In this document: positions 1-64,000 of the stretch, piece after piece
How positions within the stretch are numbered: the first letter of the stretch is position 1
Layout of the letters: every line of letters begins with the position of its first letter
From: an uncultured Kiritimatiellota bacterium
Lineage (GTDB): Bacteria > Verrucomicrobiota > Kiritimatiellia > RFP12 > DVOR01
Assembly (NCBI GenBank): GCA_944391065.1
Contig: CALXSH010000004.1
Span: 1 to 64,000 of the forward strand
Direction of reading: 5' to 3'
DNA length: 64,000 nucleotides
Position numbers and translations under genes: made by a program
Notes under the pieces: generated by a model
The model's database searches: none
What the model saw: only the letters and a program-made list of their open reading frames with translations
What the model was told of the DNA's origin: nothing

Positions 1-75
1 TGGACAACCGCCCAGTACGGGTCCGTACGCTGGGTGGTGTGGGAGGACGGCGGGGTAACCCGCCTCCTACCTGAT
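1..75 (+). mobile_element. Group II intron, 3' end only (domains V-VI)
   Basis: The first 75 bases fold like the last two domains of a bacterial group II intron. Domain V is about 7-39: a 9-bp lower helix (ACCGCCCAG with CTGGGTGGT), a two-base CG bulge, a 4-bp upper helix (TACG with CGTA) and a GGTC loop. Domain VI follows, with GGCGGG paired to CCCGCC across a GTAA loop and a mismatched A near the 3' end that could be the branch point. The element would end at CTGAT, position 75. A close relative lies at 44974-45232. The body of the intron, and any reverse transcriptase gene, is outside the window. It is antisense to gluQ and ends two bases before that gene's stop codon. Confidence 0.75.
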
Positions 76-76
76 T

Positions 77-1006
77 TCAGAGCAGGCTGTCATCCCAGAC
101 AAAGGGCTCCCGCGGAACGGTGCCGAGCGTGTAGCGGGGAAGGAGTTCGGCGAGGGAACAGACGGATTCGTCCGCTTTGAGCCAACCGCAGGAGCGTGCC
201 AGAGCCGAGAGAATCCGACCCGGCGTGATGCCGGCCTCTCGGTAGGCGGCGATTCGGGTGTCGCCGTGGCGCTTGGCCAGGCGGCGTCCGTCAGGTCCGA
301 CGACGAGCGGGATGTGGCAGAATTCCGGCATCGTCGCACCGAGGGCGCGGTAGAGAACGGCCTGGGAGGTCGTGGCGGGCAGGATGTCGTCTCCGCGGAT
401 GACCTCGGTCATGCCCATGGCGATGTCGTCGGCGACGACGGCCAGGACGTAGGCCGGAAAGGTGCCGCGGGCCACGACAAAGTCCCCGGTGACACTGTCG
501 GCGCTCTTTGTCCAAGGGCCGCAGAAGCGGTCGGTGAAGCGTCCGGTCTCGTCGGGATTCAGCGCGTAGCGCCAGGCCGGCACAGCGTCGGTCGCATGCG
601 GCGGTGTGGCCGTGGCCGGATCGCGGCAGGTGCCGGGATAGCGCAGAATCTCGCCGGGGTGGGGGGCTGAGGCCGCGTTCACAATATCGGCACGCGAACA
701 GTAGCAGGGATAGAGCCGGGGCTTCAGGCGGTTCAGGATGCCGCTGTAGAGGCCGGTCCGTTCGGACTGGCGGACAATCGGTCCGTCCCAGTCAAAGCCA
801 AGCCAAGCGAGAATGTCGGGGATTTCGGCGTCCGAGCCGGCCTTGTGCTTGGGGTGGTCGATGTCCTCAATGCGCATCCTCAGCGTGCCGCCGCGGCTGC
901 GGACGCTGAGCCAGGCGATCATGAAGGTGCGGACATTGCCGAGATGGAGGGCACCGGTCGGGGATGGCGCCAAGCGTCCGACGGGGGGCACGGAGGATGA
1001 ACTCAT
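77..1006 (-). CDS. gluQ: Glutamyl-Q tRNA(Asp) synthetase
   Basis: A 309-residue protein resembling a glutamyl-tRNA synthetase catalytic domain without the anticodon-binding half, as in GluQ. The family attaches glutamate to queuosine in tRNA-Asp. Visible motifs are the HIGH-type HLGN at residues 21-24, zinc-type cysteines C101 and C103 plus a later Cys in YPGTC, and a KMSKS-type LAKRHG loop. I start at the ATG at 1006 because APSPTGALHLGN, typical of the family N-terminus, follows directly; the longer open frame upstream is low-complexity shadow. It lies 5 bp after the AT-DH-PPT gene on the same strand. queD, which makes the queuosine precursor, is elsewhere in the window (44540). Confidence 0.9.
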   Translation of the reverse strand: MSSSSVPPVGRLAPSPTGALHLGNVRTFMIAWLSVRSRGGTLRMRIEDIDHPKHKAGSDAEIPDILAWLGFDWDGPIVRQSERTGLYSGILNRLKPRLYPCYCSRADIVNAASAPHPGEILRYPGTCRDPATATPPHATDAVPAWRYALNPDETGRFTDRFCGPWTKSADSVTGDFVVARGTFPAYVLAVVADDIAMGMTEVIRGDDILPATTSQAVLYRALGATMPEFCHIPLVVGPDGRRLAKRHGDTRIAAYREAGITPGRILSALARSCGWLKADESVCSLAELLPRYTLGTVPREPFVWDDSLL

Positions 1007-1011
1007 GGCGG

Positions 1012-4000
1012 TCAGAGGTGCGGCAGCAGGCAGGCCGCGATGACGTGGTCGTAGAGGACGGTGGTCTTGATCGGGATCCGCCTGTCGCGGAGCGCCGGGA
1101 AGTTGTCGGCCCAGGCGCCGAGAAGCTCCATCTCCAGCATGCCGGTGGCCGGGTCCGAACTGCGGATGCGCAGATCGGTCGGCGCAAAACGGATGCCTGT
1201 GCCGAGAGCCTTGGAGATGGCTTCCTTGGAGCACCAGAAGCGCAGGATGGCGGTCGGACCGTCACCGGCGCGGGTGGCGAGTTCCTGCTCCTCCAGCGTG
1301 AAGACTCCGCGGAGGAAGTCCTCCGTCAGGTCGCGGCCGACGCTCTCGACATCAAGGCCAAGTCTGCCCTTGGCTGTGACAGCGCCGAGAATCAGGCCCT
1401 CGGTATGGGCGATGGTCAAATCCAGCGGAGCCGAGATACGGTTCTGCCAGTCGCCCAACGGATGGGGCTTGCCGAGATTATCCTTCCAGATGGCGATGTC
1501 CGCCGAGGCTGTGCAGAGGTCGTAATTGGCCAGGAGGGCTCTGCGGACGGCCTCCTTGGCCGCGGTGCGGCCGAGGAGCCATTCGAGACGGCGGAGCGGG
1601 GCGCCACCCATCTGGGCGAAGTCTTCGCGCTCGTTGGGCGTGAGAACCGCTTCGGCCAGTGCGCGGAGCCAGAGCTCCTGGTTGCCGACGAAGAAGTCGG
1701 GCGTGTCGTTGACGTAAATCGAGCCGATGATTTCGGCGTCGGGCGAGGGAAGAATCGCGGCCGGCAGCGGTTGGGTGATGAAGTAGCGGGCCGGATTCAT
1801 GATGAAGTTGTGCAGTTCCCTGCCGGCGCGTCCGCTGACCTCTTCCCAGCCACGAATCTCAAGGATGGTGTTACCGGCTTGGTCGGAGACGATGATGTCG
1901 ACCTGGTGGGAGCGCGTCGTCACGTTGACCAGGCGAAGAGTCGCTTTCAGACGGGTGCCTTCACGGATCCATGCCGCGTAGTAGTGTATGGCCGTACAAC
2001 GGAAGGGCAACGAAATTGCGCCATGAAAACGTTCGTGCGAACGCCAGAGCTGGAAGCCCGAGAGGGCTGCATCCAGAAGCAGGGGCATGGCCTCGAAACG
2101 CGGGTCGCGTACATAGCGGACCGTCGCACTGCGGGCCGGCATACGGATTTCGTAGTCGATGCCATTGTAGCCCCAGGTCTGGACCAAGCGGACATTGCGG
2201 AGCAGGGGACCCTGGAAGAGGCGTGAGGGATAGATGTCCTTGGCACGCCAACCGACCGGTTTGGGGGCAGCCAGCGGGACATCTTCCGGCTCCGGTGCCC
2301 GGGGAAGCCCTGTGCCGAAGACAAACTGAGCTTCCATGGCGGTCTGCGCCTGCTCGTCCGAATCGTTGGTCAGACGGGCCCGGATACGACGGGAGCCATC
2401 GGCCTCCGGCGGGCCGGCCTGAACGATGACCCGCAGAGGAAGGGCGCCGAATTCAAAGGAGAGCCAGTGTTGGGCCCTGAAATGATCGATACGGATCAGC
2501 AGAAGCCCTGGCACGAGGCGCTTGGCGGCCTCCGCCATCAGCTCGAGGGCAGAGGAGACGGAGAAGAGCGTCAGACCGCGCAGCTGGGGATTGGTGAGAG
2601 AGACCAGCGTCGTGCCGATGGCGTAATCGTTGAAATAGGGGACATCCTCGATGCGCATGACGCACCGCAGGTGGAGTTCGCTGTCGGAACGGAAATGTTC
2701 CTCGCAGCCGCGGGCCAACAGCGGGAAGGGGGTGCCGGTATTGGGGGCGTCGCGGCGGATGGCGCACTGGTGGTCAGCCGGCTGTGCCGTGACCGGCACC
2801 TCCACGGAGTAGGGGGTGGGGTCGATCTGGTCCGGCTTCAGCACGGGTAGCTCGCGCGGCAGCTTCAGCGTGAGCAGGGAGATCTGGGAGTCGGCGACGG
2901 GGCAGTCGAAGTTGAGGCGCTTGGCGTGGTCAAAGAAACGCAGGCCGGAGTAGTCGAGGCTGACGCCCTGCGCGGCCAGACGTCCGAGGGCCTGGCCGAC
3001 CTGCATGCCGCCGGAACGGTGCAGGATGTGCATCGGAATGACCGCGACGGGTTCCGGACGGTCCTTCAGAATCTTCTCAATCAGCGGTGTCAGCAGCCCG
3101 CGGGCGCCGACCTCAACGAAGATGCGGCACCCGTCGTCGTACATTCTGCCGATCATGGCCCGAAAGTCTAGCGGGCGGATCATCTGATCGGTCAGCCCGC
3201 GGACGATGTCCGGGATTTCGGGACCGATCAGCTCCGTTTCTCCGGCGCAACAGGAGTAGAAGGGGACGTGGCTGGCCGAGGTGACCTTCCCGGCGAAGAA
3301 ATCCTCGAAGATACGCCTGATGGCGGCCGGGGCCAGCCCGGTATTGAAGGGGGCCAACAGCGGTTCGGCGACGGAGAGGCCGCCGCCATTGCGGATGGCG
3401 GTCTCGACTTCGGCTTGCTTCTCCGGCGCGACGGCCAAAACGGTGTCTTCGTCAGAGAGAATCTGGGAGATGACAATATGCTGCGGATCGCGTTTGGCCA
3501 ATTGCTGCAGGCTGGCCGTCGGGATGCCGGAGGCGGTCAGCTGGACCATCGGCGTGCGGGCGCCTTCCTGGCCGAGACGCATCAGGATGCGACCGGCGTC
3601 GCGGAGAATCTTGACCAGACGGCGCTTCGGGTCGTGATGGGTCGCGTGGAAGGCCGTGAAGCTGCCCAGACCCACGCCGCCGACGGCATCGGGCACGACG
3701 CCGACGGAATCCAGCAGGTCGGCAAAGACCTTGCTGGCCAGATAGGTCGAGGCTGTGGCCAGAAGCGGCAGAAAGCTCTTGAATGGGTCGAGGGGAAGGG
3801 TGTGTTCCGGAGAGGTGGAGAAGAGCCACTCGGATGGCGAGGCGACGTCGCAGAACCCCGAGAAGGCTTCCTCCATGTCGTCAAAACGCTGGCGGACACC
3901 GTCGAAGGTCAGGGCCAGGTCGCGCATCATTTCGAGGTGGAAGCTGCCGGTGCCTGGAAAGACGAAGGCCAGTTTCCCGCCGGAGAGGGCCAGCGGCGAG

Positions 4001-4287
4001 GTTGTGAAGAAGACGCCCGACTTGTCGCGCAGGCGCGAACGTCCGCTCTCCAGCGCGTGGATGGCGAAGCGGATGCGGTGCTGCATCTCGTCCAGTGAGG
4101 CGACCCACATACCGGTCACGCAGCGCTTGCCGTGCGCGGCTTTGGTCGCGGTGTAGACGACGTCAATCAGTCGCAGCCCGACGCTGCAGGCGATGAAATG
4201 GGAGATCTTGGTGAGCTCTTCCTTGAGCGCTTCCGGCGTATCGGCGCCGACCAGGCAGAGCACGCCTTCGGTACGTTCGTTAGTCAT
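1012..4287 (-). CDS. Acyltransferase-like / dehydratase-like / 4'-phosphopantetheinyl transferase fusion
   Basis: A 1091-residue polyketide/PUFA-synthase-type protein. Residues about 105-440 resemble a malonyl-CoA acyltransferase (FPGTGS at 110-115), but the GHSLG nucleophile elbow reads GVGLG at 204-208, so the catalytic Ser is Gly, and the usual downstream His is not evident. The middle (about 560-880) resembles a double-hotdog dehydratase, with DY where DH is usual. The C-terminus is an Sfp-type phosphopantetheinyl transferase with GLDVE (about 977-981) and WCSKEA (about 1018-1023), which looks intact. I start at the ATG at 4287, overlapping the ketosynthase stop by 8 bases (ATGACTAA), so translation is probably coupled. 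No acyl carrier protein gene is seen nearby. PfaB- or HglC-type relatives are the closest idea; the product is unknown. Confidence 0.75.
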   Translation of the reverse strand: MTNERTEGVLCLVGADTPEALKEELTKISHFIACSVGLRLIDVVYTATKAAHGKRCVTGMWVASLDEMQHRIRFAIHALESGRSRLRDKSGVFFTTSPLALSGGKLAFVFPGTGSFHLEMMRDLALTFDGVRQRFDDMEEAFSGFCDVASPSEWLFSTSPEHTLPLDPFKSFLPLLATASTYLASKVFADLLDSVGVVPDAVGGVGLGSFTAFHATHHDPKRRLVKILRDAGRILMRLGQEGARTPMVQLTASGIPTASLQQLAKRDPQHIVISQILSDEDTVLAVAPEKQAEVETAIRNGGGLSVAEPLLAPFNTGLAPAAIRRIFEDFFAGKVTSASHVPFYSCCAGETELIGPEIPDIVRGLTDQMIRPLDFRAMIGRMYDDGCRIFVEVGARGLLTPLIEKILKDRPEPVAVIPMHILHRSGGMQVGQALGRLAAQGVSLDYSGLRFFDHAKRLNFDCPVADSQISLLTLKLPRELPVLKPDQIDPTPYSVEVPVTAQPADHQCAIRRDAPNTGTPFPLLARGCEEHFRSDSELHLRCVMRIEDVPYFNDYAIGTTLVSLTNPQLRGLTLFSVSSALELMAEAAKRLVPGLLLIRIDHFRAQHWLSFEFGALPLRVIVQAGPPEADGSRRIRARLTNDSDEQAQTAMEAQFVFGTGLPRAPEPEDVPLAAPKPVGWRAKDIYPSRLFQGPLLRNVRLVQTWGYNGIDYEIRMPARSATVRYVRDPRFEAMPLLLDAALSGFQLWRSHERFHGAISLPFRCTAIHYYAAWIREGTRLKATLRLVNVTTRSHQVDIIVSDQAGNTILEIRGWEEVSGRAGRELHNFIMNPARYFITQPLPAAILPSPDAEIIGSIYVNDTPDFFVGNQELWLRALAEAVLTPNEREDFAQMGGAPLRRLEWLLGRTAAKEAVRRALLANYDLCTASADIAIWKDNLGKPHPLGDWQNRISAPLDLTIAHTEGLILGAVTAKGRLGLDVESVGRDLTEDFLRGVFTLEEQELATRAGDGPTAILRFWCSKEAISKALGTGIRFAPTDLRIRSSDPATGMLEMELLGAWADNFPALRDRRIPIKTTVLYDHVIAACLLPHL

Positions 4288-5671
4288 CGGGCATGGCCTC
4301 CAAAATCGCGGCACCTGCCCGTCCTTTGCGGGAGACCGTGCTGACCGCCAGACGCCGCGGACGCGCGGACGAGGCGATCCATGGGCGGGCCTCCTGCACC
4401 CAGTAATAGGCGCGCTCGGGCAGCTTCAGACGGAAGGTGTCGTCGACAGGAGTAACGGAGGGCGGCAGGATACAGTGGTTCAGTGCGAGCAACCCCTTCA
4501 GCAGGCCGAGGGCACCGGCGGCGGTAAAGGTGTTGCCGAAGGCCGTTTTGGCCGAACCGACGGCCAGCAGCGGAATGTGGGCGCCGCGATTGGCGGTGGC
4601 GGCGTTGAGCAGGGCCTCCTCGGCGGCGTCCTCCTCGGGGATGCCGGAGGCATTCATTTCCCAATAGTCGATGTCGCGGAAACCGTTGGGCATGCGGCGC
4701 AGGGCGCGGTGTAGGGCGCGGCGCAGGCTTTCGCGCAGTCCATCCTCCGTTGACGGCAGGCCGGAGACCATGCCGCAACCGTGCAGACGGGCATAGCAGC
4801 GCGAACCGTCGTCGCGGGCGTCGGAGCCCCTTCTGAGCACGAAGGCCGCGCCACCCTCACCGGGCAGCGTGCCGCATGTCCCATCCGTGAAGGGTGACAG
4901 TTCGTGGGCCGTGGTGAAGGGGGTGAGCACCGCTTCGCCAAGCAATCCCGGCATCAGGATGGGCGGCTGCACGGCCACAACAACGGCCGCGTCGCACTGA
5001 TTCGTGCGCAGGGCGTTGGCCGCGGCCTCAAGTCCGGTGAAGACCGAAGCCTCGCCGGCGGAGCAGAGGCAGGCCGTGTCGCAGGCGGTGACCGTCTGGG
5101 CCAATCTGCGGACCACGTCATCGCCGCGCGCGGCGTCGAGCTGCGACGGACGGAGCCGGGGCAGTGTCGCGGCCAGCTCGGTGCGCAACTGAGCCGCCTG
5201 ACTGCCGGTCATGGCCGGCACAAAGCGCTGAATGGCGGTCATCAGCTGTTCAATGCCTGTGGCGTGCTGGAACCAATTGATGGCGGCGGGATTGAAAAAG
5301 GGATCGTAGCCGACGTAGAGGGCCACGCGGTCGGTCCTGTCGGAGCCGGGCGGCATGCCGGCATCATTCAGCGCGTCGAAGATGAGTTGAGCCACGAACC
5401 AGAAATCGGGATTGTCGCCGAGGCTGACTTCCGGAATGTCGGGCATCATGTCGGAGCGGCAGGCGAAGTTGTCGCCGAGCGCCGCGCAGACCTCCGGCAT
5501 GGTATGGGCGGGGAAGAGATCCTCGGAGATGTGGGCGCCCTCGCTTTCGCCGAACGGCGCGAAGAAGGACTGCTTATGCAGAATGGCCTTCCAGAGCGCA
5601 CGCGGCGTGGCGGCACCGCCGAAGCTGCCGCTGATGCCGGTAAATACAATACTGTCGGCATGAGGAATCAT
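4280..5671 (-). CDS. Ketosynthase-like protein with altered catalytic triad
   Basis: A 463-residue thiolase-fold ketosynthase. The nucleophile region is DTAC with C201 present. The two histidines of the Cys-His-His triad appear to be Asn: the EAHGTGT position reads EMNASGI (N340) and the NIGHT position reads AFGNT (N380). Such a protein could still bind or transfer an acyl group, but decarboxylative condensation would be unlikely. In known PUFA synthases a chain-length-factor partner is similarly altered, though there the Cys is usually lost. It is the first gene of a two-gene unit with the AT-DH-PPT protein. A TGCTAGAAT element ends 10 bases before the ATG. Confidence 0.8.
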   Translation of the reverse strand: MIPHADSIVFTGISGSFGGAATPRALWKAILHKQSFFAPFGESEGAHISEDLFPAHTMPEVCAALGDNFACRSDMMPDIPEVSLGDNPDFWFVAQLIFDALNDAGMPPGSDRTDRVALYVGYDPFFNPAAINWFQHATGIEQLMTAIQRFVPAMTGSQAAQLRTELAATLPRLRPSQLDAARGDDVVRRLAQTVTACDTACLCSAGEASVFTGLEAAANALRTNQCDAAVVVAVQPPILMPGLLGEAVLTPFTTAHELSPFTDGTCGTLPGEGGAAFVLRRGSDARDDGSRCYARLHGCGMVSGLPSTEDGLRESLRRALHRALRRMPNGFRDIDYWEMNASGIPEEDAAEEALLNAATANRGAHIPLLAVGSAKTAFGNTFTAAGALGLLKGLLALNHCILPPSVTPVDDTFRLKLPERAYYWVQEARPWIASSARPRRLAVSTVSRKGRAGAAILEAMPDD

Positions 5672-5680
5672 GGTGCTTCC

Positions 5681-5691
5681 ATTCTAGCACA
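5681..5691 (-). promoter_or_regulatory. Extended -10 element for the ketosynthase gene
   Basis: On the minus strand the sequence reads TGTGCTAGAAT, matching the window's recurrent TGnTAnnnT element. Its last base is 10 bases before the A of the ATG, so the transcript would have almost no leader. No convincing -35 hexamer is seen. Confidence 0.45.
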
Positions 5692-5746
5692 TCCGTCCGG
5701 ACGCGACGGAGCGGACCGACCGGCACAGGGACGCGGTCCCGAGGGG

Positions 5747-6673
5747 TTAGCTCTTGCGCTTCCGTATCCGGATGCCAAAAAGGAAACTTCTGCGCCAGCC
5801 TTTCTTGGTGTGGGTAGACCAGACAATGCCCAAGAGATGGCGGAGCAGAAATCCCAAGGCGCGGCTTCTGTAGGGGGTCTTCAACAGGGCGAGCCAGTAG
5901 GGCCCCCACGACCAGTTCCACGCAATGTTGCACCACGGCTTCTCGTAGTATCCGGCGTAATGGCGGATAATCGTGTTGCACTTCCGAAGGCGCAGATGAG
6001 TTTCCGTCACGCAATAGTCAGACGAAAGCTCTGCCATCCGGTTGCGCAGAACCCTGTTGATGACGACCTGATCGGTCGCCGAGAACGTGTTCATGTCCAA
6101 GGTCTTTACGCAGTGCTCCGTGTCGGAAAAGAAGGCTTCAGGAATGTGTTCCTTGTTCAGCCGGTCGCAGTCCATGACCAGAAGACCGGCATAAAAGTAT
6201 GGCGTGTCAGGTGCCAGGCCGATAGCCTTCTTGTAGTTGCTCCATCCCTCTTGGCCTGATGTATCACTGATTTCGCGGACGGCGGCAACTGGTTTTTCGT
6301 CCGTCAGCGGCGTTTCCCAGAGCTCACGCAAGGGCCCACGGATTACGACGTCGACGTCCGAATAGATGACACGTCCTGGTATCAGTGTCGGGATGATGAA
6401 TCGGTAGTATGTTTCCTGCGAAATGTATTCCAGTGGCGTCGGAAAGGCGTCGAAACGGCGCCGATCGATATCGTGGAAGACGATGTCGACGCGACCGTCC
6501 TGTCGCATGGAGGCCAGTTTGGTACGGGTCTCCGTCGAGAGATTTCCGGACAGAATGTGGAAGCAAAACTGTTCGTCCGGATTGCTCGCCAGAGCGGACG
6601 CAATCACAACCGCGGCGTGCTGGGCATATGAGTCCGAAATACAGAAGGCGAAGATAATGGGGTCGGATGTCAT
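5747..6673 (-). CDS. Glycosyltransferase family 8
   Basis: A 308-residue protein typical of GT8 (LPS galactosyl/glucosyltransferase-like) enzymes, which transfer a hexose from a nucleotide sugar with retention. The DxD metal-binding motif is at D106-D108 in YSDVDVV, and the N-terminal strand with SDSYAQHAAVVIASAL matches the family's donor-binding start. The C-terminus has a Trp-rich basic stretch. The role is probably surface polysaccharide or LPS core assembly, in keeping with the divergently transcribed GT4 gene next door. GGAAAGG precedes the ATG as a ribosome binding site. Confidence 0.85.
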   Translation of the reverse strand: MTSDPIIFAFCISDSYAQHAAVVIASALASNPDEQFCFHILSGNLSTETRTKLASMRQDGRVDIVFHDIDRRRFDAFPTPLEYISQETYYRFIIPTLIPGRVIYSDVDVVIRGPLRELWETPLTDEKPVAAVREISDTSGQEGWSNYKKAIGLAPDTPYFYAGLLVMDCDRLNKEHIPEAFFSDTEHCVKTLDMNTFSATDQVVINRVLRNRMAELSSDYCVTETHLRLRKCNTIIRHYAGYYEKPWCNIAWNWSWGPYWLALLKTPYRSRALGFLLRHLLGIVWSTHTKKGWRRSFLFGIRIRKRKS

Positions 6674-6698
6674 CGCTTTACCTTTCCAAGTCGAGTCA

Positions 6699-6707
6699 AT
6701 GATAACA
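6699..6707 (-). promoter_or_regulatory. Extended -10 element for the GT8 gene
   Basis: The minus strand reads TGTTATCAT here, an extended -10 (TG-T-TATCAT) 26 bases before the GT8 ATG. The 236-bp gap at 6674-6909 separates divergent genes, so promoters are expected; I saw no clear one for the plus-strand gene. Confidence 0.4.
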
Positions 6708-6909
6708 CAGATAATGATGGCGCGGTAATCTCACGTATCCATGTGACGCTGATGTGTCCTGCATGCAGTTTGGCGGATGCAGGGGCGCATCGCGCGGGGA
6801 TTGGGGTTGCGTCGGATGGGGGTGATGGCGTACTCTGACAGCAACGGTACCATTCGGCCCGTGGGCCCTCAGACGGCCCGGCGCGCAGGAATCGGGGAAA
6901 GAACGACAC

Positions 6910-8139
6910 ATGAGCGAACGCATCATCGCCATCTACAAAGATTATCTCCGGAGCGGACGTGGGGCGGACCGTTCCGTGGCCGCGCTGGCCAACGCGTTGG
7001 TCGGGCATGGTCATGAGATCCATGTCATCACGCAGCAGCGTCCGACGGATCCTCTGTCGGTGACTTTTCTGCCGGAGGTCGTCTGCCATCATATCCGCCG
7101 CAGCCGCATCCGTTCTCTGGCTGGCTTCATCAATAAACTTTTTCTGCGCACAGTGTTCGGTGAACGTCTCCTGCGCCGTTTCCTGCCGTGGCTGGATCTG
7201 ATGCGCGAGACATCGCTTCGGTTGCACACCTGCCTGAAGGAAATTGCGCCGGAGGTTGTCATTGCCGCCGGAACCAATGAGTGCGTGGAGCTCACTTACG
7301 TAGGGTATCCCTGCGCGCCGATTGCGCAGATGTTTCAGGTCTACCCGCCCGTCTGCTTTGCCAAAAACAAATATCAGCGCGTCACGCGTCTGAAACGTGC
7401 GCTGCCCATGGTTGATGCGGTTCAGGTCCTTCTGCCGTCGCATCGGGCCCTTGTACGGGAATACACGCGGGCCCCAATCGAGGCCATCGGCAACGCCATC
7501 GCCTATCCGCCCGACGAACCCCTTCCGCCCGTCAGTTCCCGCGATAAAGTCATCATTTATGTGGCCTATTTCTCAAAGGACAAGAACCATGCCGATCTCA
7601 TTGATGCCTTCGCGTCTCTGAAGAACGGCAAGGATTGGGTGCTGCATCTGTACGGGACCGGGACCAAGGAGTGGGAAGCCCGCCTGAAGGAACAGGTCGC
7701 GCGGCTCGGTTTGGAAAAGCGGGTTCGCTTCTGCGGTTTGCTGTCGGTCCGTCAGCCGTTGCTTCACGCCTCCATCTGTGCCTATCCGTCGAAGACGGAG
7801 GGCTTCGGGATGGCGTTGGCCGAGGCCATGTGGTGCGGTCTGCCTTGCGTTGGCTTCAGGAACGCGCCCGGTGTGAACGAACTGATTGTGGACGGGGCCA
7901 ACGGCCTGCTGGCAGATTCCACGCCCGAAGCGATGGCGGCTCAGCTGGACCGCCTGATTGCCGACGAAGCGCTCCGTGACCGTCTGGGGACCTACGCCGC
8001 GCGGACCGCCCGTGTCAATTACCGTCCGGAACGCATCTGGCAACAGTGGGAGGACCTGATTGACTCCCTCTGCCGCGCGGCCGCTTCCAAGTCTGTGACG
8101 GGCGAACCCTCCGCGTCCGGGCCGAGTCAGGAGGCGTGA
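6910..8139 (+). CDS. Glycosyltransferase family 4
   Basis: A 409-residue GT-B fold enzyme. The N-terminal acceptor domain includes a GADRSVAALANALVGHGH helix typical of GT4. The C-terminal donor domain carries PSKTEGFGMALAEAMWCGLP, in which the E-x7-E pattern of GT4 enzymes is visible. It likely adds a sugar to a cell-surface glycan. The last bases overlap the start of the transglutaminase-like gene (TGATG), so the two are probably co-expressed. Confidence 0.88.
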   Translation: MSERIIAIYKDYLRSGRGADRSVAALANALVGHGHEIHVITQQRPTDPLSVTFLPEVVCHHIRRSRIRSLAGFINKLFLRTVFGERLLRRFLPWLDLMRETSLRLHTCLKEIAPEVVIAAGTNECVELTYVGYPCAPIAQMFQVYPPVCFAKNKYQRVTRLKRALPMVDAVQVLLPSHRALVREYTRAPIEAIGNAIAYPPDEPLPPVSSRDKVIIYVAYFSKDKNHADLIDAFASLKNGKDWVLHLYGTGTKEWEARLKEQVARLGLEKRVRFCGLLSVRQPLLHASICAYPSKTEGFGMALAEAMWCGLPCVGFRNAPGVNELIVDGANGLLADSTPEAMAAQLDRLIADEALRDRLGTYAARTARVNYRPERIWQQWEDLIDSLCRAAASKSVTGEPSASGPSQEA

Positions 8140-9020
8140 TGAAACAGCTTCTTGCCATTCTGTCGCTGACGGTCTGCACGTTTCTGGAAGCCCGTGAGTG
8201 GCCTTGGTCCGGACGTGCCGACATTGAGGCGCTGCGTGCCGATTACATTGCGCCCAGGACCTCAATCGGCGAACCCGAGACCGACTGGGAGCCGGTGCTG
8301 AAGCCGATTGCCGAGCGCCTCGCGGCCGACGCGAGGACTCCGCTGGAAGCGGCGATGGCCCTCAACCGCGGCATTTTCAGAGAGACCGGCGTAATCTATT
8401 CGACCAAGCGTGACTATCCCAACCAGGATCCGCTGCACTCCATCCGCATCGGCATGGCTTCCTGTTCCGGCCTCTCGATCATGCTGGTCGATGCCTGCCG
8501 CAGCATCGGCATTCCTGCCCGCGTGGTCGGCTGCATGTGGGTCTCCAAACCGGGTAACCATACCTGGGTCGAGATTTGGGACGGTGACTGGTATCCGCTC
8601 GGGGCCATCGAGGATTCGCCGCCGGATAAGCTCTGGTTCCTGGATGACGCGGCAGCGGCCATCGCGGACGATCCGCGCTATGCCATTTACGCCGCGCGCG
8701 GCACGCCTTCGCCCGGCGGCACTCTCTTCTACGGCTGGAATGTCCCTGCCGACAACGTCACCGCCCGCTATACGGCCCGCCGCAAAGAGGCCGATGGCGT
8801 CCGCGTCCATATCGCTGCCGAACGCGGGGGGGAGCGCGTGGCGGTCCCCTTCACGGTCGCCGGGCAGACTTACGTGACCCCCGGACCGCGTCAGGATATG
8901 AACGATTACGCGACCCTCACGCTTCCCGAGGGTGCGTCTTTTACGGTTGAAATCGAGGGAAAGCGGTTGACGTACACGGCCGAACCCGACGTCATCCGAA
9001 TCATTGAGCTGAATCAGTAA
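8139..9020 (+). CDS. Secreted transglutaminase-like protein
   Basis: A 293-residue protein with a short hydrophobic N-terminus (MKQLLAILSLTVCTFLEA) consistent with export. The core fits the transglutaminase/peptidase superfamily: C109 in ASCSGLS, followed by the GIPARVV strand, and H141 in NHTWVEIWDGDW. The third acidic residue is less certain. The C-terminal ~100 residues look like a beta-rich accessory domain. AGGAGG at 8129-8134 precedes the ATG at 8139; a GTG one codon upstream is the alternative start. It sits between a glycosyltransferase and a flippase-like membrane protein, so a cell-envelope role is plausible, but the substrate is unknown. Confidence 0.8.
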   Translation: MKQLLAILSLTVCTFLEAREWPWSGRADIEALRADYIAPRTSIGEPETDWEPVLKPIAERLAADARTPLEAAMALNRGIFRETGVIYSTKRDYPNQDPLHSIRIGMASCSGLSIMLVDACRSIGIPARVVGCMWVSKPGNHTWVEIWDGDWYPLGAIEDSPPDKLWFLDDAAAAIADDPRYAIYAARGTPSPGGTLFYGWNVPADNVTARYTARRKEADGVRVHIAAERGGERVAVPFTVAGQTYVTPGPRQDMNDYATLTLPEGASFTVEIEGKRLTYTAEPDVIRIIELNQ

Positions 9021-9028
9021 GAACACCC

Positions 9029-10369
9029 ATGGCACCGTCGGCAACAAGCTCAAAATTCGAATTTTCCTCCTGGAACGCCACCCGTTTCTTTGTGCCGCTT
9101 TGCATTCAGGCCATGAGCCAGGGGCTGACCTATCCGCTGGTCGGCACCATCGTCGCGCACGGTCCCGGAGAGGCCGCGGAGTACTCAGCCTTTGCCCAGG
9201 GGCTGATGATTATGTTTCTGCTGGGCTGCGTCGGTTATGGCCTCGTCACGACCGGCATGGTCTTCGCCAAGGACCGCGTCGGCTATATCCGATTCTCGCG
9301 CGTCACCATCGCCATCATGCTCGGAGAAGCCGCGCTTCAGATCCTGCTGGCTCTTCCCGGCATATCGACGCTTGTCTTCGGCCACCTGCTCGGTCTGGAC
9401 GGGTATCAGCTTGAGGTCGCCCGCTGGTCCATGTTTTGGTCGCTGCCGGCCCAGATGGGCTTCTTCATGCGCAACATCCCGCAGGTCATCCTTTACAATG
9501 AACACGAGACCTCGATCGCCAACGCCGCCACCATCATGCGTATCGTCGTCACCGCGGTCGTCGCGCCCCTCTTCCGGTGGGCAGGCTTGGTCGGGTGGCA
9601 ATGGGGTACGGTCTGCTTCACGGTGCCCGTGCTGCTGGAGTCGGCCGTCATGTGGCTCTTCGCGCGCTCCTATGTCCGCGGCCTACCGCGCAAACTGGCC
9701 GGCGTCGGCAAGGTCACCGCGATGAAGGTCTTTCTCTTCAGCATCCCGCTCTCCCTCGGCGGCTTCATGCTGATGCTTGCCGTCTTCGCGCTCAATGCCA
9801 TCATTAACCGTACGGAAAACGGCGTCAGCATGCTGGCTATCCATCTCGTCGCCATCGGTCTGATCAATCCGCTCTCCTACGGCGCCCTGCGCAATCAGGC
9901 CGTCGCAATCGGCTTTCCGCCGGCGTATGACGGTGATAGCCGTACTTTCCGTTTTGCGGTCTGCAGCGGTTTGGCGCTGTCGCTCCCGTTGCTGATTATG
10001 CTGATTCCGGCGCTCAGCGGCTGGTATTTCTGCCACATCCAGAACCTGCTTCCGAGTCAGGAGCCGCTTGCTCGCAATGCCCTGTGGGTAGCGATGCTCT
10101 TTCCTGTGCTGCAGGCCATGCGCGGACACGCCGAGGGGTTGGCGGCCTATCGTCGCCGTCCCAAAGCCGTGCTGATGGGGCAAGCGGTCTTCTTCGCCGT
10201 TCTTACGGCGACCCTGCTGTTTCTTTTCCTCCTGCGCATGCCGGGTTATCTGATGGGGATTACCGCGCTTTGCTGTGCCTCCGCCGCGACGCTCGCCGCG
10301 ATTCGGATATCTCTTTCGAAACGCTTCTCCGGGATGGCCGATATGCCTGTGCAGCATTTGACACGCTGA
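9029..10369 (+). CDS. Polytopic membrane protein, possibly MATE/flippase-like
   Basis: A 446-residue, very hydrophobic protein with about 12 predicted transmembrane segments and a short soluble N-terminus. The spacing and overall shape recall the MOP/MATE flippase superfamily, but I recognise no diagnostic motif. It starts 8 bp after the transglutaminase-like gene, whose own start overlaps the GT4 gene, so all three probably form one operon. A lipid-linked sugar or drug export role would fit the glycosyltransferase neighbour; this is inference. Confidence 0.7.
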   Translation: MAPSATSSKFEFSSWNATRFFVPLCIQAMSQGLTYPLVGTIVAHGPGEAAEYSAFAQGLMIMFLLGCVGYGLVTTGMVFAKDRVGYIRFSRVTIAIMLGEAALQILLALPGISTLVFGHLLGLDGYQLEVARWSMFWSLPAQMGFFMRNIPQVILYNEHETSIANAATIMRIVVTAVVAPLFRWAGLVGWQWGTVCFTVPVLLESAVMWLFARSYVRGLPRKLAGVGKVTAMKVFLFSIPLSLGGFMLMLAVFALNAIINRTENGVSMLAIHLVAIGLINPLSYGALRNQAVAIGFPPAYDGDSRTFRFAVCSGLALSLPLLIMLIPALSGWYFCHIQNLLPSQEPLARNALWVAMLFPVLQAMRGHAEGLAAYRRRPKAVLMGQAVFFAVLTATLLFLFLLRMPGYLMGITALCCASAATLAAIRISLSKRFSGMADMPVQHLTR

Positions 10370-10633
10370 GCTATGCGTCAAACAGAACGTGCACCGAAGC
10401 CTAAATCGGGGGCACGCGTTATGCCTCATTTGCCGGACACCGGGGAAGGGGCGGATGGCGGACTTTGGCGGGTACGTGCACAAACACGCCGAACGGATGC
10501 GGTTCCCGTCGCGCGGAGCTGAAGCGTTGGTACGCCGGCTATCGGTTCTCCCCCAAGAGCCTTGCCCACCCTTTTACCCCTCCCTTTTGGAGGCTGCGGT
10601 GAAGCGCGGAGCGGATGAGAGCGCAGACCGATT

Positions 10634-10711
10634 CAAAAGTGGGCGTAAACCAATTCAAAAGTGGGCGACAATTGAGGCAAAAGTGGGCGTAAACCGACTC
10701 AAAAGTGGGCG
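10634..10711 (+). repeat. Four 12-bp direct repeats at exact 22-bp spacing
   Basis: CAAAAGTGGGCG occurs at 10634, 10656, 10678 and 10700. All four cores are identical and the period is exactly 22 bp. Flanking bases are partly shared (GTAAACC follows copies 1 and 3). The array lies just beyond the C-terminal end of a decayed transposase gene. In IS21-like and Tn7-like elements such arrays are transposase binding sites at the element end, so this is probably the terminus of the same insertion sequence. Confidence 0.8.
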
Positions 10712-10730
10712 TAGTTTTACGGCCATGCCC

Positions 10731-11210
10731 TTACAGGCACTTATTTGAAGGTGCCGGAGAAGGGAGGGCGTGCCGCCGTGCGCAACGCTCCCGGGGCCGC
10801 GCGGCCGGTTTGTCGTAGTGATGCGTGAAGCTCTTCTTGGTCTCGCATTTGACGTTGCTGATGGTCATACATGTGGCTACACATAGGTTGCTGTAGTCTG
10901 ACCATCGGACACACAGACGGTTAATGGCATTCAGCAAGTCTGGGTTGTCGAAACGACGATATCCGAAGCGAGTGCGTGCCAGGCTTGACTTCTTCCGCTC
11001 GCCGTGTGCATTGTCGTTGCAACAACCTGTGCGTGACCTTGCAAACGTAATCTTCGGATGATCCTTGGCGAATCTTACGAGGTGGTCATGGAGCGGGAAG
11101 CGCCCGACCATGAGACGGCCCTTCACTCTGCGTGACTTTGCATAGGCGTACTTTGTGCGCTTCTGGGCGATGCACTCTGTTCTCGGTTGTCGCGACATAA
11201 TGTTATCCAT
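10731..11210 (-). pseudogene. Integrase-core transposase remnant (C-terminal part)
   Basis: The open frame encodes 159 residues that match only the C-terminal part of an rve/DDE transposase: FPLHDHLVRFA, then CNDNAHGERKK (the usual NDNAHVEQKN with the catalytic Glu region), then FGYRRFDNPDLLNAIN and a terminal HHYDKPAARPRERCA (usually YDKPKTPYQRLL). The stretch between the last two is garbled, as if frameshifted, and the N-terminal DNA-binding and first catalytic parts are missing. It is non-functional. The adjacent 22-bp repeat array is probably its IS end. Confidence 0.75.
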
Positions 11211-11367
11211 GCACTACAGTGTAGGGTGTCCAGTAAATGAGGAAAAGCCCCTTTCCCAGAAATTTTCTCTTCCGGTTTCGGTGCACTTTGTTATGAAGAA
11301 TGGCACACTGAGGCAATGTCGGCTTCGCGGCATACATTGAGGGGAGATTTTTGGTATGCTTGCGGGC

Positions 11368-13440
11368 ATGAGGACATTGTTGGTTTTACTGGTGATTGCA
11401 ATCTCTGGCGCGCTCCCGGCCCAAACGGATCGCGGCGCTTTTCGGCAGCCCGTCCCGGAGACAGGGCGGCCGGAGCTTCGCTGGCTGGACGAGGCCCTGT
11501 ATGACTCCGGTTTTCTGTTCACCGACAAAGTCCGTCAGGCCTACTTTGATCTTTGCCTTGAACAGGTCGCCCCGGATTTGCATTTCAGCGAGGAGACTTG
11601 GGAGTGGCTGCTTGATCATCCGGCGGTGTTCAATGCCGCTTTTGCTTTCTCTTACCCGCCTAATCCCAACATTATTCATAACTTTGTCAAGCTTGCCAAA
11701 CTCGTTGGACCGGTTTATGCGGAGAAATATCAGCAGCTGCTGATTGCTTTTGCCGTGGCCAATCGTGACCGACGGCTTCTTGAGTCTGTCCGGGGAGAGG
11801 GGCGTTACGGTTCGCTGATTGGGCGCAATCTGACTTATGATCCCGGTTTCAAGGCCGAACTTGAAAAAGGCGTCGTCCAGCAAAACGGCTGGTATATCAA
11901 TCATGACGTTGCGGTTCCCGCCGAGTCGGCCTTCGCCTCCGACATGAACGGCGTTATCTTCCCCGACGAAGCCGAGCGCCGGACCCGTCTCCAGCGCCTT
12001 CACGCCAATTTTGATCTCGGAGGCGACGCCGACGCCAAAGCCGTTGCCAATTGGCTTAAGGCCAACCGAAGCACCAAGATTTATGAGATCATGAGCTTGG
12101 ACTGGGACCGTTTCTATCAGAAGACCGGCATCAAACTGCGCGAGAAACGCGAGCCCAAGAGTCTCCCTTGGGACAAAATCGCCCATGTTGCCGGCCGTTA
12201 TCCGCCCCGAACCTTTGCGACGGTTGCCGAGACCCTCTGTCTGCGCATTCAGCGGTATGAACAGAAGGGAGCAGAGCGCTCCAAACTTTTCCCGCTTTCC
12301 AAGGCGCCGTGGCCGCTGTTGCTTTTGCTGACTCAGAATGATCCGGTCGATGAATCCACTTTTTTCTGGAATATGTACATGCGAACCGGCGGTGTGCCGG
12401 GGTATGCGACCTATTCATTCGACTATACGAAACCCGAAATTCGCTACAACGACGGCGTGTGGCATCCCGATGCCGCTCCGCGCATTCTCACCGACGGCGG
12501 TGTCTGCGGCCGTCTCTCCACCATGGCCGAATTTGCCCAGCGTTCCATCGGTACGCCGGCCCAAGGGATGGGGCAGCCCGGACACCGGGCCTTCATGACC
12601 TATGAATACGGCAATGGCCGTTACTCTGCGGCCATGCACCATTCCGTCAATACCATCGACGTATCCACCGTGCAGTGGTGGCTCACGCCGGTCTGGGGCC
12701 CCACTTTCGACCAGAAGACCAAACTCAACGATTTCGGTGAGCTGAACGGGGCGAACAGTACCAATTATGAGCGTGACAATATCCGTTGGCATATTGGCCT
12801 CTGTGAGGCTATGAACCGCGGCCTCTCGTCTTGGGAGGATACCCGTATGGCACTCATAATTTACGATTTTTACCCCGATGCCAGCAACGAGCAGAAGGAG
12901 GCTTTATTGCGGTCCGCATTCCTGCTCAACGTAGCCAACACCGATGTCGTCTTCCGCCTGGCCAAACTCCGCAAGGGCAATGCGCGGCAGACCGAAAAAC
13001 TCCGCGATGCTTTCCGTAGGGGCTTTGTCGACACGGCGGCCGGCTGTACCGGTGACGAGCCGATCAAAGCCGACCAGGATCTCTCCCGCCTGCTCCGCTC
13101 CAACGCCGTTGGCCCGCGCAATCCAAAGAAAGTGACCAACGAATGGGCGCTTTTTGTCCTCAACGGAATTTTTGTCGGCACTTACACCAATATCCCCGAC
13201 GAATTCAGTGAGGATTACCAGAAGAACCGTCTGCAGTGGATTGCAGACAAAAATGCTTATGCCAAAGTCGTCGCCGAAGAGCTCAAATATCAGAAGCGCC
13301 TCGGCAATTCGCCTTTCCTCGCAGAAGTCCAGCGTCTGAACGACAAATACGACCGCGTGCGCCTCGGCGCCGAAATTGACCGGACCCGGACAGTCAAGGA
13401 AGAACGTGAGCGCCGGAAGGCGCAGGAAAACGCCTGGTAA
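11368..13440 (+). CDS. Large secreted protein of unknown function, possibly transglutaminase-like
   Basis: A 690-residue protein with a clear signal peptide (MRTLLVLLVIAISGALPAQ). I do not recognise the family. A segment near the middle has GGVCGRLSTMAEFAQRSIGTP then GQPGHRAF, a Cys ... small-residue helix ... His arrangement like the transglutaminase/papain-like core, so a cysteine hydrolase or its inactive relative is possible. The rest is rich in charged helices, and the C-terminus is a basic-acidic coil (RTVKEERERRKAQ). I prefer the ATG at 11368 over that at 11356 because the signal peptide begins there and a TATGCT hexamer lies 8 bases upstream, which would give a leaderless message. Confidence 0.65.
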   Translation: MRTLLVLLVIAISGALPAQTDRGAFRQPVPETGRPELRWLDEALYDSGFLFTDKVRQAYFDLCLEQVAPDLHFSEETWEWLLDHPAVFNAAFAFSYPPNPNIIHNFVKLAKLVGPVYAEKYQQLLIAFAVANRDRRLLESVRGEGRYGSLIGRNLTYDPGFKAELEKGVVQQNGWYINHDVAVPAESAFASDMNGVIFPDEAERRTRLQRLHANFDLGGDADAKAVANWLKANRSTKIYEIMSLDWDRFYQKTGIKLREKREPKSLPWDKIAHVAGRYPPRTFATVAETLCLRIQRYEQKGAERSKLFPLSKAPWPLLLLLTQNDPVDESTFFWNMYMRTGGVPGYATYSFDYTKPEIRYNDGVWHPDAAPRILTDGGVCGRLSTMAEFAQRSIGTPAQGMGQPGHRAFMTYEYGNGRYSAAMHHSVNTIDVSTVQWWLTPVWGPTFDQKTKLNDFGELNGANSTNYERDNIRWHIGLCEAMNRGLSSWEDTRMALIIYDFYPDASNEQKEALLRSAFLLNVANTDVVFRLAKLRKGNARQTEKLRDAFRRGFVDTAAGCTGDEPIKADQDLSRLLRSNAVGPRNPKKVTNEWALFVLNGIFVGTYTNIPDEFSEDYQKNRLQWIADKNAYAKVVAEELKYQKRLGNSPFLAEVQRLNDKYDRVRLGAEIDRTRTVKEERERRKAQENAW

Positions 13441-13473
13441 CCTCTCAGACCGGCGAAAAGTTTTCGGAACGCA

Positions 13474-14823
13474 ATGTTTTTCTTCAAGCGCAAGAACAAA
13501 GTCACCATCATTCCCCGTGAACAACACCGACTCTCCCGCAAGGACATCGATCCGGACGCACTGAAGGTGCTTTACCGCCTCGCCTCCCTCAACTACGAGG
13601 CCTATCTGGTCGGCGGCAGTGTCCGTGACCTGCTCCTCGGCCGCAAACCCAAGGACTTCGACGTCGGTACCGATGCCCGGCCGAACGAAATCCGCAGGGT
13701 CTTCCGCAACTGCTTCCTGATTGGCAAGCGTTTCCGTCTGGCCCACATCGTCTTCGGCAAAAAGGTCATCGAGACGGCGACCTTCCGCAAGGCCCCTGAC
13801 GCCAACAGCGTGGCTGACGAGCACGGCCTCTACCAATATGAGGACAATACCTACGGCACTCCCGAGGAGGACGCCCTCCGACGCGACTTCACGGTCAATG
13901 GTCTCTTCTACGACATCAAGACCTTTGCCATCATCGACTGGGTCAACGGTCTCAAGGACCTTCAGGCCAAGGTTATCCGCTGCATTGGCGATCCCGACGT
14001 CCGTTTCGAAGAAGACCCCGTGCGCATGATGCGAGCCGTCCGCTTCGCGGCCAAGCTCGGTTTCACCGTCTGCGCCTCCGATGTGCGCGCCATCCGAAAG
14101 CATGCCCCCGCGCTGGCCAATGCCTCCGTCTCCCGCCTCTGCGAGGAGATTATGCGGCTCTTCGTCAAGGGCGCTTCGGAGCGTTCCATCCGGCTCTCCT
14201 ACGAGTACGGCCTGCTGCGGCAGCTCCTGCCGAGCGTCACCGACTGGATGGACCACTCCAAAGCCAATGCCGAAGCCGTCTTCGCGTCTCTCCGCGCTCT
14301 CGACGAAGCGACCGAGGCAGAGGGTTTCGAATCAACCGCGGCCGTCGCCTTCGCCGCGATGCTCTGGCCGATGGTCTCTGAGGCCGTCGCCGCGGCCCCT
14401 TCCGGCCGCCGCCGCAACGACCGTTTCGCCCGTCGTTGCGCCGCGCAGGAGGCCTTCGCCCCCATTGTCGCAAAGTACAAGCTCCCCCGTGCCGTCTGGA
14501 TGACCGCCGTCGACCTCCTTGAGCTCCACTCCCGGTTCTGGGAGCAGCCCAACCCCGCCAGCTCGCGCGACGCGCGCTTCGTGATGCACTCCGTCTGGCC
14601 CGAGGCCTGGATGTTCGCCCGCGCCCTCATCCGTGTCACGCCCGATCGCCCGTGGAAACTCGACGCCTGGCGCGCCTACTCCGAATCCCTCGGCAACCGT
14701 ATGGGCAAGGCTTCCGACGGGGAGAGGCCCCGCAAACCCCACGCCCGCCGCCGCCGTCCGCGCCGCCGCAAGGGCGGTGACCGCGGCAACGCCACCCAAC
14801 CCGCGGCCACGGCCGGAGCCTGA
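13474..14823 (+). CDS. pcnB: Poly(A) polymerase / tRNA nucleotidyltransferase family (PcnB-like)
   Basis: A 449-residue class II nucleotidyltransferase. The N-terminal IIPREQHRLSRKDI and EAYLVGGSVRDLLLG match PcnB (poly(A) polymerase I) better than CCA-adding enzymes. The metal-binding carboxylates D61 and D63 are in DFDVGTD, and the second half carries the family's RRDFTVNGLFYD and EDPVRMMRAVRFAAKLGF signatures. The C-terminus ends in an Arg/Lys-rich tail, as in PcnB, likely for RNA binding. The enzyme would add 3' A-tails to RNAs for decay. It lies 33 bp after the secreted-protein gene with no strong ribosome binding site. Confidence 0.85.
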   Translation: MFFFKRKNKVTIIPREQHRLSRKDIDPDALKVLYRLASLNYEAYLVGGSVRDLLLGRKPKDFDVGTDARPNEIRRVFRNCFLIGKRFRLAHIVFGKKVIETATFRKAPDANSVADEHGLYQYEDNTYGTPEEDALRRDFTVNGLFYDIKTFAIIDWVNGLKDLQAKVIRCIGDPDVRFEEDPVRMMRAVRFAAKLGFTVCASDVRAIRKHAPALANASVSRLCEEIMRLFVKGASERSIRLSYEYGLLRQLLPSVTDWMDHSKANAEAVFASLRALDEATEAEGFESTAAVAFAAMLWPMVSEAVAAAPSGRRRNDRFARRCAAQEAFAPIVAKYKLPRAVWMTAVDLLELHSRFWEQPNPASSRDARFVMHSVWPEAWMFARALIRVTPDRPWKLDAWRAYSESLGNRMGKASDGERPRKPHARRRRPRRRKGGDRGNATQPAATAGA

Positions 14824-14958
14824 CGCTTCGGCTGTCTGCCGGCGTCCCCCGCCTCGCCGCTCTTTCATCCCGACGCATTTTCTGCACGCTGACCGCGATT
14901 GGCCGTCACCGAAGGGTGGCGGCCGAATGTTGTAGGGGCGGTGCGAGAAAATCTTTAA

Positions 14959-15036
14959 TTACGGAAATGTAATGGGTAGGGCGGCGAATAGCGGGCATGA
15001 GGTGAGGAAGTAGGGGGATTCTTTACGGATGTGTAA
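14959..15036. promoter_or_regulatory. Pair of TTAC-N6-GTAA palindromes upstream of gltB
   Basis: TTACGGAAATGTAATGG begins at 14959 and TTACGGATGTGTAATGG at 15023. Each contains the dyad TTAC-N6-GTAA, and their centres are exactly 64 bp apart, about six helical turns. They lie roughly 95 and 160 bp before the predicted gltB transcription start. A half-copy (GTGTAATCGAT) follows at about 15052. Two matched dyads on one face of the helix suggest operators for a dimeric regulator, perhaps one sensing nitrogen status. Confidence 0.5.
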
Positions 15037-15109
15037 TGGAGATGACAGGAAGTGTAATCGATAGGCGGGCGCGAGCGGAGGAAGAATCACGCAGAGGGGA
15101 TGGGGGGTT

Positions 15110-15118
15110 TGTTATAGT
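15110..15118 (+). promoter_or_regulatory. Extended -10 element for gltB
   Basis: TGTTATAGT is an extended -10 (TG-T-TATAGT). No -35 hexamer is visible 17 bp upstream (CGCAGA), which suggests that transcription may need an activator. The start would be near 15125, leaving a ~37-base leader with a Shine-Dalgarno sequence. Confidence 0.5.
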
Positions 15119-15161
15119 AAAGCGAATTTCAGCACGAGTGAGACGAGCAAAGGAGCTGAGT

Positions 15162-18100
15162 ATGGACCATCGACAGCGGGAATCCTCCCCGAAACCTTTC
15201 TTTTCGCAGCCAGACGTTGGGCTGTACAGCTTTGGTAACGAACATGACGCGTGCGGCATCGGTTTTGTTGCGGATCTGAACAACAAAGCCGATCACAGCA
15301 TCGTGACGCGGGCCCTGACTGTATTGGAGAAGCTGACGCACCGCGGCAGCGCCGGCAATGACGTGAAGACCGGTGACGGCGCGGGCATTCTGACGTCCCT
15401 GCCGGACGCCTTTTTCCGCGCGGTCGTCGGGACGGAGCTCCCGGCGCGCGGCCGTTACGGCGTGGCGATGCTCTTCGGCGCGAAGGGCAAGGAAAGGCTT
15501 ATTGACCGTCTGGTGAAGGCGGAGGGCTGCACGCCGATTCTGTGGCGCGCGGTGCCGACGGACGATTCGACGCTGGGCGTGACGGCCAAGAAGTCGTGCC
15601 CGTCGATCCACCAGCTCTTCATCGCGGCCCCGGAGACGATGGAGCAGGACGCGTTCGAACGCAAGCTTTATGTGATCCGCCGTCAGATCGAGAAGAACGT
15701 GGATGCGTGCTATCCCTGCTCGTGTTCTTCCCGCAGCATCGTCTACAAGGGCCTGCTGCTGGCGTCGCAGATCGGTGCTTTCTATCTGGATCTGCAGGAT
15801 GAGCGCTATGTTTCTCCGCTGGCGCTGGTGCATCAGCGCTATTCGACCAACACGCTGCCGGCGTGGCATCTGGCGCAGCCTTTCCGTATGTTGGCGCATA
15901 ACGGCGAAATCAACACGCTGCGCGGCAATCTGAACCACATCCGCGCGGCGGAGCCTTCGCTGAAGAGTGTGCTGCTGGGTGACGACCTTCAGAAGATTCT
16001 GCCGGTGACCCGTCCGGACCAGTCCGACTCGGCGTGCCTGGACAATGTCTTCGAGCTTCTCTGTGCGTCGGGGCGCACGATGACGCACAGCATGGTGATG
16101 ATGATTCCGCAGGCGTGGGGGCAGAAGTATCACCTCGGTCAGGACGTGCGCGGTTTCCTCGATTACCACAGCGCCCTGATGCCGCCGTGGGACGGTCCCG
16201 CCGCCGTGGCCTTCTCCGACGGCGTGAACATCGGTGCCATCCTGGACCGCAACGGTCTGCGTCCGGCCCGCTACAAGCTGACGAAGGACAATCTCTTCGT
16301 GCTCGCTTCCGAGACGGGCGTGCTGCCGATTCCCGCCGAGGACACGAAGCTTTCGGGCCGTCTGGCGCCCGGCAGCGTCATTTTCTGCGATCTGGAGAAC
16401 CACCGCCTGCTCTTTGACAACGAGGTTAAGTCGACGCTGGCCCGTCAGGCGCCGTACCGCCGCTGGGTCAATGAAAAGCGTATCAGCGTCCAGGGCTTCT
16501 TCGATTCTGTCGCTGCGGCGGCCGTGCCGGATGACCTGCACCGCCGTCAGCGCCTCTTCGGTTATACCAAGGAAGACGTAGAGACGCTGATCGCGCCGAT
16601 GGCTTCCACCGGCGGTGAGGCGACGGGCGCGATGGGCAATGACGCGGCGCTGGCCTTCCTCTCCGCCAAGCCCCAGTCACTCTTTGCCTACTTCAAGCAG
16701 CGGTTCGCCCAGGTGACTAACCCGCCGATCGACTCGATCCGTGAGGCTCTGGTGATGAGCCTGATGACCTTCATCGGCAACCGCGGCAACATCCTGGAGG
16801 AAGGTCCCGAGCACGCGGCCATCATCAAGTTGCCGAGCCCTGTGCTGACGGCCGAGGACGTCTGCCGTCTCAGCGGCGCGACCATCCGTACGGGCTTTAC
16901 CGGCGGCGAGGCCGGGCTGAGGAAGGCGCTGCGCCGCATCTCCTCCGAGGCGGTGTCCCATGTCCGCGTCGGCCAGACCATCCTGGTCCTGAGCGACCGC
17001 GATCTTGGGGTGGGCGAGCTGCCGATTCCGGCGCTGCTGGCGCTTTCGGCGGTCAACCGCGCGCTGACCGAGGCGGGGCTGCGTCCTTCGGCCGGTCTGA
17101 TTGTGCAGTCTGGCGAAGTCCGCGAGACGATGCATGTGGCCCTGTTGCTCGGCTACGGCGCCACGGCGGTGTCACCCTATCTGGCCTTCGAGACAGTCTC
17201 TGATCTCTGCCGCTCCGGTCTCGTGGCGTTGGATCCGGCCAAAGCCTCCGACAATTTCATCAATGCCATCGACAAGGGCCTGCTGAAGATCATGTCCAAG
17301 ATGGGCATTTCCACGCTGCGCTCCTACCGCGGTGCCCAGATCTTCGAGGCACTCGGTCTGAACGAGTCCTTCGTCGAGGAGTGGTTCCCCGGAACGCCTT
17401 CGCGCGTCGGCGGCATCGGCCTCAGGGAGATCGCCGCCAACGTGGCCCGCATGGCCGAGGAGGGCGCCAACGACAGGCGCACGACGCTGCCGCCCGGCGG
17501 CGCCTACCGTTGGCGTCATGACGGTGAGAAGCACCTGTGGACGCCCGATACAATTGCGCTCTTTCGGCAGGCTTCCTGGCAGAACGATGCGGCGGCTTAC
17601 GCGCAGTACGCCCGCCTGATCAACGAGCAGAGCGACGGTCCCTGCACGCTCCGCTCTCTGCTGAAGTTCAAAAAGGCCAAGAAACCCTTGCCGCTGAGCA
17701 AGGTCGAGCCGGTCGAGAGCATTCTGAAGCACTTCGTCTCCGGCGCCATGTCGCTCGGCTCCCTTTCGCCCGAGGCCCACGAAGCCATCGCCATCGCGAT
17801 GAACGCCATCGGCGGCATGTCCAACTCCGGTGAGGGCGGTGAGGACCCCGACCGCGCGACGCCCGGTCCGAACGGTGAAAACCGTTCTTCCGCCATCCGT
17901 CAGGTGGCCTCGGGCCGTTTCGGCGTGACGATTTCCTATTTGGCCGGCGGCCGTGAGATTCAGATCAAAATGGCCCAGGGCGCGAAGCCCGGTGAGGGCG
18001 GTCAGCTGCCCGGCTTCAAGGTCGACGAGTTCGTCGCCAAGGTCCGACACGCGGTGCCCGGCATCTCGCTGATTAGCCCGCCGCCGCACCACGACATTTA

Positions 18101-19598
18101 CTCCATTGAGGACTTTGCCCAGCTCATCTTCGATCTGCGCTGCACCAATCCGCATGCGCGTATCTCGACGAAGCTTGTCAGCGAGGCCGGCATTGGCACC
18201 ATCGCGGCCGGCGTGGCCAAGGCCCACAGCGACGTCATCCTCGTTTCGGGGTATGACGGCGGTACGGGCGCTTCGCCGCAGAGCTCAATCAAGCACGCCG
18301 GTCTGCCGTGGGAACTCGGCTTAGCTGAGGCCCATCAGGCGTTGCTGGTCAACCGTCTGCGCAACCGCGTCCGCCTGCAGGTCGACGGTCAGCTCAAGAC
18401 CGGCCGCGACGTCATGATCGGCGCGCTGCTCGGTGCGCAGGAGTTCGGCTTCGCCACGACGATTCTGGTAGCGCTGGGCTGCGGTATGCTGCGCAAGTGC
18501 AACGAGAACAATTGCCCCTTCGGCGTGGCCACGCAGGATCCCGAGTGCCGCAAGCACTTCCGCGGCCGCCCGGAGTACATCGTCAACTTCCTTCGCTTCG
18601 TCGCCGAGGAGGTGCGCGGGTATCTGGCCGAGCTCGGCCTGAAGAGCCTTGACGAGGCCGTCGGGCGCGCCGATCTGCTTGAATCCTCGCCGCGCGCGCG
18701 TCATTATCACGCCGACTTCTCGAAGATTCTCCATTACGATCCGGTGCTGGTCCGCGCCTGCAACCGCGAGGGAACGCCCCGGATTCTGCCGGAGCCCTAT
18801 GACGAGACCCATCTGCTGCCGAAGCTGGCCGACGCCGTCGCTGCCGGTACGCCGGCCAAGATGGAGCTGCCGATTGTCAGCACCGACCGCGTGGTCGGTA
18901 CCGGCCTCTCCGGTGAGATCGCCCGCCATTGGGGCGAAGCCGGTCTGCCGGACGGAACCTTCGACCTGACCTTCCATGGCGTGGCCGGGCAGAGTTTCGG
19001 CGCATTCCTGGCGCGTGGCGTCCGCCTGACGCTCGTCGGCGAGGCTAACGATACCGTCGGCAAGGGCCTGAGCGGCGGCACGGTCATCGTCCGTCCCGAA
19101 CCGGCGCTGGCCGATGAGGCCAACCGTCTCGACATCGTCGGCAACGTCGTCGGTTACGGCGGCACCTCCGGCAAGCTCTTCATCAACGGCCGCGCAGGCG
19201 AGCGCTTCTGCATCCGCAATTCCGGCATCACGGCAGTCGTCGAAGGGGTGGGTGACCATGGCTGCGAATACATGACCGGTGGCCGCGTCGTCATCCTCGG
19301 CCCGGCGGGCATCAACTTCGCCGCCGGCATGACGGGCGGTCTTGCCTACGTCTATGACGCCGACGGCTCCTTCGACCTGCGCTGCAACCTCGATACCGTC
19401 GACCTCGAGCCGGTCGCGGCCGGCAGCGAGGCCGAGGCCGAACTGACGGGCCTGATGCGCGAGCATATCGAAGCCACAGGGTCTCATTTCGCCACCTACC
19501 TGTTGGAGCACTGGGATGCCGAGCGCGCGGCCTTCGTCCGCGTCGTCCCTGTCGAGTACCGTAAATTTCTTGCTGCCGCGAAAGGAGGACAGCACTGA
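15162..19598 (+). CDS. gltB: Glutamate synthase, large (alpha) subunit
   Basis: A 1478-residue GOGAT large subunit. It hydrolyses glutamine and combines the ammonia with 2-oxoglutarate, using electrons from GltD, to form two glutamates. The N-terminal nucleophile is C31 in EHDACGIGF, after a 30-residue propeptide that is normally cleaved off. The FMN/2-oxoglutarate synthase domain is in the second half, with GEGGQLPGFK and the 3Fe-4S cysteines in CGMLRKCNENNCPFG. The GXGXG beta-helix domain is C-terminal. I start at the ATG at 15162, six bases after AAAGGAG; an in-frame ATG at 15036 would add a poorly conserved extension overlapping the promoter. Its stop overlaps gltD by one base. Confidence 0.95.
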   Translation: MDHRQRESSPKPFFSQPDVGLYSFGNEHDACGIGFVADLNNKADHSIVTRALTVLEKLTHRGSAGNDVKTGDGAGILTSLPDAFFRAVVGTELPARGRYGVAMLFGAKGKERLIDRLVKAEGCTPILWRAVPTDDSTLGVTAKKSCPSIHQLFIAAPETMEQDAFERKLYVIRRQIEKNVDACYPCSCSSRSIVYKGLLLASQIGAFYLDLQDERYVSPLALVHQRYSTNTLPAWHLAQPFRMLAHNGEINTLRGNLNHIRAAEPSLKSVLLGDDLQKILPVTRPDQSDSACLDNVFELLCASGRTMTHSMVMMIPQAWGQKYHLGQDVRGFLDYHSALMPPWDGPAAVAFSDGVNIGAILDRNGLRPARYKLTKDNLFVLASETGVLPIPAEDTKLSGRLAPGSVIFCDLENHRLLFDNEVKSTLARQAPYRRWVNEKRISVQGFFDSVAAAAVPDDLHRRQRLFGYTKEDVETLIAPMASTGGEATGAMGNDAALAFLSAKPQSLFAYFKQRFAQVTNPPIDSIREALVMSLMTFIGNRGNILEEGPEHAAIIKLPSPVLTAEDVCRLSGATIRTGFTGGEAGLRKALRRISSEAVSHVRVGQTILVLSDRDLGVGELPIPALLALSAVNRALTEAGLRPSAGLIVQSGEVRETMHVALLLGYGATAVSPYLAFETVSDLCRSGLVALDPAKASDNFINAIDKGLLKIMSKMGISTLRSYRGAQIFEALGLNESFVEEWFPGTPSRVGGIGLREIAANVARMAEEGANDRRTTLPPGGAYRWRHDGEKHLWTPDTIALFRQASWQNDAAAYAQYARLINEQSDGPCTLRSLLKFKKAKKPLPLSKVEPVESILKHFVSGAMSLGSLSPEAHEAIAIAMNAIGGMSNSGEGGEDPDRATPGPNGENRSSAIRQVASGRFGVTISYLAGGREIQIKMAQGAKPGEGGQLPGFKVDEFVAKVRHAVPGISLISPPPHHDIYSIEDFAQLIFDLRCTNPHARISTKLVSEAGIGTIAAGVAKAHSDVILVSGYDGGTGASPQSSIKHAGLPWELGLAEAHQALLVNRLRNRVRLQVDGQLKTGRDVMIGALLGAQEFGFATTILVALGCGMLRKCNENNCPFGVATQDPECRKHFRGRPEYIVNFLRFVAEEVRGYLAELGLKSLDEAVGRADLLESSPRARHYHADFSKILHYDPVLVRACNREGTPRILPEPYDETHLLPKLADAVAAGTPAKMELPIVSTDRVVGTGLSGEIARHWGEAGLPDGTFDLTFHGVAGQSFGAFLARGVRLTLVGEANDTVGKGLSGGTVIVRPEPALADEANRLDIVGNVVGYGGTSGKLFINGRAGERFCIRNSGITAVVEGVGDHGCEYMTGGRVVILGPAGINFAAGMTGGLAYVYDADGSFDLRCNLDTVDLEPVAAGSEAEAELTGLMREHIEATGSHFATYLLEHWDAERAAFVRVVPVEYRKFLAAAKGGQH

Positions 19599-20971
19599 TG
19601 GCTAAGCTCTTTGCCGAAATTTCGCGCGCCGAGGCGCCGTACCGTCCCGTCAAGGTCCGCCGCAACGACTATGATGAGGTTGAGGCACCGATGACCCGTG
19701 AGCAGCTCGTGCCGCAGGCGCGCCGCTGTCTCAACTGCGGTGTCCCCTTCTGCCACGGCACCGGGTGCCCGCTGCACAACCGCATCCCCGACTTCAATAC
19801 GGCCGTCGCCACGGGACGTATGCAGGAAGCCTGGGAAATCCTCAGCGAGACCAGCGCCTTCCCCGAATTCACCTCGCGCGTCTGTCCCGCGCTCTGCGAA
19901 GGCAGCTGCACGCTGGGCGGCGCGGAGTTCGATTCCGTCACCATCCGTCAGATCGAGAAGCTGATTGTCGAGACGGCCTACGCGAACGGTTGGGTCAAGC
20001 CCCTGCCGCCCGTACCCGAAGAGGCTCCGCACGTGGCCGTCATCGGCAGCGGTCCTGCCGGTCTGGCGGCCGCCCACACGCTGACAGCGGTCGGTTTCCA
20101 CGTGACGGTCTACGAAGCCGGCCACGAACCCGGCGGTCTCCTCCGCTACGGCATTCCCCATTTCAAACTCGACAAGCGTGTCATTGACCGCCGTCTGGCT
20201 CTGCTGAAACAGGCCGGCGTGCGCTTTGTCTGCGACGCAAAGATCGGTGAGGCCATCAGCGGCGCCTATCTGGCGGCCCGCTATGCCGGTGTCGTCGTGG
20301 CCTGCGGCACGCCCGTGGCCCGCGACCTGCGCATTCCCGGCCGCGAGTCCTGCGGCGTGCACTTCGCCCTCGAGTTTCTGCAGGGGCAGAACCGCGTCTG
20401 CTCCGGTGAGGCCGTCGTGAATCCCGTCGACGTCAAGGGCCGTCGCGTCCTGATCATCGGCGGCGGCGATACCGGCAGCGACTGCGCCGGTACGGCCATC
20501 CGCAACGGCGCCACCTCCGTGATGCAGATCGAAATCATGCCTGAGCCGCCCGAGAAGCGCAGCGAATCGACGCTCTGGCCGAAGTGGCCCTACCTCCTGC
20601 GGACCTCCTCCTCCCAGAAGGAAGGCATGGCCCGCCGCTGGGCGCTCGCCTCCGACCGCTTCGAGGTTAAGGGGGACCGTGTGACCGGCGTCCGCGTCCG
20701 CCAGGTGAAGTGGTCCTTCAACCCTTGGGGCAAGCCGCTCTCCTTTGAGCCGATACCGGACACCGAGGAACTCATCCGCGCCGATGTCGTGTTGATCGCC
20801 ATGGGCTTCATCCGTCAGGACCGCGCCGCCACGCTCGCCTCCCTGGGACTGCCCGACACCGACCGCGTCCTGGTCGTCGGCGATGCCGCCAACGGGCCCT
20901 CCCTCGTGGTCCGTGCGTTGGCCGACGCCAAGAACCGTACGGCCGCTTGGGCCGCCATGCTCAAGGCCTGA
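19598..20971 (+). CDS. gltD: Glutamate synthase, small (beta) subunit
   Basis: A 457-residue NAD(P)H-dependent flavoprotein that feeds electrons to GltB. The N-terminal domain has two cysteine clusters for 4Fe-4S centres (RRCLNCGVPFCHGTGCP and a later CPALCEGSC). An FAD-binding GSGPAGLAAA motif follows, then a second Rossmann motif GGGDTGSDC for NAD(P)H. Its ATG overlaps the gltB stop (TGATG) and is preceded by AAAGGAGG. A strong hairpin terminator follows at 20995. Confidence 0.95.
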   Translation: MAKLFAEISRAEAPYRPVKVRRNDYDEVEAPMTREQLVPQARRCLNCGVPFCHGTGCPLHNRIPDFNTAVATGRMQEAWEILSETSAFPEFTSRVCPALCEGSCTLGGAEFDSVTIRQIEKLIVETAYANGWVKPLPPVPEEAPHVAVIGSGPAGLAAAHTLTAVGFHVTVYEAGHEPGGLLRYGIPHFKLDKRVIDRRLALLKQAGVRFVCDAKIGEAISGAYLAARYAGVVVACGTPVARDLRIPGRESCGVHFALEFLQGQNRVCSGEAVVNPVDVKGRRVLIIGGGDTGSDCAGTAIRNGATSVMQIEIMPEPPEKRSESTLWPKWPYLLRTSSSQKEGMARRWALASDRFEVKGDRVTGVRVRQVKWSFNPWGKPLSFEPIPDTEELIRADVVLIAMGFIRQDRAATLASLGLPDTDRVLVVGDAANGPSLVVRALADAKNRTAAWAAMLKA

Positions 20972-20994
20972 GTCCAAACCGTCGGTCCCTGAAA

Positions 20995-21032
20995 CAAAAA
21001 AGCCCGCGCCGGAAAACGGCGCGGGCTTTTTC
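20995..21032. terminator. Terminator after gltD
   Basis: A perfect 10-bp stem, AGCCCGCGCC with GGCGCGGGCT, with a 7-base loop. An A-run precedes it and a T-run follows, so it is an intrinsic terminator that could work in both directions. Confidence 0.9.
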
Positions 21033-21082
21033 GATGACACGGTGGGCGCATCGTGCGTGGGACGGACCGCCGGATAACAAAG

Positions 21083-21108
21083 AAGGCCTGTCCTTGCGGA
21101 CAGGCCTT
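21083..21108 (-). terminator. Terminator of tRNA-His
   Basis: A perfect 11-bp stem, AAGGCCTGTCC with GGACAGGCCTT, around a TTGC loop. On the minus strand it begins 6 bases after the CCA end of tRNA-His and is followed by the T-rich CTTTGTTATC. Confidence 0.8.
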
Positions 21109-21113
21109 GAAGT

Positions 21114-21190
21114 TGGGGCGAAAGACGGGGCACGATCCCGCGACAACCAGATCCACAATCTGGGGCTCTACCAACTGAGCTACTTTCGCC
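21114..21190 (-). tRNA. tRNA-His (GTG)
   Basis: A 77-base cloverleaf on the minus strand. The anticodon stem CCAGA/TCTGG encloses TTGTGGA with anticodon GTG. The extra G at position -1 opposite C73 is present, which is the hallmark of tRNA-His, and the CCA end is encoded. Confidence 0.95.
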
Positions 21191-21204
21191 AGCGAACGAG
21201 CGGA

Positions 21205-21234
21205 ATAGTATCAAAAGCCTTTCCTTGAACGCAA
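21205..21234 (-). promoter_or_regulatory. Promoter of tRNA-His
   Basis: On the minus strand TTGCGT (21234-21229), 18 bases, then TACTAT (21210-21205), 15 bases before the tRNA. The same TTGCGT with an 18-base spacer precedes the tRNA-Gly/Lys array. Confidence 0.5.
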
Positions 21235-21253
21235 GGATTTTCTTTGTTATTCT
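21225..21253 (+). promoter_or_regulatory. Promoter of the BatA-like gene
   Basis: TTGAAC (21225-21230), 17 bases, TATTCT (21248-21253). The -35 overlaps that of the divergent tRNA-His promoter by two bases. The predicted start near 21260 rules out the ATG at 21254 as the translation start and supports the GTG at 21296. Confidence 0.5.
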
Positions 21254-21295
21254 TTGCCTTCATCCGGCGGTTTGGTGCCGGAGAAAGGATTTTTC

Positions 21296-22330
21296 GTGTC
21301 TTTCGCTTTTCCCTGGGCCTTTCTGTTGCTGATTCCGCTGGCTGTGGCGGTCTGGCGTATGCTGCGCCGGAAACGGTCGCGCGGCGTGCTCTTCGCCGAT
21401 GCGACGGCACGGTTCGGCAACGTCGTGACGTGGCGCCATCGGGCGCTGCGGGTGCTTCCCTACGGCTTCCTGCTCGGCTGTCTGGCGCTGATCGTGGCGG
21501 CGGCGGGGCCGCGTTCCGAGCTGGCGCGCGAGGTGCGTGCCTCCGAGGCCTTGGCTGTGATGATGGCGGCGGACGTGTCTGGGTCGATGCGGGCTCTGGA
21601 TCTGAGTGAGGGCTCCCGCGAGGTGACCCGGCTGGACGCGGTGAAGGCGTGTTTCCGTGACTTTGTCGACCGTCGGCCGGAGGATTTGATAGGGTTGGTC
21701 ACGTTCGGCGGGTACGCCAGTGTCCGTTCGCCGCTGACGGCTGACCATCGGGCGCTGCTGCATACGCTCTCGGGCGTCAACCTACCCACCGAGGACGGGC
21801 TGGATGACCGCGGCCTGCCCGTTTCCGACGACGAACTGCTGACAGCCATCGGCGACGGTTTGGCGCTCGCCCTCCTGCGTCTTCAGGACGCCGAGCCGAA
21901 GACGAAGATTGTCATTCTTCTCTCCGACGGTGAAAGCAACGCGGGTGCCGTGACGCCGACGGAGGCGGCATCCGCCGCTAAGGCCGCCGGCGTACGCGTC
22001 TATACAATCGGCGTCGGCAAGACGGGACGGACGAAAGTCCGTGCCCGCGATTTCGCCGGACGGAGCGTCCTGGCCGATGTCTTCATGACGCTTGACGAGG
22101 AGACGCTGAAGGCCATCGCGAAGGAGACGGGCGGGCGCTATGCCAATGTTCGCTCGCAGGAGCAGCTTGAAGAGACGCTGCGACGCATCGGCGAACTCGA
22201 GACAACCCGCGTCGAGCGGGAGGTTTACACGCGCTACCGCGGGCAGAGTTTGCCGTGGGCGGTGGGCGGCGGCGCGCTGACGGCGCTTTCCGCGGCATTA
22301 ACGCTGATTCTGGTCAGAAGGCCTGTATGA
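21296..22330 (+). CDS. VWA-domain membrane protein, BatA-like
   Basis: A 344-residue protein with two N-terminal membrane segments, a von Willebrand A domain and a C-terminal membrane segment, as in BatA/BatB of aerotolerance operons. The metal-ion site begins DVSGSM, and DGESN supplies a later site residue. The N-terminal FAFPWAFLLLIPLAV is characteristic of BatA. I use the GTG at 21296, preceded by AGAAAGGA at 21282-21289. No MoxR-type ATPase gene is adjacent, which is unusual for a Bat locus. The stop overlaps the next gene (ATGA). Confidence 0.8.
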   Translation: MSFAFPWAFLLLIPLAVAVWRMLRRKRSRGVLFADATARFGNVVTWRHRALRVLPYGFLLGCLALIVAAAGPRSELAREVRASEALAVMMAADVSGSMRALDLSEGSREVTRLDAVKACFRDFVDRRPEDLIGLVTFGGYASVRSPLTADHRALLHTLSGVNLPTEDGLDDRGLPVSDDELLTAIGDGLALALLRLQDAEPKTKIVILLSDGESNAGAVTPTEAASAAKAAGVRVYTIGVGKTGRTKVRARDFAGRSVLADVFMTLDEETLKAIAKETGGRYANVRSQEQLEETLRRIGELETTRVEREVYTRYRGQSLPWAVGGGALTALSAALTLILVRRPV

Positions 22331-24042
22331 CGGAGACCGCAATCGGGCTGAGCGAACTCAGCCATGCCTTTGACACGATGCTCGGCGGGATCCCGCCGAA
22401 GACGCTGGAGGGGTTCGCCGAAAAGCGGAACCTGCTGTGCCAGGGCGGGTATCGTTCCGGCGGCAATCCGGCCCTGTTGCGGGCTTTGGTGGGCAACGCG
22501 CTGCGCGGCGGTCTGATGACCTACGACGCATCGTTGGCGGCCTTCCTGCGCGAACACGTGTCGGCCGTGCGGATGCTGACGATGCTGTCGCGCGAGGTGC
22601 TCGCCGACCGCCGATGTCAGTGGATGGGACTTTTCGGGAAGGCGTGTTTCATTTTGGCGCTCCTCTGCGACGCGCGTGAGGATGTGCGGACAGAGGCGAT
22701 GGCCTGGGCCGCCTCTTCGGGTGCCGAGCTGCCCGACAGCGAGACGGCGCAGGCGGCCCTGAGCCGCCTCTTCGGGCCGGCTTTCAAGAGCGGCGAGGCC
22801 GTTGCCTCCTCCCGTGACCGCGAGAAGATCGGGCAGCTGACCGAAGAGGTTCAGTCGCTGAAGAGCGAGCTTAAGACGGCCCGCCGCGAGCAAAGCGCCG
22901 CCGCGCGTAAAGAGGCCGCTGATCTGAAAGCCGAGCTGGCTACGGCCAAGTACAATGTCGACGAACGCAACCGGACCATCGTTCAGCTCGAGAGCCGTCT
23001 GGCCAAGGAGGAGGAGACGCGCGAGGCGAAGGCCCGCTTAGCGGCGGCCGCGGCTCAGGTGCGGCTCTTCCGGGGTTGGCTCGAGCCGGCCATCCGCGCC
23101 GAGGCGGCGCTGGCTGAGCCCGGGCCGGCGGATTTGCGCGAACGGGTCGAGGCGGCCTTGGACGCGCAGCTGAAGGCAGACCGGGCCGCGTCGGGTTCCG
23201 CCCGGCTGCGGGAACGCCTGGAGGGACTGACCGCGTTGGCGATCCGCGTGGATGAGACCCTGCGGACGGCTCTGGTACCACAGCGCTCGCTGAAGCTGGC
23301 CCGGTCCGAACTGGAAGCCGAAATCCGACGCTTGGAGACGGCCTTGGGGAAGAAGGAGCAGTCGCCCGCGGCGACACTCCTGGAGACGCGCATCCATGCG
23401 GCGCTCCGGGAGGAGGAGTATGAGGCGTTGGGTGAGGCCATTGCCCTCTTGGAGAGGCTTGCCCTCGTGACGGCCGATGAGGCCAAGGCCCTGCGCCGCC
23501 TGAGGGTGCGGCGGATGTCTGTGTGGGACGAGGCGCCGTTCGAGACCGACAAGAGTGCCGATCCCGACACGGCCTCCGCGGCCATCCTCCGCCGCAATCC
23601 CGAATTGGTCTCCGCGCTGCGCGGCGAGTCGGCACTCTTCCTTTTCCTGGATGGCCACAATATGCTCAACGGGCTTGGTCGCTACAAGCTCCGTCGCGGC
23701 GACGCCAAGACGCATGAGGACGCGCGGAAGATGCTGGAACGCGACATCCGCGTGCTGGTGGCACCCTTTCCGATGGTCTATGCCCACTTGGTCTGGGATG
23801 GGCCGACGATGAGCAGCTACAGCATTTCTGAGAATGTCGAGGGGCACTATTCCGGCGGCGAGGGCGAACACCGCGCCGATCGCTTCATCCTCGATCAGAT
23901 CCGCTATTACGGTTCGCGCGAGTCGGTGGCGATGGTGCTGGTCACCGACGATATGGGATTTGCCGGCGAGGCCCGGAGACTGGGCGCGAAGAGTTGTCGG
24001 CTGCATGATTTCGGAGCTTTTCTGAATGGCCCTGCACGCTGA
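22327..24042 (+). CDS. Coiled-coil protein with C-terminal NYN/PIN-type nuclease domain
   Basis: A 571-residue protein. The middle (about residues 180-450) is a long Ala/Glu/Arg-rich helical coil. The last ~140 residues form a YacP-like NYN domain: FLFLDGHNMLNG near its start, an acidic GGEGEHRADRFILDQI helix, and VLVTDDMGFAGEARRLGA near the end. These Asp residues resemble the PIN-fold metal site, so RNA cleavage is plausible. The N-terminal ~170 residues are helical and unrecognised. The ATG at 22327 overlaps the preceding stop (ATGA), so I prefer it to an upstream ATG. Confidence 0.7.
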   Translation: MTETAIGLSELSHAFDTMLGGIPPKTLEGFAEKRNLLCQGGYRSGGNPALLRALVGNALRGGLMTYDASLAAFLREHVSAVRMLTMLSREVLADRRCQWMGLFGKACFILALLCDAREDVRTEAMAWAASSGAELPDSETAQAALSRLFGPAFKSGEAVASSRDREKIGQLTEEVQSLKSELKTARREQSAAARKEAADLKAELATAKYNVDERNRTIVQLESRLAKEEETREAKARLAAAAAQVRLFRGWLEPAIRAEAALAEPGPADLRERVEAALDAQLKADRAASGSARLRERLEGLTALAIRVDETLRTALVPQRSLKLARSELEAEIRRLETALGKKEQSPAATLLETRIHAALREEEYEALGEAIALLERLALVTADEAKALRRLRVRRMSVWDEAPFETDKSADPDTASAAILRRNPELVSALRGESALFLFLDGHNMLNGLGRYKLRRGDAKTHEDARKMLERDIRVLVAPFPMVYAHLVWDGPTMSSYSISENVEGHYSGGEGEHRADRFILDQIRYYGSRESVAMVLVTDDMGFAGEARRLGAKSCRLHDFGAFLNGPAR

Positions 24043-24979
24043 ACCCCTGCCCCCGCAGTGGCAGGACTGGCGCTGGCAGCTGGCGCACGCGCGGACGGCC
24101 GCGGATTTCGGCGTGAAGGACCATCCGACCTTCCCGATGCGGGTAACGCCGTACTATGCCTCACTGGCCGATCTCTCCGATCCGGAGGATCCCATCCGGC
24201 TGCAGTTCATGGCCGATCCGCGCGAACTGATCGACGACGGTTACGGTCCTGATCCATTCGGCGAGCAGGGGGCGGCATCTTTGGCGCCGGGGATCCGGCA
24301 GCGCTTCGCCGACCGAATCTTGGCGATGATGAGTCTTGCCTGCTCTACCTATTGCCGCCACTGCACGCGCAAAGGGCTGCTGAGGGAGTGCCATACGGCA
24401 GACTTGGAGACTCTGGTGCGGTGTGTTGCCGAACGGCCCAAGGTCCGTGAGGTGCTGATTTCGGGCGGGGACCCTTTGATGAACAGCGACGCGGCGGTGC
24501 TGGCGTGGGTGGATCGGTTGGCGGGGGTGGAGCAGTTGGATGCCATCCGGCTCTGCACGCGTATGCCGGCGGTGCTGCCGATGCGTATCACCGAGGCGTT
24601 GGCCGACGGATTGGCTAAGTCAGGACGGGTCTGGGTGCAGACGCAGTTCAACCATCCCCGCGAACTGACGCCGGACGCGGTTACGGCCTGCGCGCGGTTG
24701 GTCTGCCGGGGGATTCCGGTTTCAAATCAGAGTGTCCTGCTGCACGGCGTCAATGATCGGCCGGAGGTCATGGCCGAGCTCTGCGCGAAACTGCAGCGGG
24801 CCCGGGTCAGGCCTTATTACATTTTCCGATGCGACCCAATCGCGGGCATCGCGCATTTCAGGACGCCGCCCGAAAAGGCGGCGGAGATCCGGGATTATCT
24901 GTTGGAGCATCTGGGGGGGCTGGCCTGTCCGCGCGTGGTGGCCGATCTGCCGGGAGCCCCCCATAAGCGTGACGTTTGA
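24026..24979 (+). CDS. Radical SAM aminomutase, KamA/EpmB family
   Basis: A 317-residue lysine 2,3-aminomutase-type enzyme. The 4Fe-4S motif is C106-x3-C110-x2-C113 in CSTYCRHCTRKG. ISGGDPL follows as the SAM-binding region. The PLP-binding lysine is probably K314 in GAPHKRDV, only three residues from the end, so the C-terminal part of long lysine aminomutases is missing, as in EpmB. EpmB makes beta-lysine for modifying elongation factor P; no efp or epmA is nearby. The ATG lies inside the preceding gene (17-base overlap). Confidence 0.82.
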   Translation: MALHAEPLPPQWQDWRWQLAHARTAADFGVKDHPTFPMRVTPYYASLADLSDPEDPIRLQFMADPRELIDDGYGPDPFGEQGAASLAPGIRQRFADRILAMMSLACSTYCRHCTRKGLLRECHTADLETLVRCVAERPKVREVLISGGDPLMNSDAAVLAWVDRLAGVEQLDAIRLCTRMPAVLPMRITEALADGLAKSGRVWVQTQFNHPRELTPDAVTACARLVCRGIPVSNQSVLLHGVNDRPEVMAELCAKLQRARVRPYYIFRCDPIAGIAHFRTPPEKAAEIRDYLLEHLGGLACPRVVADLPGAPHKRDV

Positions 24980-24996
24980 GAGGTCTCCGCCGACAA

Positions 24997-25701
24997 TCAC
25001 TCTTTGGGCAGGTGGAGTCTGGGATAGCGGAAACGCCAGCGGTCACGGTGGGGGACCGTTTTGGCTTCGGGCAGACGGAAGCGGAAGCGCATGGCGATCA
25101 TGCGCAGAAGCAGGGTGACGAGGGCTACAATCAGGAAGCGGCTGATGTAGGAGACATCGGGGAACCAGGTAATCAGACCGACGAAGATCAGACCGCCGAT
25201 GAGGGACGCCGTGGCGTAGAAATCGCTGCGCAGGACCGCCGGGATTCGCATGACGAAGAGGTCGCGCAGGACCCCGCCGCCGACCGCGGTGATGACGCCG
25301 CAGAGCGTGATGGCAACCCCGCCGCAGCCATGCTGAAGGGCTTTCTCGGCGCCGATGGCAGTGAAGACGCCAAGGCCGAGGGCGTCCAGAACGGGAATAA
25401 TGTTCCAGCGATCGTCCAGACGGGGCGCGAGGAAGAACATGGCCGCCCCGCAGAGCGCGCAGAGAATGATGTATCGGGAGTCCATGAAGGCCGCGACCGG
25501 CGTGGCGCCGATCAGGGCGTCACGGGTCATGCCACCGCCGACGCCGACGGCGCAGGCCAGAACCAGGATGCCCAGAAAGTCGAGCCGCGCGCGGAAGCCG
25601 CGCAGGGCACCGGTAATGGCAAAGACAGCCGTGCCGAAGAGGTCCAGCGACAGAATGACGGTGTGCTGGTGGGCCGTGAGGAAGTCCATGAGGATGCGCA
25701 T
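24997..25701 (-). CDS. UPF0126 / TRIC-type membrane protein
   Basis: A 234-residue protein with about seven transmembrane segments in two repeated halves. The glycine-rich VGGGMTRDALIG and VGGGVLRDLFV loops are the signature of the UPF0126 (YicG, bacterial TRIC-like) family. Relatives are thought to conduct monovalent cations or glycine; the substrate here is unknown. It is convergent with the aminomutase gene (18-bp gap). Confidence 0.85.
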   Translation of the reverse strand: MRILMDFLTAHQHTVILSLDLFGTAVFAITGALRGFRARLDFLGILVLACAVGVGGGMTRDALIGATPVAAFMDSRYIILCALCGAAMFFLAPRLDDRWNIIPVLDALGLGVFTAIGAEKALQHGCGGVAITLCGVITAVGGGVLRDLFVMRIPAVLRSDFYATASLIGGLIFVGLITWFPDVSYISRFLIVALVTLLLRMIAMRFRFRLPEAKTVPHRDRWRFRYPRLHLPKE

Positions 25702-25728
25702 AGCGTCTCTCCCATCGTTGTGTCGGAA

Positions 25729-26577
25729 TCAGGACCTGGGACATGCCAGACGCACCGCCTCGATGCGTGAAGCCATTCCCCGCAGAATGTTTTTGAGCAG
25801 ACGGTCAAGGACGCTGTTTTCGGTGTAGTCGGCAGGCGCGACGTAGGTGACGCGCTGCTGCCGCAGCAGGGCCTCGACGGCTTTCCGGGCCTTGCTCCGC
25901 GGAGCGTAGACGCCGATGGAGGTGCCGCCCTGCGAATTGATCATCTTCATGGCCGGCACGTCGGTGTGACCGTCTCCGAGGTAGACCATGTTGGCAAAGG
26001 GGACGGGTCGGTCCTCCATCGGCATATAGTTGTTGATGCATGCGTTGTCCCAAGCGTTCTCGATGCCCTTGTTGATACGGAAGAGGTATTGCGTCTTCGT
26101 CGTGTAATTGATGGCGATGGCCGGCCAGACGGGGACGTCATTGGCGTCGTAAATGAAGGACGAGGCATAGATATAGCGGAAGTGTCCGGCGATGGCGGAC
26201 CCCTCAATCATCTCTTTGGTGCCGGAAGAGATGACATAGTGATCGAGCTGCAATCCGAGCTCTTGGGCGAAGGCGTTGATGCGGTCGAAGTAGGTCTCCA
26301 CGCCGCTGAAGTAACGGACGTTGCGGCCATGGGCGGCCAGGTCCTCGCGGCGGAAGGGAATGCCGCGCTCCTTCGCTTTGGTAATCAGCAGATACATATA
26401 GGCCAGGATGGCGTCGGTCTCTTGGCTGCGGGCGAGCGCCTCCACCTCGTCCCAGAAGCGGCGACGGGCGATGCCGAGACGCGGCAGGAAGGAGTTTTCC
26501 TGGATGTTGCCCTTCGCCAGGGTGCCGTCAAAGTCGTAGACGAAGGCGACGCGTGTTTTGACCGGATGGGATTTCAT
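25729..26577 (-). CDS. HAD-superfamily hydrolase
   Basis: A 282-residue phosphatase-like protein. All HAD motifs are visible: DFDGTL near residue 15 with the nucleophile Asp, ISSGT as motif II, and LGDGHTD as motif IV. The cap insertion is about 100 residues. The substrate is not evident. Its ATG overlaps the dus stop (ATGA), so it is probably co-transcribed with dus; a TATGCT hexamer also sits 7 bases before this ATG, within the end of dus. Confidence 0.85.
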   Translation of the reverse strand: MKSHPVKTRVAFVYDFDGTLAKGNIQENSFLPRLGIARRRFWDEVEALARSQETDAILAYMYLLITKAKERGIPFRREDLAAHGRNVRYFSGVETYFDRINAFAQELGLQLDHYVISSGTKEMIEGSAIAGHFRYIYASSFIYDANDVPVWPAIAINYTTKTQYLFRINKGIENAWDNACINNYMPMEDRPVPFANMVYLGDGHTDVPAMKMINSQGGTSIGVYAPRSKARKAVEALLRQQRVTYVAPADYTENSVLDRLLKNILRGMASRIEAVRLACPRS

Positions 26578-27554
26578 GGCGTTAGCATAGCACTTTCGGC
26601 GGAGGTCGGAGCGGCCGCGGCGGCCTTCAGCGTGTTCAGCGCGGCACGGATGTCGTCGAGCGTCTTCAGGTTCATCAGGCTGCCGCGGAGGCGGTTGGCG
26701 CCGGGGAGGCCCTTGAAATAGCGGAAGAGATGACGGCGGAAGGTCAGGACAGTGGACTCTTCCGGGGTGATGTGGGAAAAGGCCGCCGCGAGGGAGCGGT
26801 AACGCAGTTCAAGCTCTAGGTGACGTTCGGTCAATTCGAAGGGGTCAGCGTGGCCGTAGGAAAAGACGGCGGGATTCTCCAGCGCCGCGCGCGCAATCAG
26901 CAGGGCGTGGACGCCGGTGGCGGCCATGGCCTCAGCGGAGGCGCGGTCGGTGACGGAACCATTGCCGCAGATAGGCAGCGCAGTGGCGGCGACGGCCTTG
27001 CGCAGGGTGTCCAAATCTGTCGGGCCGGTGTGGCCCTGTGAGGTGTAGCGGGCATGGAAGGCAACGGAGACGACGCCGGCGTCTTCGGCCATGCGGAGCG
27101 TTTCACGCCAAGTGGGCACGTGGGGGTTGGGACCGAGGCGGGTCTTGACGCTGACGGGCAGGGCGACAGCCTTGGCGACGGCTTTCATCAGTGCACCGAA
27201 GCGCGGCAGGTCCCGCAGGAGCGCCGACCCGGCGCCCTGGGCCGTAATGCGGGGCACGGGGCACCCGGCATTGATGTCAATGCCTTCAAAGCGCCCCATG
27301 GCCTCAACGCGGCGGGCCGCCTCCGCGAGGCGCTCGGGATCGTGACCATAGAGATGGGCCCAGACGTGGCGCTCCTCGGGGAAGGTCTCCAGCAGAAAGA
27401 GCGTCTTTGAGGAACCCCGGCAGATGCCCTCGGCATTGACCATCTCGGTGTAGGTGCGCGCCGCGCCGCAGGCCTCGCACAGGACGCGCATGGCCGGGGT
27501 CGTGAACTCGGCCATGGGCGCCAGGAAAAGGGGGATCATTTCTGCCTGAGCCAT
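26574..27554 (-). CDS. tRNA-dihydrouridine synthase
   Basis: A 326-residue FMN-dependent Dus enzyme that reduces uridine to dihydrouridine in tRNA D-loops. The TIM barrel starts LAPMAEFTTPAMR, and the catalytic Cys is in DINAGCPVPR. PVSVKTRLG and ALLIARAALENP are phosphate- and FMN-contact regions. The subfamily (DusA, B or C) cannot be fixed by eye. The start overlaps the end of the preceding coiled-coil gene by 19 bases. Confidence 0.88.
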   Translation of the reverse strand: MAQAEMIPLFLAPMAEFTTPAMRVLCEACGAARTYTEMVNAEGICRGSSKTLFLLETFPEERHVWAHLYGHDPERLAEAARRVEAMGRFEGIDINAGCPVPRITAQGAGSALLRDLPRFGALMKAVAKAVALPVSVKTRLGPNPHVPTWRETLRMAEDAGVVSVAFHARYTSQGHTGPTDLDTLRKAVAATALPICGNGSVTDRASAEAMAATGVHALLIARAALENPAVFSYGHADPFELTERHLELELRYRSLAAAFSHITPEESTVLTFRRHLFRYFKGLPGANRLRGSLMNLKTLDDIRAALNTLKAAAAAPTSAESAMLTP

Positions 27555-28834
27555 CCGAAGGCCGATCCTCTGCCGGTGGGCTTGGCGGACGGCGGCTCCC
27601 CGAAGTCGGCGGCGTCCGCGGCGAAGGTGCCGGCGGAGCGCTCGAGTTCCTCGATGCGCCGCAGGAGCTGCTCCTGGATATGCATGAATTCCTGATGGTC
27701 GGCGTCGCGGGCGCGGCGCTCGCGGTCGAAGGCGGCGGCGGTCTCGCGGAGTTTCTCGCCGAGTCTGGCAGAATCCAGCGTACGCTGTTCGGCGGCCTCC
27801 ATCTGACCGCGCAGGTCCTGCTCGCGGGACTCGAGGGCCACCAAGCGCTTCTGGAGTTCGGATTCTCGGGAAAGGGCGTTGGAGAGGCTCTTCTCGAGTT
27901 CATGGGCGCGCTCGTTGGGCATATTGCGCAGCGACAGGGAGGCGATGCGTCCGTCACGCAGGGCCATCTCGCGCATATGCTCGGGGGAGTCGCCCATCAG
28001 TTTACGGATTTCGAGGAGGCGTTCGGAGAAGTGCAGCATACGGGCGCGGGTTATTTCGCGCAGGCGGTCAAGCAGCAGCTGCTCCTCGTCCTGGCCCTTG
28101 CGGAGGCAGTCGGCCTCCTTGGAGAGAATGGCAAAGGTGATGGCGTCGGGACTCTCGGCGGAGGCTTCGGCGGGCGCGGACTCCTTGGCGGCCAGCGCCG
28201 TCTCAAGGGTCTCGATGCGCTGGCGGAGTTCGCTTTCGCGCTTGGCGGCCGCGTCTGCCGCGGCCATGGCCTCGTCGGAGGCGCGCCGGAGCTCGTCGCG
28301 CAGGCGTTCGGCCTCGGCGGCAAGGGACTCGGGGTCGGGACGGCCCTCAACATTGAGCTCGTCCTGGCGGAGGGTGGCGAGTTCCTCGTTCAGCTCTTCG
28401 ATTTTGCGGTCGCGCTGGCGGAGTTCCTTCTCCAGCATGGCGGCCTGCGTCCGCAGTTCGTCATAGGCCTCCTGCGAGACGCCGGGCTGCGTCTCCTGCG
28501 GAAGGGGAAGGTCCACGGAGACGGGGGCCGTGCCGGGGTCTTGGGAGAGAACCGCTTCGCGCGGGAAATTCCCCGCGGCGATGAAGCGCTCCGCGGCACT
28601 GCGGGTGACGGGCCCGTAGGGCGGGCAGGCTGGCGAGAGGATGTACCATGTCATGCCGAGCTCGGGAAGGGCTTCGGCCGGGACCCAATGCTCGCCGTCG
28701 GCGGAGATCAGAAAACCGGGGCGGATGACGCCGGAGGCGGCCCACTGGACCAGGAGCGCCGTCGGAATGCCGTTTGTGCTGGTGTCGGCTCCGGGGTCCC
28801 GCAGGGACCAGCGCCTGGGATCAGGCTCACTCAT
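27536..28834 (-). CDS. GYF-like / coiled-coil protein
   Basis: A 432-residue protein. The first ~110 residues look like two tandem GYF_2-type modules (each with a Trp, a loop GIPTALLVQWAASG or YGPVTRSAAERFIAAG, and a short beta end), which in other proteins bind proline-rich peptides. The remaining ~320 residues are a long charged coiled coil. The ATG at 28834 overlaps the previous stop by 8 bases. Function is unknown; an intracellular scaffold is a reasonable guess. Confidence 0.65.
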   Translation of the reverse strand: MSEPDPRRWSLRDPGADTSTNGIPTALLVQWAASGVIRPGFLISADGEHWVPAEALPELGMTWYILSPACPPYGPVTRSAAERFIAAGNFPREAVLSQDPGTAPVSVDLPLPQETQPGVSQEAYDELRTQAAMLEKELRQRDRKIEELNEELATLRQDELNVEGRPDPESLAAEAERLRDELRRASDEAMAAADAAAKRESELRQRIETLETALAAKESAPAEASAESPDAITFAILSKEADCLRKGQDEEQLLLDRLREITRARMLHFSERLLEIRKLMGDSPEHMREMALRDGRIASLSLRNMPNERAHELEKSLSNALSRESELQKRLVALESREQDLRGQMEAAEQRTLDSARLGEKLRETAAAFDRERRARDADHQEFMHIQEQLLRRIEELERSAGTFAADAADFGEPPSAKPTGRGSAFGWLRQK

Positions 28835-29102
28835 GGGCGGTCTCTCCGGCGGCGCGGCGCGCGCCGAGGGCGGCCACGGCGTCCTGGCGGACGTCGAAGA
28901 CCTCGTCGTCGGCGGCAAGGGTCCGCAACATGGCCTTGCGGAGATGTTCGCGGGTGGCGTCGAGCTCCTCCTGCACGGTCATCAGGGTGGCCTTGGCAAT
29001 CAGCAGTTCGCGTTCCCAACGGTCCTTGGTTTTCTTCAGTTCGGCCTTAAGGGCGTCATTTTCGGCGCGGAGCGCCGCGATTTCTTCGTTATCGCTAGCC
29101 AT
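28827..29102 (-). CDS. Small coiled-coil protein
   Basis: A 91-residue, almost wholly helical protein with clear heptads (EEIAALRAENDALKAELKKT). No signal peptide or membrane segment is seen. It is followed by the GYF/coiled-coil protein with overlapping stop and start, so the two may form a complex. I recognise no family. Confidence 0.6.
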   Translation of the reverse strand: MASDNEEIAALRAENDALKAELKKTKDRWERELLIAKATLMTVQEELDATREHLRKAMLRTLAADDEVFDVRQDAVAALGARRAAGETAHE

Positions 29103-29132
29103 GGATGTTACCTCGTTTTGGCGTACTGACGG

Positions 29133-29870
29133 TCAGAGAGCGCTCTTTGTGCCGAGACGCGAAGAGCGGATGAGGGTGGCCTCGCTGACGGCTTCCTCGC
29201 TGTTGTTGGCGTAGGAGAGCGCAAGGGCGACGGCAGCTTCTTTCTGTGCGGCGCGGTAGAGTTCGTTGAAGATTTTGGCGGCCGTGAAGGCCGTACCGGC
29301 GTGGCGCATGGCCTGGGCGCAGCGGAGTGCCTCGTTGGCGGCCGCCTCGCGGTTGCCGGCGTCATAAAGCGCCCGGATGCCGAGCGTCCACTTGGTCAGT
29401 GTCACGTCATAGAGACGCGGAGCGCCGCGAAGATGCCTGGCAAAGAGGAGATTGTAGCGGGAACGCAGATCGGCCGGCCAGCCGTGGGGATCGAGATCGT
29501 AGAGAACGTCCAGCGCGAATTCGGGCTGCAGGGCCTCGGCGATGGTGAGTTCGGCGTCGGCCACCTCGGCCTCCGTCCAGCGGTCGGAAGGACGGGTCCA
29601 AGCCTGCTGCAGACGGCGGAATTCGCCGTTCTGCGTGCCTTCGGCCAAGGCGATGCGGAGCTCAAGCGTGCGGCGGCTGAGTTCGGTCCAAGGGATATCG
29701 CAGCCGTCGGCGCGCTTCAGCAGCGAACGGGCCCTGCTGTACTGGCCGGCGTCGAAGGCGACGCGGGCCTGCGTGCGCCACGAAGCGTCCGCCGTCACGG
29801 CGGACTGACGGATGCAGCCGCCGAAGAGAAGGGCGGAGCCGAGGAGTGACAGGAAAAGGGTCTTTCGCAT
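29133..29870 (-). CDS. Putative lipoprotein with TPR-like helices
   Basis: A 245-residue protein with a lipoprotein signal peptide; the lipobox is LFGGC with C19 as the lipidated residue. The mature part is alpha-helical with RVAFDAGQYSRARSLLKRA, a TPR-like unit, and similar alanine-rich helix pairs to the end. It was probably expressed from its own promoter (29910-29920) and lies 30 bp before the small coiled-coil gene. Function is unknown. Confidence 0.65.
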   Translation of the reverse strand: MRKTLFLSLLGSALLFGGCIRQSAVTADASWRTQARVAFDAGQYSRARSLLKRADGCDIPWTELSRRTLELRIALAEGTQNGEFRRLQQAWTRPSDRWTEAEVADAELTIAEALQPEFALDVLYDLDPHGWPADLRSRYNLLFARHLRGAPRLYDVTLTKWTLGIRALYDAGNREAAANEALRCAQAMRHAGTAFTAAKIFNELYRAAQKEAAVALALSYANNSEEAVSEATLIRSSRLGTKSAL

Positions 29871-29909
29871 AGTCTGGTTGCCTCTTTTTGGTTACCTTCC
29901 TGTATGTTG

Positions 29910-29920
29910 TCTTTAGCATA
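29910..29920 (-). promoter_or_regulatory. Extended -10 element for the lipoprotein gene
   Basis: On the minus strand the sequence reads TATGCTAAAGA, a weaker member of the TGnTAnnnT set, about 40 bases before the ATG. GGAAGG precedes the coding sequence in the leader. Confidence 0.35.
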
Positions 29921-31006
29921 TCAAAAAGAGGGACTTGGGGCGAGCCGTACGGCGATGCGGCTCCAGTCAAACCGCGCCTCGGCCCCGTCAAAGAGAGGCG
30001 CGAACCGGGCTTCCCGCGCGTTTGACGTCAGCGCGGCCATCCGGCACAGCGCGTCACGCAGCGCCTCCGCCGTGGGCGCCACGCGGAAGTCCCCGAGTTC
30101 CGGCCACGGAACGCCCTCGGCGCAGATGACCGGCGTACGACAGCAGAGAGCCTCTGCGACGGCGATGCCGAAGTTCTCCCCGCGTGAGGGCAAGACAAGA
30201 CAGGCAGCCGTCCGCAGAGCGCGGGCCTTCGCTTCGGGCCCGAGAAGGCCGAGGTAAATGATGCCGCCGCCCTGGGGAACCGGAGCGCCGTCCGGCGGGC
30301 CGGCGATTTCCAGCGTCCAACCTTGGGCGGCCAAGCCGGAAGCGTTCCAGGCGGCCTCCAGCAGGTCGAGGCCTTTGAGCGGATGGAGGCGGCCCAGAAA
30401 GAGAAAGGTCCTGCGGCGGGGCAGGGGCGGGGCGGGATCCGGCGGCAGCGTCACGCCGTCGGGAACGGTGACAATCGGCGGGCAGTCCGCTCCCAGAAGC
30501 CGTCTCGTCCGATCTGCCTCCGCCGCCGAGCAGGCATGCAGCCGCGCCGCGCGGCAGAGCAGGGGGCGGAAGGTGCGCCTCCAGACCCAACGCCGCAGGG
30601 CCGCGTGGCGCGTAAAGAGAGCCTCGCCGAGTGCACCGTGGAGGGACCACTGCAGCGGCAGACTAAGCCGCCCGGCAGCGCGGGCGGCCGCGAAGACAGG
30701 CTGGCTCCAGCCGCCGTGCAGATGGACATGGGTGACCGTCCGCATCAGGCGCGGCAGGGCAAAAGGAAGGGTGGGGGAGAGATAGAGCGCAGCCGGAGGC
30801 ATCGGGCGGAAGGTCCGGATCGTGAGGGTCTCGGGCGGATTGTCCGTCAGCAACGGGTGGAGCGGATGGCCGGAGAGGCAGGCCACGGTTATCCGCAGGC
30901 CGGACTTCGCCTGGGCGACAGCCAACGAAGCCATGGCCTCCGAAAGACCGCCGCCGTCGGCCCAGCAGCCGGCCGAGAGGTGAAGAATATGGGGCGCACG
31001 CTTCAT
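29921..31006 (-). CDS. Glycosyltransferase family 4
   Basis: A 361-residue GT-B enzyme. The N-terminus has the GGGLSEAMASLAVAQAKSG glycine-rich acceptor loop, and the middle has FLFLGRLHPLKGLDLLEAAW, typical of the GT4 linker. The donor site shows LPSRGENFGIAVAEALCCRTP with the two Glu residues of the E-x7-E motif. It probably acts on a cell-surface glycan. It is transcribed from its own TGCTAAACT element. Confidence 0.88.
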   Translation of the reverse strand: MKRAPHILHLSAGCWADGGGLSEAMASLAVAQAKSGLRITVACLSGHPLHPLLTDNPPETLTIRTFRPMPPAALYLSPTLPFALPRLMRTVTHVHLHGGWSQPVFAAARAAGRLSLPLQWSLHGALGEALFTRHAALRRWVWRRTFRPLLCRAARLHACSAAEADRTRRLLGADCPPIVTVPDGVTLPPDPAPPLPRRRTFLFLGRLHPLKGLDLLEAAWNASGLAAQGWTLEIAGPPDGAPVPQGGGIIYLGLLGPEAKARALRTAACLVLPSRGENFGIAVAEALCCRTPVICAEGVPWPELGDFRVAPTAEALRDALCRMAALTSNAREARFAPLFDGAEARFDWSRIAVRLAPSPSF

Positions 31007-31046
31007 GACTGACGCGAAAAATCCGTTTGGATGAACTCTTTCGCGG

Positions 31047-31057
31047 AGTTTAGCATA
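31047..31057 (-). promoter_or_regulatory. Extended -10 element for the GT4 gene at 29921-31006
   Basis: On the minus strand TATGCTAAACT matches the window's TGnTAnnnT consensus, about 40 bases before the ATG. Confidence 0.5.
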
Positions 31058-31097
31058 TTTTCCCGATAGTGTGATATGCCCAAGAATAACGCGGGCG

Positions 31098-31229
31098 TTG
31101 ACAGGGAAGCGCCGTCACTTGCTATTCGAAATGGGCGGATCCTGGGTGCCTTCGCGCGGGGAGAGGCACACTGCCTCCTTTGGCCGGAGGTCCCCCACCC
31201 ATGCGTCTGAAGATCCCGGAAGGGGGACC
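31098..31229 (+). ncRNA. Possible unidentified structured RNA
   Basis: TTGACA (31098-31103) with a 17-base spacer and a poor -10 (GCTATT, 31121-31126) precedes a GC-rich stretch with two hairpins that share bases: CCTCC/GGAGG (31174-31190) and the perfect 8-bp GGTCCCCC/GGGGGACC (31189-31229). No coding frame is convincing. I could not match it to SRP RNA, 6S RNA, tmRNA or RNase P RNA. Confidence 0.2.
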
Positions 31230-31299
31230 GGGGGACGGCACGAAAAGGATTTGCGGTAAGGTCACTTCTGACCGAAAGTGCGGCCAAGAGAGACTCGCC

Positions 31300-31380
31300 A
31301 CCCTATAGGGTAGTCATTCGCTACCCTATAGGGTAGTAACGCGTCACCCTATAGGGTAGCATGGCACTACCCTATAGGGT
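31300..31380. repeat. Array of four 12-bp palindromes at exact 23-bp spacing
   Basis: The perfect palindrome ACCCTATAGGGT starts at 31300, 31323, 31346 and 31369. The 11-bp spacers differ except that each begins AG, so the palindromes and not the spacers are conserved. The second copy extends to 16 bp (CTACCCTATAGGGTAG). The array is about 240 bp from the GT4 promoter and 300 bp from the tRNA promoter, so it is not placed like an ordinary operator. It could bind an oligomerising dimeric protein. Confidence 0.9.
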
Positions 31381-31564
31381 GGGATGTCGACTTAGGGCAA
31401 GGCGCAGGTCACTTATCGGGCGCTGTGCGGTCTTGGTAAGGGCTATTGGGGGTGGCTTATGAAGGTCAGAAGGGGGGATCCGTGGCTTTCGCGTAAGAGG
31501 AGGCCTGCACGTTCCGGGGGCGTCCGCACCGTCCATGGGCGGAGGGCTCTCCGGATGGGACCGC

Positions 31565-31578
31565 TTGACGGCCGTCAA
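31565..31578. repeat. 14-bp perfect palindrome
   Basis: TTGACGGCCGTCAA is a perfect palindrome about 185 bp after the four-copy array, unrelated to it in sequence. It may be a single regulator site. Confidence 0.5.
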
Positions 31579-31603
31579 TGCGCCCCCTCGTTCGGAAAAA
31601 TGT

Positions 31604-31638
31604 AAATGCGCCTATGCTCAGAGGCCGTAGGCGCATTT
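31604..31638. terminator. Hairpin, possible minus-strand terminator
   Basis: A perfect 11-bp stem, AAATGCGCCTA with TAGGCGCATTT, around a 13-base loop. On the minus strand it is followed by a T-rich run (ACATTTTTCC); on the plus strand no T-run follows. Confidence 0.45.
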
Positions 31639-31680
31639 CGGAGGGCGAGAGACGCGGGAGAAAATATTTTCAAAAATCTG

Positions 31681-31710
31681 TTGCGTCTCCGGGGGGACGT
31701 ATGCTATATT
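31681..31710 (+). promoter_or_regulatory. Promoter of the tRNA-Gly/Lys array
   Basis: TTGCGT (31681-31686), 18 bases, then TATATT (31705-31710) with an extended TGC before it. The first tRNA begins 17 bases after the -10. Confidence 0.6.
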
Positions 31711-31726
31711 TTGCGTCACATTTTGC

Positions 31727-31802
<76 letters not shown>

Positions 31803-31813
31803 CTCTCCCTTAT

Positions 31814-31889
31814 GGGGGTGTAGCTCAGTTGGTAGAGCAAGTGACTCTTAATCACTGGGTCCACGGTTCAAGCCCGTGCACCCCTACCA
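31814..31889 (+). tRNA. tRNA-Lys (CTT), copy 1
   Basis: A 76-base cloverleaf with anticodon loop CTCTTAA, anticodon CTT, and encoded CCA. It differs from copies 2 and 3 at the acceptor (GGGGGTG with CACCCCT) and by one base in the T loop. Confidence 0.95.
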
Positions 31890-31924
31890 TTTCGGAGAGC
31901 GGGACAGAATGTGGCATACCGGTT

Positions 31925-32000
<76 letters not shown>

Positions 32001-32010
32001 CTTTCCCCAT

Positions 32011-32086
32011 GGGGGCGTAGCTCAGTTGGTAGAGCAAGTGACTCTTAATCACTGGGTCCACGGTTCGAGCCCGTGCGCCCCTACCA
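32011..32086 (+). tRNA. tRNA-Lys (CTT), copy 2
   Basis: A 76-base cloverleaf with anticodon CTT, acceptor GGGGGCG/CGCCCCT and encoded CCA. Confidence 0.95.
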
Positions 32087-32116
32087 TTCGGGAAGACCGG
32101 ATGCGCGATACCGGTT

Positions 32117-32192
<76 letters not shown>

Positions 32193-32202
32193 CTTTCCCC
32201 AT

Positions 32203-32278
32203 GGGGGCGTAGCTCAGTTGGTAGAGCAAGTGACTCTTAATCACTGGGTCCACGGTTCGAGCCCGTGCGCCCCTACCA
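32203..32278 (+). tRNA. tRNA-Lys (CTT), copy 3
   Basis: Identical to tRNA-Lys copy 2 and exactly 192 bp downstream of it. Confidence 0.95.
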
Positions 32279-32308
32279 TTCGGGAAGACCGGATGCGCGA
32301 TACCGGTT

Positions 32309-32384
<76 letters not shown>

Positions 32385-32394
32385 CTTTTCCCAT

Positions 32395-32470
32395 GGGGGC
32401 GCAGCACAGTTGGCAGCGCAGGTGATTCCTGATCACTGGGTCCGCGGTTCGAGCTCATGCGTCCTTGGCA
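32395..32470 (+). pseudogene. Decayed tRNA-Lys copy with anticodon CCT
   Basis: The same 76-base length as the Lys copies but with about a dozen changes. The anticodon loop reads TTCCTGA, giving CCT, an arginine anticodon. Conserved T8 is C, the D-stem GCTC is GCAC, the T-stem has a C-A mismatch, several acceptor pairs are G-T and the CCA end reads GCA. It is most likely non-functional. Confidence 0.75.
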
Positions 32471-32476
32471 TTCGAA

Positions 32477-32510
32477 AGGCCGATCGACACAGTCGGCCTC
32501 TTTGTTTTTT
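32477..32510 (+). terminator. Terminator of the tRNA array
   Basis: A 7-bp stem, AGGCCGA with TCGGCCT, followed by CTTTGTTTTTT, beginning 7 bases after the decayed tRNA. Confidence 0.8.
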
Positions 32511-32540
32511 ATGCCCTGCTGCCGCATGCTGGCAGATACA

Positions 32541-32574
32541 AAAAGGCCGTCCGGAATTCCGGGCGGCCTTTTTT
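32541..32574. terminator. Bidirectional terminator between tRNA array and GT4 gene
   Basis: AAGGCCGTCCGG pairs with CCGGGCGGCCTT around AATT with one wobble pair. An A-run precedes and a T-run follows, so it can end the minus-strand operon at 32588 as well as plus-strand read-through. Confidence 0.85.
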
Positions 32575-32587
32575 GTTATCCGGGGAG

Positions 32588-33664
32588 TCAGAGACCCATA
32601 TCGGCCAGAATGTCGGCCAACTGCTTCCGGATGACCTTCATCGAGAGATGCTTCTCGAAGAAATCGCGTGCCTCCTTGCGGAGCGCGACCAATTCGTCGC
32701 GTTTTTCGAGCCACGGGGTGACCGCGTCGACGATGGCCTTGGGGTTGCCTGGCGGAATAAAGGTGATGGCGGGGCAGTCCTTGGCCTCGGGCGGGTAGCC
32801 AGTGCAGTACTCGTTGATGACCGGGCGGCAGCAGGCCATGGCTTCGTAAACCTTGTTGCCGATGACGCGGGAGGCCTTCTCCGTGGTGCCGAAGACTCCG
32901 AGGACGATATCGGCGGTACGGATGACACGGGGGACCTCGACGTAGGGGACCTTGTCGAGGAAGGTGATGTTTTTGATGCCCTGGGCCCTGGTTTCGGTCT
33001 GCGCTTTGTATGCGCCCCAGCCGAGGAAGTCCCAGTGAATCGGGAGGCCCTGGGTCATGCGGGCGGCCTCGACGATGTACTCGGTGCCGTGGAGCGGCAG
33101 ATAGGCGCCATGGTAGAGGATGCGCAGGGGAGCCTTCGGATCATGGGGCGGATCCTCGCCGGGCCCGGCAGGCTTGAAGACCTTTTCGTCGGTGCCGGTA
33201 AAGAGGACGCTGAGCTTTTCGCGCGGGACGCCCATGTGCTTATGGAAGAAGTCCGCGTGGCAAGAGGTGTCGCAGAGCATGCGGTCGACGGCATTGAAGA
33301 GCTTCGTCTCCCACGCGAGCAGGCGCTTGGCGCGGCCTTCCTCGGCGGACCACTTCTGCTGTTCGAGGACCTTTTTGTCCCAAGCCGAAATCATTGGGTC
33401 GAAGGCAACGGGAATACCGCGCCTGTGGGCCCAGCGGCAGGCCGCCATCGCGTCGCGCTGACGGGCGACGGGGACCCAGACCAGGTCGGGCTTCGCGCCC
33501 TTCGGACCGCGGAGGGCAAACTCCCAGTCGCCGAGGCGGCAGCACCAACGGACCTGATAAATCACGACGTCCCAGCCGAGATCCTTGAACAGAGCAATCG
33601 CAACGCGGTTGCGCGAATACTCGGGCGAAAAACGCCCCCACCAGAGCACGGTTTTCTTTGCCAT
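32588..33664 (-). CDS. Glycosyltransferase, GT-B fold (GT4-like)
   Basis: A 358-residue protein. The N-terminal VLWWGRFSPEYSRNRVAIA and the central LFTGTDEKVFKPAG linker, followed by RILYHGAYLPLHGTEYIVEAA, are typical of GT4-like transferases. The donor-site Glu pair is less clear (EKASRVIGNKVYEAMACCRP). It is the last gene of a minus-strand run, 15 bp after the LpxC-like gene, and ends before a strong terminator. The acceptor is unknown; an LPS-related role fits the neighbour. Confidence 0.8.
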   Translation of the reverse strand: MAKKTVLWWGRFSPEYSRNRVAIALFKDLGWDVVIYQVRWCCRLGDWEFALRGPKGAKPDLVWVPVARQRDAMAACRWAHRRGIPVAFDPMISAWDKKVLEQQKWSAEEGRAKRLLAWETKLFNAVDRMLCDTSCHADFFHKHMGVPREKLSVLFTGTDEKVFKPAGPGEDPPHDPKAPLRILYHGAYLPLHGTEYIVEAARMTQGLPIHWDFLGWGAYKAQTETRAQGIKNITFLDKVPYVEVPRVIRTADIVLGVFGTTEKASRVIGNKVYEAMACCRPVINEYCTGYPPEAKDCPAITFIPPGNPKAIVDAVTPWLEKRDELVALRKEARDFFEKHLSMKVIRKQLADILADMGL

Positions 33665-33679
33665 GACGGATTCCTTGGC

Positions 33680-34708
33680 TTAGGGTACGACTTCCAGCAG
33701 ATCAAGCATATACAGCAGCGTCATCAGGCGGACGTCCAGCGTGTGGCCTGCGCGGTAGGACTTGACGGTACCGATGAAGCGGCCGCGGTCCACGAGCGCG
33801 ATGGCGGCGACAAGATCGAGCATCGTCCGGTGCCAGACCGGTTCGCTGCTGCGGCCGTTGCCTAGGTCGAACTCGGGCCGTGGCGTCGTGACGAAGCCTT
33901 TCTTGCCGTGAATCAGAATGTTGTTCTTCGTATAGCCGAGATGGCGGTACTCGGCGAGGAGCTTGCCGACGGTCTTGGCCATGATGTACTGCGTCTGCGT
34001 GGCGTTGGTACGCGCGCCGGCGCCGTAGGTGAAGGTCTCCGGCGTCAGGTCGACGCGGATGCGCTGCTGGCCGACGACAGTGTCCCAGGAGATGGCCACA
34101 TCGAGATGGAGGCGGCGGTCACCGGGTTTGGCCGGGAGCAGCGTCAGGAAGTCTCCACGGGTACCGCCGATCGTGACGGGCTCCTTCACGGTGATGTAAC
34201 GGGCCGGACGGCCGGTTGAAATGATTTTTGCGCGGTTGACGGCCTCGACGAGGTCCAGACTGGATCGGTCAAAGAGGGGCGGGTCGCCGCCGGCGATGGA
34301 GAGCCGGACGTTGTCGACGCCGAGTCCCAGGCGCAGCGCCACGATGTGCTCGACCATGCGCAGATAGTTGTGGGGGGAGCCGGCGCGCAGGACGATATTG
34401 CGGGCGCTGGTCCAGACATTGCGGACGGAGACCTTGACGTCCAGCTGTTCGGTCAGGTCCGTGCGGTGGATCCACCAGCCGGGAACGGCCGACGGCCCAA
34501 GGGTCAGGACGGCATTGCGGTGCTTTTCGAAGGTGCCGACGCCTTCGACGCTTTCATATCCGGCCAGACTGGTCTCCTCGGAACCGTAGGGCTCCGGGTT
34601 GTCGGTCGTTCGGGTGTCGTCGACCGGTTGCGCCTCAAAGGCCTCGTAGGCTCTGCGGACCGCATTCTCGTCGCCCGCGACCAGGCGTCCGATGATGGGA
34701 TTGCTCAT
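33680..34708 (-). CDS. LpxC-like UDP-3-O-acyl-GlcNAc deacetylase, divergent
   Basis: A 342-residue protein with LpxC-family features. LpxC removes the acetyl group in the first committed step of lipid A synthesis. MVEHIVALRLGLGVDN carries the first zinc His, and SYRAGHTLD the general-acid His. In the second metal site WHRTMLD the His and Asp are five residues apart instead of four as in the usual HKxxD, so metal binding may differ. The N-terminal ~50 residues are an extra acidic segment. GGAGAC lies 7-12 bases before the ATG. No other lpx gene is present, so it may be a paralogue. Confidence 0.75.
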   Translation of the reverse strand: MSNPIIGRLVAGDENAVRRAYEAFEAQPVDDTRTTDNPEPYGSEETSLAGYESVEGVGTFEKHRNAVLTLGPSAVPGWWIHRTDLTEQLDVKVSVRNVWTSARNIVLRAGSPHNYLRMVEHIVALRLGLGVDNVRLSIAGGDPPLFDRSSLDLVEAVNRAKIISTGRPARYITVKEPVTIGGTRGDFLTLLPAKPGDRRLHLDVAISWDTVVGQQRIRVDLTPETFTYGAGARTNATQTQYIMAKTVGKLLAEYRHLGYTKNNILIHGKKGFVTTPRPEFDLGNGRSSEPVWHRTMLDLVAAIALVDRGRFIGTVKSYRAGHTLDVRLMTLLYMLDLLEVVP

Positions 34709-34791
34709 GCTTGTCTCCGAATTGTCACGGAAAGAGTTTTGTCGCCATTAGGATAACGGACCCGGCCGCGAACCGCAAGCCGGGGCCAAGG

Positions 34792-36453
34792 TCAGTACTT
34801 CAGACGGCTGGCTCCGAGATATTCGCGCAGAATGGAGTTCGTCGGGACGTCGGCCATCGGCATGGACATGAAATTCTGCAGGAAGCAGGTCAGACGGCGG
34901 GCGACGGCGAACTCCGGATGCCAGGGCTTGACCTGATTCAGCAACGGCGATGCGAGGGTCTTCAGGACGGGAATCTCGTAATCCAGGGCCGTATTGAAGA
35001 CGGCGTCGGCGTTGTGCTGGAAGGGGAAAATCCACCGTTCTTCGCCGGCGCGGACTTTGGGCCAGAGCTTCAGCGTCTCCAGGATGCTGCGCCCGCGGAA
35101 CTGTCCGTCGCGCACGATGCGGCGCAGCAGACGGTTGTCAATGGTGGAGATACGGTTGTTGGAATCAATCGAGAGCTGCGTCAGGGCGTTGACGTAAATC
35201 AGAAACTTCTCGCTGTCTGGGATGTCGGGCGTCAGGTCGGGATTGAGCGAATGGAGCCCCTCGATGACGAGGACACCTAGGCGCGGGTCCAGCGTCAGCG
35301 TCCTGCTTTCGTCCGTGCCGCTCCTGTGGTTGATGAAGTCGAATTTGCGCATCGGCACAGTCTTGCCGTCCAGAAGCGCGAGAATGTCGGCATTGAGCTG
35401 CGGACGGTCGATCGCGTCGATGTGTTCGTAGTCCGGTGTGCCGTCCGCGTCGCGCGGATTGCGTTCGTCTCCGACAAAATAGTTGTCGGTGGAAATCAGC
35501 GTCGGACGCAGACCGATGACACGCAGATGGGTGCACAGACGCATGGCCGAGGTCGTCTTGCCCGCCGAAGAGGGCCCGGCAATCAGCACGACGCGCGGCC
35601 GCGGCACGCGGGCTGCGATCAGGTCGGCAATGTTGGCGAACCGCTTCTCGTGCAGGGCCTCGACGGTGTTCATCACATCGGCGACGGAACCGTCGGCGAT
35701 GGCCGCGTTCAGCTCGCCCGCGCTGCGTACGCCGATGATCTCGCCCCAACGGCGGTGCTCGGCATAGACGTCGAAGAGGAAGCCGTAAGGCGGCACGGGA
35801 TCGAGTTTGTCCGGATGGCAGATGCTTGGGAAGCTGAGCACGATGCCCTGCTGAAGCGGGGTGATGTCAAAGAGCCCCAACCGTCCCGTCGAGGCCGCCA
35901 TGACGCCCTGCGGCAGATCGCTGAAGCCGGCGCAGACGACGAGGGAGAGGTAGGGTGGATTGCGGTGGGCCAAGAGGTTGATTTTGTCCTTCTGCCCGTT
36001 TTTACGGAAGTGCTCAATGGTGTCGCCGTAGCTGCGCAGACGATGACGGATCGGCAGATCCCTGGCGATTAGGTCGGCCAGCGCTTCTTTGATGGCCTGG
36101 GCCGTGGTCTCGCGCTTCATGTTCGGCACGTCCCAGGACCAGAAGAGGGCGTTGTTGCCGAAACTGCCGCGGATGCGGCAGTTGATGTCCGGGAAGCGCT
36201 CGTGCAGGACCTTGGCCAGAAGGAAGCAGAGCGTCCGGCGGTAGACTTGCCAGCCGTGGGGATCGGCGAGCGTCAGCGGCCGGATGTCCAGGTCCAGCAT
36301 AATCGGGGCGTCCAGCGCGACGACATCGTTGTTGGCCATGGCCGCCAGAATCGGCAGGCCGTTCAGGGCCTCCGGCAGGATGTCCAGAAGCAGCGAGCCG
36401 CGCTTGACCTGCTTGGGGTCGGCCCCATTGACGGTGACGGTGGCGGTATCCAT
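34792..36453 (-). CDS. Nucleoside kinase with TGS-like N-terminus (uridine kinase-like)
   Basis: A 553-residue protein. The first ~60 residues look like a TGS-type beta-grasp domain, the next ~200 resemble threonyl-tRNA synthetase second-domain sequences, and the last ~270 form a uridine kinase-like P-loop domain with Walker A GPSSAGKT at 293-300 and DNYFVGDERNPRD after it. Such fused kinases occur widely in anaerobes and phosphorylate nucleosides; the exact substrate is not evident. It follows gspG by 15 bp on the minus strand. Confidence 0.85.
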   Translation of the reverse strand: MDTATVTVNGADPKQVKRGSLLLDILPEALNGLPILAAMANNDVVALDAPIMLDLDIRPLTLADPHGWQVYRRTLCFLLAKVLHERFPDINCRIRGSFGNNALFWSWDVPNMKRETTAQAIKEALADLIARDLPIRHRLRSYGDTIEHFRKNGQKDKINLLAHRNPPYLSLVVCAGFSDLPQGVMAASTGRLGLFDITPLQQGIVLSFPSICHPDKLDPVPPYGFLFDVYAEHRRWGEIIGVRSAGELNAAIADGSVADVMNTVEALHEKRFANIADLIAARVPRPRVVLIAGPSSAGKTTSAMRLCTHLRVIGLRPTLISTDNYFVGDERNPRDADGTPDYEHIDAIDRPQLNADILALLDGKTVPMRKFDFINHRSGTDESRTLTLDPRLGVLVIEGLHSLNPDLTPDIPDSEKFLIYVNALTQLSIDSNNRISTIDNRLLRRIVRDGQFRGRSILETLKLWPKVRAGEERWIFPFQHNADAVFNTALDYEIPVLKTLASPLLNQVKPWHPEFAVARRLTCFLQNFMSMPMADVPTNSILREYLGASRLKY

Positions 36454-36468
36454 GGCGGGGGCCTCCGG

Positions 36469-36855
36469 TCAGTTGGTCAGATCGTCCTCGGTATTCAGCT
36501 GACCGTCGGGGCCGGCGGAGGTGATTTTGACCATGCCGTTCTCAACCTTGTAGTCGAAGGGGTTGCCCCAGGCGTCCTTGAGGTCGGCGGCCTTGAGCAG
36601 CGGCGGGCGGTCATTGATGCCCTTGGCGAGGTCCTCCAGCGTCTTGGGATAGCCCTTGGCGGAGAGGGAGCTGTAGAGCGTGCAGGCCTGTTCGATGCTG
36701 CCGATGGAGGTCAGGGTGGCCGTCTTGCGGGCGTCGCCGCCGACGTCGCCGAAGTTGACGACGACCACGGTCCCCAGAATGCCGAGAATCAGGATGACGA
36801 GCAGCAGCTCGATGAGGGTGAAGCCTGCGCGGAGCGCGTTTTTGGTCTTGTTCAT
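36469..36855 (-). CDS. gspG: Type II secretion-like major pseudopilin
   Basis: A 128-residue pseudopilin. The N-terminal RAG-FTLIELLLVILILGILG holds the prepilin peptidase site (cut after Gly, Phe becomes the N-terminal residue, Glu at +5). The C-terminal DAWGNPFDY and GPDGQLNTEDD match GspG, where the Asp-rich end binds calcium. I start at the ATG at 36855; the upstream extension in the open frame is not pilin-like. It is followed closely by the kinase gene and preceded by gspF. Confidence 0.88.
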   Translation of the reverse strand: MNKTKNALRAGFTLIELLLVILILGILGTVVVVNFGDVGGDARKTATLTSIGSIEQACTLYSSLSAKGYPKTLEDLAKGINDRPPLLKAADLKDAWGNPFDYKVENGMVKITSAGPDGQLNTEDDLTN

Positions 36856-36871
36856 GTTGACTCCTTGTGTG

Positions 36872-38122
36872 TCAGCGGCCGCCCATGGCGGAGGTCGCCG
36901 AGAATACCGCCGAGAGAATGGCAATGGCGACAAAGCCGACCATTATCGCGACGAAGATGATGAGAATGGGTTCCAGAGCCGTGGAGAAGATCTTGATGTT
37001 GCGGTTGAGATCCGACTCATACCGTTTGCCGATGTGGCCTAGGGCCGAGGGAAGGTTGCCGGTCTGTTCGCCGAGCGCAATCATGTCCGTCATCATGCGC
37101 GGGAAGACTTTGCTCTCGGCCAGCGGGCCGGAGATGGTCGTGCCGTCGGTGACGCGTTCACGTGCCTTGCGCAGGGCCGCGCCGATGACGGCGTTGCCGC
37201 AGGTCTCCTCGGAGATACGCAGGGCGTTCAGCACGTTGACGCCGTTGGCGAGCAGCGTCTGCAGGGTGTAGGCCAGCGACGCGAAGGCACCGGAGGCGAT
37301 CAGACCGCGGACCAGCGGCACCTTCAGTTTGAAGGCGTCCCAGCGTAATCGGCCGGACCCTGCAATCCACTTGCGCAGCGCAACCACCGCGAGCACGACG
37401 CCGATGGCGATGAAGATGCCGTACTTCGTTAGGCCTTCGCTCATCGATACCAGCAGCTTGGTCGGCAGCGGCAGCTCATGCCCCATACTCTTGAAGAGTT
37501 CGGTGAACTGCGGCACGATCTTGACCATGGCGAAGATGACCGCCATCACGCCCATGCCGAGCACGATGCTGGGGTAGGTCATGGCCGAGACAATCTTCGA
37601 CTTCATGGACTGGTTGCGCTCGTAATGCTCCGTCAGGCGGCGTAGGATTTCGACCATCGCGCCGGAGGCCTCGCCGGCGCGGATCATGTTGCCGTAAATG
37701 GCGGGGAAGGTCTTGGGATGGGCGTCAACGGCGTCGGAGAAGGCCTCGCCGCGCATGATTCGGTCGCGCAGATCGCCGGAAACGACACAGATGCCGGACT
37801 TCGGATCGCCCTGGTTGGCCAACGTGTTCAGCGCCGCGCCGAGCGTCATGCCGGCCTCGACCAAGTCGGCCAGCTCGGAGGTGAAGAGCAGCACTTCGGC
37901 AGGTTTCATCTTCTGGGCAGGACCCGAGGAGAGTTGCCAGAAGGCCCCCCCGGAGGCGGCCTTGGCGTTCTCCTTGGCGCCTCCCTTGCGCTCCGTCACG
38001 GTCAGCGGCAGAAGGCCTTGAGCGCGCAGGGCATCCAGCGCGGCGCGGCGGTCCCCGGCGTCGATTTCGCCGGAAACCTTGACGCGCTGTCGGTTGAGAG
38101 CGGTATATGCGAACTGAGCCAT
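36872..38122 (-). CDS. gspF: Type II secretion-like inner-membrane platform protein
   Basis: A 416-residue GspF/PilC protein. The N-terminus MAQFAYTALNRQRVKVSGEI and two related cytoplasmic domains, each followed by membrane helices, are typical. The C-terminal ALEPILIIFVAIMVGF matches the last membrane segment. It would form the base that the GspE ATPase acts on; no gspE, gspD or prepilin peptidase gene is in the window. A TAGAAT element lies 9 bases before the ATG at 38122, which supports this start over the longer frame and suggests a leaderless message. Confidence 0.9.
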   Translation of the reverse strand: MAQFAYTALNRQRVKVSGEIDAGDRRAALDALRAQGLLPLTVTERKGGAKENAKAASGGAFWQLSSGPAQKMKPAEVLLFTSELADLVEAGMTLGAALNTLANQGDPKSGICVVSGDLRDRIMRGEAFSDAVDAHPKTFPAIYGNMIRAGEASGAMVEILRRLTEHYERNQSMKSKIVSAMTYPSIVLGMGVMAVIFAMVKIVPQFTELFKSMGHELPLPTKLLVSMSEGLTKYGIFIAIGVVLAVVALRKWIAGSGRLRWDAFKLKVPLVRGLIASGAFASLAYTLQTLLANGVNVLNALRISEETCGNAVIGAALRKARERVTDGTTISGPLAESKVFPRMMTDMIALGEQTGNLPSALGHIGKRYESDLNRNIKIFSTALEPILIIFVAIMVGFVAIAILSAVFSATSAMGGR

Positions 38123-38130
38123 ATGGGCGT

Positions 38131-38136
38131 ATTCTA
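38131..38136 (-). promoter_or_regulatory. -10 element for gspF
   Basis: The minus strand reads TAGAAT, with its last base 9 bases before the A of the gspF ATG and no Shine-Dalgarno sequence between. Confidence 0.45.
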
Positions 38137-38216
38137 GCGCAATCCGGAGCCGTCTCTCAACCGTCCGCACCCGAAACCCTGCCCCCTGCCGACGGGAACG
38201 CCTCCCGCGGCGGGGT

Positions 38217-38227
38217 TATGCTACACT
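38217..38227 (+). promoter_or_regulatory. Extended -10 element for the isomerase gene
   Basis: TATGCTACACT ends exactly 7 bases before the A of the ATG (38234), which places the predicted transcription start on that A. The intervening AAGCCC carries no Shine-Dalgarno sequence. Confidence 0.5.
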
Positions 38228-38233
38228 AAGCCC

Positions 38234-39178
38234 ATGCAGATTGCCCTCTCCACATCCTACTTCGCCGGACGGCAGGACGATCCCGCCGTCCTCTGCGCGC
38301 GGATCCGTGCCTTGGGGTTCGATGCCGTCGAAATGGGCTATTACATTCCTGTCGAGCGTGTCCCGAACTGGAAGTCCGCCTTGGCGGCCGAGGGGCTCCC
38401 CGTTGGCAGCGTCCATGCCTTCTGTCCGATGGAGGCGCGCTTCCTGCGGTACGGACCGGAGGCCTGGAGCATCGCCGACCCCGATGACGGTGCCCGCCGC
38501 ACAGCCTGTATGCGCCTGATGCAGACGCTCGAGGCGACCGTCGGGTTCGGCGCGCGGGCCGTCGTGCTGCACGGCGGCCGCGTGCGGATGACCGAGCGCG
38601 GCCTCCTCTTCGGTTCGCGCCCTTACCGTTCCAAACTCTCCGAGGCCTACCGCGCCCATCCCGGCCGTATCGACGAAGACCTGGTCCGCCACGAACAGGA
38701 ACTGCGCAGCGAGGGCGTTCCGCCCCTGATGGACGCCGTCTGCCGCTCCCTCGAAACCGTCCTGCCCGTCTTCGAAGAGGCCGGCGTGGCGCTCTGTTTC
38801 GAGAATCTGCCCGGCTTCGAAGCCTTTCCCGATCCTGCCGAAACGGCCTGGCTGGCCGACCGCTTCCGTTCGCCCGCGCTGGGCGCCTGGTTCGATGTCG
38901 GCCATGCCGAACGCAAACAGCGTGTCGGCGACTGGCCCGTCGACGCGACGTTGGAGCAGACCGGGGTCATCACCCGCGGCGCTCACATCCATGACGTCCG
39001 CGGTCTCGAGGAGGATCACTGCGCTCCGGGCGAGGGAACGGTCAATTTCTATGCCCTGAAGTCCCTCCTCGCGCAGACCGATTTCATCCGCGTCTTCGAA
39101 CCCTCTCCCGCCGTCAGGCCGGAGGCCCTTCGCCTAGGCTTGGAAGACCTCCGTCAGCTTCTGGAGGGGGGCGGCTGA
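38234..39178 (+). CDS. Sugar phosphate isomerase/epimerase-like TIM barrel
   Basis: A 314-residue protein of the AP endonuclease family 2 / sugar isomerase fold. Metal-site residues are visible in FENLPGFEAF (Glu), WFDVGHAERK (Asp and His), GAHIHDVRG (His) and CAPGEGTVNF (Glu-type end). The substrate is unknown; such proteins act on sugars or inositols. The stop overlaps priA by one base (TGATG), so the pair is co-expressed, probably from the element just upstream. Confidence 0.8.
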   Translation: MQIALSTSYFAGRQDDPAVLCARIRALGFDAVEMGYYIPVERVPNWKSALAAEGLPVGSVHAFCPMEARFLRYGPEAWSIADPDDGARRTACMRLMQTLEATVGFGARAVVLHGGRVRMTERGLLFGSRPYRSKLSEAYRAHPGRIDEDLVRHEQELRSEGVPPLMDAVCRSLETVLPVFEEAGVALCFENLPGFEAFPDPAETAWLADRFRSPALGAWFDVGHAERKQRVGDWPVDATLEQTGVITRGAHIHDVRGLEEDHCAPGEGTVNFYALKSLLAQTDFIRVFEPSPAVRPEALRLGLEDLRQLLEGGG

Positions 39179-41424
39179 TGTTTGCCCACGTCGCCGTCGA
39201 AAACGTTCCCGACCGGCTCTTCACCTACGTCATCCCCGAAGGCCTGGACGTCCGCGTCGGCCAGCGCGTCGTCGTCCCGTGGCGTCAGGTGATGCGGCAG
39301 GGTTACGCCGTCGCCGTCGGCGACACTGCCCCCTGTCTCCGGAAGCGCGAAAAGCCGTCGGAGGAGACGCCCGAACAGGGTGACCTCTTCGGCACGCCTT
39401 CCGGTCCGAAGGGCATCCGCGCCGTCGCTGCGGTCGACGATCCGCTTCCTTACTTCTCCGAAACGACAATCCGCCTTCTCCAATGGATGGCGGCCTACTA
39501 CTCCGTCGGGTTCACGCTGGCCCTGCGCAGCGCCCTGCCGGCGCCCGTCCGCGAGGGACACGCCGGCGCCCGCGAGCTCTACATCGTCACGCCCGTCGTC
39601 CCGCCGCCCGCGGACCCCAAGCGCCTTCCGTCGCGCCGCCGGCAGCTCTATGAGGACATCGTCCGGGTCGACGGCGGCCGTCTGGCTCAGCTCTGCGAGG
39701 AATTCTCCACCACCCCCGCCACCGTCCGCAAACTGGCCGCGGACGGCTTCGTCACCTGCGAAAAGACAGTCGTCTCCCGCAGTCCGATGGCCGGCCGCCG
39801 CGTCCTGCCCGATCGTCCCCGCCCGCTGACGGCCGAACAGGCCTCCGCCCTGAAGACCATTCTCGACGCCGACCGCGCCGTCCTGCTCTTCGGCGTGACG
39901 GGTTCCGGCAAGACCGAGGTCTATATGCAGGCCATCGCCCATGTCCTGGAGCAGGGCAGGGGAGCCATCGTCCTCGTGCCCGAAATCTCGCTCACCCCGC
40001 AGACCGTGACCCGCTTCGCCGCGCGCTTCGGCAGCCGCGTGGCCGTCCTGCACAGCGCCCTTTCCGACGGCGAGCGCCACGACGAATGGCACCGCATCCG
40101 CCGCGGTGAGGCCATGGTCGTCGTCGGGCCCCGTTCGGCCGTCTTCGCACCGCTCGCCAAGGTCGGCCTTATTGTCGTCGACGAAGAACACGACAGCGGG
40201 TACAAACAAGACGAATCGCCCCGTTACTCCGCCCGTGACGTCGCCGTCGTCCGTGCCCGGCTGGAGCACGCTATCTGCGTGCTCGGTTCCGCCACGCCTT
40301 CCCTCGAGAGCTGGCGCAACGCGACCATCCTCGGCAAATACCGTCTCGCCGAGATGGCCCACCGCGTCGGCCACAGCACACTTCCCTCCGTGATGACCGT
40401 CGACATGCGCGAGGAGTGCAAACCCGGCGCGCTCGTCCCCATCTTCTCCCAGCCCCTCATCGAGGCCCTCAAGACCCGCATCGAGCGCGGCGAACAATCC
40501 ATCCTCTTCCTCAACCGCCGCGGTTACGCCCCCTCCGTGCAGTGCCCCAAGTGCGGTTACGTCATGACCTGCGAACGCTGCAGCGCCAAGATGACCTACC
40601 ACATAAAGGACGACACCGTCCGCTGCCACCTCTGCGGCGCCTGGTCCCGTCCGCCCATGGCCTGTCCCCAATGCCACGCGCCCGGGTTTCGCTACACCGG
40701 ATTCGGCACGCAGCGTGTCGAAGCGGCCCTCCACGCCATTCTGCCGCGGGCCCGCGTCATCCGCATGGACGCCGACGCGACGGCCCGCCGCCACAGTCAC
40801 GACGAGCTCCTCTCGTCCTTTCGCGCCAAAGAGGCCGACATCCTCCTCGGCACCCAGATGATTGCCAAGGGCCTTGATTTCCCCAATGTCACCCTTGTCG
40901 GCATTCTCGCCGCCGACCGTTCGCTCAACATCGCCTACGACTTCCGTGCCGCCGAGCGGACTTTTCAGCTTATTGCCCAGGTCTCCGGACGCGCCGGCCG
41001 CGGCGAACTGCCGGGCCAGGTTATCGTTCAGACCTTCTCGCCCGAACACCCCGCCATTGCCCTTGCCGCCGCCTGCGACTACCGCGCCTTCGTCGCCCAG
41101 GAACTCGCCGAACGCGAAGCCGCCGGCCTGCCGCCCTTCCGCAAACTCGGCTGCGTTACCGTCACCTCACCTGACCCGGGCCTTGCCGAACGGACCGCGC
41201 GCCGCGCCGAGGTCGGCTTCCGTGTCTGCCGCGGCATCGACGTCTCTCCCGCCTCACCCGCCCCGCTCGAACGCAAAGAGGACCTCTACCGTTGGCAGCT
41301 CCTCCTCCGCGCCGAATCCTCCCAAGCCATCTCCGCCGCCTGCGAACACGTCCTTCCCCGCGCCGAACGCCTTCGGAAGGACCTGCGCGTTCTTGTCGAC
41401 ATCGATGCCGTTTTTCTGAGCTGA
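39178..41424 (+). CDS. priA: Primosomal helicase PriA
   Basis: A 748-residue replication-restart helicase. The N-terminal FAHVAVENVPDRLFTY DNA-binding domain, Walker A GVTGSGKTE, the DEEH box in VVDEEHDSGYKQ and the C-terminal helicase motifs are present. Eight cysteines in four pairs (CPKC, CERC, CHLC, CPQC) form the two zinc sites typical of PriA. It reloads the replisome at stalled forks. Length and domain order match the family. Its ATG overlaps the isomerase stop. Confidence 0.95.
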   Translation: MFAHVAVENVPDRLFTYVIPEGLDVRVGQRVVVPWRQVMRQGYAVAVGDTAPCLRKREKPSEETPEQGDLFGTPSGPKGIRAVAAVDDPLPYFSETTIRLLQWMAAYYSVGFTLALRSALPAPVREGHAGARELYIVTPVVPPPADPKRLPSRRRQLYEDIVRVDGGRLAQLCEEFSTTPATVRKLAADGFVTCEKTVVSRSPMAGRRVLPDRPRPLTAEQASALKTILDADRAVLLFGVTGSGKTEVYMQAIAHVLEQGRGAIVLVPEISLTPQTVTRFAARFGSRVAVLHSALSDGERHDEWHRIRRGEAMVVVGPRSAVFAPLAKVGLIVVDEEHDSGYKQDESPRYSARDVAVVRARLEHAICVLGSATPSLESWRNATILGKYRLAEMAHRVGHSTLPSVMTVDMREECKPGALVPIFSQPLIEALKTRIERGEQSILFLNRRGYAPSVQCPKCGYVMTCERCSAKMTYHIKDDTVRCHLCGAWSRPPMACPQCHAPGFRYTGFGTQRVEAALHAILPRARVIRMDADATARRHSHDELLSSFRAKEADILLGTQMIAKGLDFPNVTLVGILAADRSLNIAYDFRAAERTFQLIAQVSGRAGRGELPGQVIVQTFSPEHPAIALAAACDYRAFVAQELAEREAAGLPPFRKLGCVTVTSPDPGLAERTARRAEVGFRVCRGIDVSPASPAPLERKEDLYRWQLLLRAESSQAISAACEHVLPRAERLRKDLRVLVDIDAVFLS

Positions 41425-41467
41425 CCGCGCGTTCTGACCTCCGTTTCGTCAGATAATGGGGGCTTTT

Positions 41468-41476
41468 TGGTATACT
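41468..41476 (+). promoter_or_regulatory. Extended -10 element for the DeaD-like gene
   Basis: TGGTATACT matches the extended -10 consensus closely. It lies 26 bases before the ATG, and GAAAGGA at 41491-41497 serves as ribosome binding site. The -35 is weak. Confidence 0.55.
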
Positions 41477-41501
41477 ACGCACTCATTTTCGAAAGGATAG
41501 A

Positions 41502-43235
41502 ATGACGCAATTCAAGGATTTAGGGCTGCCTGCCCCGCTGCTGCAGGCCGTGGAGGGATTGGGCTTCCGGGAGCCTATGCCGATTCAGGCGGCGGCGATT
41601 CCCGTGCTGATGGCCGAGACGCCGCCGGACTGCGTGGCGTTGGCCGCGACGGGTACCGGCAAGACCTGTGCCTACGGTTTGCCGCTTCTGGCCAAGGTCG
41701 ATGCCGCCGTTGCCGCCGTGCAGGGGGTGGTGCTCGCGCCGACGCGCGAACTCTGCCTGCAGATCGGCGAGGAACTCGCCCGCTTCGCGCGTCATCTGCC
41801 TGATGTCCATGTGGCTGCCTGCTACGGCGGCGCGCCGATTGTCCAGCAGATCCGCCGCCTGGAGCGCGGGGCACAGGCGGTTGTGGCCACGCCCGGCCGT
41901 CTCTGCGATCTGATTCGCCGCGAAGCCATTCGTCTTGACGGCGTGCGCGTCTGTGTCCTGGACGAGGCCGACGAGATGCTCGACCTCGGTTTCCGTGAGG
42001 AACTGGATTTCATTCTGGGGCAGGTCTCCGGGACTTCGGCCAAGTGGCTCTTCTCGGCGACGATGCCCGAGCAGGTCGCCAGTCTGGTCAAGACCTACAC
42101 CCATGAGCCGACCGAAATCACCGTCGGTCAGCGCAACGTCGCGCAGGCCAACATTGCCCATCACGCCTACTCGGTCTCCGAGAAGAACCGTTACGGCGCC
42201 CTCCGCCGCGTCATTGACTTCGTGCCCGAGATGTACGGCCTCGTCTTCTGCCGCACGCGTGCCGACACCCAGCGGCTCAGTGAGGCCCTGATGCACGACG
42301 GCGTCTATGCCGAAGCCCTCCATGGCGACCTCTCCCAGGCTCAGCGCGACAGCGTGATGCGCAAATTCCGCGAGAAGGCCGTCCGCATCCTCGTCGCCAC
42401 CGATGTCGCCGCGCGTGGTCTCGATGTCGACGACGTGACCCACGTCATCCATTACAATCTGCCCGACGATCCCGCCGTCTATACGCACCGCAGCGGCCGT
42501 ACGGCCCGTGCCGGCAAGAGCGGCTCCTCCATCGCCCTCGTCACGCCGCGCGAACGTCAGCGCCTCCGCCTGATTGAGCGCATCTGCGGGATGCGGTTCG
42601 AACAGCGCACCATCCCGACCGCCGACGACATTCGTCAGCGTCAGGTCTTCTGGATGGCCGAACAGGTCCGCGAGGTTCACGGGGTCGATCCCGCCATTGA
42701 GGCCCTGCTGCCCGCCATCGCCCCGATGGTTGCCGGCCTGGCGCCCGAGCAGGTGCTCGCCCGTATCCTCCAGATCCGTCTGGCCTCCCTGATGGAGGCC
42801 TACCGCGAGGCCAAGGATATCAACCTGCCGCTGCCTGAGGAGGTCCGCGAGGAGAAGCGCCGCCGTGACGAGGCCTTCGGCGAAAAGCGCCGCGTCATGC
42901 TCCGCGTCGGCCGTCTCGATCACCTGCGCGAAGGCGCCGTCGTCCGCATCGTCTGCGAACGCGCCGGCGTCACGGCTTCCGATATCGGGGCCATCGCCAT
43001 CAAGCGAGAATTCTCCTTCTTTGACGTCCGCGAGGCCGTCGCCGAACAGGTCCTGGTCGCCCTGGCCGGAGCCGATTTCGACGGCAAACCGCTTGAACCC
43101 AGGTTCGTCGACGCCGAGGAACCGGCCCGTCGGGGCGACAGGCCCCACCGCAAAGGTCCCTTCAGGGAGAAGCGCGGCGGCGACCGCACGCCCTTCCGCC
43201 GCGGCAGAAAAGAGGGCAGGGGGGGCCGCGCCTGA
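41502..43235 (+). CDS. DEAD-box RNA helicase, DeaD/CsdA-like
   Basis: A 577-residue helicase. The RecA-like core shows AATGTGKT (motif I), LAPTREL (Ia), TPGR (Ib), LDEADEM (II), SAT (III) and HRSGRTARAG (VI). A DbpA-type RNA-binding domain sits near residues 465-540 (MLRVGRLDHLREGAVVRIV and FFDVREAVAEQVL), as in DeaD. The tail is Arg/Gly-rich. It probably acts in ribosome assembly or cold adaptation. Its stop overlaps the next helicase gene. Confidence 0.9.
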   Translation: MTQFKDLGLPAPLLQAVEGLGFREPMPIQAAAIPVLMAETPPDCVALAATGTGKTCAYGLPLLAKVDAAVAAVQGVVLAPTRELCLQIGEELARFARHLPDVHVAACYGGAPIVQQIRRLERGAQAVVATPGRLCDLIRREAIRLDGVRVCVLDEADEMLDLGFREELDFILGQVSGTSAKWLFSATMPEQVASLVKTYTHEPTEITVGQRNVAQANIAHHAYSVSEKNRYGALRRVIDFVPEMYGLVFCRTRADTQRLSEALMHDGVYAEALHGDLSQAQRDSVMRKFREKAVRILVATDVAARGLDVDDVTHVIHYNLPDDPAVYTHRSGRTARAGKSGSSIALVTPRERQRLRLIERICGMRFEQRTIPTADDIRQRQVFWMAEQVREVHGVDPAIEALLPAIAPMVAGLAPEQVLARILQIRLASLMEAYREAKDINLPLPEEVREEKRRRDEAFGEKRRVMLRVGRLDHLREGAVVRIVCERAGVTASDIGAIAIKREFSFFDVREAVAEQVLVALAGADFDGKPLEPRFVDAEEPARRGDRPHRKGPFREKRGGDRTPFRRGRKEGRGGRA

Positions 43236-44527
43236 TGAGTGCCGCCTTCGAAGCGCTCAATCCCGCCCTCCGCAAGGCCATTGCCGCCGTCGGCTACACG
43301 ATGCCGACCCCGATCCAGGCGAAGGCCATCCCGCCGCTCCTCAAGGGCCGTGACCTGATCGGCTGTGCCCAGACCGGCACCGGCAAGACGGCCGCCTTCG
43401 CCCTGCCCATTCTCCATCGTCTGGCGCTTGAAAACCGCGCCGTCCGTCCGTGCCGCCCGCACGTGCTGATCCTCGCGCCGACGCGCGAACTCGTCGCGCA
43501 GATCGGGGAGAATGTCGAGGCTTACGCCCGTTTTCAGAAGACCCCCAGCGCGGTTGTCTTCGGCGGCGTCAATATCACCCCGCAGATCAGGAAGCTCGAG
43601 GCCGGCGTGGCCGTCCTCGTCGCGACGCCGGGCCGCCTCCTCGACCTTTGCGCGCAGAAAGCCCTCTTCCTCGATTCCATCCGGACCGTCGTCCTCGATG
43701 AGGCCGACCGCATGCTCGACATGGGCTTCCTGCCCGATATCCGAAGGATTCTCGATCGGTTGCCCGAGCGCCGCCAGTCCCTCTTCTTCTCCGCGACGCT
43801 TTCTCCCGAGATTACCGAACTGGCCGAACAGTTCGTCCGCGGCGAGGCCGTCACGATCCGCATCGACCCCGGAAAGCCTGCCGTCGAGCGCATCCGCCAG
43901 ACCGTCTACTTCGTGGACAAGGAGAACAAGGTCGCCCTGCTGAAGGAACTCCTCGAGAACCCCAAGGCCTTCCGCGTCATCGTCTTCCCGCGCATGAAGC
44001 ACGGTGCCGACCGTCTCTGCAGGCAGCTGACCAAGGCCGGCTTCAAGGCCGCGGCCCTGCATGGCGACAAGAGCCAGAACGCCCGTCTGCGGGCCCTCTC
44101 GGGGTTCCGTGACGGGACGATTCACGTCCTCGTCGCGACCGATATCGCCGCGCGCGGCATCGACGTCGATGATGTGACGCACGTCATCAATTACGATTTG
44201 CCCGACGAGCCCGAGACCTACGTCCATCGCATCGGCCGCACGGCCCGTGCCGGCGCCGAAGGTGAGGCCATTTCACTTGTCTGCGCGCAGGACCGCAACG
44301 CGCTGCGCGACATTGAGCGCTTCATCCGCCGTCCCATCCCGCAGAAGCTCGACCATCCCTTCCACTCCGAAGCCGCCCGGACGGCCATGGGCGCCGCAGC
44401 CTCGCGTCCGCCCCGCGGCGACCGGCGGCAGCAGCCCCGCCGCCCCAAGGCGTCCTCTCCCAAACCGGAGGCCGCGCCCGCACCCAAGGCAAAACCCCAC
44501 GCCTTCGCGAAATTCGCCAAACGCTGA
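43235..44527 (+). CDS. DEAD-box RNA helicase, RhlE-like
   Basis: A 430-residue helicase with the full motif set: AQTGTGKT, LAPTREL, TPGR, LDEADRMLDMGF, SAT and HRIGRTARAG. It has the RhlE length and a basic Pro/Ala/Lys tail instead of a DbpA domain. The ATG overlaps the stop of the DeaD-like gene (TGATG), an uncommon tandem of two DEAD-box genes that suggests coordinated expression. queD follows after 12 bp. Confidence 0.9.
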   Translation: MSAAFEALNPALRKAIAAVGYTMPTPIQAKAIPPLLKGRDLIGCAQTGTGKTAAFALPILHRLALENRAVRPCRPHVLILAPTRELVAQIGENVEAYARFQKTPSAVVFGGVNITPQIRKLEAGVAVLVATPGRLLDLCAQKALFLDSIRTVVLDEADRMLDMGFLPDIRRILDRLPERRQSLFFSATLSPEITELAEQFVRGEAVTIRIDPGKPAVERIRQTVYFVDKENKVALLKELLENPKAFRVIVFPRMKHGADRLCRQLTKAGFKAAALHGDKSQNARLRALSGFRDGTIHVLVATDIAARGIDVDDVTHVINYDLPDEPETYVHRIGRTARAGAEGEAISLVCAQDRNALRDIERFIRRPIPQKLDHPFHSEAARTAMGAAASRPPRGDRRQQPRRPKASSPKPEAAPAPKAKPHAFAKFAKR

Positions 44528-44539
44528 GGAGGTTTAATC

Positions 44540-44962
44540 ATGCTCATTGTGACCAAGACTCTCTCCTTCGATGCTGCCCATCTGCTGACCGGTCATGCCG
44601 GTCTCTGCCGTAACCTCCACGGTCATACCTACAAGGTGACCGTCGAGCTCGGCAACGTGCCCCCCATGGCCGGACAGCCTGAGGACATGGTGATGGATTT
44701 CAAGGACCTCAAGACGGTCATGGAGGAGGATATCGCTGCCTGCTGCGACCACACCTTCCTCTACGATTCCGAATCCGAGGTCGAGTGTGACATCGCCGCC
44801 ACCCTTCGCCGTCACGGTCTGCGGACCTACGCCATGCCGTACCGCACGACCAGCGAAAACCTTGCCCGCCACTTTTTCGAGAAGGTCCGTGCCCGCGGTC
44901 TTCCCGTCACGGCTGTCTCGGTCCGTGAGACTGACTCCTCCTGCGCGACTTACAGGGCCTGA
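44540..44962 (+). CDS. queD: 6-carboxytetrahydropterin synthase
   Basis: A 140-residue QueD-type enzyme that makes 6-carboxy-5,6,7,8-tetrahydropterin, a queuosine precursor. The zinc histidines are H14 (FDAAH), H27 and H29 (LHGH), and the catalytic Cys is C23 in the CRNLHGH (CxxxHGH) motif, which marks QueD rather than eukaryotic PTPS. GAGGAGG lies 6-12 bases before the ATG. The miniature intron begins 12 bases after its stop. Other queuosine genes are not adjacent, but gluQ is at the left end of the window. Confidence 0.92.
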   Translation: MLIVTKTLSFDAAHLLTGHAGLCRNLHGHTYKVTVELGNVPPMAGQPEDMVMDFKDLKTVMEEDIAACCDHTFLYDSESEVECDIAATLRRHGLRTYAMPYRTTSENLARHFFEKVRARGLPVTAVSVRETDSSCATYRA

Positions 44963-44973
44963 TGTCGGCAGCC

Positions 44974-45232
44974 GTGCGCAACGATGACTAAAGCGCTGTC
45001 GCTATGGACCGCACCCCAATCAGCCGGAGGAAGCAGGTGATGACACGGGAGTCCATACCTGACCGAGACAACCTGAATGCGGCGTGCCCGCAAGGGGTCA
45101 GGGATAAGGGCTGGTTTACCCTCACGGACGTATACGAAGGTAGGCCAGTCTGAGTTATGAGCACCCGCCCGGTACGGGTCCGTATGCCGGGTGGTGCGGG
45201 AGGTCGGCGGGGTGACCCGCCTCATACCCGAT
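44974..45232 (+). mobile_element. Miniature group II intron (ORF-less, internally deleted)
   Basis: A 259-bp element bounded by a GTGCGC start and a CCCGAT end. The 5' GTGCGC matches the GUGYG rule for group II introns. Near the 3' end, domain V has CCGCCCGG/CCGGGTGG, a TG bulge, TACG/CGTA and a GGTC loop; domain VI has GGCGGG/CCCGCC and a mismatched A near the 3' end. The last ~75 bases closely match positions 1-75 of the window. Most of domains I-IV and the reverse transcriptase gene are absent, so it could only splice or move with help in trans, if at all. Confidence 0.7.
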
Positions 45233-45233
45233 T

Positions 45234-45239
45234 TAGGAT
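45234..45239 (+). promoter_or_regulatory. -10 element for the cytochrome c gene
   Basis: TAGGAT ends 7 bases before the A of the ATG and begins 2 bases after the intron end. The six bases between it and the ATG, AAGCCC, are the same as at the isomerase gene (38228-38233). Confidence 0.4.
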
Positions 45240-45245
45240 AAGCCC

Positions 45246-47135
45246 ATGCGCCCGACGTTACTTCGATATCTCTCGGCGGCCTCTCTGGCCTGCCTTGTGA
45301 CGGGGCTCTCCGCTTCGCCCGACGACTGGCGGTTGCCGGAGAGCGTGGCCGTCTCGCCAGACGGCGACACGGTCCTGCTCGGATGCCGATACGGCACGGC
45401 CGAACGCCGTTCGCCCGACGGTAAGAATCTCGGTGCCTGGACGGCCACGGTTTCGCGTGGCGGATTCCTGGGCCTCTTCGCGGACCAGAACACCGTCCCC
45501 GTGACCGGTGTCGCGTACGGCGCCGACGGAACGGCCTGGTACACGGCCGACGACGGCGCACGCGGCCGCCTCTTTCGCGACGACGGCGATTCCGTCGTCG
45601 TCGGTGACGGGCCGCAGGCTCCGCTGCCCTCGGCCGACGGCCGTTGGGTTTGGCTCTGTTGCCGCTATTCCGGCACGGCCGTGAAGGTCGATGCCGACGC
45701 GATGGAGGTCGTGGCTGCGGTCCATGCCGGGCGTGAACCGCAGGCCATCGCGCTTGGCGCGGAGGAGCGGTTGCTCTTCGTCGCTTCTCACCTGCCCGAT
45801 GCCGCCATCGATCCCGCGCTGCCCGTCGCTGCCGATGTGGCGGTGCTCGACGCGCGGACCCTTGACCGGGTCCGAACCCTCGAACTCCCTGACGGGTCGA
45901 CCTCGGTGCGCGGCATGGCCTCTTCTCCTGACGGCGCGTATATCTATCTGACCCATACCGTGGCGCGTTACCGCCTGCCGACGACGCAGGTTGAGCGCGG
46001 CTGGATGAACAGCGCTGCGCTCTCGATCCTCGACGGCCGCGACGGGACTTATATCAATACGGTCATGCTCGACGACATCGACGGCGGCGCCGCCAATCCC
46101 TGGGGTGTGGCCGTCTCGCCCGATGGCCGTACCTTGGCCGTGGCCCACGCGGGCACGCAGGAGGTCAGCCTCATTGACCGCGCCGCCCTCCACGCGCGCC
46201 TCGACGCCGCCGCCGCCGACCGCCCCGTCTCGGCCGTGACCGACTGCGCGGCTGACGTCATCAACGATTTCTCCTTCCTGAGCGGCATCCGTCGCCGCGT
46301 CAAACTCGGTCAGCCCGGTCCGCGCGGCATCGCGCTGACCAATGAGACGCTTTATGTCGCGCTCTGCTTTGCCGACGGTTTCGCCGCCGTACCTGTCAAT
46401 CCCGACATTCCCGCGAAGGTGATGCCAATGGACGGCAAGGCCTTCGCCGATCTCGCCGAATCACCTGTGCTCCGTGGCGAGATGCTTTTCAACGACGCCA
46501 CCAAGTGCTTCCAGAATTGGCAGAGCTGCGCGTCCTGCCATCCCGACGCGCGCGCCGATGCGCTCAACTGGGACCTGATGAATGACGGCATCGGCAATCC
46601 CAAGCAGACCAAAAGTCTCCTCTACTCCTACTGCACTCCGCCGACGATGATTACCGGCATCCGCCGTGGCATGATGCACTGCAACCGTGCGGGCTTCCGC
46701 TATATCCAGTTCGTCCGCGTCGACGAGGAGGACGTCCGGGATGTCGATGCCTATCTGATCGCGTTGCTCCCCCGTCCCTCGCCCTATACCTCCGACCCCG
46801 AGGCCATTGCCCGTGGCCGTGAGGTCTACCGCAGGGCCGACTGCGCCCGCTGCCACATGCCGGAGTATTACTATACGGCCGCGGCCAATCCAGACAGTCC
46901 CGACGGCGTGCCGCTCTACGACATCGGCCTCGGTACCGGACCGGAAACGGGACGTAAATTCGATGTGGCGACGCTTTGCGAGGTCTGGCGCACGGGTCCT
47001 TATCTCTACGACGGACGCGCCAAGACGATGCGCGAGGTCCTGACGCGGTTTAATACCAGGGACATGCACGGTGTCACCACCGACCTGACGCGTCAGGAGC
47101 TGAGCGACCTCGAGGCCTTCATCCTTTCTCTCTGA
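45246..47135 (+). CDS. Secreted beta-propeller / cytochrome c protein
   Basis: A 629-residue protein with a signal peptide (LLRYLSAASLACLVTGLSA). The first ~400 residues carry repeated SPDGxT motifs typical of YVTN/WD-like beta-propellers. The C-terminal part has two haem c sites, C428-A-S-C-H and C533-A-R-C-H, with cytochrome c peroxidase-like surroundings. It would be exported and loaded with haem, fitting the ResB and CcsA genes downstream. The role (electron carrier, peroxidase or sensor) is open. A -10 element directly before the ATG suggests a leaderless message. Confidence 0.82.
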   Translation: MRPTLLRYLSAASLACLVTGLSASPDDWRLPESVAVSPDGDTVLLGCRYGTAERRSPDGKNLGAWTATVSRGGFLGLFADQNTVPVTGVAYGADGTAWYTADDGARGRLFRDDGDSVVVGDGPQAPLPSADGRWVWLCCRYSGTAVKVDADAMEVVAAVHAGREPQAIALGAEERLLFVASHLPDAAIDPALPVAADVAVLDARTLDRVRTLELPDGSTSVRGMASSPDGAYIYLTHTVARYRLPTTQVERGWMNSAALSILDGRDGTYINTVMLDDIDGGAANPWGVAVSPDGRTLAVAHAGTQEVSLIDRAALHARLDAAAADRPVSAVTDCAADVINDFSFLSGIRRRVKLGQPGPRGIALTNETLYVALCFADGFAAVPVNPDIPAKVMPMDGKAFADLAESPVLRGEMLFNDATKCFQNWQSCASCHPDARADALNWDLMNDGIGNPKQTKSLLYSYCTPPTMITGIRRGMMHCNRAGFRYIQFVRVDEEDVRDVDAYLIALLPRPSPYTSDPEAIARGREVYRRADCARCHMPEYYYTAAANPDSPDGVPLYDIGLGTGPETGRKFDVATLCEVWRTGPYLYDGRAKTMREVLTRFNTRDMHGVTTDLTRQELSDLEAFILSL

Positions 47136-47160
47136 CACCCGCTGTACCCGTGAGGATCCT

Positions 47161-48096
47161 ATGCTGACGCTGACCGATTGCACGACCGGCCGAGAGGCCT
47201 TTGTCTGGACCGCCGATTCACCTGATTTTTTCCCCCATTTGCCAGGATTCCGCCTGACGCAGACCCATGCCGGCCTGCCGCCTGTCGCGAAAGGGGCGGT
47301 GCCGGGTGGGGTCTTCGAGCGTTCCGTCACCGTGGACGGCTGCGGCAGCGTCCTCTTCTACCGCCATGGGGCGCTTCGCCTCGCCTATGCCTTCGGTCTC
47401 CTGCCGGATGACGTCCGCGCCGCGCCGACCGTGCAGCTCGCTTCGGTCTTCGGTCATGTGCTTACGCTGTCGGAGGCTGCGGGCATCACGCCCGACCGGA
47501 TCTGTCGGAACTGGTTTTATCTTGATCGCATCCTTGATTGGTACGGCGATTTCAACAAGGCTCGCGACGCCTTTTTCTCCGGACTCGGTATCGCCGGGAG
47601 GTTCCCGGCCAGTACGGGTATCGGTTGCGGCAACGCGGCCGGCGCGGCCGTGACGATGGGCTTCATGGCTGTCCTTGGCGGAGCGTGGTCGCCCGTGGCT
47701 TCACCGTGTCAGTGCCCGGCGTCCGATTACAAAAGCAGCTTCAGCCGCGCCGCGGAAATTGCCTTGCCCGAGGGCCGTTGGCTGAGTCTCTCGGGCACGG
47801 CGAGCATCGCCCCTGACGGGAAAACGCTCCATCCCGGCGATCCCGTCCGTCAGATTGAACGGACGATGGAGGCCGTCAGGGCCATCTTGGAATCGCGGGG
47901 CATGGGGTGGGAGCACTTCCGCCGCACGCTGGTCTATCTGAAGCATCCCGACTTCCTCAGCCACTGGCAGGCCTGGCTGAAGGAACACGGACTGCCGACC
48001 GACTTCGCACCCGTCATGGTGGCCGATGTCTGCCGCGACGACCTGCTCTTTGAGTTCGAAGGCGGCGCGCTGCTGAAGGATGGCGCCCATGCGTGA
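47161..48096 (+). CDS. RidA-superfamily protein, chorismatase-like
   Basis: A 311-residue protein with an N-terminal unrecognised part and a C-terminal RidA/YjgF-like fold. NWFYLDRILDWYGDF and PASTGIGCGNAAGA resemble the FkbO/Hyg5 chorismatase family, which hydrolyses chorismate; the match is by eye only. A simple RidA-type imine deaminase is the alternative. It lies between a cytochrome c gene and two cytochrome c assembly genes with tight spacing (25 bp before, overlap after), so a link to a redox cofactor or quinone is conceivable. Confidence 0.6.
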   Translation: MLTLTDCTTGREAFVWTADSPDFFPHLPGFRLTQTHAGLPPVAKGAVPGGVFERSVTVDGCGSVLFYRHGALRLAYAFGLLPDDVRAAPTVQLASVFGHVLTLSEAAGITPDRICRNWFYLDRILDWYGDFNKARDAFFSGLGIAGRFPASTGIGCGNAAGAAVTMGFMAVLGGAWSPVASPCQCPASDYKSSFSRAAEIALPEGRWLSLSGTASIAPDGKTLHPGDPVRQIERTMEAVRAILESRGMGWEHFRRTLVYLKHPDFLSHWQAWLKEHGLPTDFAPVMVADVCRDDLLFEFEGGALLKDGAHA

Positions 48097-48736
48097 GCGC
48101 CGGGGAAGCATCTTCCGCGGCGCCGGTATCGCGGCGCTGCTGGTTCTGGCGGCGCTGGCGATTCTTCTGGCTCTGCCGCAGAGTGAGCGCTTCCGTGAAC
48201 TGACCGTCTTCCGCTGCGCCGCGTGGGCCGTTCTGATCGGGTTCGCTGCGGTCGCGGTTCAGGCGCTTTTCGCGCGGGCTTGGGTACGGGCCCTCTTCGC
48301 GGCCGGGGCCGTCTGTGTGACGGTCGGCTTCGGCGTTACGGGCGCTTCGGCGCGTGAGGGGGCGCTGGTATTGACGGACAGCCTCTCGCCCTATGCGAAC
48401 CACAGGCTGCTGCGCGAACGTGTGGTGGGCGGTGAGACGGTGAGGCTGGAGTCCTTCCGCCAAGAGACTTATCCGAACGGCATGCCGCGCCAGTACACGA
48501 CGCTCCTGCGTTTCCCCGATGGACTCCGGGAGATCTCGGTCAACCGTCCTTACCGCCGCGATGGCTACACCTACTATCAGATGTCCTGCGACGGCGGCGT
48601 CGGGCCGGACGGGTATCCCTTCGTACAGACGGTTCTGACGGTTCGCCGCGATCCCGGGGTGCCGGTCGTCTTCGCAGGATTCGCGATGCTCCTGGCGGCG
48701 TCGGCAGCCTTGGCGGTTCGGGAGGTGCGGCGATGA
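48089..48736 (+). CDS. ResB-like cytochrome c biogenesis protein, short
   Basis: A 215-residue membrane protein with two N-terminal membrane segments, a periplasmic domain of about 100 residues and a C-terminal membrane segment. This matches the end-half plan of ResB (Ccs1), which guides haem to apocytochrome c with CcsA, but it is about half the usual length. AAGGA at 48076-48080 favours the ATG at 48089 over one at 48080. Its stop overlaps the CcsA-like gene (ATGA). Confidence 0.6.
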   Translation: MRERRGSIFRGAGIAALLVLAALAILLALPQSERFRELTVFRCAAWAVLIGFAAVAVQALFARAWVRALFAAGAVCVTVGFGVTGASAREGALVLTDSLSPYANHRLLRERVVGGETVRLESFRQETYPNGMPRQYTTLLRFPDGLREISVNRPYRRDGYTYYQMSCDGGVGPDGYPFVQTVLTVRRDPGVPVVFAGFAMLLAASAALAVREVRR

Positions 48737-49449
48737 CGGCGCTGAAGACGCTTCTGATCGCGCAGGCCGTCGCTGCGGCCGGCGGCCTGCTGTTGCCCCG
48801 ACGCTGGGCCAAATGGATCTGGCTCAGTGTGCTGCCGCTCGGTCTTGCGACCGTCCTGACGCGTTGGGCTGCGGTCGGTCACCCGCCGATGCGCAATCTC
48901 TTTGAGGCCTTTCTCTGGCTGCCGCCGCTGACGGGGCTCTGCACGGCGCTGACGCGTTGGCGGCGGGCTATCCTGACGCTGCGGACCGACGCGCTGCTGG
49001 GGCTGCTGGTCGCCATCCCGCTCGCCTTCGTCTTCGATCCGGCCGAGGGGATGTTGCCGCCCGCGTTGCAAAGTCCCTTTTTTGTGCCCCATGTGCTGGC
49101 CTATATGATTGCTTATGTGCTGATGGCGAGGGGCTGTCTGCTCTCCCTCTGCCGCGCGCCCGGGGCGGCGGGCGGAAGCATCGGCGTCGGTTTCTTTTTC
49201 ATGACGGGCGGGCTGGTGCTCGGCTCGGTTTGGGGCAATGAGGTCTGGGGCAGTTACTGGCAGTGGGACCCAAAGGAGATGTGGGCGCTGGCGACTTGGC
49301 TGATTTACTGCGCCTGGTTCTGTGTGCGCGGCGACGGAAAGCTCAGAACGGCCTTGTCGGTGCTGGGGCTGCTTGCTATCATGCTCACCGTCACCTGGGT
49401 CAATCTTTCCCGGTTGTTTGAAGGAGTTCACAGCTATGCCGGCCTCTGA
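48733..49449 (+). CDS. ccsA: CcsA/ResC-like haem handling protein
   Basis: A 238-residue protein with about eight transmembrane segments. The haem-binding Trp-rich motif WGSYWQWDPKEMWAL is the hallmark of the CcsA/CcmF/ResC family. It exports or presents haem for ligation to CxxCH cytochromes and works with ResB. The preceding short ResB-like gene overlaps its start, and a cytochrome c gene lies 1.6 kb upstream, so the system is self-consistent. Confidence 0.88.
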   Translation: MTALKTLLIAQAVAAAGGLLLPRRWAKWIWLSVLPLGLATVLTRWAAVGHPPMRNLFEAFLWLPPLTGLCTALTRWRRAILTLRTDALLGLLVAIPLAFVFDPAEGMLPPALQSPFFVPHVLAYMIAYVLMARGCLLSLCRAPGAAGGSIGVGFFFMTGGLVLGSVWGNEVWGSYWQWDPKEMWALATWLIYCAWFCVRGDGKLRTALSVLGLLAIMLTVTWVNLSRLFEGVHSYAGL

Positions 49450-50236
49450 TGCGGAACTGAAAGCCTTGGCTGACGTATTGGAGACGGCTGCCGATACGTT
49501 GGCCTATCTGCAGGAGACCGGACTGCGTCAGGTGAAGCTTGACCCAAAGACCTGGGCCGCCCTGACGGCACCTCTGCCGGCCGCGCCTCAGCTTGCCCCC
49601 GCCCCCCCGCCCCAAGCCCTTTCGCGCCGGTCTGTCGCCGCCGAGGCCACGGCTGCGGTCAGCCAGGCCAAGTTGCGGTATCTGGAGACGATGCGGGCGA
49701 ATGTCGTGTCCTGCGCGGCCTGTCCGCTGGCGGCGGCGAACCGCTGCTTCGGCGGTGGCTCGCCCGAGGCGCCTGTGGCGGTGGTCAACGGCGCCTGTAT
49801 GGAAGGCCCCGCCGCGCCCGCGGTCGGCTCGCGGCTTGAGGGACCGGCCGGTGAGCTCTTCGATAAGATGTTTGCGGCCATCGGTCTCACCCGTGCCGAT
49901 CTCTATATCACGCCCGCGCTGAAGTGCCCCGTGCGGGGCAAACCCGATACGAAGGCCATGGTGGCCTGTCAGCGTCATTTGGTGGCCGAACTCCGCACGG
50001 TGGCGCCGAAGGCCATCGTCGTCCTGGGGCCCGTCGCGGCCAAGACTCTCTTCCCGAATGCCTCGGCGGACTGGATGCAGCATCCGGGCCGCTGGACTAT
50101 GCTTGATAACCGGATCCCGGTGACGGCGCTGCATCATCCGATGCGGATTATGTTGCTTGGGGATGCCGTCTCGCGCCAGCTGAAGACCGACAACTGGAAG
50201 GCTCTTCAGGCCCTGCGCGACCGTCTGAAAGCCTGA
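49436..50236 (+). CDS. Uracil-DNA glycosylase superfamily protein (type 4/5-like)
   Basis: A 266-residue protein. The first ~85 residues are helical and proline-rich. The UDG-like core follows: CAACPLAAANRC as an iron-sulfur cysteine cluster, a GPAGELFDKMFAAIGL helix, YITPALKCPVRGKPD, and the C-terminal HHPMRIM His motif. The N-terminal GEAPG active-site loop of family 4 is replaced by NGACMEGP, so activity on uracil is uncertain. I start at the ATG at 49436, after AAGGAG, overlapping ccsA by 14 bases. murA follows 4 bp later. Confidence 0.75.
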   Translation: MPASDAELKALADVLETAADTLAYLQETGLRQVKLDPKTWAALTAPLPAAPQLAPAPPPQALSRRSVAAEATAAVSQAKLRYLETMRANVVSCAACPLAAANRCFGGGSPEAPVAVVNGACMEGPAAPAVGSRLEGPAGELFDKMFAAIGLTRADLYITPALKCPVRGKPDTKAMVACQRHLVAELRTVAPKAIVVLGPVAAKTLFPNASADWMQHPGRWTMLDNRIPVTALHHPMRIMLLGDAVSRQLKTDNWKALQALRDRLKA

Positions 50237-50240
50237 ACCC

Positions 50241-51545
50241 ATGTCGAAACTGATTATCCGCGGCGGCCGACCCATCGGCGGCGTCCACCATGTTCCCGGA
50301 AACAAGAATGCTGCGCTGCCGATGTTGGCGGCGGCGCTGATGACGCGCGAGCCGGTGACGCTTGAGAATCTCCCTGACATCCGTGACGTCCGCGTCATGG
50401 TGGAGGGCCTGAAGGAACTCGGCGTCAAGGTGGAGGGCAGTGTGGCCGATCACCGGATTACCGTCTGCGCCGCGCGGCTGAAGGCCGATGCGACGGTGTC
50501 GGCCTCGGTCTGTTCGCGCATCCGGACCTCTTTTCTCTTCGCCGCGCCGATGCTGGGCCGGAAGGGACGCATCCGTCTCTGCGCGGCGCCGGGCGGTGAC
50601 TCCATCGGGCGTCGCCGGCTGGATACGCACATAGAGGGGTTCGCCGCGCTGGGCGCGAAGTGCCGTATGCGCAAGGGGCGCGGCTGCACCTTCACGGCGG
50701 AGAGCCGTCTGAAGGGGACCTATTTCATGCTCGACGAGCCTTCCGTGATGGCGACGGAGAATCTGCTGATGGCGGCCGTCCTGGCCGAGGGCCGCACCGT
50801 GCTTTACAATACGGCCTGTGAGCCGCACATCCGTGACCTTGGCAACATGCTGATTGCCATGGGGGCCCGCATCGAAGGGCTTGGGACCAACCGCATCACG
50901 GTCGATGGCGTGGATCGCCTCGGCGGCGGAACCTTCCGGGTGAGCGGTGACGCGATTGAGGCGGCCTCCTACATCGTGGCGGCGGCCGTCACGCACGGTG
51001 CGCTGACGCTGGAGGGCATTGAGGCCGAGACGATGAAGGTCGTCGAGCCGGTTTTCCGCAAATTCGGCGTTCGCTGGACCTATGAGGGCGAGCGGACCCT
51101 GCGCCTCCCTGCCAAGCAGCGTCTGTGTACGGCCTATGATCTCGGCGCGGCCATTCCGAAGATTGAGGACGGTCCGTGGCCGATGACGCCGACGGATCTG
51201 ATGAGCGTGCTGATTGTGCTGGGCACGCAGACACGCGGCACGGAGCTTTTCTTCGAAAAGATGTTCGAGAGCCGCCTCTATTTTGTCGATCACCTGATCG
51301 GGATGGGCGCCAAGATTGTGCAGTGCGACCCGCACCGCGCGGTCGTGACCGGTCCGACGAAGCTGCAGGGTGGGGTGGTCTCCAGTCCCGATATCCGCGC
51401 GGGTATGGCGCTGATCGTGGCGGCGCTCTGCGCCCGCGGCACGACGGTTATTCTCAATGCCGAGAGCATTGACCGCGGGTACGAGCGGATTGAGGCGACG
51501 CTGAAGGCATTGGGTGCCGACATCGTCCGCGAAGCCGAGGCGTAA
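50241..51545 (+). CDS. murA: UDP-N-acetylglucosamine 1-carboxyvinyltransferase
   Basis: A 434-residue EPSP-synthase-type enzyme for the first committed step of peptidoglycan synthesis, transferring enolpyruvate to UDP-GlcNAc. K22 in GNKNAALP and the later LIVAALCARGTTVI repeats match MurA. The active-site loop reads APGGDSIG with D120 in place of the usual Cys (PGGCAIG). In Mycobacterium and Chlamydia the same change is known to give intrinsic fosfomycin resistance. It starts 4 bp after the UDG-like gene, so the two are co-transcribed. Confidence 0.93.
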   Translation: MSKLIIRGGRPIGGVHHVPGNKNAALPMLAAALMTREPVTLENLPDIRDVRVMVEGLKELGVKVEGSVADHRITVCAARLKADATVSASVCSRIRTSFLFAAPMLGRKGRIRLCAAPGGDSIGRRRLDTHIEGFAALGAKCRMRKGRGCTFTAESRLKGTYFMLDEPSVMATENLLMAAVLAEGRTVLYNTACEPHIRDLGNMLIAMGARIEGLGTNRITVDGVDRLGGGTFRVSGDAIEAASYIVAAAVTHGALTLEGIEAETMKVVEPVFRKFGVRWTYEGERTLRLPAKQRLCTAYDLGAAIPKIEDGPWPMTPTDLMSVLIVLGTQTRGTELFFEKMFESRLYFVDHLIGMGAKIVQCDPHRAVVTGPTKLQGGVVSSPDIRAGMALIVAALCARGTTVILNAESIDRGYERIEATLKALGADIVREAEA

Positions 51546-51550
51546 GCGCC

Positions 51551-53155
51551 TCAGACGACAAACCGGAAGACCGTCGGATCGTGCGGATCCGCGTTGCGCC
51601 AGGCGCGTTCCAGCGCCCTGAGCCAGAGTCCCAGAAAGATCAGTCCGCTTCCCAAAACCAGCGTGCTCAGGTAGCCCGCCGGGACTTCCAGCGTGGCGAC
51701 GCACCAAGGGCTCCGCGCGACGGCTTCCGCCGTGCCGTGAGTGAAGCGGAGAATACTGTCCGTGAGCGCGTTCAGGATAGCCGAAACCCAAGGCATCAGG
51801 AATCCCGCGAAGGCGCTGATGACACTGAGCCAGACGACGGCGACGGCCAGTGTCGGGACGAAGAGATTAAGCAGCAATCCGCCAAGGCTGACGCGCCCGA
51901 AGAAGTAGAGGGAGAGCGGCAGTGTGGCGACCCAGGCCGAGAGGGTCAGGGCAAGAACGGCCGCGACCGACCGGCGCAGACGAACGTGGAGGGGTGTTTT
52001 GCGCGGGAGGTCGCCGAGGGCATTGCGCTGTGGGTGGGAGCGCAGGAGGCGGTTGGTGAAGTAATTGAGGGGGGAATAGAAGAGGAGGATGCCGCCGATG
52101 GCGGAGAAGGAGAGCAGGGCGCCGATGTGACTGATCCATTCGGGCGCGAAAATCATGCAGCTGGCCAACGTGACGAAGAAGGCCGTGGTGGTGTCGGGTT
52201 TGCGCATGAAGCAGGGCGCGAAGCAGTAGATGCCCGCCATGGCACAGGCGCGGGTGGCGGAGGGCGGCACACCGGTCATGAAGAGGTAGGCTACCAGCGC
52301 GGGAATCAGCACAGCCCAGCGGGAGCGGAGAAAGAGCCCGCTCCAGGCTACCAGCCACGCCAGGATACCGACAATGATACCGACGTGGAGCCCGGAGATG
52401 GAGTAGATGTGGATGATGCCGGTGTCGGAGTAGAGTTGGCGTTCCTCGTAGGGCAGTTTCCGGAAGGCCCCGATGGTCATGGACTGGGCTCTTAGCGCGG
52501 CCTCCTCGCTGACGCCGATGCGCAGATTGCGGGCCAGGGCCTCGCGGACTTTGGCCATCATTCGACGGAAGAAAGAGAGGGTGGGGGCGTCCAAAACGCG
52601 CTCCGAACTCTCCCGGCGCATGGAGACCGAGGCGGAGTGGGGATAACGGCCCAGGTGAAAGGAGGCTTCCCCCTCCCACGTCTCACCGATCTGCGGAAAG
52701 TCTCCGCCGAAGTCGTAGAAGCTGACGGTCAGATTGACGCCTTCGAGGCGGTGACCATCTTCCAGCCAGGCGTCTTCCGCACGGAAGCGGCAGTAGGGAA
52801 CGGTGTTTTTGCGGGGGACGATGCGGTATTCGTCGGAGACCAGGACGCGCAGCCGGGTCTTGTTGCCGGTCAGGATGTCGAGACGGGCCGAGGTCTCCTC
52901 GTGGCGGACACGGGTGACGGCGGCGTTCCAGCCGGCCAAGGCGACGCAGAGAAGGGCCATCGGCAGCAACCGCCGCGGAAAGGACCACATAGGCAGCAGA
53001 AAGAAGGTTGCGGCCAGAAGCCAGGCGAACGGCGCGCCGGCGGTGAAGCCGGCGGCCGTGCCGCAGACAATCAGAAAGGTCCACCCTACAATCGGCCGAC
53101 GGAGACACGGAGCGGTTTCCGGATCGGTAAGCAGCCGCAGCGGGGAGCGGATCAT
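51551..53155 (-). CDS. ComEC/Rec2-like competence membrane protein
   Basis: A 534-residue protein with about ten transmembrane segments. The ComEC signature SISGLHVGIIVG is in the central membrane domain, with GVPPSATRACAMAG after it. An OB-like soluble domain (about residues 85-190) lies near the N-terminus, as in ComEC. The C-terminal metallo-beta-lactamase domain of longer ComEC proteins is missing. The family forms the inner-membrane channel for DNA uptake. It is convergent with murA (5-bp gap). Confidence 0.85.
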   Translation of the reverse strand: MIRSPLRLLTDPETAPCLRRPIVGWTFLIVCGTAAGFTAGAPFAWLLAATFFLLPMWSFPRRLLPMALLCVALAGWNAAVTRVRHEETSARLDILTGNKTRLRVLVSDEYRIVPRKNTVPYCRFRAEDAWLEDGHRLEGVNLTVSFYDFGGDFPQIGETWEGEASFHLGRYPHSASVSMRRESSERVLDAPTLSFFRRMMAKVREALARNLRIGVSEEAALRAQSMTIGAFRKLPYEERQLYSDTGIIHIYSISGLHVGIIVGILAWLVAWSGLFLRSRWAVLIPALVAYLFMTGVPPSATRACAMAGIYCFAPCFMRKPDTTTAFFVTLASCMIFAPEWISHIGALLSFSAIGGILLFYSPLNYFTNRLLRSHPQRNALGDLPRKTPLHVRLRRSVAAVLALTLSAWVATLPLSLYFFGRVSLGGLLLNLFVPTLAVAVVWLSVISAFAGFLMPWVSAILNALTDSILRFTHGTAEAVARSPWCVATLEVPAGYLSTLVLGSGLIFLGLWLRALERAWRNADPHDPTVFRFVV

Positions 53156-53167
53156 GTCATCGCGGGA

Positions 53168-54061
53168 TTATCTCGGGGCAAGGGCGCGGGCGGCATAGGG
53201 GTCGGCCTCCGCGTTGCGGCGCAGCGCGTCGAGGACGGTGTCCTCGCCGCAGCCGAAGTAGGCGGCGAACTGGGCCGGCGTCAGCGGGTGACGGCGGGCC
53301 AGGGCAAGCAGGGCGGCTTCGCTGTAGGGTTCGTGACAGGCGGAGCCGGAGGCCTTCTCAGGTGGCGCGATGGAAGCAAAGAGAGCCTGGAGGTGGTGGA
53401 GTTCGTCCTCGGGTACGGCACGGACCGAACCGTACGCGGGCGGGCGGACAGCGTGGTTGACGGTGACGCTGGAGGGCGAGAGACCCTCGATCAGGCGATA
53501 AATCCTGTTGAGGTCCTCTTCCCGGTCATTGATGCCGGGCAGCGCGAAGAATTCGATGTCCAGGGCGCCTCTGTAGTCCTTCCGAAATTCCTGCCAGCCG
53601 CGGTAGACGGCGTCAAAGGTCAGTGAGGGGTGGGGACGGACAACGGTTCTGAAAGAGGCTTCGTCCCAGAAATGCAGGGAGATTTTGACATGTGAGGCCA
53701 GCGCGGCATCCGCGCGGACCTCGGGGTCGGCGAAGAGCGCGCCGTTGCTCATCAGCAGGGAGGGCAGCGCCGTGTTGTCGCGGATCCACCGCAACACCTG
53801 CCCGAAATGTCTGTGCAGGGTCGGTTCGCCCGAACCGCAGAGCGTCAGGATGTCAACCGGTTCACCCTTGGCCAGCCAAGCCTGAAGTTCGGCGATGACG
53901 GCGTAGAGCGGGACATAATCGGTCCGCTCACAGGTGACATGAGGGGTTCTGCCGAGCTGGCAGAAGAGACAGTCGTAGCAGCAGGTCTTCATCGGCACCA
54001 GATCGATGCCGAGACTCCGCCCGTAGCGGCGGGAGGGGACCGGTCCGAAAAGAAAGCCCAT
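53168..54061 (-). CDS. Radical SAM protein
   Basis: A 297-residue protein beginning MGFLFGPVPSRRYGRSLGID, a start common to a family of unassigned radical SAM proteins. The cluster motif is C-x3-C-x2-C in CCYDCLFCQLG, followed by LCGSGEPTLHR as the SAM-binding GGE-type loop. A helix-rich C-terminus follows (HPLTPAQFAAYF). I use the ATG at 54061; the upstream open frame is GNAT-gene shadow. It lies 1 bp after the acetyltransferase stop, so they form an operon. Substrate unknown. Confidence 0.82.
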   Translation of the reverse strand: MGFLFGPVPSRRYGRSLGIDLVPMKTCCYDCLFCQLGRTPHVTCERTDYVPLYAVIAELQAWLAKGEPVDILTLCGSGEPTLHRHFGQVLRWIRDNTALPSLLMSNGALFADPEVRADAALASHVKISLHFWDEASFRTVVRPHPSLTFDAVYRGWQEFRKDYRGALDIEFFALPGINDREEDLNRIYRLIEGLSPSSVTVNHAVRPPAYGSVRAVPEDELHHLQALFASIAPPEKASGSACHEPYSEAALLALARRHPLTPAQFAAYFGCGEDTVLDALRRNAEADPYAARALAPR

Positions 54062-54062
54062 C

Positions 54063-54560
54063 TCAGTCCTCGAAGTGCAGCACCATGGCGATTTCGGGGC
54101 AGACGAAGGGATTGGTGTGCTTCGTGCAGTAAATGCAGCCGCGGTAGATCTTGTGGATGATCTTGGTCTTCTCGATCGGGCGGAAGCCGAGCTTGCCGAA
54201 GAATTCGGGCTCAAAGGTCAGAACCAACGCCTGCGCGGGACGGAATCCGGAGATGCGCTGCAGGACGAAGGAAATCAGACGGCGCCCGATGCCGTGGCCG
54301 CGGTAGGCGGCGTTGACGGCGACGGACTGCAGTTCGACCGTGGCGCCCTCGGGACAGCCGATTTCCGGCAGAATCTGCCAGCAGGCGCAGGCGACGAGCT
54401 CATGGCCGCGGACGCCGACCGTGAAACGGTCGATGTTCTCGACGATGTTGTTCACGGGGCGCATCAGCAGCTCGTGCGGGTAGGCCTGGATCAGGCGATG
54501 AATGGGCAGGACATCGGCAAGCGTGGCCCGCCGGATAACGATTTCATCATCCATCGGCAT
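54063..54560 (-). CDS. GNAT N-acetyltransferase (N-acetylglutamate synthase-like)
   Basis: A 165-residue acetyltransferase. The acetyl-CoA binding motif is VNAAYRGHGIGRRLI, and the surrounding IRRATLADVLPI start and PEFFGKLGF strand fit the GNAT fold. The C-terminal CTKHTNPFVCPEIAMV resembles short ArgA-type GNATs that make N-acetylglutamate for arginine synthesis, but the substrate is inferred. It sits between KtrA and the radical SAM gene, with 3 bp and 1 bp gaps. Confidence 0.82.
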   Translation of the reverse strand: MPMDDEIVIRRATLADVLPIHRLIQAYPHELLMRPVNNIVENIDRFTVGVRGHELVACACWQILPEIGCPEGATVELQSVAVNAAYRGHGIGRRLISFVLQRISGFRPAQALVLTFEPEFFGKLGFRPIEKTKIIHKIYRGCIYCTKHTNPFVCPEIAMVLHFED

Positions 54561-54563
54561 GGA

Positions 54564-55235
54564 TTACTCTCCGGCAAAGTTGTCAATCTTCTCGGACGTT
54601 CCGAAAATCAGCAGGCGGTCATCGCTGCGGATGTGGGTGTCCGCCCGGGGAATGACCAATTGGCGCGGTGCGGCGGGATCGGCATCGTCGATTCGGCGGA
54701 TGGCCAGAATGGTGACGTCGTACACTTTGCGCACCTCCGCTTCGGCAAGGGTCTTGTCGAAGAGCGCCTCGGGCGCCTGCACCTCGGCGGCGCAGAGACC
54801 GTCGGCGATGTCGAAGAGGTCGACCTGGTTGAGCGTCAGCAGGGAGCGCGACAGGCGTTGGGCGCGGTCACGGTTGGGGTTGATCACGACATCGGCGCCG
54901 ACACGGCGCAGGACGCGGCCGTGCACCTCCGTCGAGGCTTTGGCCACGACGGTACGGATGCCCAGGTCTTTGCAGTTGACTGTGGCCATGACGCTGCCTT
55001 CGATGTTTTCGCCGATGGCCACGACGACGGTGTCGCAGGTGGCGAATCCGGCTTCCTCAAGGGCATGGATGTTGGTGGCGTCGCCTTCGGCAACCTTGGA
55101 GACGTATTCCGACAGCTCTTGAATCTTCCGGCGGTTGGTATCCATCAGCAGGATTTCGGTCCCCTGCGCGGCCAGCGCCTGCACAAGGGCTTCCCCGAAA
55201 CGGCCCGCTCCGATAATGCCTATGCGTTTAGTCAT
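54564..55235 (-). CDS. ktrA: Potassium uptake regulatory subunit KtrA/TrkA
   Basis: A 223-residue cytoplasmic RCK protein. The nucleotide-binding GIIGAGRFGEAL motif starts the RCK_N domain, and the C-terminal ~80 residues form an RCK_C domain. It gates a TrkH/KtrB-type channel in response to nucleotides. Its likely membrane partner is the gene at 60681. It heads a minus-strand operon with the acetyltransferase and radical SAM genes, and a TATGGTAGAGT element lies 10 bases before its ATG. Confidence 0.9.
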   Translation of the reverse strand: MTKRIGIIGAGRFGEALVQALAAQGTEILLMDTNRRKIQELSEYVSKVAEGDATNIHALEEAGFATCDTVVVAIGENIEGSVMATVNCKDLGIRTVVAKASTEVHGRVLRRVGADVVINPNRDRAQRLSRSLLTLNQVDLFDIADGLCAAEVQAPEALFDKTLAEAEVRKVYDVTILAIRRIDDADPAAPRQLVIPRADTHIRSDDRLLIFGTSEKIDNFAGE

Positions 55236-55244
55236 GATGGGAGG

Positions 55245-55278
55245 ACTCTACCATAAAGTGCCGTCTTTATGCTAGTCT
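55245..55278. promoter_or_regulatory. Divergent extended -10 pair for ktrA and the VWA gene
   Basis: On the minus strand TATGGTAGAGT (55255-55245) faces ktrA; on the plus strand TATGCTAGTCT (55268-55278) faces the VWA gene. The plus-strand element ends 7 bases and the minus-strand one 10 bases before its ATG, with no Shine-Dalgarno sequence in either gap. Confidence 0.5.
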
Positions 55279-55284
55279 ATCGGC

Positions 55285-56130
55285 ATGAAAAGCTGTCTTG
55301 CCTTCTTCCTTCTGGGACTCGCGGCGGTGACGCTCCCGGCGCAGGATCTGAATGAACGTTATCTGGTGGATTTCTACGGCATTGAGATCCCGCCGGACGG
55401 CGCGCATGTCCTGATTGTTGCAGACCGCTCTAAATCGATGAACGTCAAGGATATCGGCCGCGATGACGGCGGAACGCGCTGGATGACGCTGATCCGTGAG
55501 GTCACCGATATGGTCAGCCAGATGGAGGCCATCCTGAAGACGCGGCCCGTGCGCTACACCGTGACCATGCTCTATGAGGGTGGCGGCGACCATGTCGGCA
55601 CTGCAGCCTACAACCTTCGCGTGAGGGGCGCGGGCGAACGGCTTGTCACCGATATTACCGCCGAGCGGCCTGGCGCCGGCGGCAATTTCGAGAAGACCTT
55701 CGGCGAGCATCTTTGGCCGCTGGTGGCGCGCGATTCGATTACCCATATCTTCTTTCTCGGCGACACCGATATCGACCGTCAGGAGTCCGAGGTCATCGAT
55801 GCCGTATCGGCCTGGTACGCGTTGCCGACCGTTATCCGTATGCCGCAGCGCAAGGGCGCAAAGCGCAAAGTCCAATCCGAGCCGATTGCCTACGGACAGC
55901 GCGAACTTTATGCTTTGAAGAAGCGCTGGGGCTCGCTCTGGGACCACTACCGCGGGCCGAAGCGCTCCGGGCGCGCCATCCCGCCGCCTGTCGAAGAGGT
56001 CGTCTTCAATTGTATTACCATCGGCAGGGAATCGACTGCCCAGAACCGCTTGGCCGAACTCGGCGGCGGACAATGCGTGCGCGTCTCGGCAAAGAAGGGC
56101 CGGAAGCGCGCCGACGGCGGTGACGAGTGA
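55285..56130 (+). CDS. Secreted VWA-like protein
   Basis: A 281-residue protein with a signal peptide (MKSCLAFFLLGLAAVTLPAQ). A von Willebrand A-like fold follows, with VADRSKSM as the DxSxS metal site and THIFFLGDTDID as a later site. The end is Lys/Arg-rich. The function is unknown; VWA proteins often bind other exported proteins. It is the first of a long plus-strand run ending at ktrB. A -10 element 7 bases upstream suggests a leaderless message. Confidence 0.7.
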   Translation: MKSCLAFFLLGLAAVTLPAQDLNERYLVDFYGIEIPPDGAHVLIVADRSKSMNVKDIGRDDGGTRWMTLIREVTDMVSQMEAILKTRPVRYTVTMLYEGGGDHVGTAAYNLRVRGAGERLVTDITAERPGAGGNFEKTFGEHLWPLVARDSITHIFFLGDTDIDRQESEVIDAVSAWYALPTVIRMPQRKGAKRKVQSEPIAYGQRELYALKKRWGSLWDHYRGPKRSGRAIPPPVEEVVFNCITIGRESTAQNRLAELGGGQCVRVSAKKGRKRADGGDE

Positions 56131-56151
56131 GCCCGATTCGGATAGACTGCG

Positions 56152-57309
56152 ATGGCCGGGCACTTCCGCATAATACTCCTGCAATCCCTGATCCTGACGC
56201 TGATTCTGACCGTCGGGGTCTTGGCCCGGGCGTACCGTCTCAACGTCGGCCCGCCGGAACCCGCGGAGTCCGAGCATATCATGATCGTCGCGGAGGCGGC
56301 CGACAGCGTCGAGGAGCTTGTCTGCGTGCGGCATAACCGGACGCTTTTCCATGAACTCTCCGGCATCTGCGTCCGTTTCATGGGCAACGGCGACTGGTCT
56401 GTGCCGATCGGTTACTACCGCCTGGTGCCGTTGACGGCCTCCGCCCTGACCCTCTTCCTCGTTCTGGGACTCGGCCTCCACCGGCGCGGCGGGCTGATGG
56501 GGACGCCCGATGCCGTCCTTTGGGGGACGGCCCTGCTGGCCGTGGCACCGGGATTGGCGGCCTCAGCCTGGTTTTTCACGCCGGACAGCCTGCAGATTCT
56601 GTTTTTCGGCGGCTTGCTGCTGACGATGCGCTCCTACGCGCAGTGGCCGGGAAGCGTCTCTGCGGCGCTCTTTGGTGTGCTGGCGGTGCTGCTCGCGGCC
56701 GTGACGCCGGACGCGCTCTGGACGCTGATTGTCTTGGTGCCGGCGATTTTCATCGGTGTCGGTTGGCGTCGGATATGCCTCTATTGGCGGACGTGGCATG
56801 CCGTGCTGACCTTGGGCTGCGCGGGCGCGCTCTTTTTCGTGCTTTGGCGCGTTGGGGTGGCTTCGTTGCCGGAGGTTCCCCGCGTGCCGACGGCCTTCCT
56901 GCGGGAACTTGCGGACCGCATCGTCGTGGATGGCCTGTGCGGGTTGGCCTTCGTGGCCTGGGGTTGGGTCGCCGTCTGGGCCTTTCTGGGGACGGACCGC
57001 CGCTTTGCCCGGGTCATTGCCCTGCTCTTCCTCTTCTCTTTCTGGGCCTCCTTCTTCTTTGAGGGTGGGGGACCCTTCGCGGTGCAGCTGGCCGTGCTCT
57101 CCCCGCTGGTGCTGGCCGTCGCGCTGTCTACGCTGCCCTCCGTCATTCTCCGCTGGGCGGTCGGACATCTTGTGCTGGCCATGGTCACGGCCATGCTGCT
57201 CTGCACCGTCGTGAAACAGATCGGGGCGGACCATGACCGCAATCTGCCGTTGCTGCGTGCCGCCGAATCATCCTTGGACGAGAGGACCTCCGCCGATGAG
57301 CCTTATTGA
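56152..57309 (+). CDS. Polytopic membrane protein of unknown function
   Basis: A 385-residue protein with about nine membrane segments and a periplasmic loop near residues 35-80 (PPEPAESEHIMIV and CVRHNRTLF). The plan resembles the N-terminal membrane part of GT39/ArnT-like glycosyltransferases, but the usual acidic motif is not evident. Its stop lies 14 bases inside the exosortase gene, so the two are co-expressed and may act together. Confidence 0.65.
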   Translation: MAGHFRIILLQSLILTLILTVGVLARAYRLNVGPPEPAESEHIMIVAEAADSVEELVCVRHNRTLFHELSGICVRFMGNGDWSVPIGYYRLVPLTASALTLFLVLGLGLHRRGGLMGTPDAVLWGTALLAVAPGLAASAWFFTPDSLQILFFGGLLLTMRSYAQWPGSVSAALFGVLAVLLAAVTPDALWTLIVLVPAIFIGVGWRRICLYWRTWHAVLTLGCAGALFFVLWRVGVASLPEVPRVPTAFLRELADRIVVDGLCGLAFVAWGWVAVWAFLGTDRRFARVIALLFLFSFWASFFFEGGGPFAVQLAVLSPLVLAVALSTLPSVILRWAVGHLVLAMVTAMLLCTVVKQIGADHDRNLPLLRAAESSLDERTSADEPY

Positions 57310-58933
57310 GAGACTGAAAAAACACCTTCCTTTCATCCTGTTGCTTCCCGTGACGGTCTGGTGGCTCCGTCCGGCCTGGTTCGGCACGATGGACAGCATG
57401 TACGACCGCTCCCAGCACATGGAATACGTCTGGATGATTCCGGTGCTGGCGCTCTTCATGCTCTGGCTCCGCCGTGACCGCATCCTGGCCTCGCTCGGAC
57501 GTCCCGCCATTCTGCCGGCCATTCCCCTTCTGCTTTGCGCGGCGGGGTTGCTCTTCCTGGGCCTGCGCGGCGATCAGGCCCGCTTCCTTCAGTCTTCGGC
57601 CGTCTGCTTTCTGCTGGCCCTGCCGCTGGTGGCCTACGGCCGGAAGACCTTTGCGGCGGTCTGGTTTCCCATCCTGCTGCTGGCTTTCGTCATGCCGGTC
57701 GGCTTCTTGGACAACTTCACGGTGCCCCTGCGGCGGGCTTCGGTCTCGGTGACGGCCGTCCTGCTCAACGGCTTGGGCGTCCCCGTCCACCAGTCCGGGA
57801 CGGCTATCCTCTCGGCCGACCCCACGACGCCCTTCCAGCTGGACGTGGCCGACCCCTGCAGCGGCATTCGGTCGTTGGTGGCGCTCTTTGTCGGCACGGC
57901 GGCTTACGGTGCCCTCGTGCTGCGCCGCGTCTGGACCCGCTGGGCCCTCTTCTTCGCATCGGTTCCCATAGCCTTCCTGGGCAATATCCTCCGTCTTCTG
58001 CTGACGGCGCTCACCTGCAGACTGGTCAGCCAGGCCGCGGGCATGCAGGTCCATGACAACGCCCTCTTCCTGGTCGCCCCGATTTACGCGCTGTGCGTCT
58101 TCGGCTGTGCCGATCTTCTCCGCCGTATCGAGGAGCGCGGCGATGCCGGGAAATCCGCACCGGCCCCGACCGCGGTCGCCGGAGCGCCTGCCGTTCCCGC
58201 GGGGTGGGGGCGCGTGGCCGCCGTCGCCGTCCTGGCTGTCGCTCTGGCCTGCTTCCGCGGCTGGGCCGTGCCGACCGGCGGACCGACGGTGCTCGAGAGC
58301 GACGCCTTCATCAGCAAGACCTTCGCCGACCTGCCCGGCTTCTCAATCCGTTTCCCTTACTTCTGTCAGAACCGCGAATGCCTGTGGAGCGAAAGCTATG
58401 TGCGTGGCACGGAGTTTCCGTCAGTCTGTCCCAAATGCGGCGGCCCCGTGCTGCCGGTCGCCAAGGCGGAGCTCGACATTCTGCCCGCCGACACCCAGAG
58501 CTACAAAGCCACTTATACGCGCCCTGACGGCATCTACTTCACCGTCGCCCTCGTCATCGCCGGCGAATCCCGCCTCTCCATCCACCGTCCTGAACTCTGC
58601 CTACCGTCGCAGGGCTACGCGCTCAGCACGCGCGAGGTCCGCGAACTTCTGCCCGGGCTGCCGATGGCTTTCTTCTCGCTCCGCCGGCAGGGATCGGCAC
58701 AGACGAGCGGATTCTGCTATGTCTTCCTGAACGCCTCCGGCGCCACGGTCTCGAACCTCCGTCGCGTGGTCGGCGACACGCTGATCCGCTCCTTCTCCAA
58801 CCGAATCCCCCGCTGGGCCATGGTGACGATTTCCTCCAACGTCGACTTCCTCACGCCCGAGGGTGAAGCCGCGCTTCGGGACTTCCTGACCATGTGGGCC
58901 CCGACGATGCGGACGGACGCTGCCCGTGATTGA
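57296..58933 (+). CDS. Exosortase fused to an EpsI domain
   Basis: A 545-residue protein. The first ~280 residues form an eight-helix exosortase with the catalytic triad C188 (DPCSGIRSL), R233 (GNILRL) and H253 (VHDNALF). Exosortases are thought to cut and anchor proteins carrying C-terminal sorting signals. After a linker and one more membrane segment comes an insert with two Cys pairs (CQNREC and CPKC), then an EpsI (DUF3485) domain with HRPELCLPSQGY. Fusion of the two parts is known in other exosortase systems; the Cys-rich insert is unusual. I start at the ATG at 57296 inside the previous gene. No sorting-signal protein is in the window. Confidence 0.88.
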   Translation: MSLIERLKKHLPFILLLPVTVWWLRPAWFGTMDSMYDRSQHMEYVWMIPVLALFMLWLRRDRILASLGRPAILPAIPLLLCAAGLLFLGLRGDQARFLQSSAVCFLLALPLVAYGRKTFAAVWFPILLLAFVMPVGFLDNFTVPLRRASVSVTAVLLNGLGVPVHQSGTAILSADPTTPFQLDVADPCSGIRSLVALFVGTAAYGALVLRRVWTRWALFFASVPIAFLGNILRLLLTALTCRLVSQAAGMQVHDNALFLVAPIYALCVFGCADLLRRIEERGDAGKSAPAPTAVAGAPAVPAGWGRVAAVAVLAVALACFRGWAVPTGGPTVLESDAFISKTFADLPGFSIRFPYFCQNRECLWSESYVRGTEFPSVCPKCGGPVLPVAKAELDILPADTQSYKATYTRPDGIYFTVALVIAGESRLSIHRPELCLPSQGYALSTREVRELLPGLPMAFFSLRRQGSAQTSGFCYVFLNASGATVSNLRRVVGDTLIRSFSNRIPRWAMVTISSNVDFLTPEGEAALRDFLTMWAPTMRTDAARD

Positions 58934-59219
58934 ACTCGCCGCGACCCCGTGGCGCCGCATGCGCGGCCTGCTCGGGCGTGACGGCCTGCCGCCCGGCGAT
59001 GCCCTGCTGATCCGCCCCTGCTGCGCAGTCCACACGATGGGCATGCGCTTCCCCCTCGATCTTCGCTTCTATGATCGGTCGGGACGGTTGGTCCGCGAGG
59101 TCCTCAACGTCCGTCCGGGCCGTTTCCTCGTCTGGGGCGGCTTCCGGGCGCGCAGCGTGCTCGAGTGCGCCGCCGGGGACCCTGCCTTCCGAAACTGTGC
59201 TATACTGCCGGACATATGA
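58926..59219 (+). CDS. DUF192 family protein
   Basis: A 97-residue protein. RMRGLLGRDGLPPGDALLI, CCAVHTMGMRFPLDL and the C-terminal VLECAAG identify the DUF192 family (short beta-rich proteins, often secreted). Here no signal peptide is seen. The start lies inside the exosortase gene, and the stop overlaps the GT2 start (ATGA). Function unknown. Confidence 0.85.
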   Translation: MIELAATPWRRMRGLLGRDGLPPGDALLIRPCCAVHTMGMRFPLDLRFYDRSGRLVREVLNVRPGRFLVWGGFRARSVLECAAGDPAFRNCAILPDI

Positions 59220-60007
59220 AAATCTCCCTGATTACGGTCTGCTACAACTCCGCCTCCCTGCTTCCGACGGCCCTTGAAAGCGTTTTGGCCCAACGTGATG
59301 CCGACTATGAATATCTCGTCGTCGACGGTGGCAGCGGCGACGGGACCGTGGAGCTGCTCAAGGCCTGGGAACCCCGCTTCGGCGGACGGATGCGCTGGAC
59401 CAGCGAACGCGACCGGGGGCTCTACGACGCCATCAATAAGGGCATAGCCCGTGCCACCGGTGATCTCGTCACTCTGCTTCATGCCGATGACATGCTTGAC
59501 GGGGCCGACATCCTGGCGACCTGGGCCAAGGCCTTTGAGGAGGATCCCTCCCTGGACGCAGTCTACGCCGACATTCGCTTCGTCCCTGAACATGCCAAGT
59601 CTGCCTCCGAGCGGACGGTGCGGTACTATTCCGGCGGTTTTTGGCGTCCCTGGATGTTTCGCTGGGGATTGATGCCGCCCCATCCCAGTTTTGCCATCCG
59701 CAGGGAATGGTTCGCGAAGCTCGGCGGGTATCTGCCCGATACCTTCCGCATCGCCGCAGACCATGAACTCCTCGTCCGCTTCCTTTACAAGGGCCGGCTG
59801 AAGACCCGCTACATTCCCTTCTGCACGACGGCCATGCGCGTCGGCGGTCTCTCGACTTCCGGGCTGGCCTCCAAATTCCGTCTCAACCGCGAAATCGTCC
59901 GTGCCAACCGCATGAACGGCATTTGGTGCTGCCTGCCCATGATGGGGTTCAAGTACGCCTACAAGTGCGTTGAGCTGATCCGTCCCCTCCTTCGGAGAAC
60001 CAAGTGA
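59216..60007 (+). CDS. Glycosyltransferase family 2
   Basis: A 263-residue GT-A enzyme. The N-terminus KISLITVCYNSASLLPTALESV, the VVDGGSGDGT loop and the LHADDMLDGAD DxD-type motif are classic GT2 features. It would add one sugar to a glycan or lipid. The ATG at 59216 overlaps the DUF192 stop. TGTGCTATACT lies 10 bases before it, so a second, leaderless promoter within the operon is possible. Confidence 0.88.
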   Translation: MKISLITVCYNSASLLPTALESVLAQRDADYEYLVVDGGSGDGTVELLKAWEPRFGGRMRWTSERDRGLYDAINKGIARATGDLVTLLHADDMLDGADILATWAKAFEEDPSLDAVYADIRFVPEHAKSASERTVRYYSGGFWRPWMFRWGLMPPHPSFAIRREWFAKLGGYLPDTFRIAADHELLVRFLYKGRLKTRYIPFCTTAMRVGGLSTSGLASKFRLNREIVRANRMNGIWCCLPMMGFKYAYKCVELIRPLLRRTK

Positions 60008-60681
60008 ATCTGCGCGTCCATTCCTACGAGAGCTTCGGGGCCGTTGACGGCCCCGGCATCCGTCTTGTCGTCTTTCTTCAGGGGTGTCCGCTGCGCTGTA
60101 TCTTCTGTCACAACCCGGACACCTGGGCCGCCGACAAGGGGACCGAGACGCCCGTCGAGGAGATTGTCCGCAAAGCCCGACGGATGCGTCCCTATCTCGG
60201 CAATGACGGCGGCGTGACCTTCTCCGGCGGCGAACCGCTGATGCAGGCCGAGGCCGTGCTGGAAGCGACGAAGGCCCTCCAGGCCGAAGGCTTTCATGTC
60301 GCCATCGATACCTCGGGCGGCATCGACTCCGAGGCCGCCTATGCCCTGCTCGATGCCGCCGACCTGATTCTGCTGGATGTGAAGGCGCCCGATCCCGAGC
60401 GTTTCCGTGAGGTCACGGGGGTGTCGCAGGAGGCCAATCGCCGCGTCTTCGATCACCTGCGCGAGACGCGAAAGCCTGTCTGGATCCGGCAGGTTGTCGC
60501 CGAAGGCCTCAATGACACGCCGGCCGAACGTGCCGCGACTGAGGCCTACATCGCCGGCCTCAACGTGCAGCGCATCGACCGCCTGCCTTATCACGAGCTC
60601 GGCCTCCACAAGTATGAGGAGCTCGGCATTCCGTACCGCGGTGCCGCGCTCCGTCCCCCGAAGAAGGAGGCGCTCCGCTGA
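60004..60681 (+). CDS. pflA: Pyruvate formate-lyase-activating enzyme (PflA-like)
   Basis: A 225-residue radical SAM activase. The start DGPGIRLVVFLQGCPLRCIF and the C-x3-C-x2-C cluster ending HNPDTW identify PflA, which installs the glycyl radical on pyruvate formate-lyase under anaerobic conditions. TFSGGEPLMQ is the SAM site. Start is a GTG whose last two bases lie in the previous stop (GTGA). The substrate lyase gene is not in the window. Confidence 0.9.
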   Translation: MNLRVHSYESFGAVDGPGIRLVVFLQGCPLRCIFCHNPDTWAADKGTETPVEEIVRKARRMRPYLGNDGGVTFSGGEPLMQAEAVLEATKALQAEGFHVAIDTSGGIDSEAAYALLDAADLILLDVKAPDPERFREVTGVSQEANRRVFDHLRETRKPVWIRQVVAEGLNDTPAERAATEAYIAGLNVQRIDRLPYHELGLHKYEELGIPYRGAALRPPKKEALR

Positions 60682-62243
60682 TGGATGAGCGGGAAGCCAA
60701 ACTTTACAGAAACCGGCTCCGTGACCTGGAGGATGACGGTCTCGGCGGAACGACGGCCGTCATGCCGCCGCTGCCGCGCCGGAAGACCTCCAATCCCCGC
60801 CGCCTGCTGGTCCAGACCTTCTTGGCCATGATTTTCATCGGCGGCGCCCTGCTCTGCACGCCGTGGTCGCAGCTCAGCGGCCGTTGGGCCTGGGATATCG
60901 CCGGGAAGCCCTTCAGCTGGTCCGTCTTCTGGCAGGCCATCATCGACAATCTTTTTATGGCCACCTCGGCCTCCTGCGTGACGGGCCTGACGGTCGTCAC
61001 GCCGACCCATTACTATTCCGATTTCGGCATGGTCGTGCTCTTCCTGCTGATTCAGCTGGGCGGCATCGGCATCATGACTCTCAGCACGCTGCTGATCTAT
61101 CTGCTGATGGGGCGCCTCTCGGCGCGCGACGAAGCCGGCATCATGCTGACCTCCGGCGCGCAGAGCACCCCCAGTGCCAGCGAACTGCTGAAGAAGACGG
61201 TCCGCTATGCCTTCTTCTTTGAGTCTCTCGGCGCCGTCGTGCTCTTCAGCCGCTACTATTTCACCCATGGCATGGCCTTCGGAAAGAGCTGGTGGTACGC
61301 CACCTACCATGCCGTCAGCGCCTTCTGCAATGCCGGTATCTCCCTCCATCCAGAGAATCTCGTGGCGATGCAGGATGACAAGGTCTATATGCTGGTCATC
61401 GCGTTTCTTGTCACCGTCGGCGGCCTGGGCTTCCTGGTTTTGGCCAATCTCAGCCGCTACCGCTTCTGGAAGCGCGATATCCGGCAGCGCGGCCATGTCT
61501 CGCTCCAGTCCCGCATCGTCCTCTGGTCCACGCTGGGCTGCGTCGGTATCGGCACGCTGCTCTTTCTGATCTTTGAATGGAACGGTCTCCTGGGCGAGAA
61601 CCGCGGTCCTTCCGTGGCCGAATATCTGGTTGCCGGCGACTGGGACGGTGCTTTGTCCGGCGTCATGGAGTGGGGGCACAAAGCCATCGATGCCGTCTGC
61701 CAGACGACTATGTTCCGCACGGCGGGCTTCAACTTCTTCGACCTTGGGCAGGCGACCCAGCAGTCGACCTTCGTGGCAATTCTCGTCATGCTGATCGGCG
61801 GCTCCCCGGCCTCGACGGCCGGCGGCATCAAGACGACCACCGTCGTCATCCTCTATCTGACCATCCGCGCCATGCTCCGCGGCGAACAGGATGTCTGCGT
61901 GCATCACCGCACCATCCCGCCCTCCATCGTGCGCGAGGCCATGGTCATTGTCTTCTTCTATTTTTTCGTCCTGGTCGGCATCTATATGATTCTGCTGACC
62001 ACGGAGCCGGCCATCCTCGCGGAGCATGGGTCGCTCGCCCTCTTCTACGAGGTAACCTCGGCGCTGGGCACCGTCGGCACGAGTATCAATTCGACGGGGT
62101 TGCTGACGCCTTTCGGCCGCGTCGTCATCAGTATCGCGATGTTTCTGGGGCGCGTCGGCCCCATTACCCTGGCCATGGCAGTCTCCATGCGCAATCCCAC
62201 CCCGCGCATCCGTTATCCCGAGGAAAACGTCATCGTAGGCTGA
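60681..62243 (+). CDS. ktrB: Potassium transporter, TrkH/KtrB family
   Basis: A 520-residue protein with four M1-P-M2 repeats. The selectivity loops can be seen as ATSASCVTGLTVV, VSAFCNAGISL, MFRTAGFNFFD and TSALGTVGTSI, each with its conserved Gly. It forms the membrane channel gated by KtrA (54564). Its ATG overlaps the pflA stop. A strong terminator follows at 62284. Confidence 0.93.
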   Translation: MDEREAKLYRNRLRDLEDDGLGGTTAVMPPLPRRKTSNPRRLLVQTFLAMIFIGGALLCTPWSQLSGRWAWDIAGKPFSWSVFWQAIIDNLFMATSASCVTGLTVVTPTHYYSDFGMVVLFLLIQLGGIGIMTLSTLLIYLLMGRLSARDEAGIMLTSGAQSTPSASELLKKTVRYAFFFESLGAVVLFSRYYFTHGMAFGKSWWYATYHAVSAFCNAGISLHPENLVAMQDDKVYMLVIAFLVTVGGLGFLVLANLSRYRFWKRDIRQRGHVSLQSRIVLWSTLGCVGIGTLLFLIFEWNGLLGENRGPSVAEYLVAGDWDGALSGVMEWGHKAIDAVCQTTMFRTAGFNFFDLGQATQQSTFVAILVMLIGGSPASTAGGIKTTTVVILYLTIRAMLRGEQDVCVHHRTIPPSIVREAMVIVFFYFFVLVGIYMILLTTEPAILAEHGSLALFYEVTSALGTVGTSINSTGLLTPFGRVVISIAMFLGRVGPITLAMAVSMRNPTPRIRYPEENVIVG

Positions 62244-62283
62244 CGGATACCTTCCCGCGGCGAAAGCATCTCCCCGAAAGCAG

Positions 62284-62314
62284 AAAAGCGCCCGCCTGAA
62301 CGGCGGGCGCTTTT
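62284..62314. terminator. Bidirectional terminator between ktrB and the tsf operon
   Basis: AAAAGCGCCCGCC pairs with GGCGGGCGCTTTT around TGAAC, giving a 13-bp stem flanked by A- and T-runs on both strands. It ends the ktrB run and the minus-strand rpsB-tsf run. Confidence 0.92.
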
Positions 62315-62339
62315 TTGGGTATACGGCGAAGAAGATCGC

Positions 62340-62435
62340 TTACTTCTTCATGCCGGCGCGGAGGCGAGCCTTGACGCGCTTCGTGTAGGCGAGGCGGCGG
62401 GCACGCTTGGTGCGCTTGCGGAGCTGCTGACCCAT
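62340..62435 (-). CDS. 31-residue Arg/Lys-rich protein
   Basis: A short open frame read on the minus strand: it starts MGQQLRKRTKRARR and ends RLRAGMKK, with 14 Arg or Lys in 31 residues. TAAGGAGA lies 8-15 bases before the ATG, a strong ribosome binding site. It follows tsf by 72 bases in the same direction and precedes the terminator. Composition and context suggest a small ribosome-associated protein, though I recognise no named family. Confidence 0.75.
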   Translation of the reverse strand: MGQQLRKRTKRARRLAYTKRVKARLRAGMKK

Positions 62436-62507
62436 GGGTGGTCTCCTTAAAATAATGGAAGGGCTAAAAAAGGACCGTGCGCGCGGCAACCCGTGCGCAC
62501 GCGGGGA

Positions 62508-63344
62508 TTAGGCCATGCCGAGCTGATAACGGACGAAGCGCTTGACTTCGATCGTGTCGCCGGTCGCCTTCTCGGCAGCCTTGACGATGTCGGTGACGGA
62601 CATCTTGGGCTCCTTGACAAAGGGCTGGTCAATCAGGCAGACCTCGGCAAAGTGCTTCTTCAGCTTGCCCTTGAGGATGCCCTCGATGATGTTGGCCGGC
62701 TTGCCTTCGACCTGGGCGCGGTAGACTTCCTTTTCGCTCTCGATCTCTTCGGCCGGAACTTCGGTCTCGTTGAGATAGCGGGCGCCGGCGGCAGCGGCCT
62801 GGAGGCAGATGTCATGGACGAGCTGGACGAAGGGCTCGGAGGTGACGGTCTCGGGCTTGCCGCAGCCGACCTCGACGAGGACGCCAATCTTGCCGCCCAT
62901 GTGGATGTAGGACTCGATCTTGCCGGTGCCGGTCAGGGCGAAGTGCTTGGCGCGGCGGATCTTGACGTTCTCACCGGTCGCGGCGACCACTTCGGTCACG
63001 CGGGCAGCGTGGGTCTCGGCCAGATTCTCGTCACCCGCGGCGGCGGCAGCGGCGAGTTCCTTGGCGAAGTCCAGGAACTTGTCGGTCTTGGCGACGAAGT
63101 CGGTCTCGCAGTTGAGCTCGACAATGCCGTAGGCGCCGTTTTCGCCGGCGGCGGCGATGATGACGCCCTGCTTGGACTCGCGGTCGGCACGCTTGACCTG
63201 GAGGGCCAGGCCCTTCTCGCGAAGGATCTTGATGGCTTCTTCCATGTTGCCGTCCGTGGTCTGGAGGGCACGCTTGCAGTCCATCATGCCGACGTTGGTC
63301 GCGGCACGAAGGTCATTGATCATCTGAATGGTAATGTTGGCCAT
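62508..63344 (-). CDS. tsf: Translation elongation factor Ts
   Basis: A 278-residue EF-Ts, the nucleotide exchange factor of EF-Tu. The N-terminal ITIQMINDLRAATNVGMMDCK and later VELNCETDFVAKTDKF are signatures. Length matches the bacterial family. I start at the ATG at 63344, preceded by AAAGGAAAG; the upstream frame is rpsB shadow. It follows rpsB by 28 bp, the standard rpsB-tsf order. Confidence 0.96.
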   Translation of the reverse strand: MANITIQMINDLRAATNVGMMDCKRALQTTDGNMEEAIKILREKGLALQVKRADRESKQGVIIAAAGENGAYGIVELNCETDFVAKTDKFLDFAKELAAAAAAGDENLAETHAARVTEVVAATGENVKIRRAKHFALTGTGKIESYIHMGGKIGVLVEVGCGKPETVTSEPFVQLVHDICLQAAAAGARYLNETEVPAEEIESEKEVYRAQVEGKPANIIEGILKGKLKKHFAEVCLIDQPFVKEPKMSVTDIVKAAEKATGDTIEVKRFVRYQLGMA

Positions 63345-63372
63345 GATGCTTTCCTTTCGGGAAATCGGACAA

Positions 63373-64000
63373 TTATTCCGCGGACTCGGAAGCGGCGGCA
63401 GCCTCGGCCTCGGCTTCAGCCTTGGCGGCGGCAACGGCTTCCTGAGCGGCGGCAGCGGCGGCGCGGCGGTTGCTCACCGGAGCGGGCGCGGCGGCCGGCT
63501 TGCGCGCGGCCGGACGGCGGGTGGCCGGACGGCGATCAGGCTTGGCCTCGGCGGACTTGGCGGCGCGCTCGGCCTCGCGTGCGGCGCGCTCTTCGGCGGC
63601 GGCCTTGGTGGCCTCGACGTCGGCGTCCTTCAGGACCTCGGCGAGCTTCTCGACGATCAGCTGGATGCCGCGGACGGAATCGTCGTTGCCGGGGATCACG
63701 TAATCGATCGGATCGGGATCGGCGTTGGAGTCAACGATGGCGACGACGGGGATGCCAAGACGCTTGGCTTCCTTGACGGCGTTGGCCTCGCGGCAGACGT
63801 CGACGATGAAGAGGGCGCCGGGCATGCGGTCCATGTCGGCCACGCCGGTGAGGTTGGTCTCGAGCTTGGCGAGCTCACGGGCCAGAGCGGAGGCTTCCTG
63901 CTTGTGAGCGGAGAGAACGCCGTTGTTGTTGCGGGCCATCGTCTGGATCTGCTGCATGCGGCGGACGGAGCGGCGGATGGTCTGGTTATTGGTCAGCGTG
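63373..64000 (-). CDS. rpsB: Ribosomal protein uS2, 5' end cut by the window
   Basis: The last 208 residues are visible; the gene continues beyond 64000. TLTNNQTIRRSVRRM matches the family's GGTLTN-type segment, and GALFIVDVCREANAVKEAKRLGIPVVAIVDSNADPDPIDYVIPGNDDS is the conserved core (parts quoted in order are continuous in the protein). uS2 binds the 30S body. A C-terminal Ala/Glu/Arg-rich tail of about 80 residues follows the core and is longer than usual. No stop or frameshift is seen. Confidence 0.93.
   Translation of the reverse strand, partial: TLTNNQTIRRSVRRMQQIQTMARNNNGVLSAHKQEASALARELAKLETNLTGVADMDRMPGALFIVDVCREANAVKEAKRLGIPVVAIVDSNADPDPIDYVIPGNDDSVRGIQLIVEKLAEVLKDADVEATKAAAEERAAREAERAAKSAEAKPDRRPATRRPAARKPAAAPAPVSNRRAAAAAAQEAVAAAKAEAEAEAAAASESAE

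Follow-up and report, generated by a model that had tools for sequence, protein, structure and literature searches.

Comparison with described systems

Short perfect palindromes that chromosome-organizing proteins bind are found at many intergenic places in the MatP/matS, Noc/NBS, SlmA/SBS, and ParB/parS systems. Phased arrays of several sites, placed upstream of the gene for the DNA-binding protein that uses them, are known from ParR/parC and the phage lambda operators, and the lambda operators have a similar pitch of 23-24 bp. Nucleoid proteins with specific sites are also known, and some IHF sites and Fis upstream activating sequences stand upstream of tRNA genes. Proteins of the HU-HIG family (PF18291) consist of an HU domain fused to a wHTH, Ig, or glycine-rich motif. 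In 2017, Burroughs et al. reportedly predicted that the family has roles in chromosome partition and mobile-element recognition. A search of open-access full text found no published description of cognate DNA arrays for HU-HIG proteins. In Bacteroidota, another many-copy intergenic repeat is PINSR of Prevotella intermedia, a 188-bp sequence with about 180 copies, for which no dyad array or protein link is described (PMC4755523).

Here, we analyzed a palindrome array in a 64,000-nt stretch of DNA (the window), which covers positions 1-64,000 of contig CALXSH010000004.1 (GCA_944391065.1), called C4 in the source genome, G000. This genome belongs to a gut bacterium and is a fragmented MAG of 1.96 Mb in 79 contigs. 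Unlike the sites of MatP, Noc, SlmA, and ParB, the arrays are phased, usually hold four sites, and have a member of the HU superfamily as the likely partner. They also differ from those sites in that several apparently private codes are present per genome, with fast turnover between species. Unlike ParR/parC and the lambda operators, they are linked to another protein fold, have no ParM or phage genes, and are present as copies dispersed over the chromosome. IHF sites are single and asymmetric, whereas the arrays consist of strict dyads at variable distances from promoters. To our knowledge, the dyad of the window, ACCCTATAGGGT, differs from the parS, matS, NBS, and SBS motifs.

The array in the window

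The first-pass annotation of this DNA reported four identical palindromes at 23-bp intervals between 31300 and 31380, and this was borne out. Four copies of the 12-bp dyad ACCCTATAGGGT are located at 31300-31311, 31323-31334, 31346-31357, and 31369-31380, with no strand assigned, 0 mismatches, and an exact pitch of 23 bp. The spacers between them are 11 bp each and differ in sequence. When up to two mismatches were allowed, these four were the only matches to ACCCTATAGGGT in the window (expected 0.53), and none of 100 shuffles reached four. When the 64-kb window was scanned de novo for sets of four dyads with a pitch of 21-25 bp, this was the one array found, and the shuffled window had none.

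The array is flanked by two arms: a motif at 31270-31299 on the + strand and the same motif on the opposite strand at 31381-31410. A dispersed repeat of about 490 bp (family A; 31165-31654, + strand) carries the array. A perfect 11-bp hairpin, AAATGCGCCTA...TAGGCGCATTT, is located at the right end of this repeat (31602-31640, + strand). The 77-bp stretch around the hairpin (31577-31654) is a separate dispersed repeat, present without an array at about 11 other places, several of which are contig ends.

The array had been described as not next to any start codon. This needs correction, since a divergently oriented glycosyltransferase-like gene (29921-31006, - strand) has its start, at 31006, facing the array from 293 bp away. 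This gene, like all neighbor genes other than those of HU-HIG, was named by sequence inspection. A tRNA cluster of four Gly(GCC) and three Lys(CTT) genes (31727-32384, + strand) begins 346 bp from the array. The tRNA genes at 31727-32480 are tandem near-identical repeats. At the end of the cluster, near 32395-32470, lies a decayed sequence resembling tRNA-Lys, where ARAGORN makes no call. The earlier suggestion that the array regulates these tRNA genes was not supported, as no tRNA cluster was seen beside the other arrays. With repeats of 12 bp, spacers of 11 bp, and no cas genes seen near it, the window array does not qualify as a CRISPR, which would have repeats of about 23-50 bp and unique spacers of 25-45 bp.

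Copies of the array across the genome

In G000, ACCCTATAGGGT is found without mismatch 41 times on the + strand, each time inside an array with a 23-bp pitch. The reversed control of ACCCTATAGGGT has 0 occurrences in the whole genome. In all, there are 17 arrays and one remnant, and the usual size is exactly four dyads. Eight arrays have four perfect dyads (on C1, C2, C3, C4, C5, C10, C12, and C13), others contain diverged dyads (C18, C24, C27, C35, C37, C66, C73, and C78), and one has two dyads (C26). The remnant is on C29.

Copies of the 490-bp repeat are present at 81-86% identity on C13, C18, C24, C27, and C66. Shorter or more diverged copies are located on C37, C78, and C35, and partial copies on C47 and C29. 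Seven arrays (C1, C2, C3, C5, C10, C12, and C73) are outside the repeat and have only the dyads and arms in common. Therefore, the unit is the array and not the repeat.

Conservation of dyads, spacers, and arms

The eight perfect arrays together hold 32 dyads of one and the same sequence, whereas the 11-bp spacers have a mean pairwise identity of 38% in seven arrays (that of the window plus six whose flanks are unrelated). This difference supports the view, already taken in the first-pass annotation, that the dyads are under selection. A purine/pyrimidine pattern is kept at spacer positions 1-3 and 9-11 and extends the dyad to 18 bp. In diverged dyads, both half-sites are often altered together, as in ACCATATATGGT (8 copies). 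In the arms of the same seven arrays, an A is invariant at -29 and -7 (14 of 14 arms). The arm motif had a top-8 information sum of 10.8 compared to a null mean of 3.7, and 0 of 2000 shuffles were as good.

Flanking offsets 1 and 3 showed no Watson-Crick covariation. At offset 1, A-C mismatches (8) and G-U pairs (6) had similar frequencies. Some Watson-Crick covariation was seen at offset 2 (p 0.008). Overall, these patterns are better explained by a pair of protein half-sites on DNA than by an RNA stem. The arrays are also supported as lineage-specific functional sites.

HU-HIG genes and their upstream arrays

Two paralogous genes, on C10 and C73, have a ACCCTATAGGGT array upstream, at distances of 147 and 149 bp. 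Their products are 269 aa long, are 49% identical, and both match PF18291 (HU-HIG, HU/IHF superfamily). The closest solved structures to the HU-HIG proteins are IHF and HU. The proteins of C10, C73, and C16 score 32.8, 30.4, and 31.1 bits, above the curated Pfam cut-off of 26.2. Those of C24 (22.0) and C70 (13.0) score below it, and both align with the other paralogues over their full length. About 100 aa at the C-terminal side are also conserved among the paralogues, with no Pfam Ig match.

All five full-length HU-HIG paralogues of G000 have an upstream array with a 23-bp pitch and 4-7 copies, and four different dyads are used. The dyad is ACCCTATAGGGT for C10 and C73, GGCTATAGCC in four copies for C24, CATACCGGTATG with its variants in four copies for C16, and AACCCATATACCC, in both orientations, in seven copies for C70. 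Two of these four dyads, ACCCTATAGGGT and GGCTATAGCC, are also dispersed in G000. Arrays of GGCTATAGCC are found at six loci (the C24 gene and five other places), and the CATACCGGTATG array is found at its own HU-HIG gene only. When collections of genome and viral contigs were scanned with a protein alignment pattern built from the five paralogues, there was no confirmed match. A leader motif, GGTGTCCGGTGAGGAG, is located just 3' of a TATAAT-like box in four of the five genes (L015:365-390, L038 about 4890-4910, and the leaders of L070 and L068).

Arrays in congeners and other Kiritimatiellae

ACCCTATAGGGT was absent from 16 congeners and from viral contigs in an exact search, and the full-length HU-HIG protein was absent from all 16 congeners. 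A shorter HU-HIG gene is present in eight of the 16, with an upstream array only in Candidatus Spyradenecus faecavium (G009). A related pattern, ACCCTNAGGGT with an 11-bp spacer, is dispersed in this congener and in RUG12190 (G135) and is also present in G027, G100, and G136. In these genomes, the core has one base less and the spacer is still 11 bp, which gives a pitch of 22 bp. S. faecavium has about 30 arrays, one of which is near its short HU-HIG gene, and it also has a longer HU-HIG gene without an array. Absence from relatives, which in the first-pass annotation was to count against the array, is a misleading test here since relatives and Bacteroidota carry analogous arrays with other dyads.

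In Kiritimatiellae RGIG1481 (G027), two arrays were found, and each stands immediately upstream of an HU+TIG gene. The TIG score of the encoded proteins is 17.0, below the cut-off of 20.9, and PF18291 misses these proteins, which indicates that the sensitivity of the profile is limited. The two HU+TIG genes (L128 and L129) are near-identical and stand with their arrays at two loci, one of which is beside a serine recombinase and is possibly a mobile carrier. A PF18291 search (E <= 1e-4) gave no HU-HIG match in the array-bearing RUG12190, UBA4286, and RUG12612. Likewise, no HU-HIG genes were found near the arrays of G135, G100, G136, and Prevotellaceae.

Arrays in Bacteroidota, on a plasmid, and on a phage contig

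A scan of GTDB found 12-bp arrays with a 23-bp pitch in MAGs of two Bacteroides species, and their positions correspond between the two. PF18291 matches 20 and 12 genes in the two genomes, which are multi-paralogue sets typical of the family. Across both species, 27 clear HU-HIG genes had enough upstream sequence to be scored. With a periodicity threshold of 42, which was chosen after the data had been seen (the second-best control scored 40), 20 of the 27 showed strong 22-24-bp periodicity within 600 bp upstream, compared to 1 of 75 control ORFs (Fisher 6e-14, computed with a conservative denominator of 28). Four weak PF18291 matches that resemble canonical HU had no upstream array. The lone control ORF with strong upstream periodicity, of 22 bp, is on L260 near 8469 (minus strand coordinate) and may mark a further dispersed array.

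The consensus units of the Bacteroides arrays are palindromic (combined p 6e-7), strongly in about one-third of the arrays and weakly in the others. The dyads vary with the HU-HIG gene and include CCCCATGCATGGGG, AACATTATAATGTT, TGGACGCGCGTCCA, GTATCAGATAC, and others. Between the two species, the dyad is unchanged in orthologous pairs with 98% and 92% protein identity and changed in pairs with 84-90% identity. In the pair with 86% identity, the center of the dyad is the same and the outer bases are different. At least three of the dyads are also found in arrays away from their gene. For the ACCCTTAAGGGT arrays, which are dispersed in Bacteroides, no cognate gene was found. A plasmid of Parabacteroides and a phage contig from the human gut have the same layout of array and HU-HIG gene. 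On L202, L199, and L175 of Bacteroides, arrays with different dyads are stacked in one intergenic region, with ACCCTTAAGGGT beside GACCTCTTGACCTC or GTATCTGATAC. Most Bacteroides HU-HIG proteins (L205-L254) end in one and the same acidic sequence, EDDGDHQLG, although the rest of the protein has diverged strongly.

Genes next to the dispersed arrays

The dispersed arrays are located in larger intergenic regions, about 70-560 bp from gene starts. Their depletion from convergent intergenic regions (2 of 37) was not significant (p 0.15-0.22), and a promoter function is therefore not proven by position alone. Arrays with different dyads adjoin the same genes in several genomes: nadB in G000, G009, and G135, and the gene for glutamine synthetase III in both Bacteroides as well as in G000 and G009. 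Other such neighbors, found in both G000 and G009, are htpG, which is 1.1 kb away in G000, and ilvD, on opposite sides. By a rough estimate, about one neighbor shared between G000 and G009 would be expected by chance and, thus, the recurrence is suggestive only. The nadB promoter of RUG12190 and the array there are separated by about 300 bp. This gap and the variable distances to genes do not fit a simple activator.

Proposed function and alternative explanations

Arrays with a regular pitch, a usual copy number, and dyads under selection are associated in cis with HU-HIG genes in two phyla. These sequence patterns make it probable that an array is the cognate platform on which several dimers of an HU-HIG protein bind, controlling the protein's own gene and having local effects at the dispersed copies. 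The partner of the window array would be an HU-HIG protein encoded elsewhere in G000. One dimer would bind each 12-bp dyad (18 bp with the purine/pyrimidine preferences), and four dimers at a 23-bp pitch, closed off by the two inverted arms, would form a compact complex of about 140 bp. Where the array is just upstream of an HU-HIG promoter, the complex would provide autoregulation. At dispersed copies, including the one in the window, it may affect nucleoid structure or the transcription of neighboring genes locally. We infer direct binding, autoregulation, and the local effect alike. For the dispersed arrays, we favor a role in which a nucleoprotein complex controls transcription or DNA structure locally, and we hold this with less confidence than the link to the protein.

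Another explanation is that a different dimeric regulator binds the arrays and the HU-HIG genes are merely one set of its targets. This would suit the genomes that carry arrays without detectable HU-HIG genes, as well as the metabolic genes flanked by arrays, among them nadB and the gene for glutamine synthetase III. However, a common regulator should have a common site, and the dyads differ among the HU-HIG paralogues of a single genome. HU-HIG is also the gene family that recurs beside arrays in both phyla, and we regard a separate regulator as unlikely. It is less likely still that the arrays are mobile or selfish MITE-like repeats whose spread is helped by HU-HIG. The window copy does belong to the multi-copy 490-bp repeat, one copy in G027 is beside a serine recombinase, and HU-HIG genes are found on a plasmid and a phage contig. 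The arms are inverted, as in a MITE, yet the seven arrays outside the repeat share no further flank with it. In addition, no sharp ends or target duplications were found for the 490-bp repeat, and array positions are kept between orthologous regions of the two Bacteroides species.

The first-pass annotation had offered replication, partition, and nucleoid organization as possible functions. Phased multiple dyads and a link to a nucleoid-type protein do recall the layout of parS, matS, and parC. Nevertheless, it is very improbable that the array serves as an origin, as a partition centromere, or in nucleoid segregation generally. GC skew does not switch around the window array, no rep or dnaA gene is nearby, and 17 arrays and a remnant spread over many contigs do not make a single origin or partition locus. 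The absence of ACCCTATAGGGT from all 16 congeners and the presence of several independent dyad systems in one genome point the same way. What stands of the nucleoid proposal is a nucleoid-type protein as the likely partner. We give equally little credence to a transcribed RNA structure, whether a terminator or hairpins in tandem. The fold of either strand is very stable (z about -10), but this is inevitable for palindrome arrays, and the flanking offsets lack the covariation of a stem apart from that at offset 2. Rfam returned only the tRNAs, a weak sRNA match, and a sub-threshold microRNA model reacting to the long palindrome.

If HU-HIG proteins do bind the arrays, paralogues would diverge jointly with their dyads, leaving each with a private sequence. 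It is conceivable, though we lean slightly against it, that the family forms a many-channel addressing system, in which paralogue-private palindromes, in arrays of usually four sites that change together with the protein, mark dispersed loci. In Bacteroidota and Kiritimatiellae, the HU superfamily would then have produced chromatin proteins that diversify and bind arrays with sequence specificity. The arrays suggest that a weakly specific DNA-bending fold became a family of private-code DNA readers. HU-HIG genes are numerous in gut Bacteroidales, and the arrays offer predicted binding sites for individual paralogues, whose function is now testable.

Pairs of ACCCTAAGGGT and ACCCTTAGGGT with an 11-bp spacer were also seen on Chloroflexi contigs (L168:6398-6497 and L151), where they are part of a longer 67-bp repeat.
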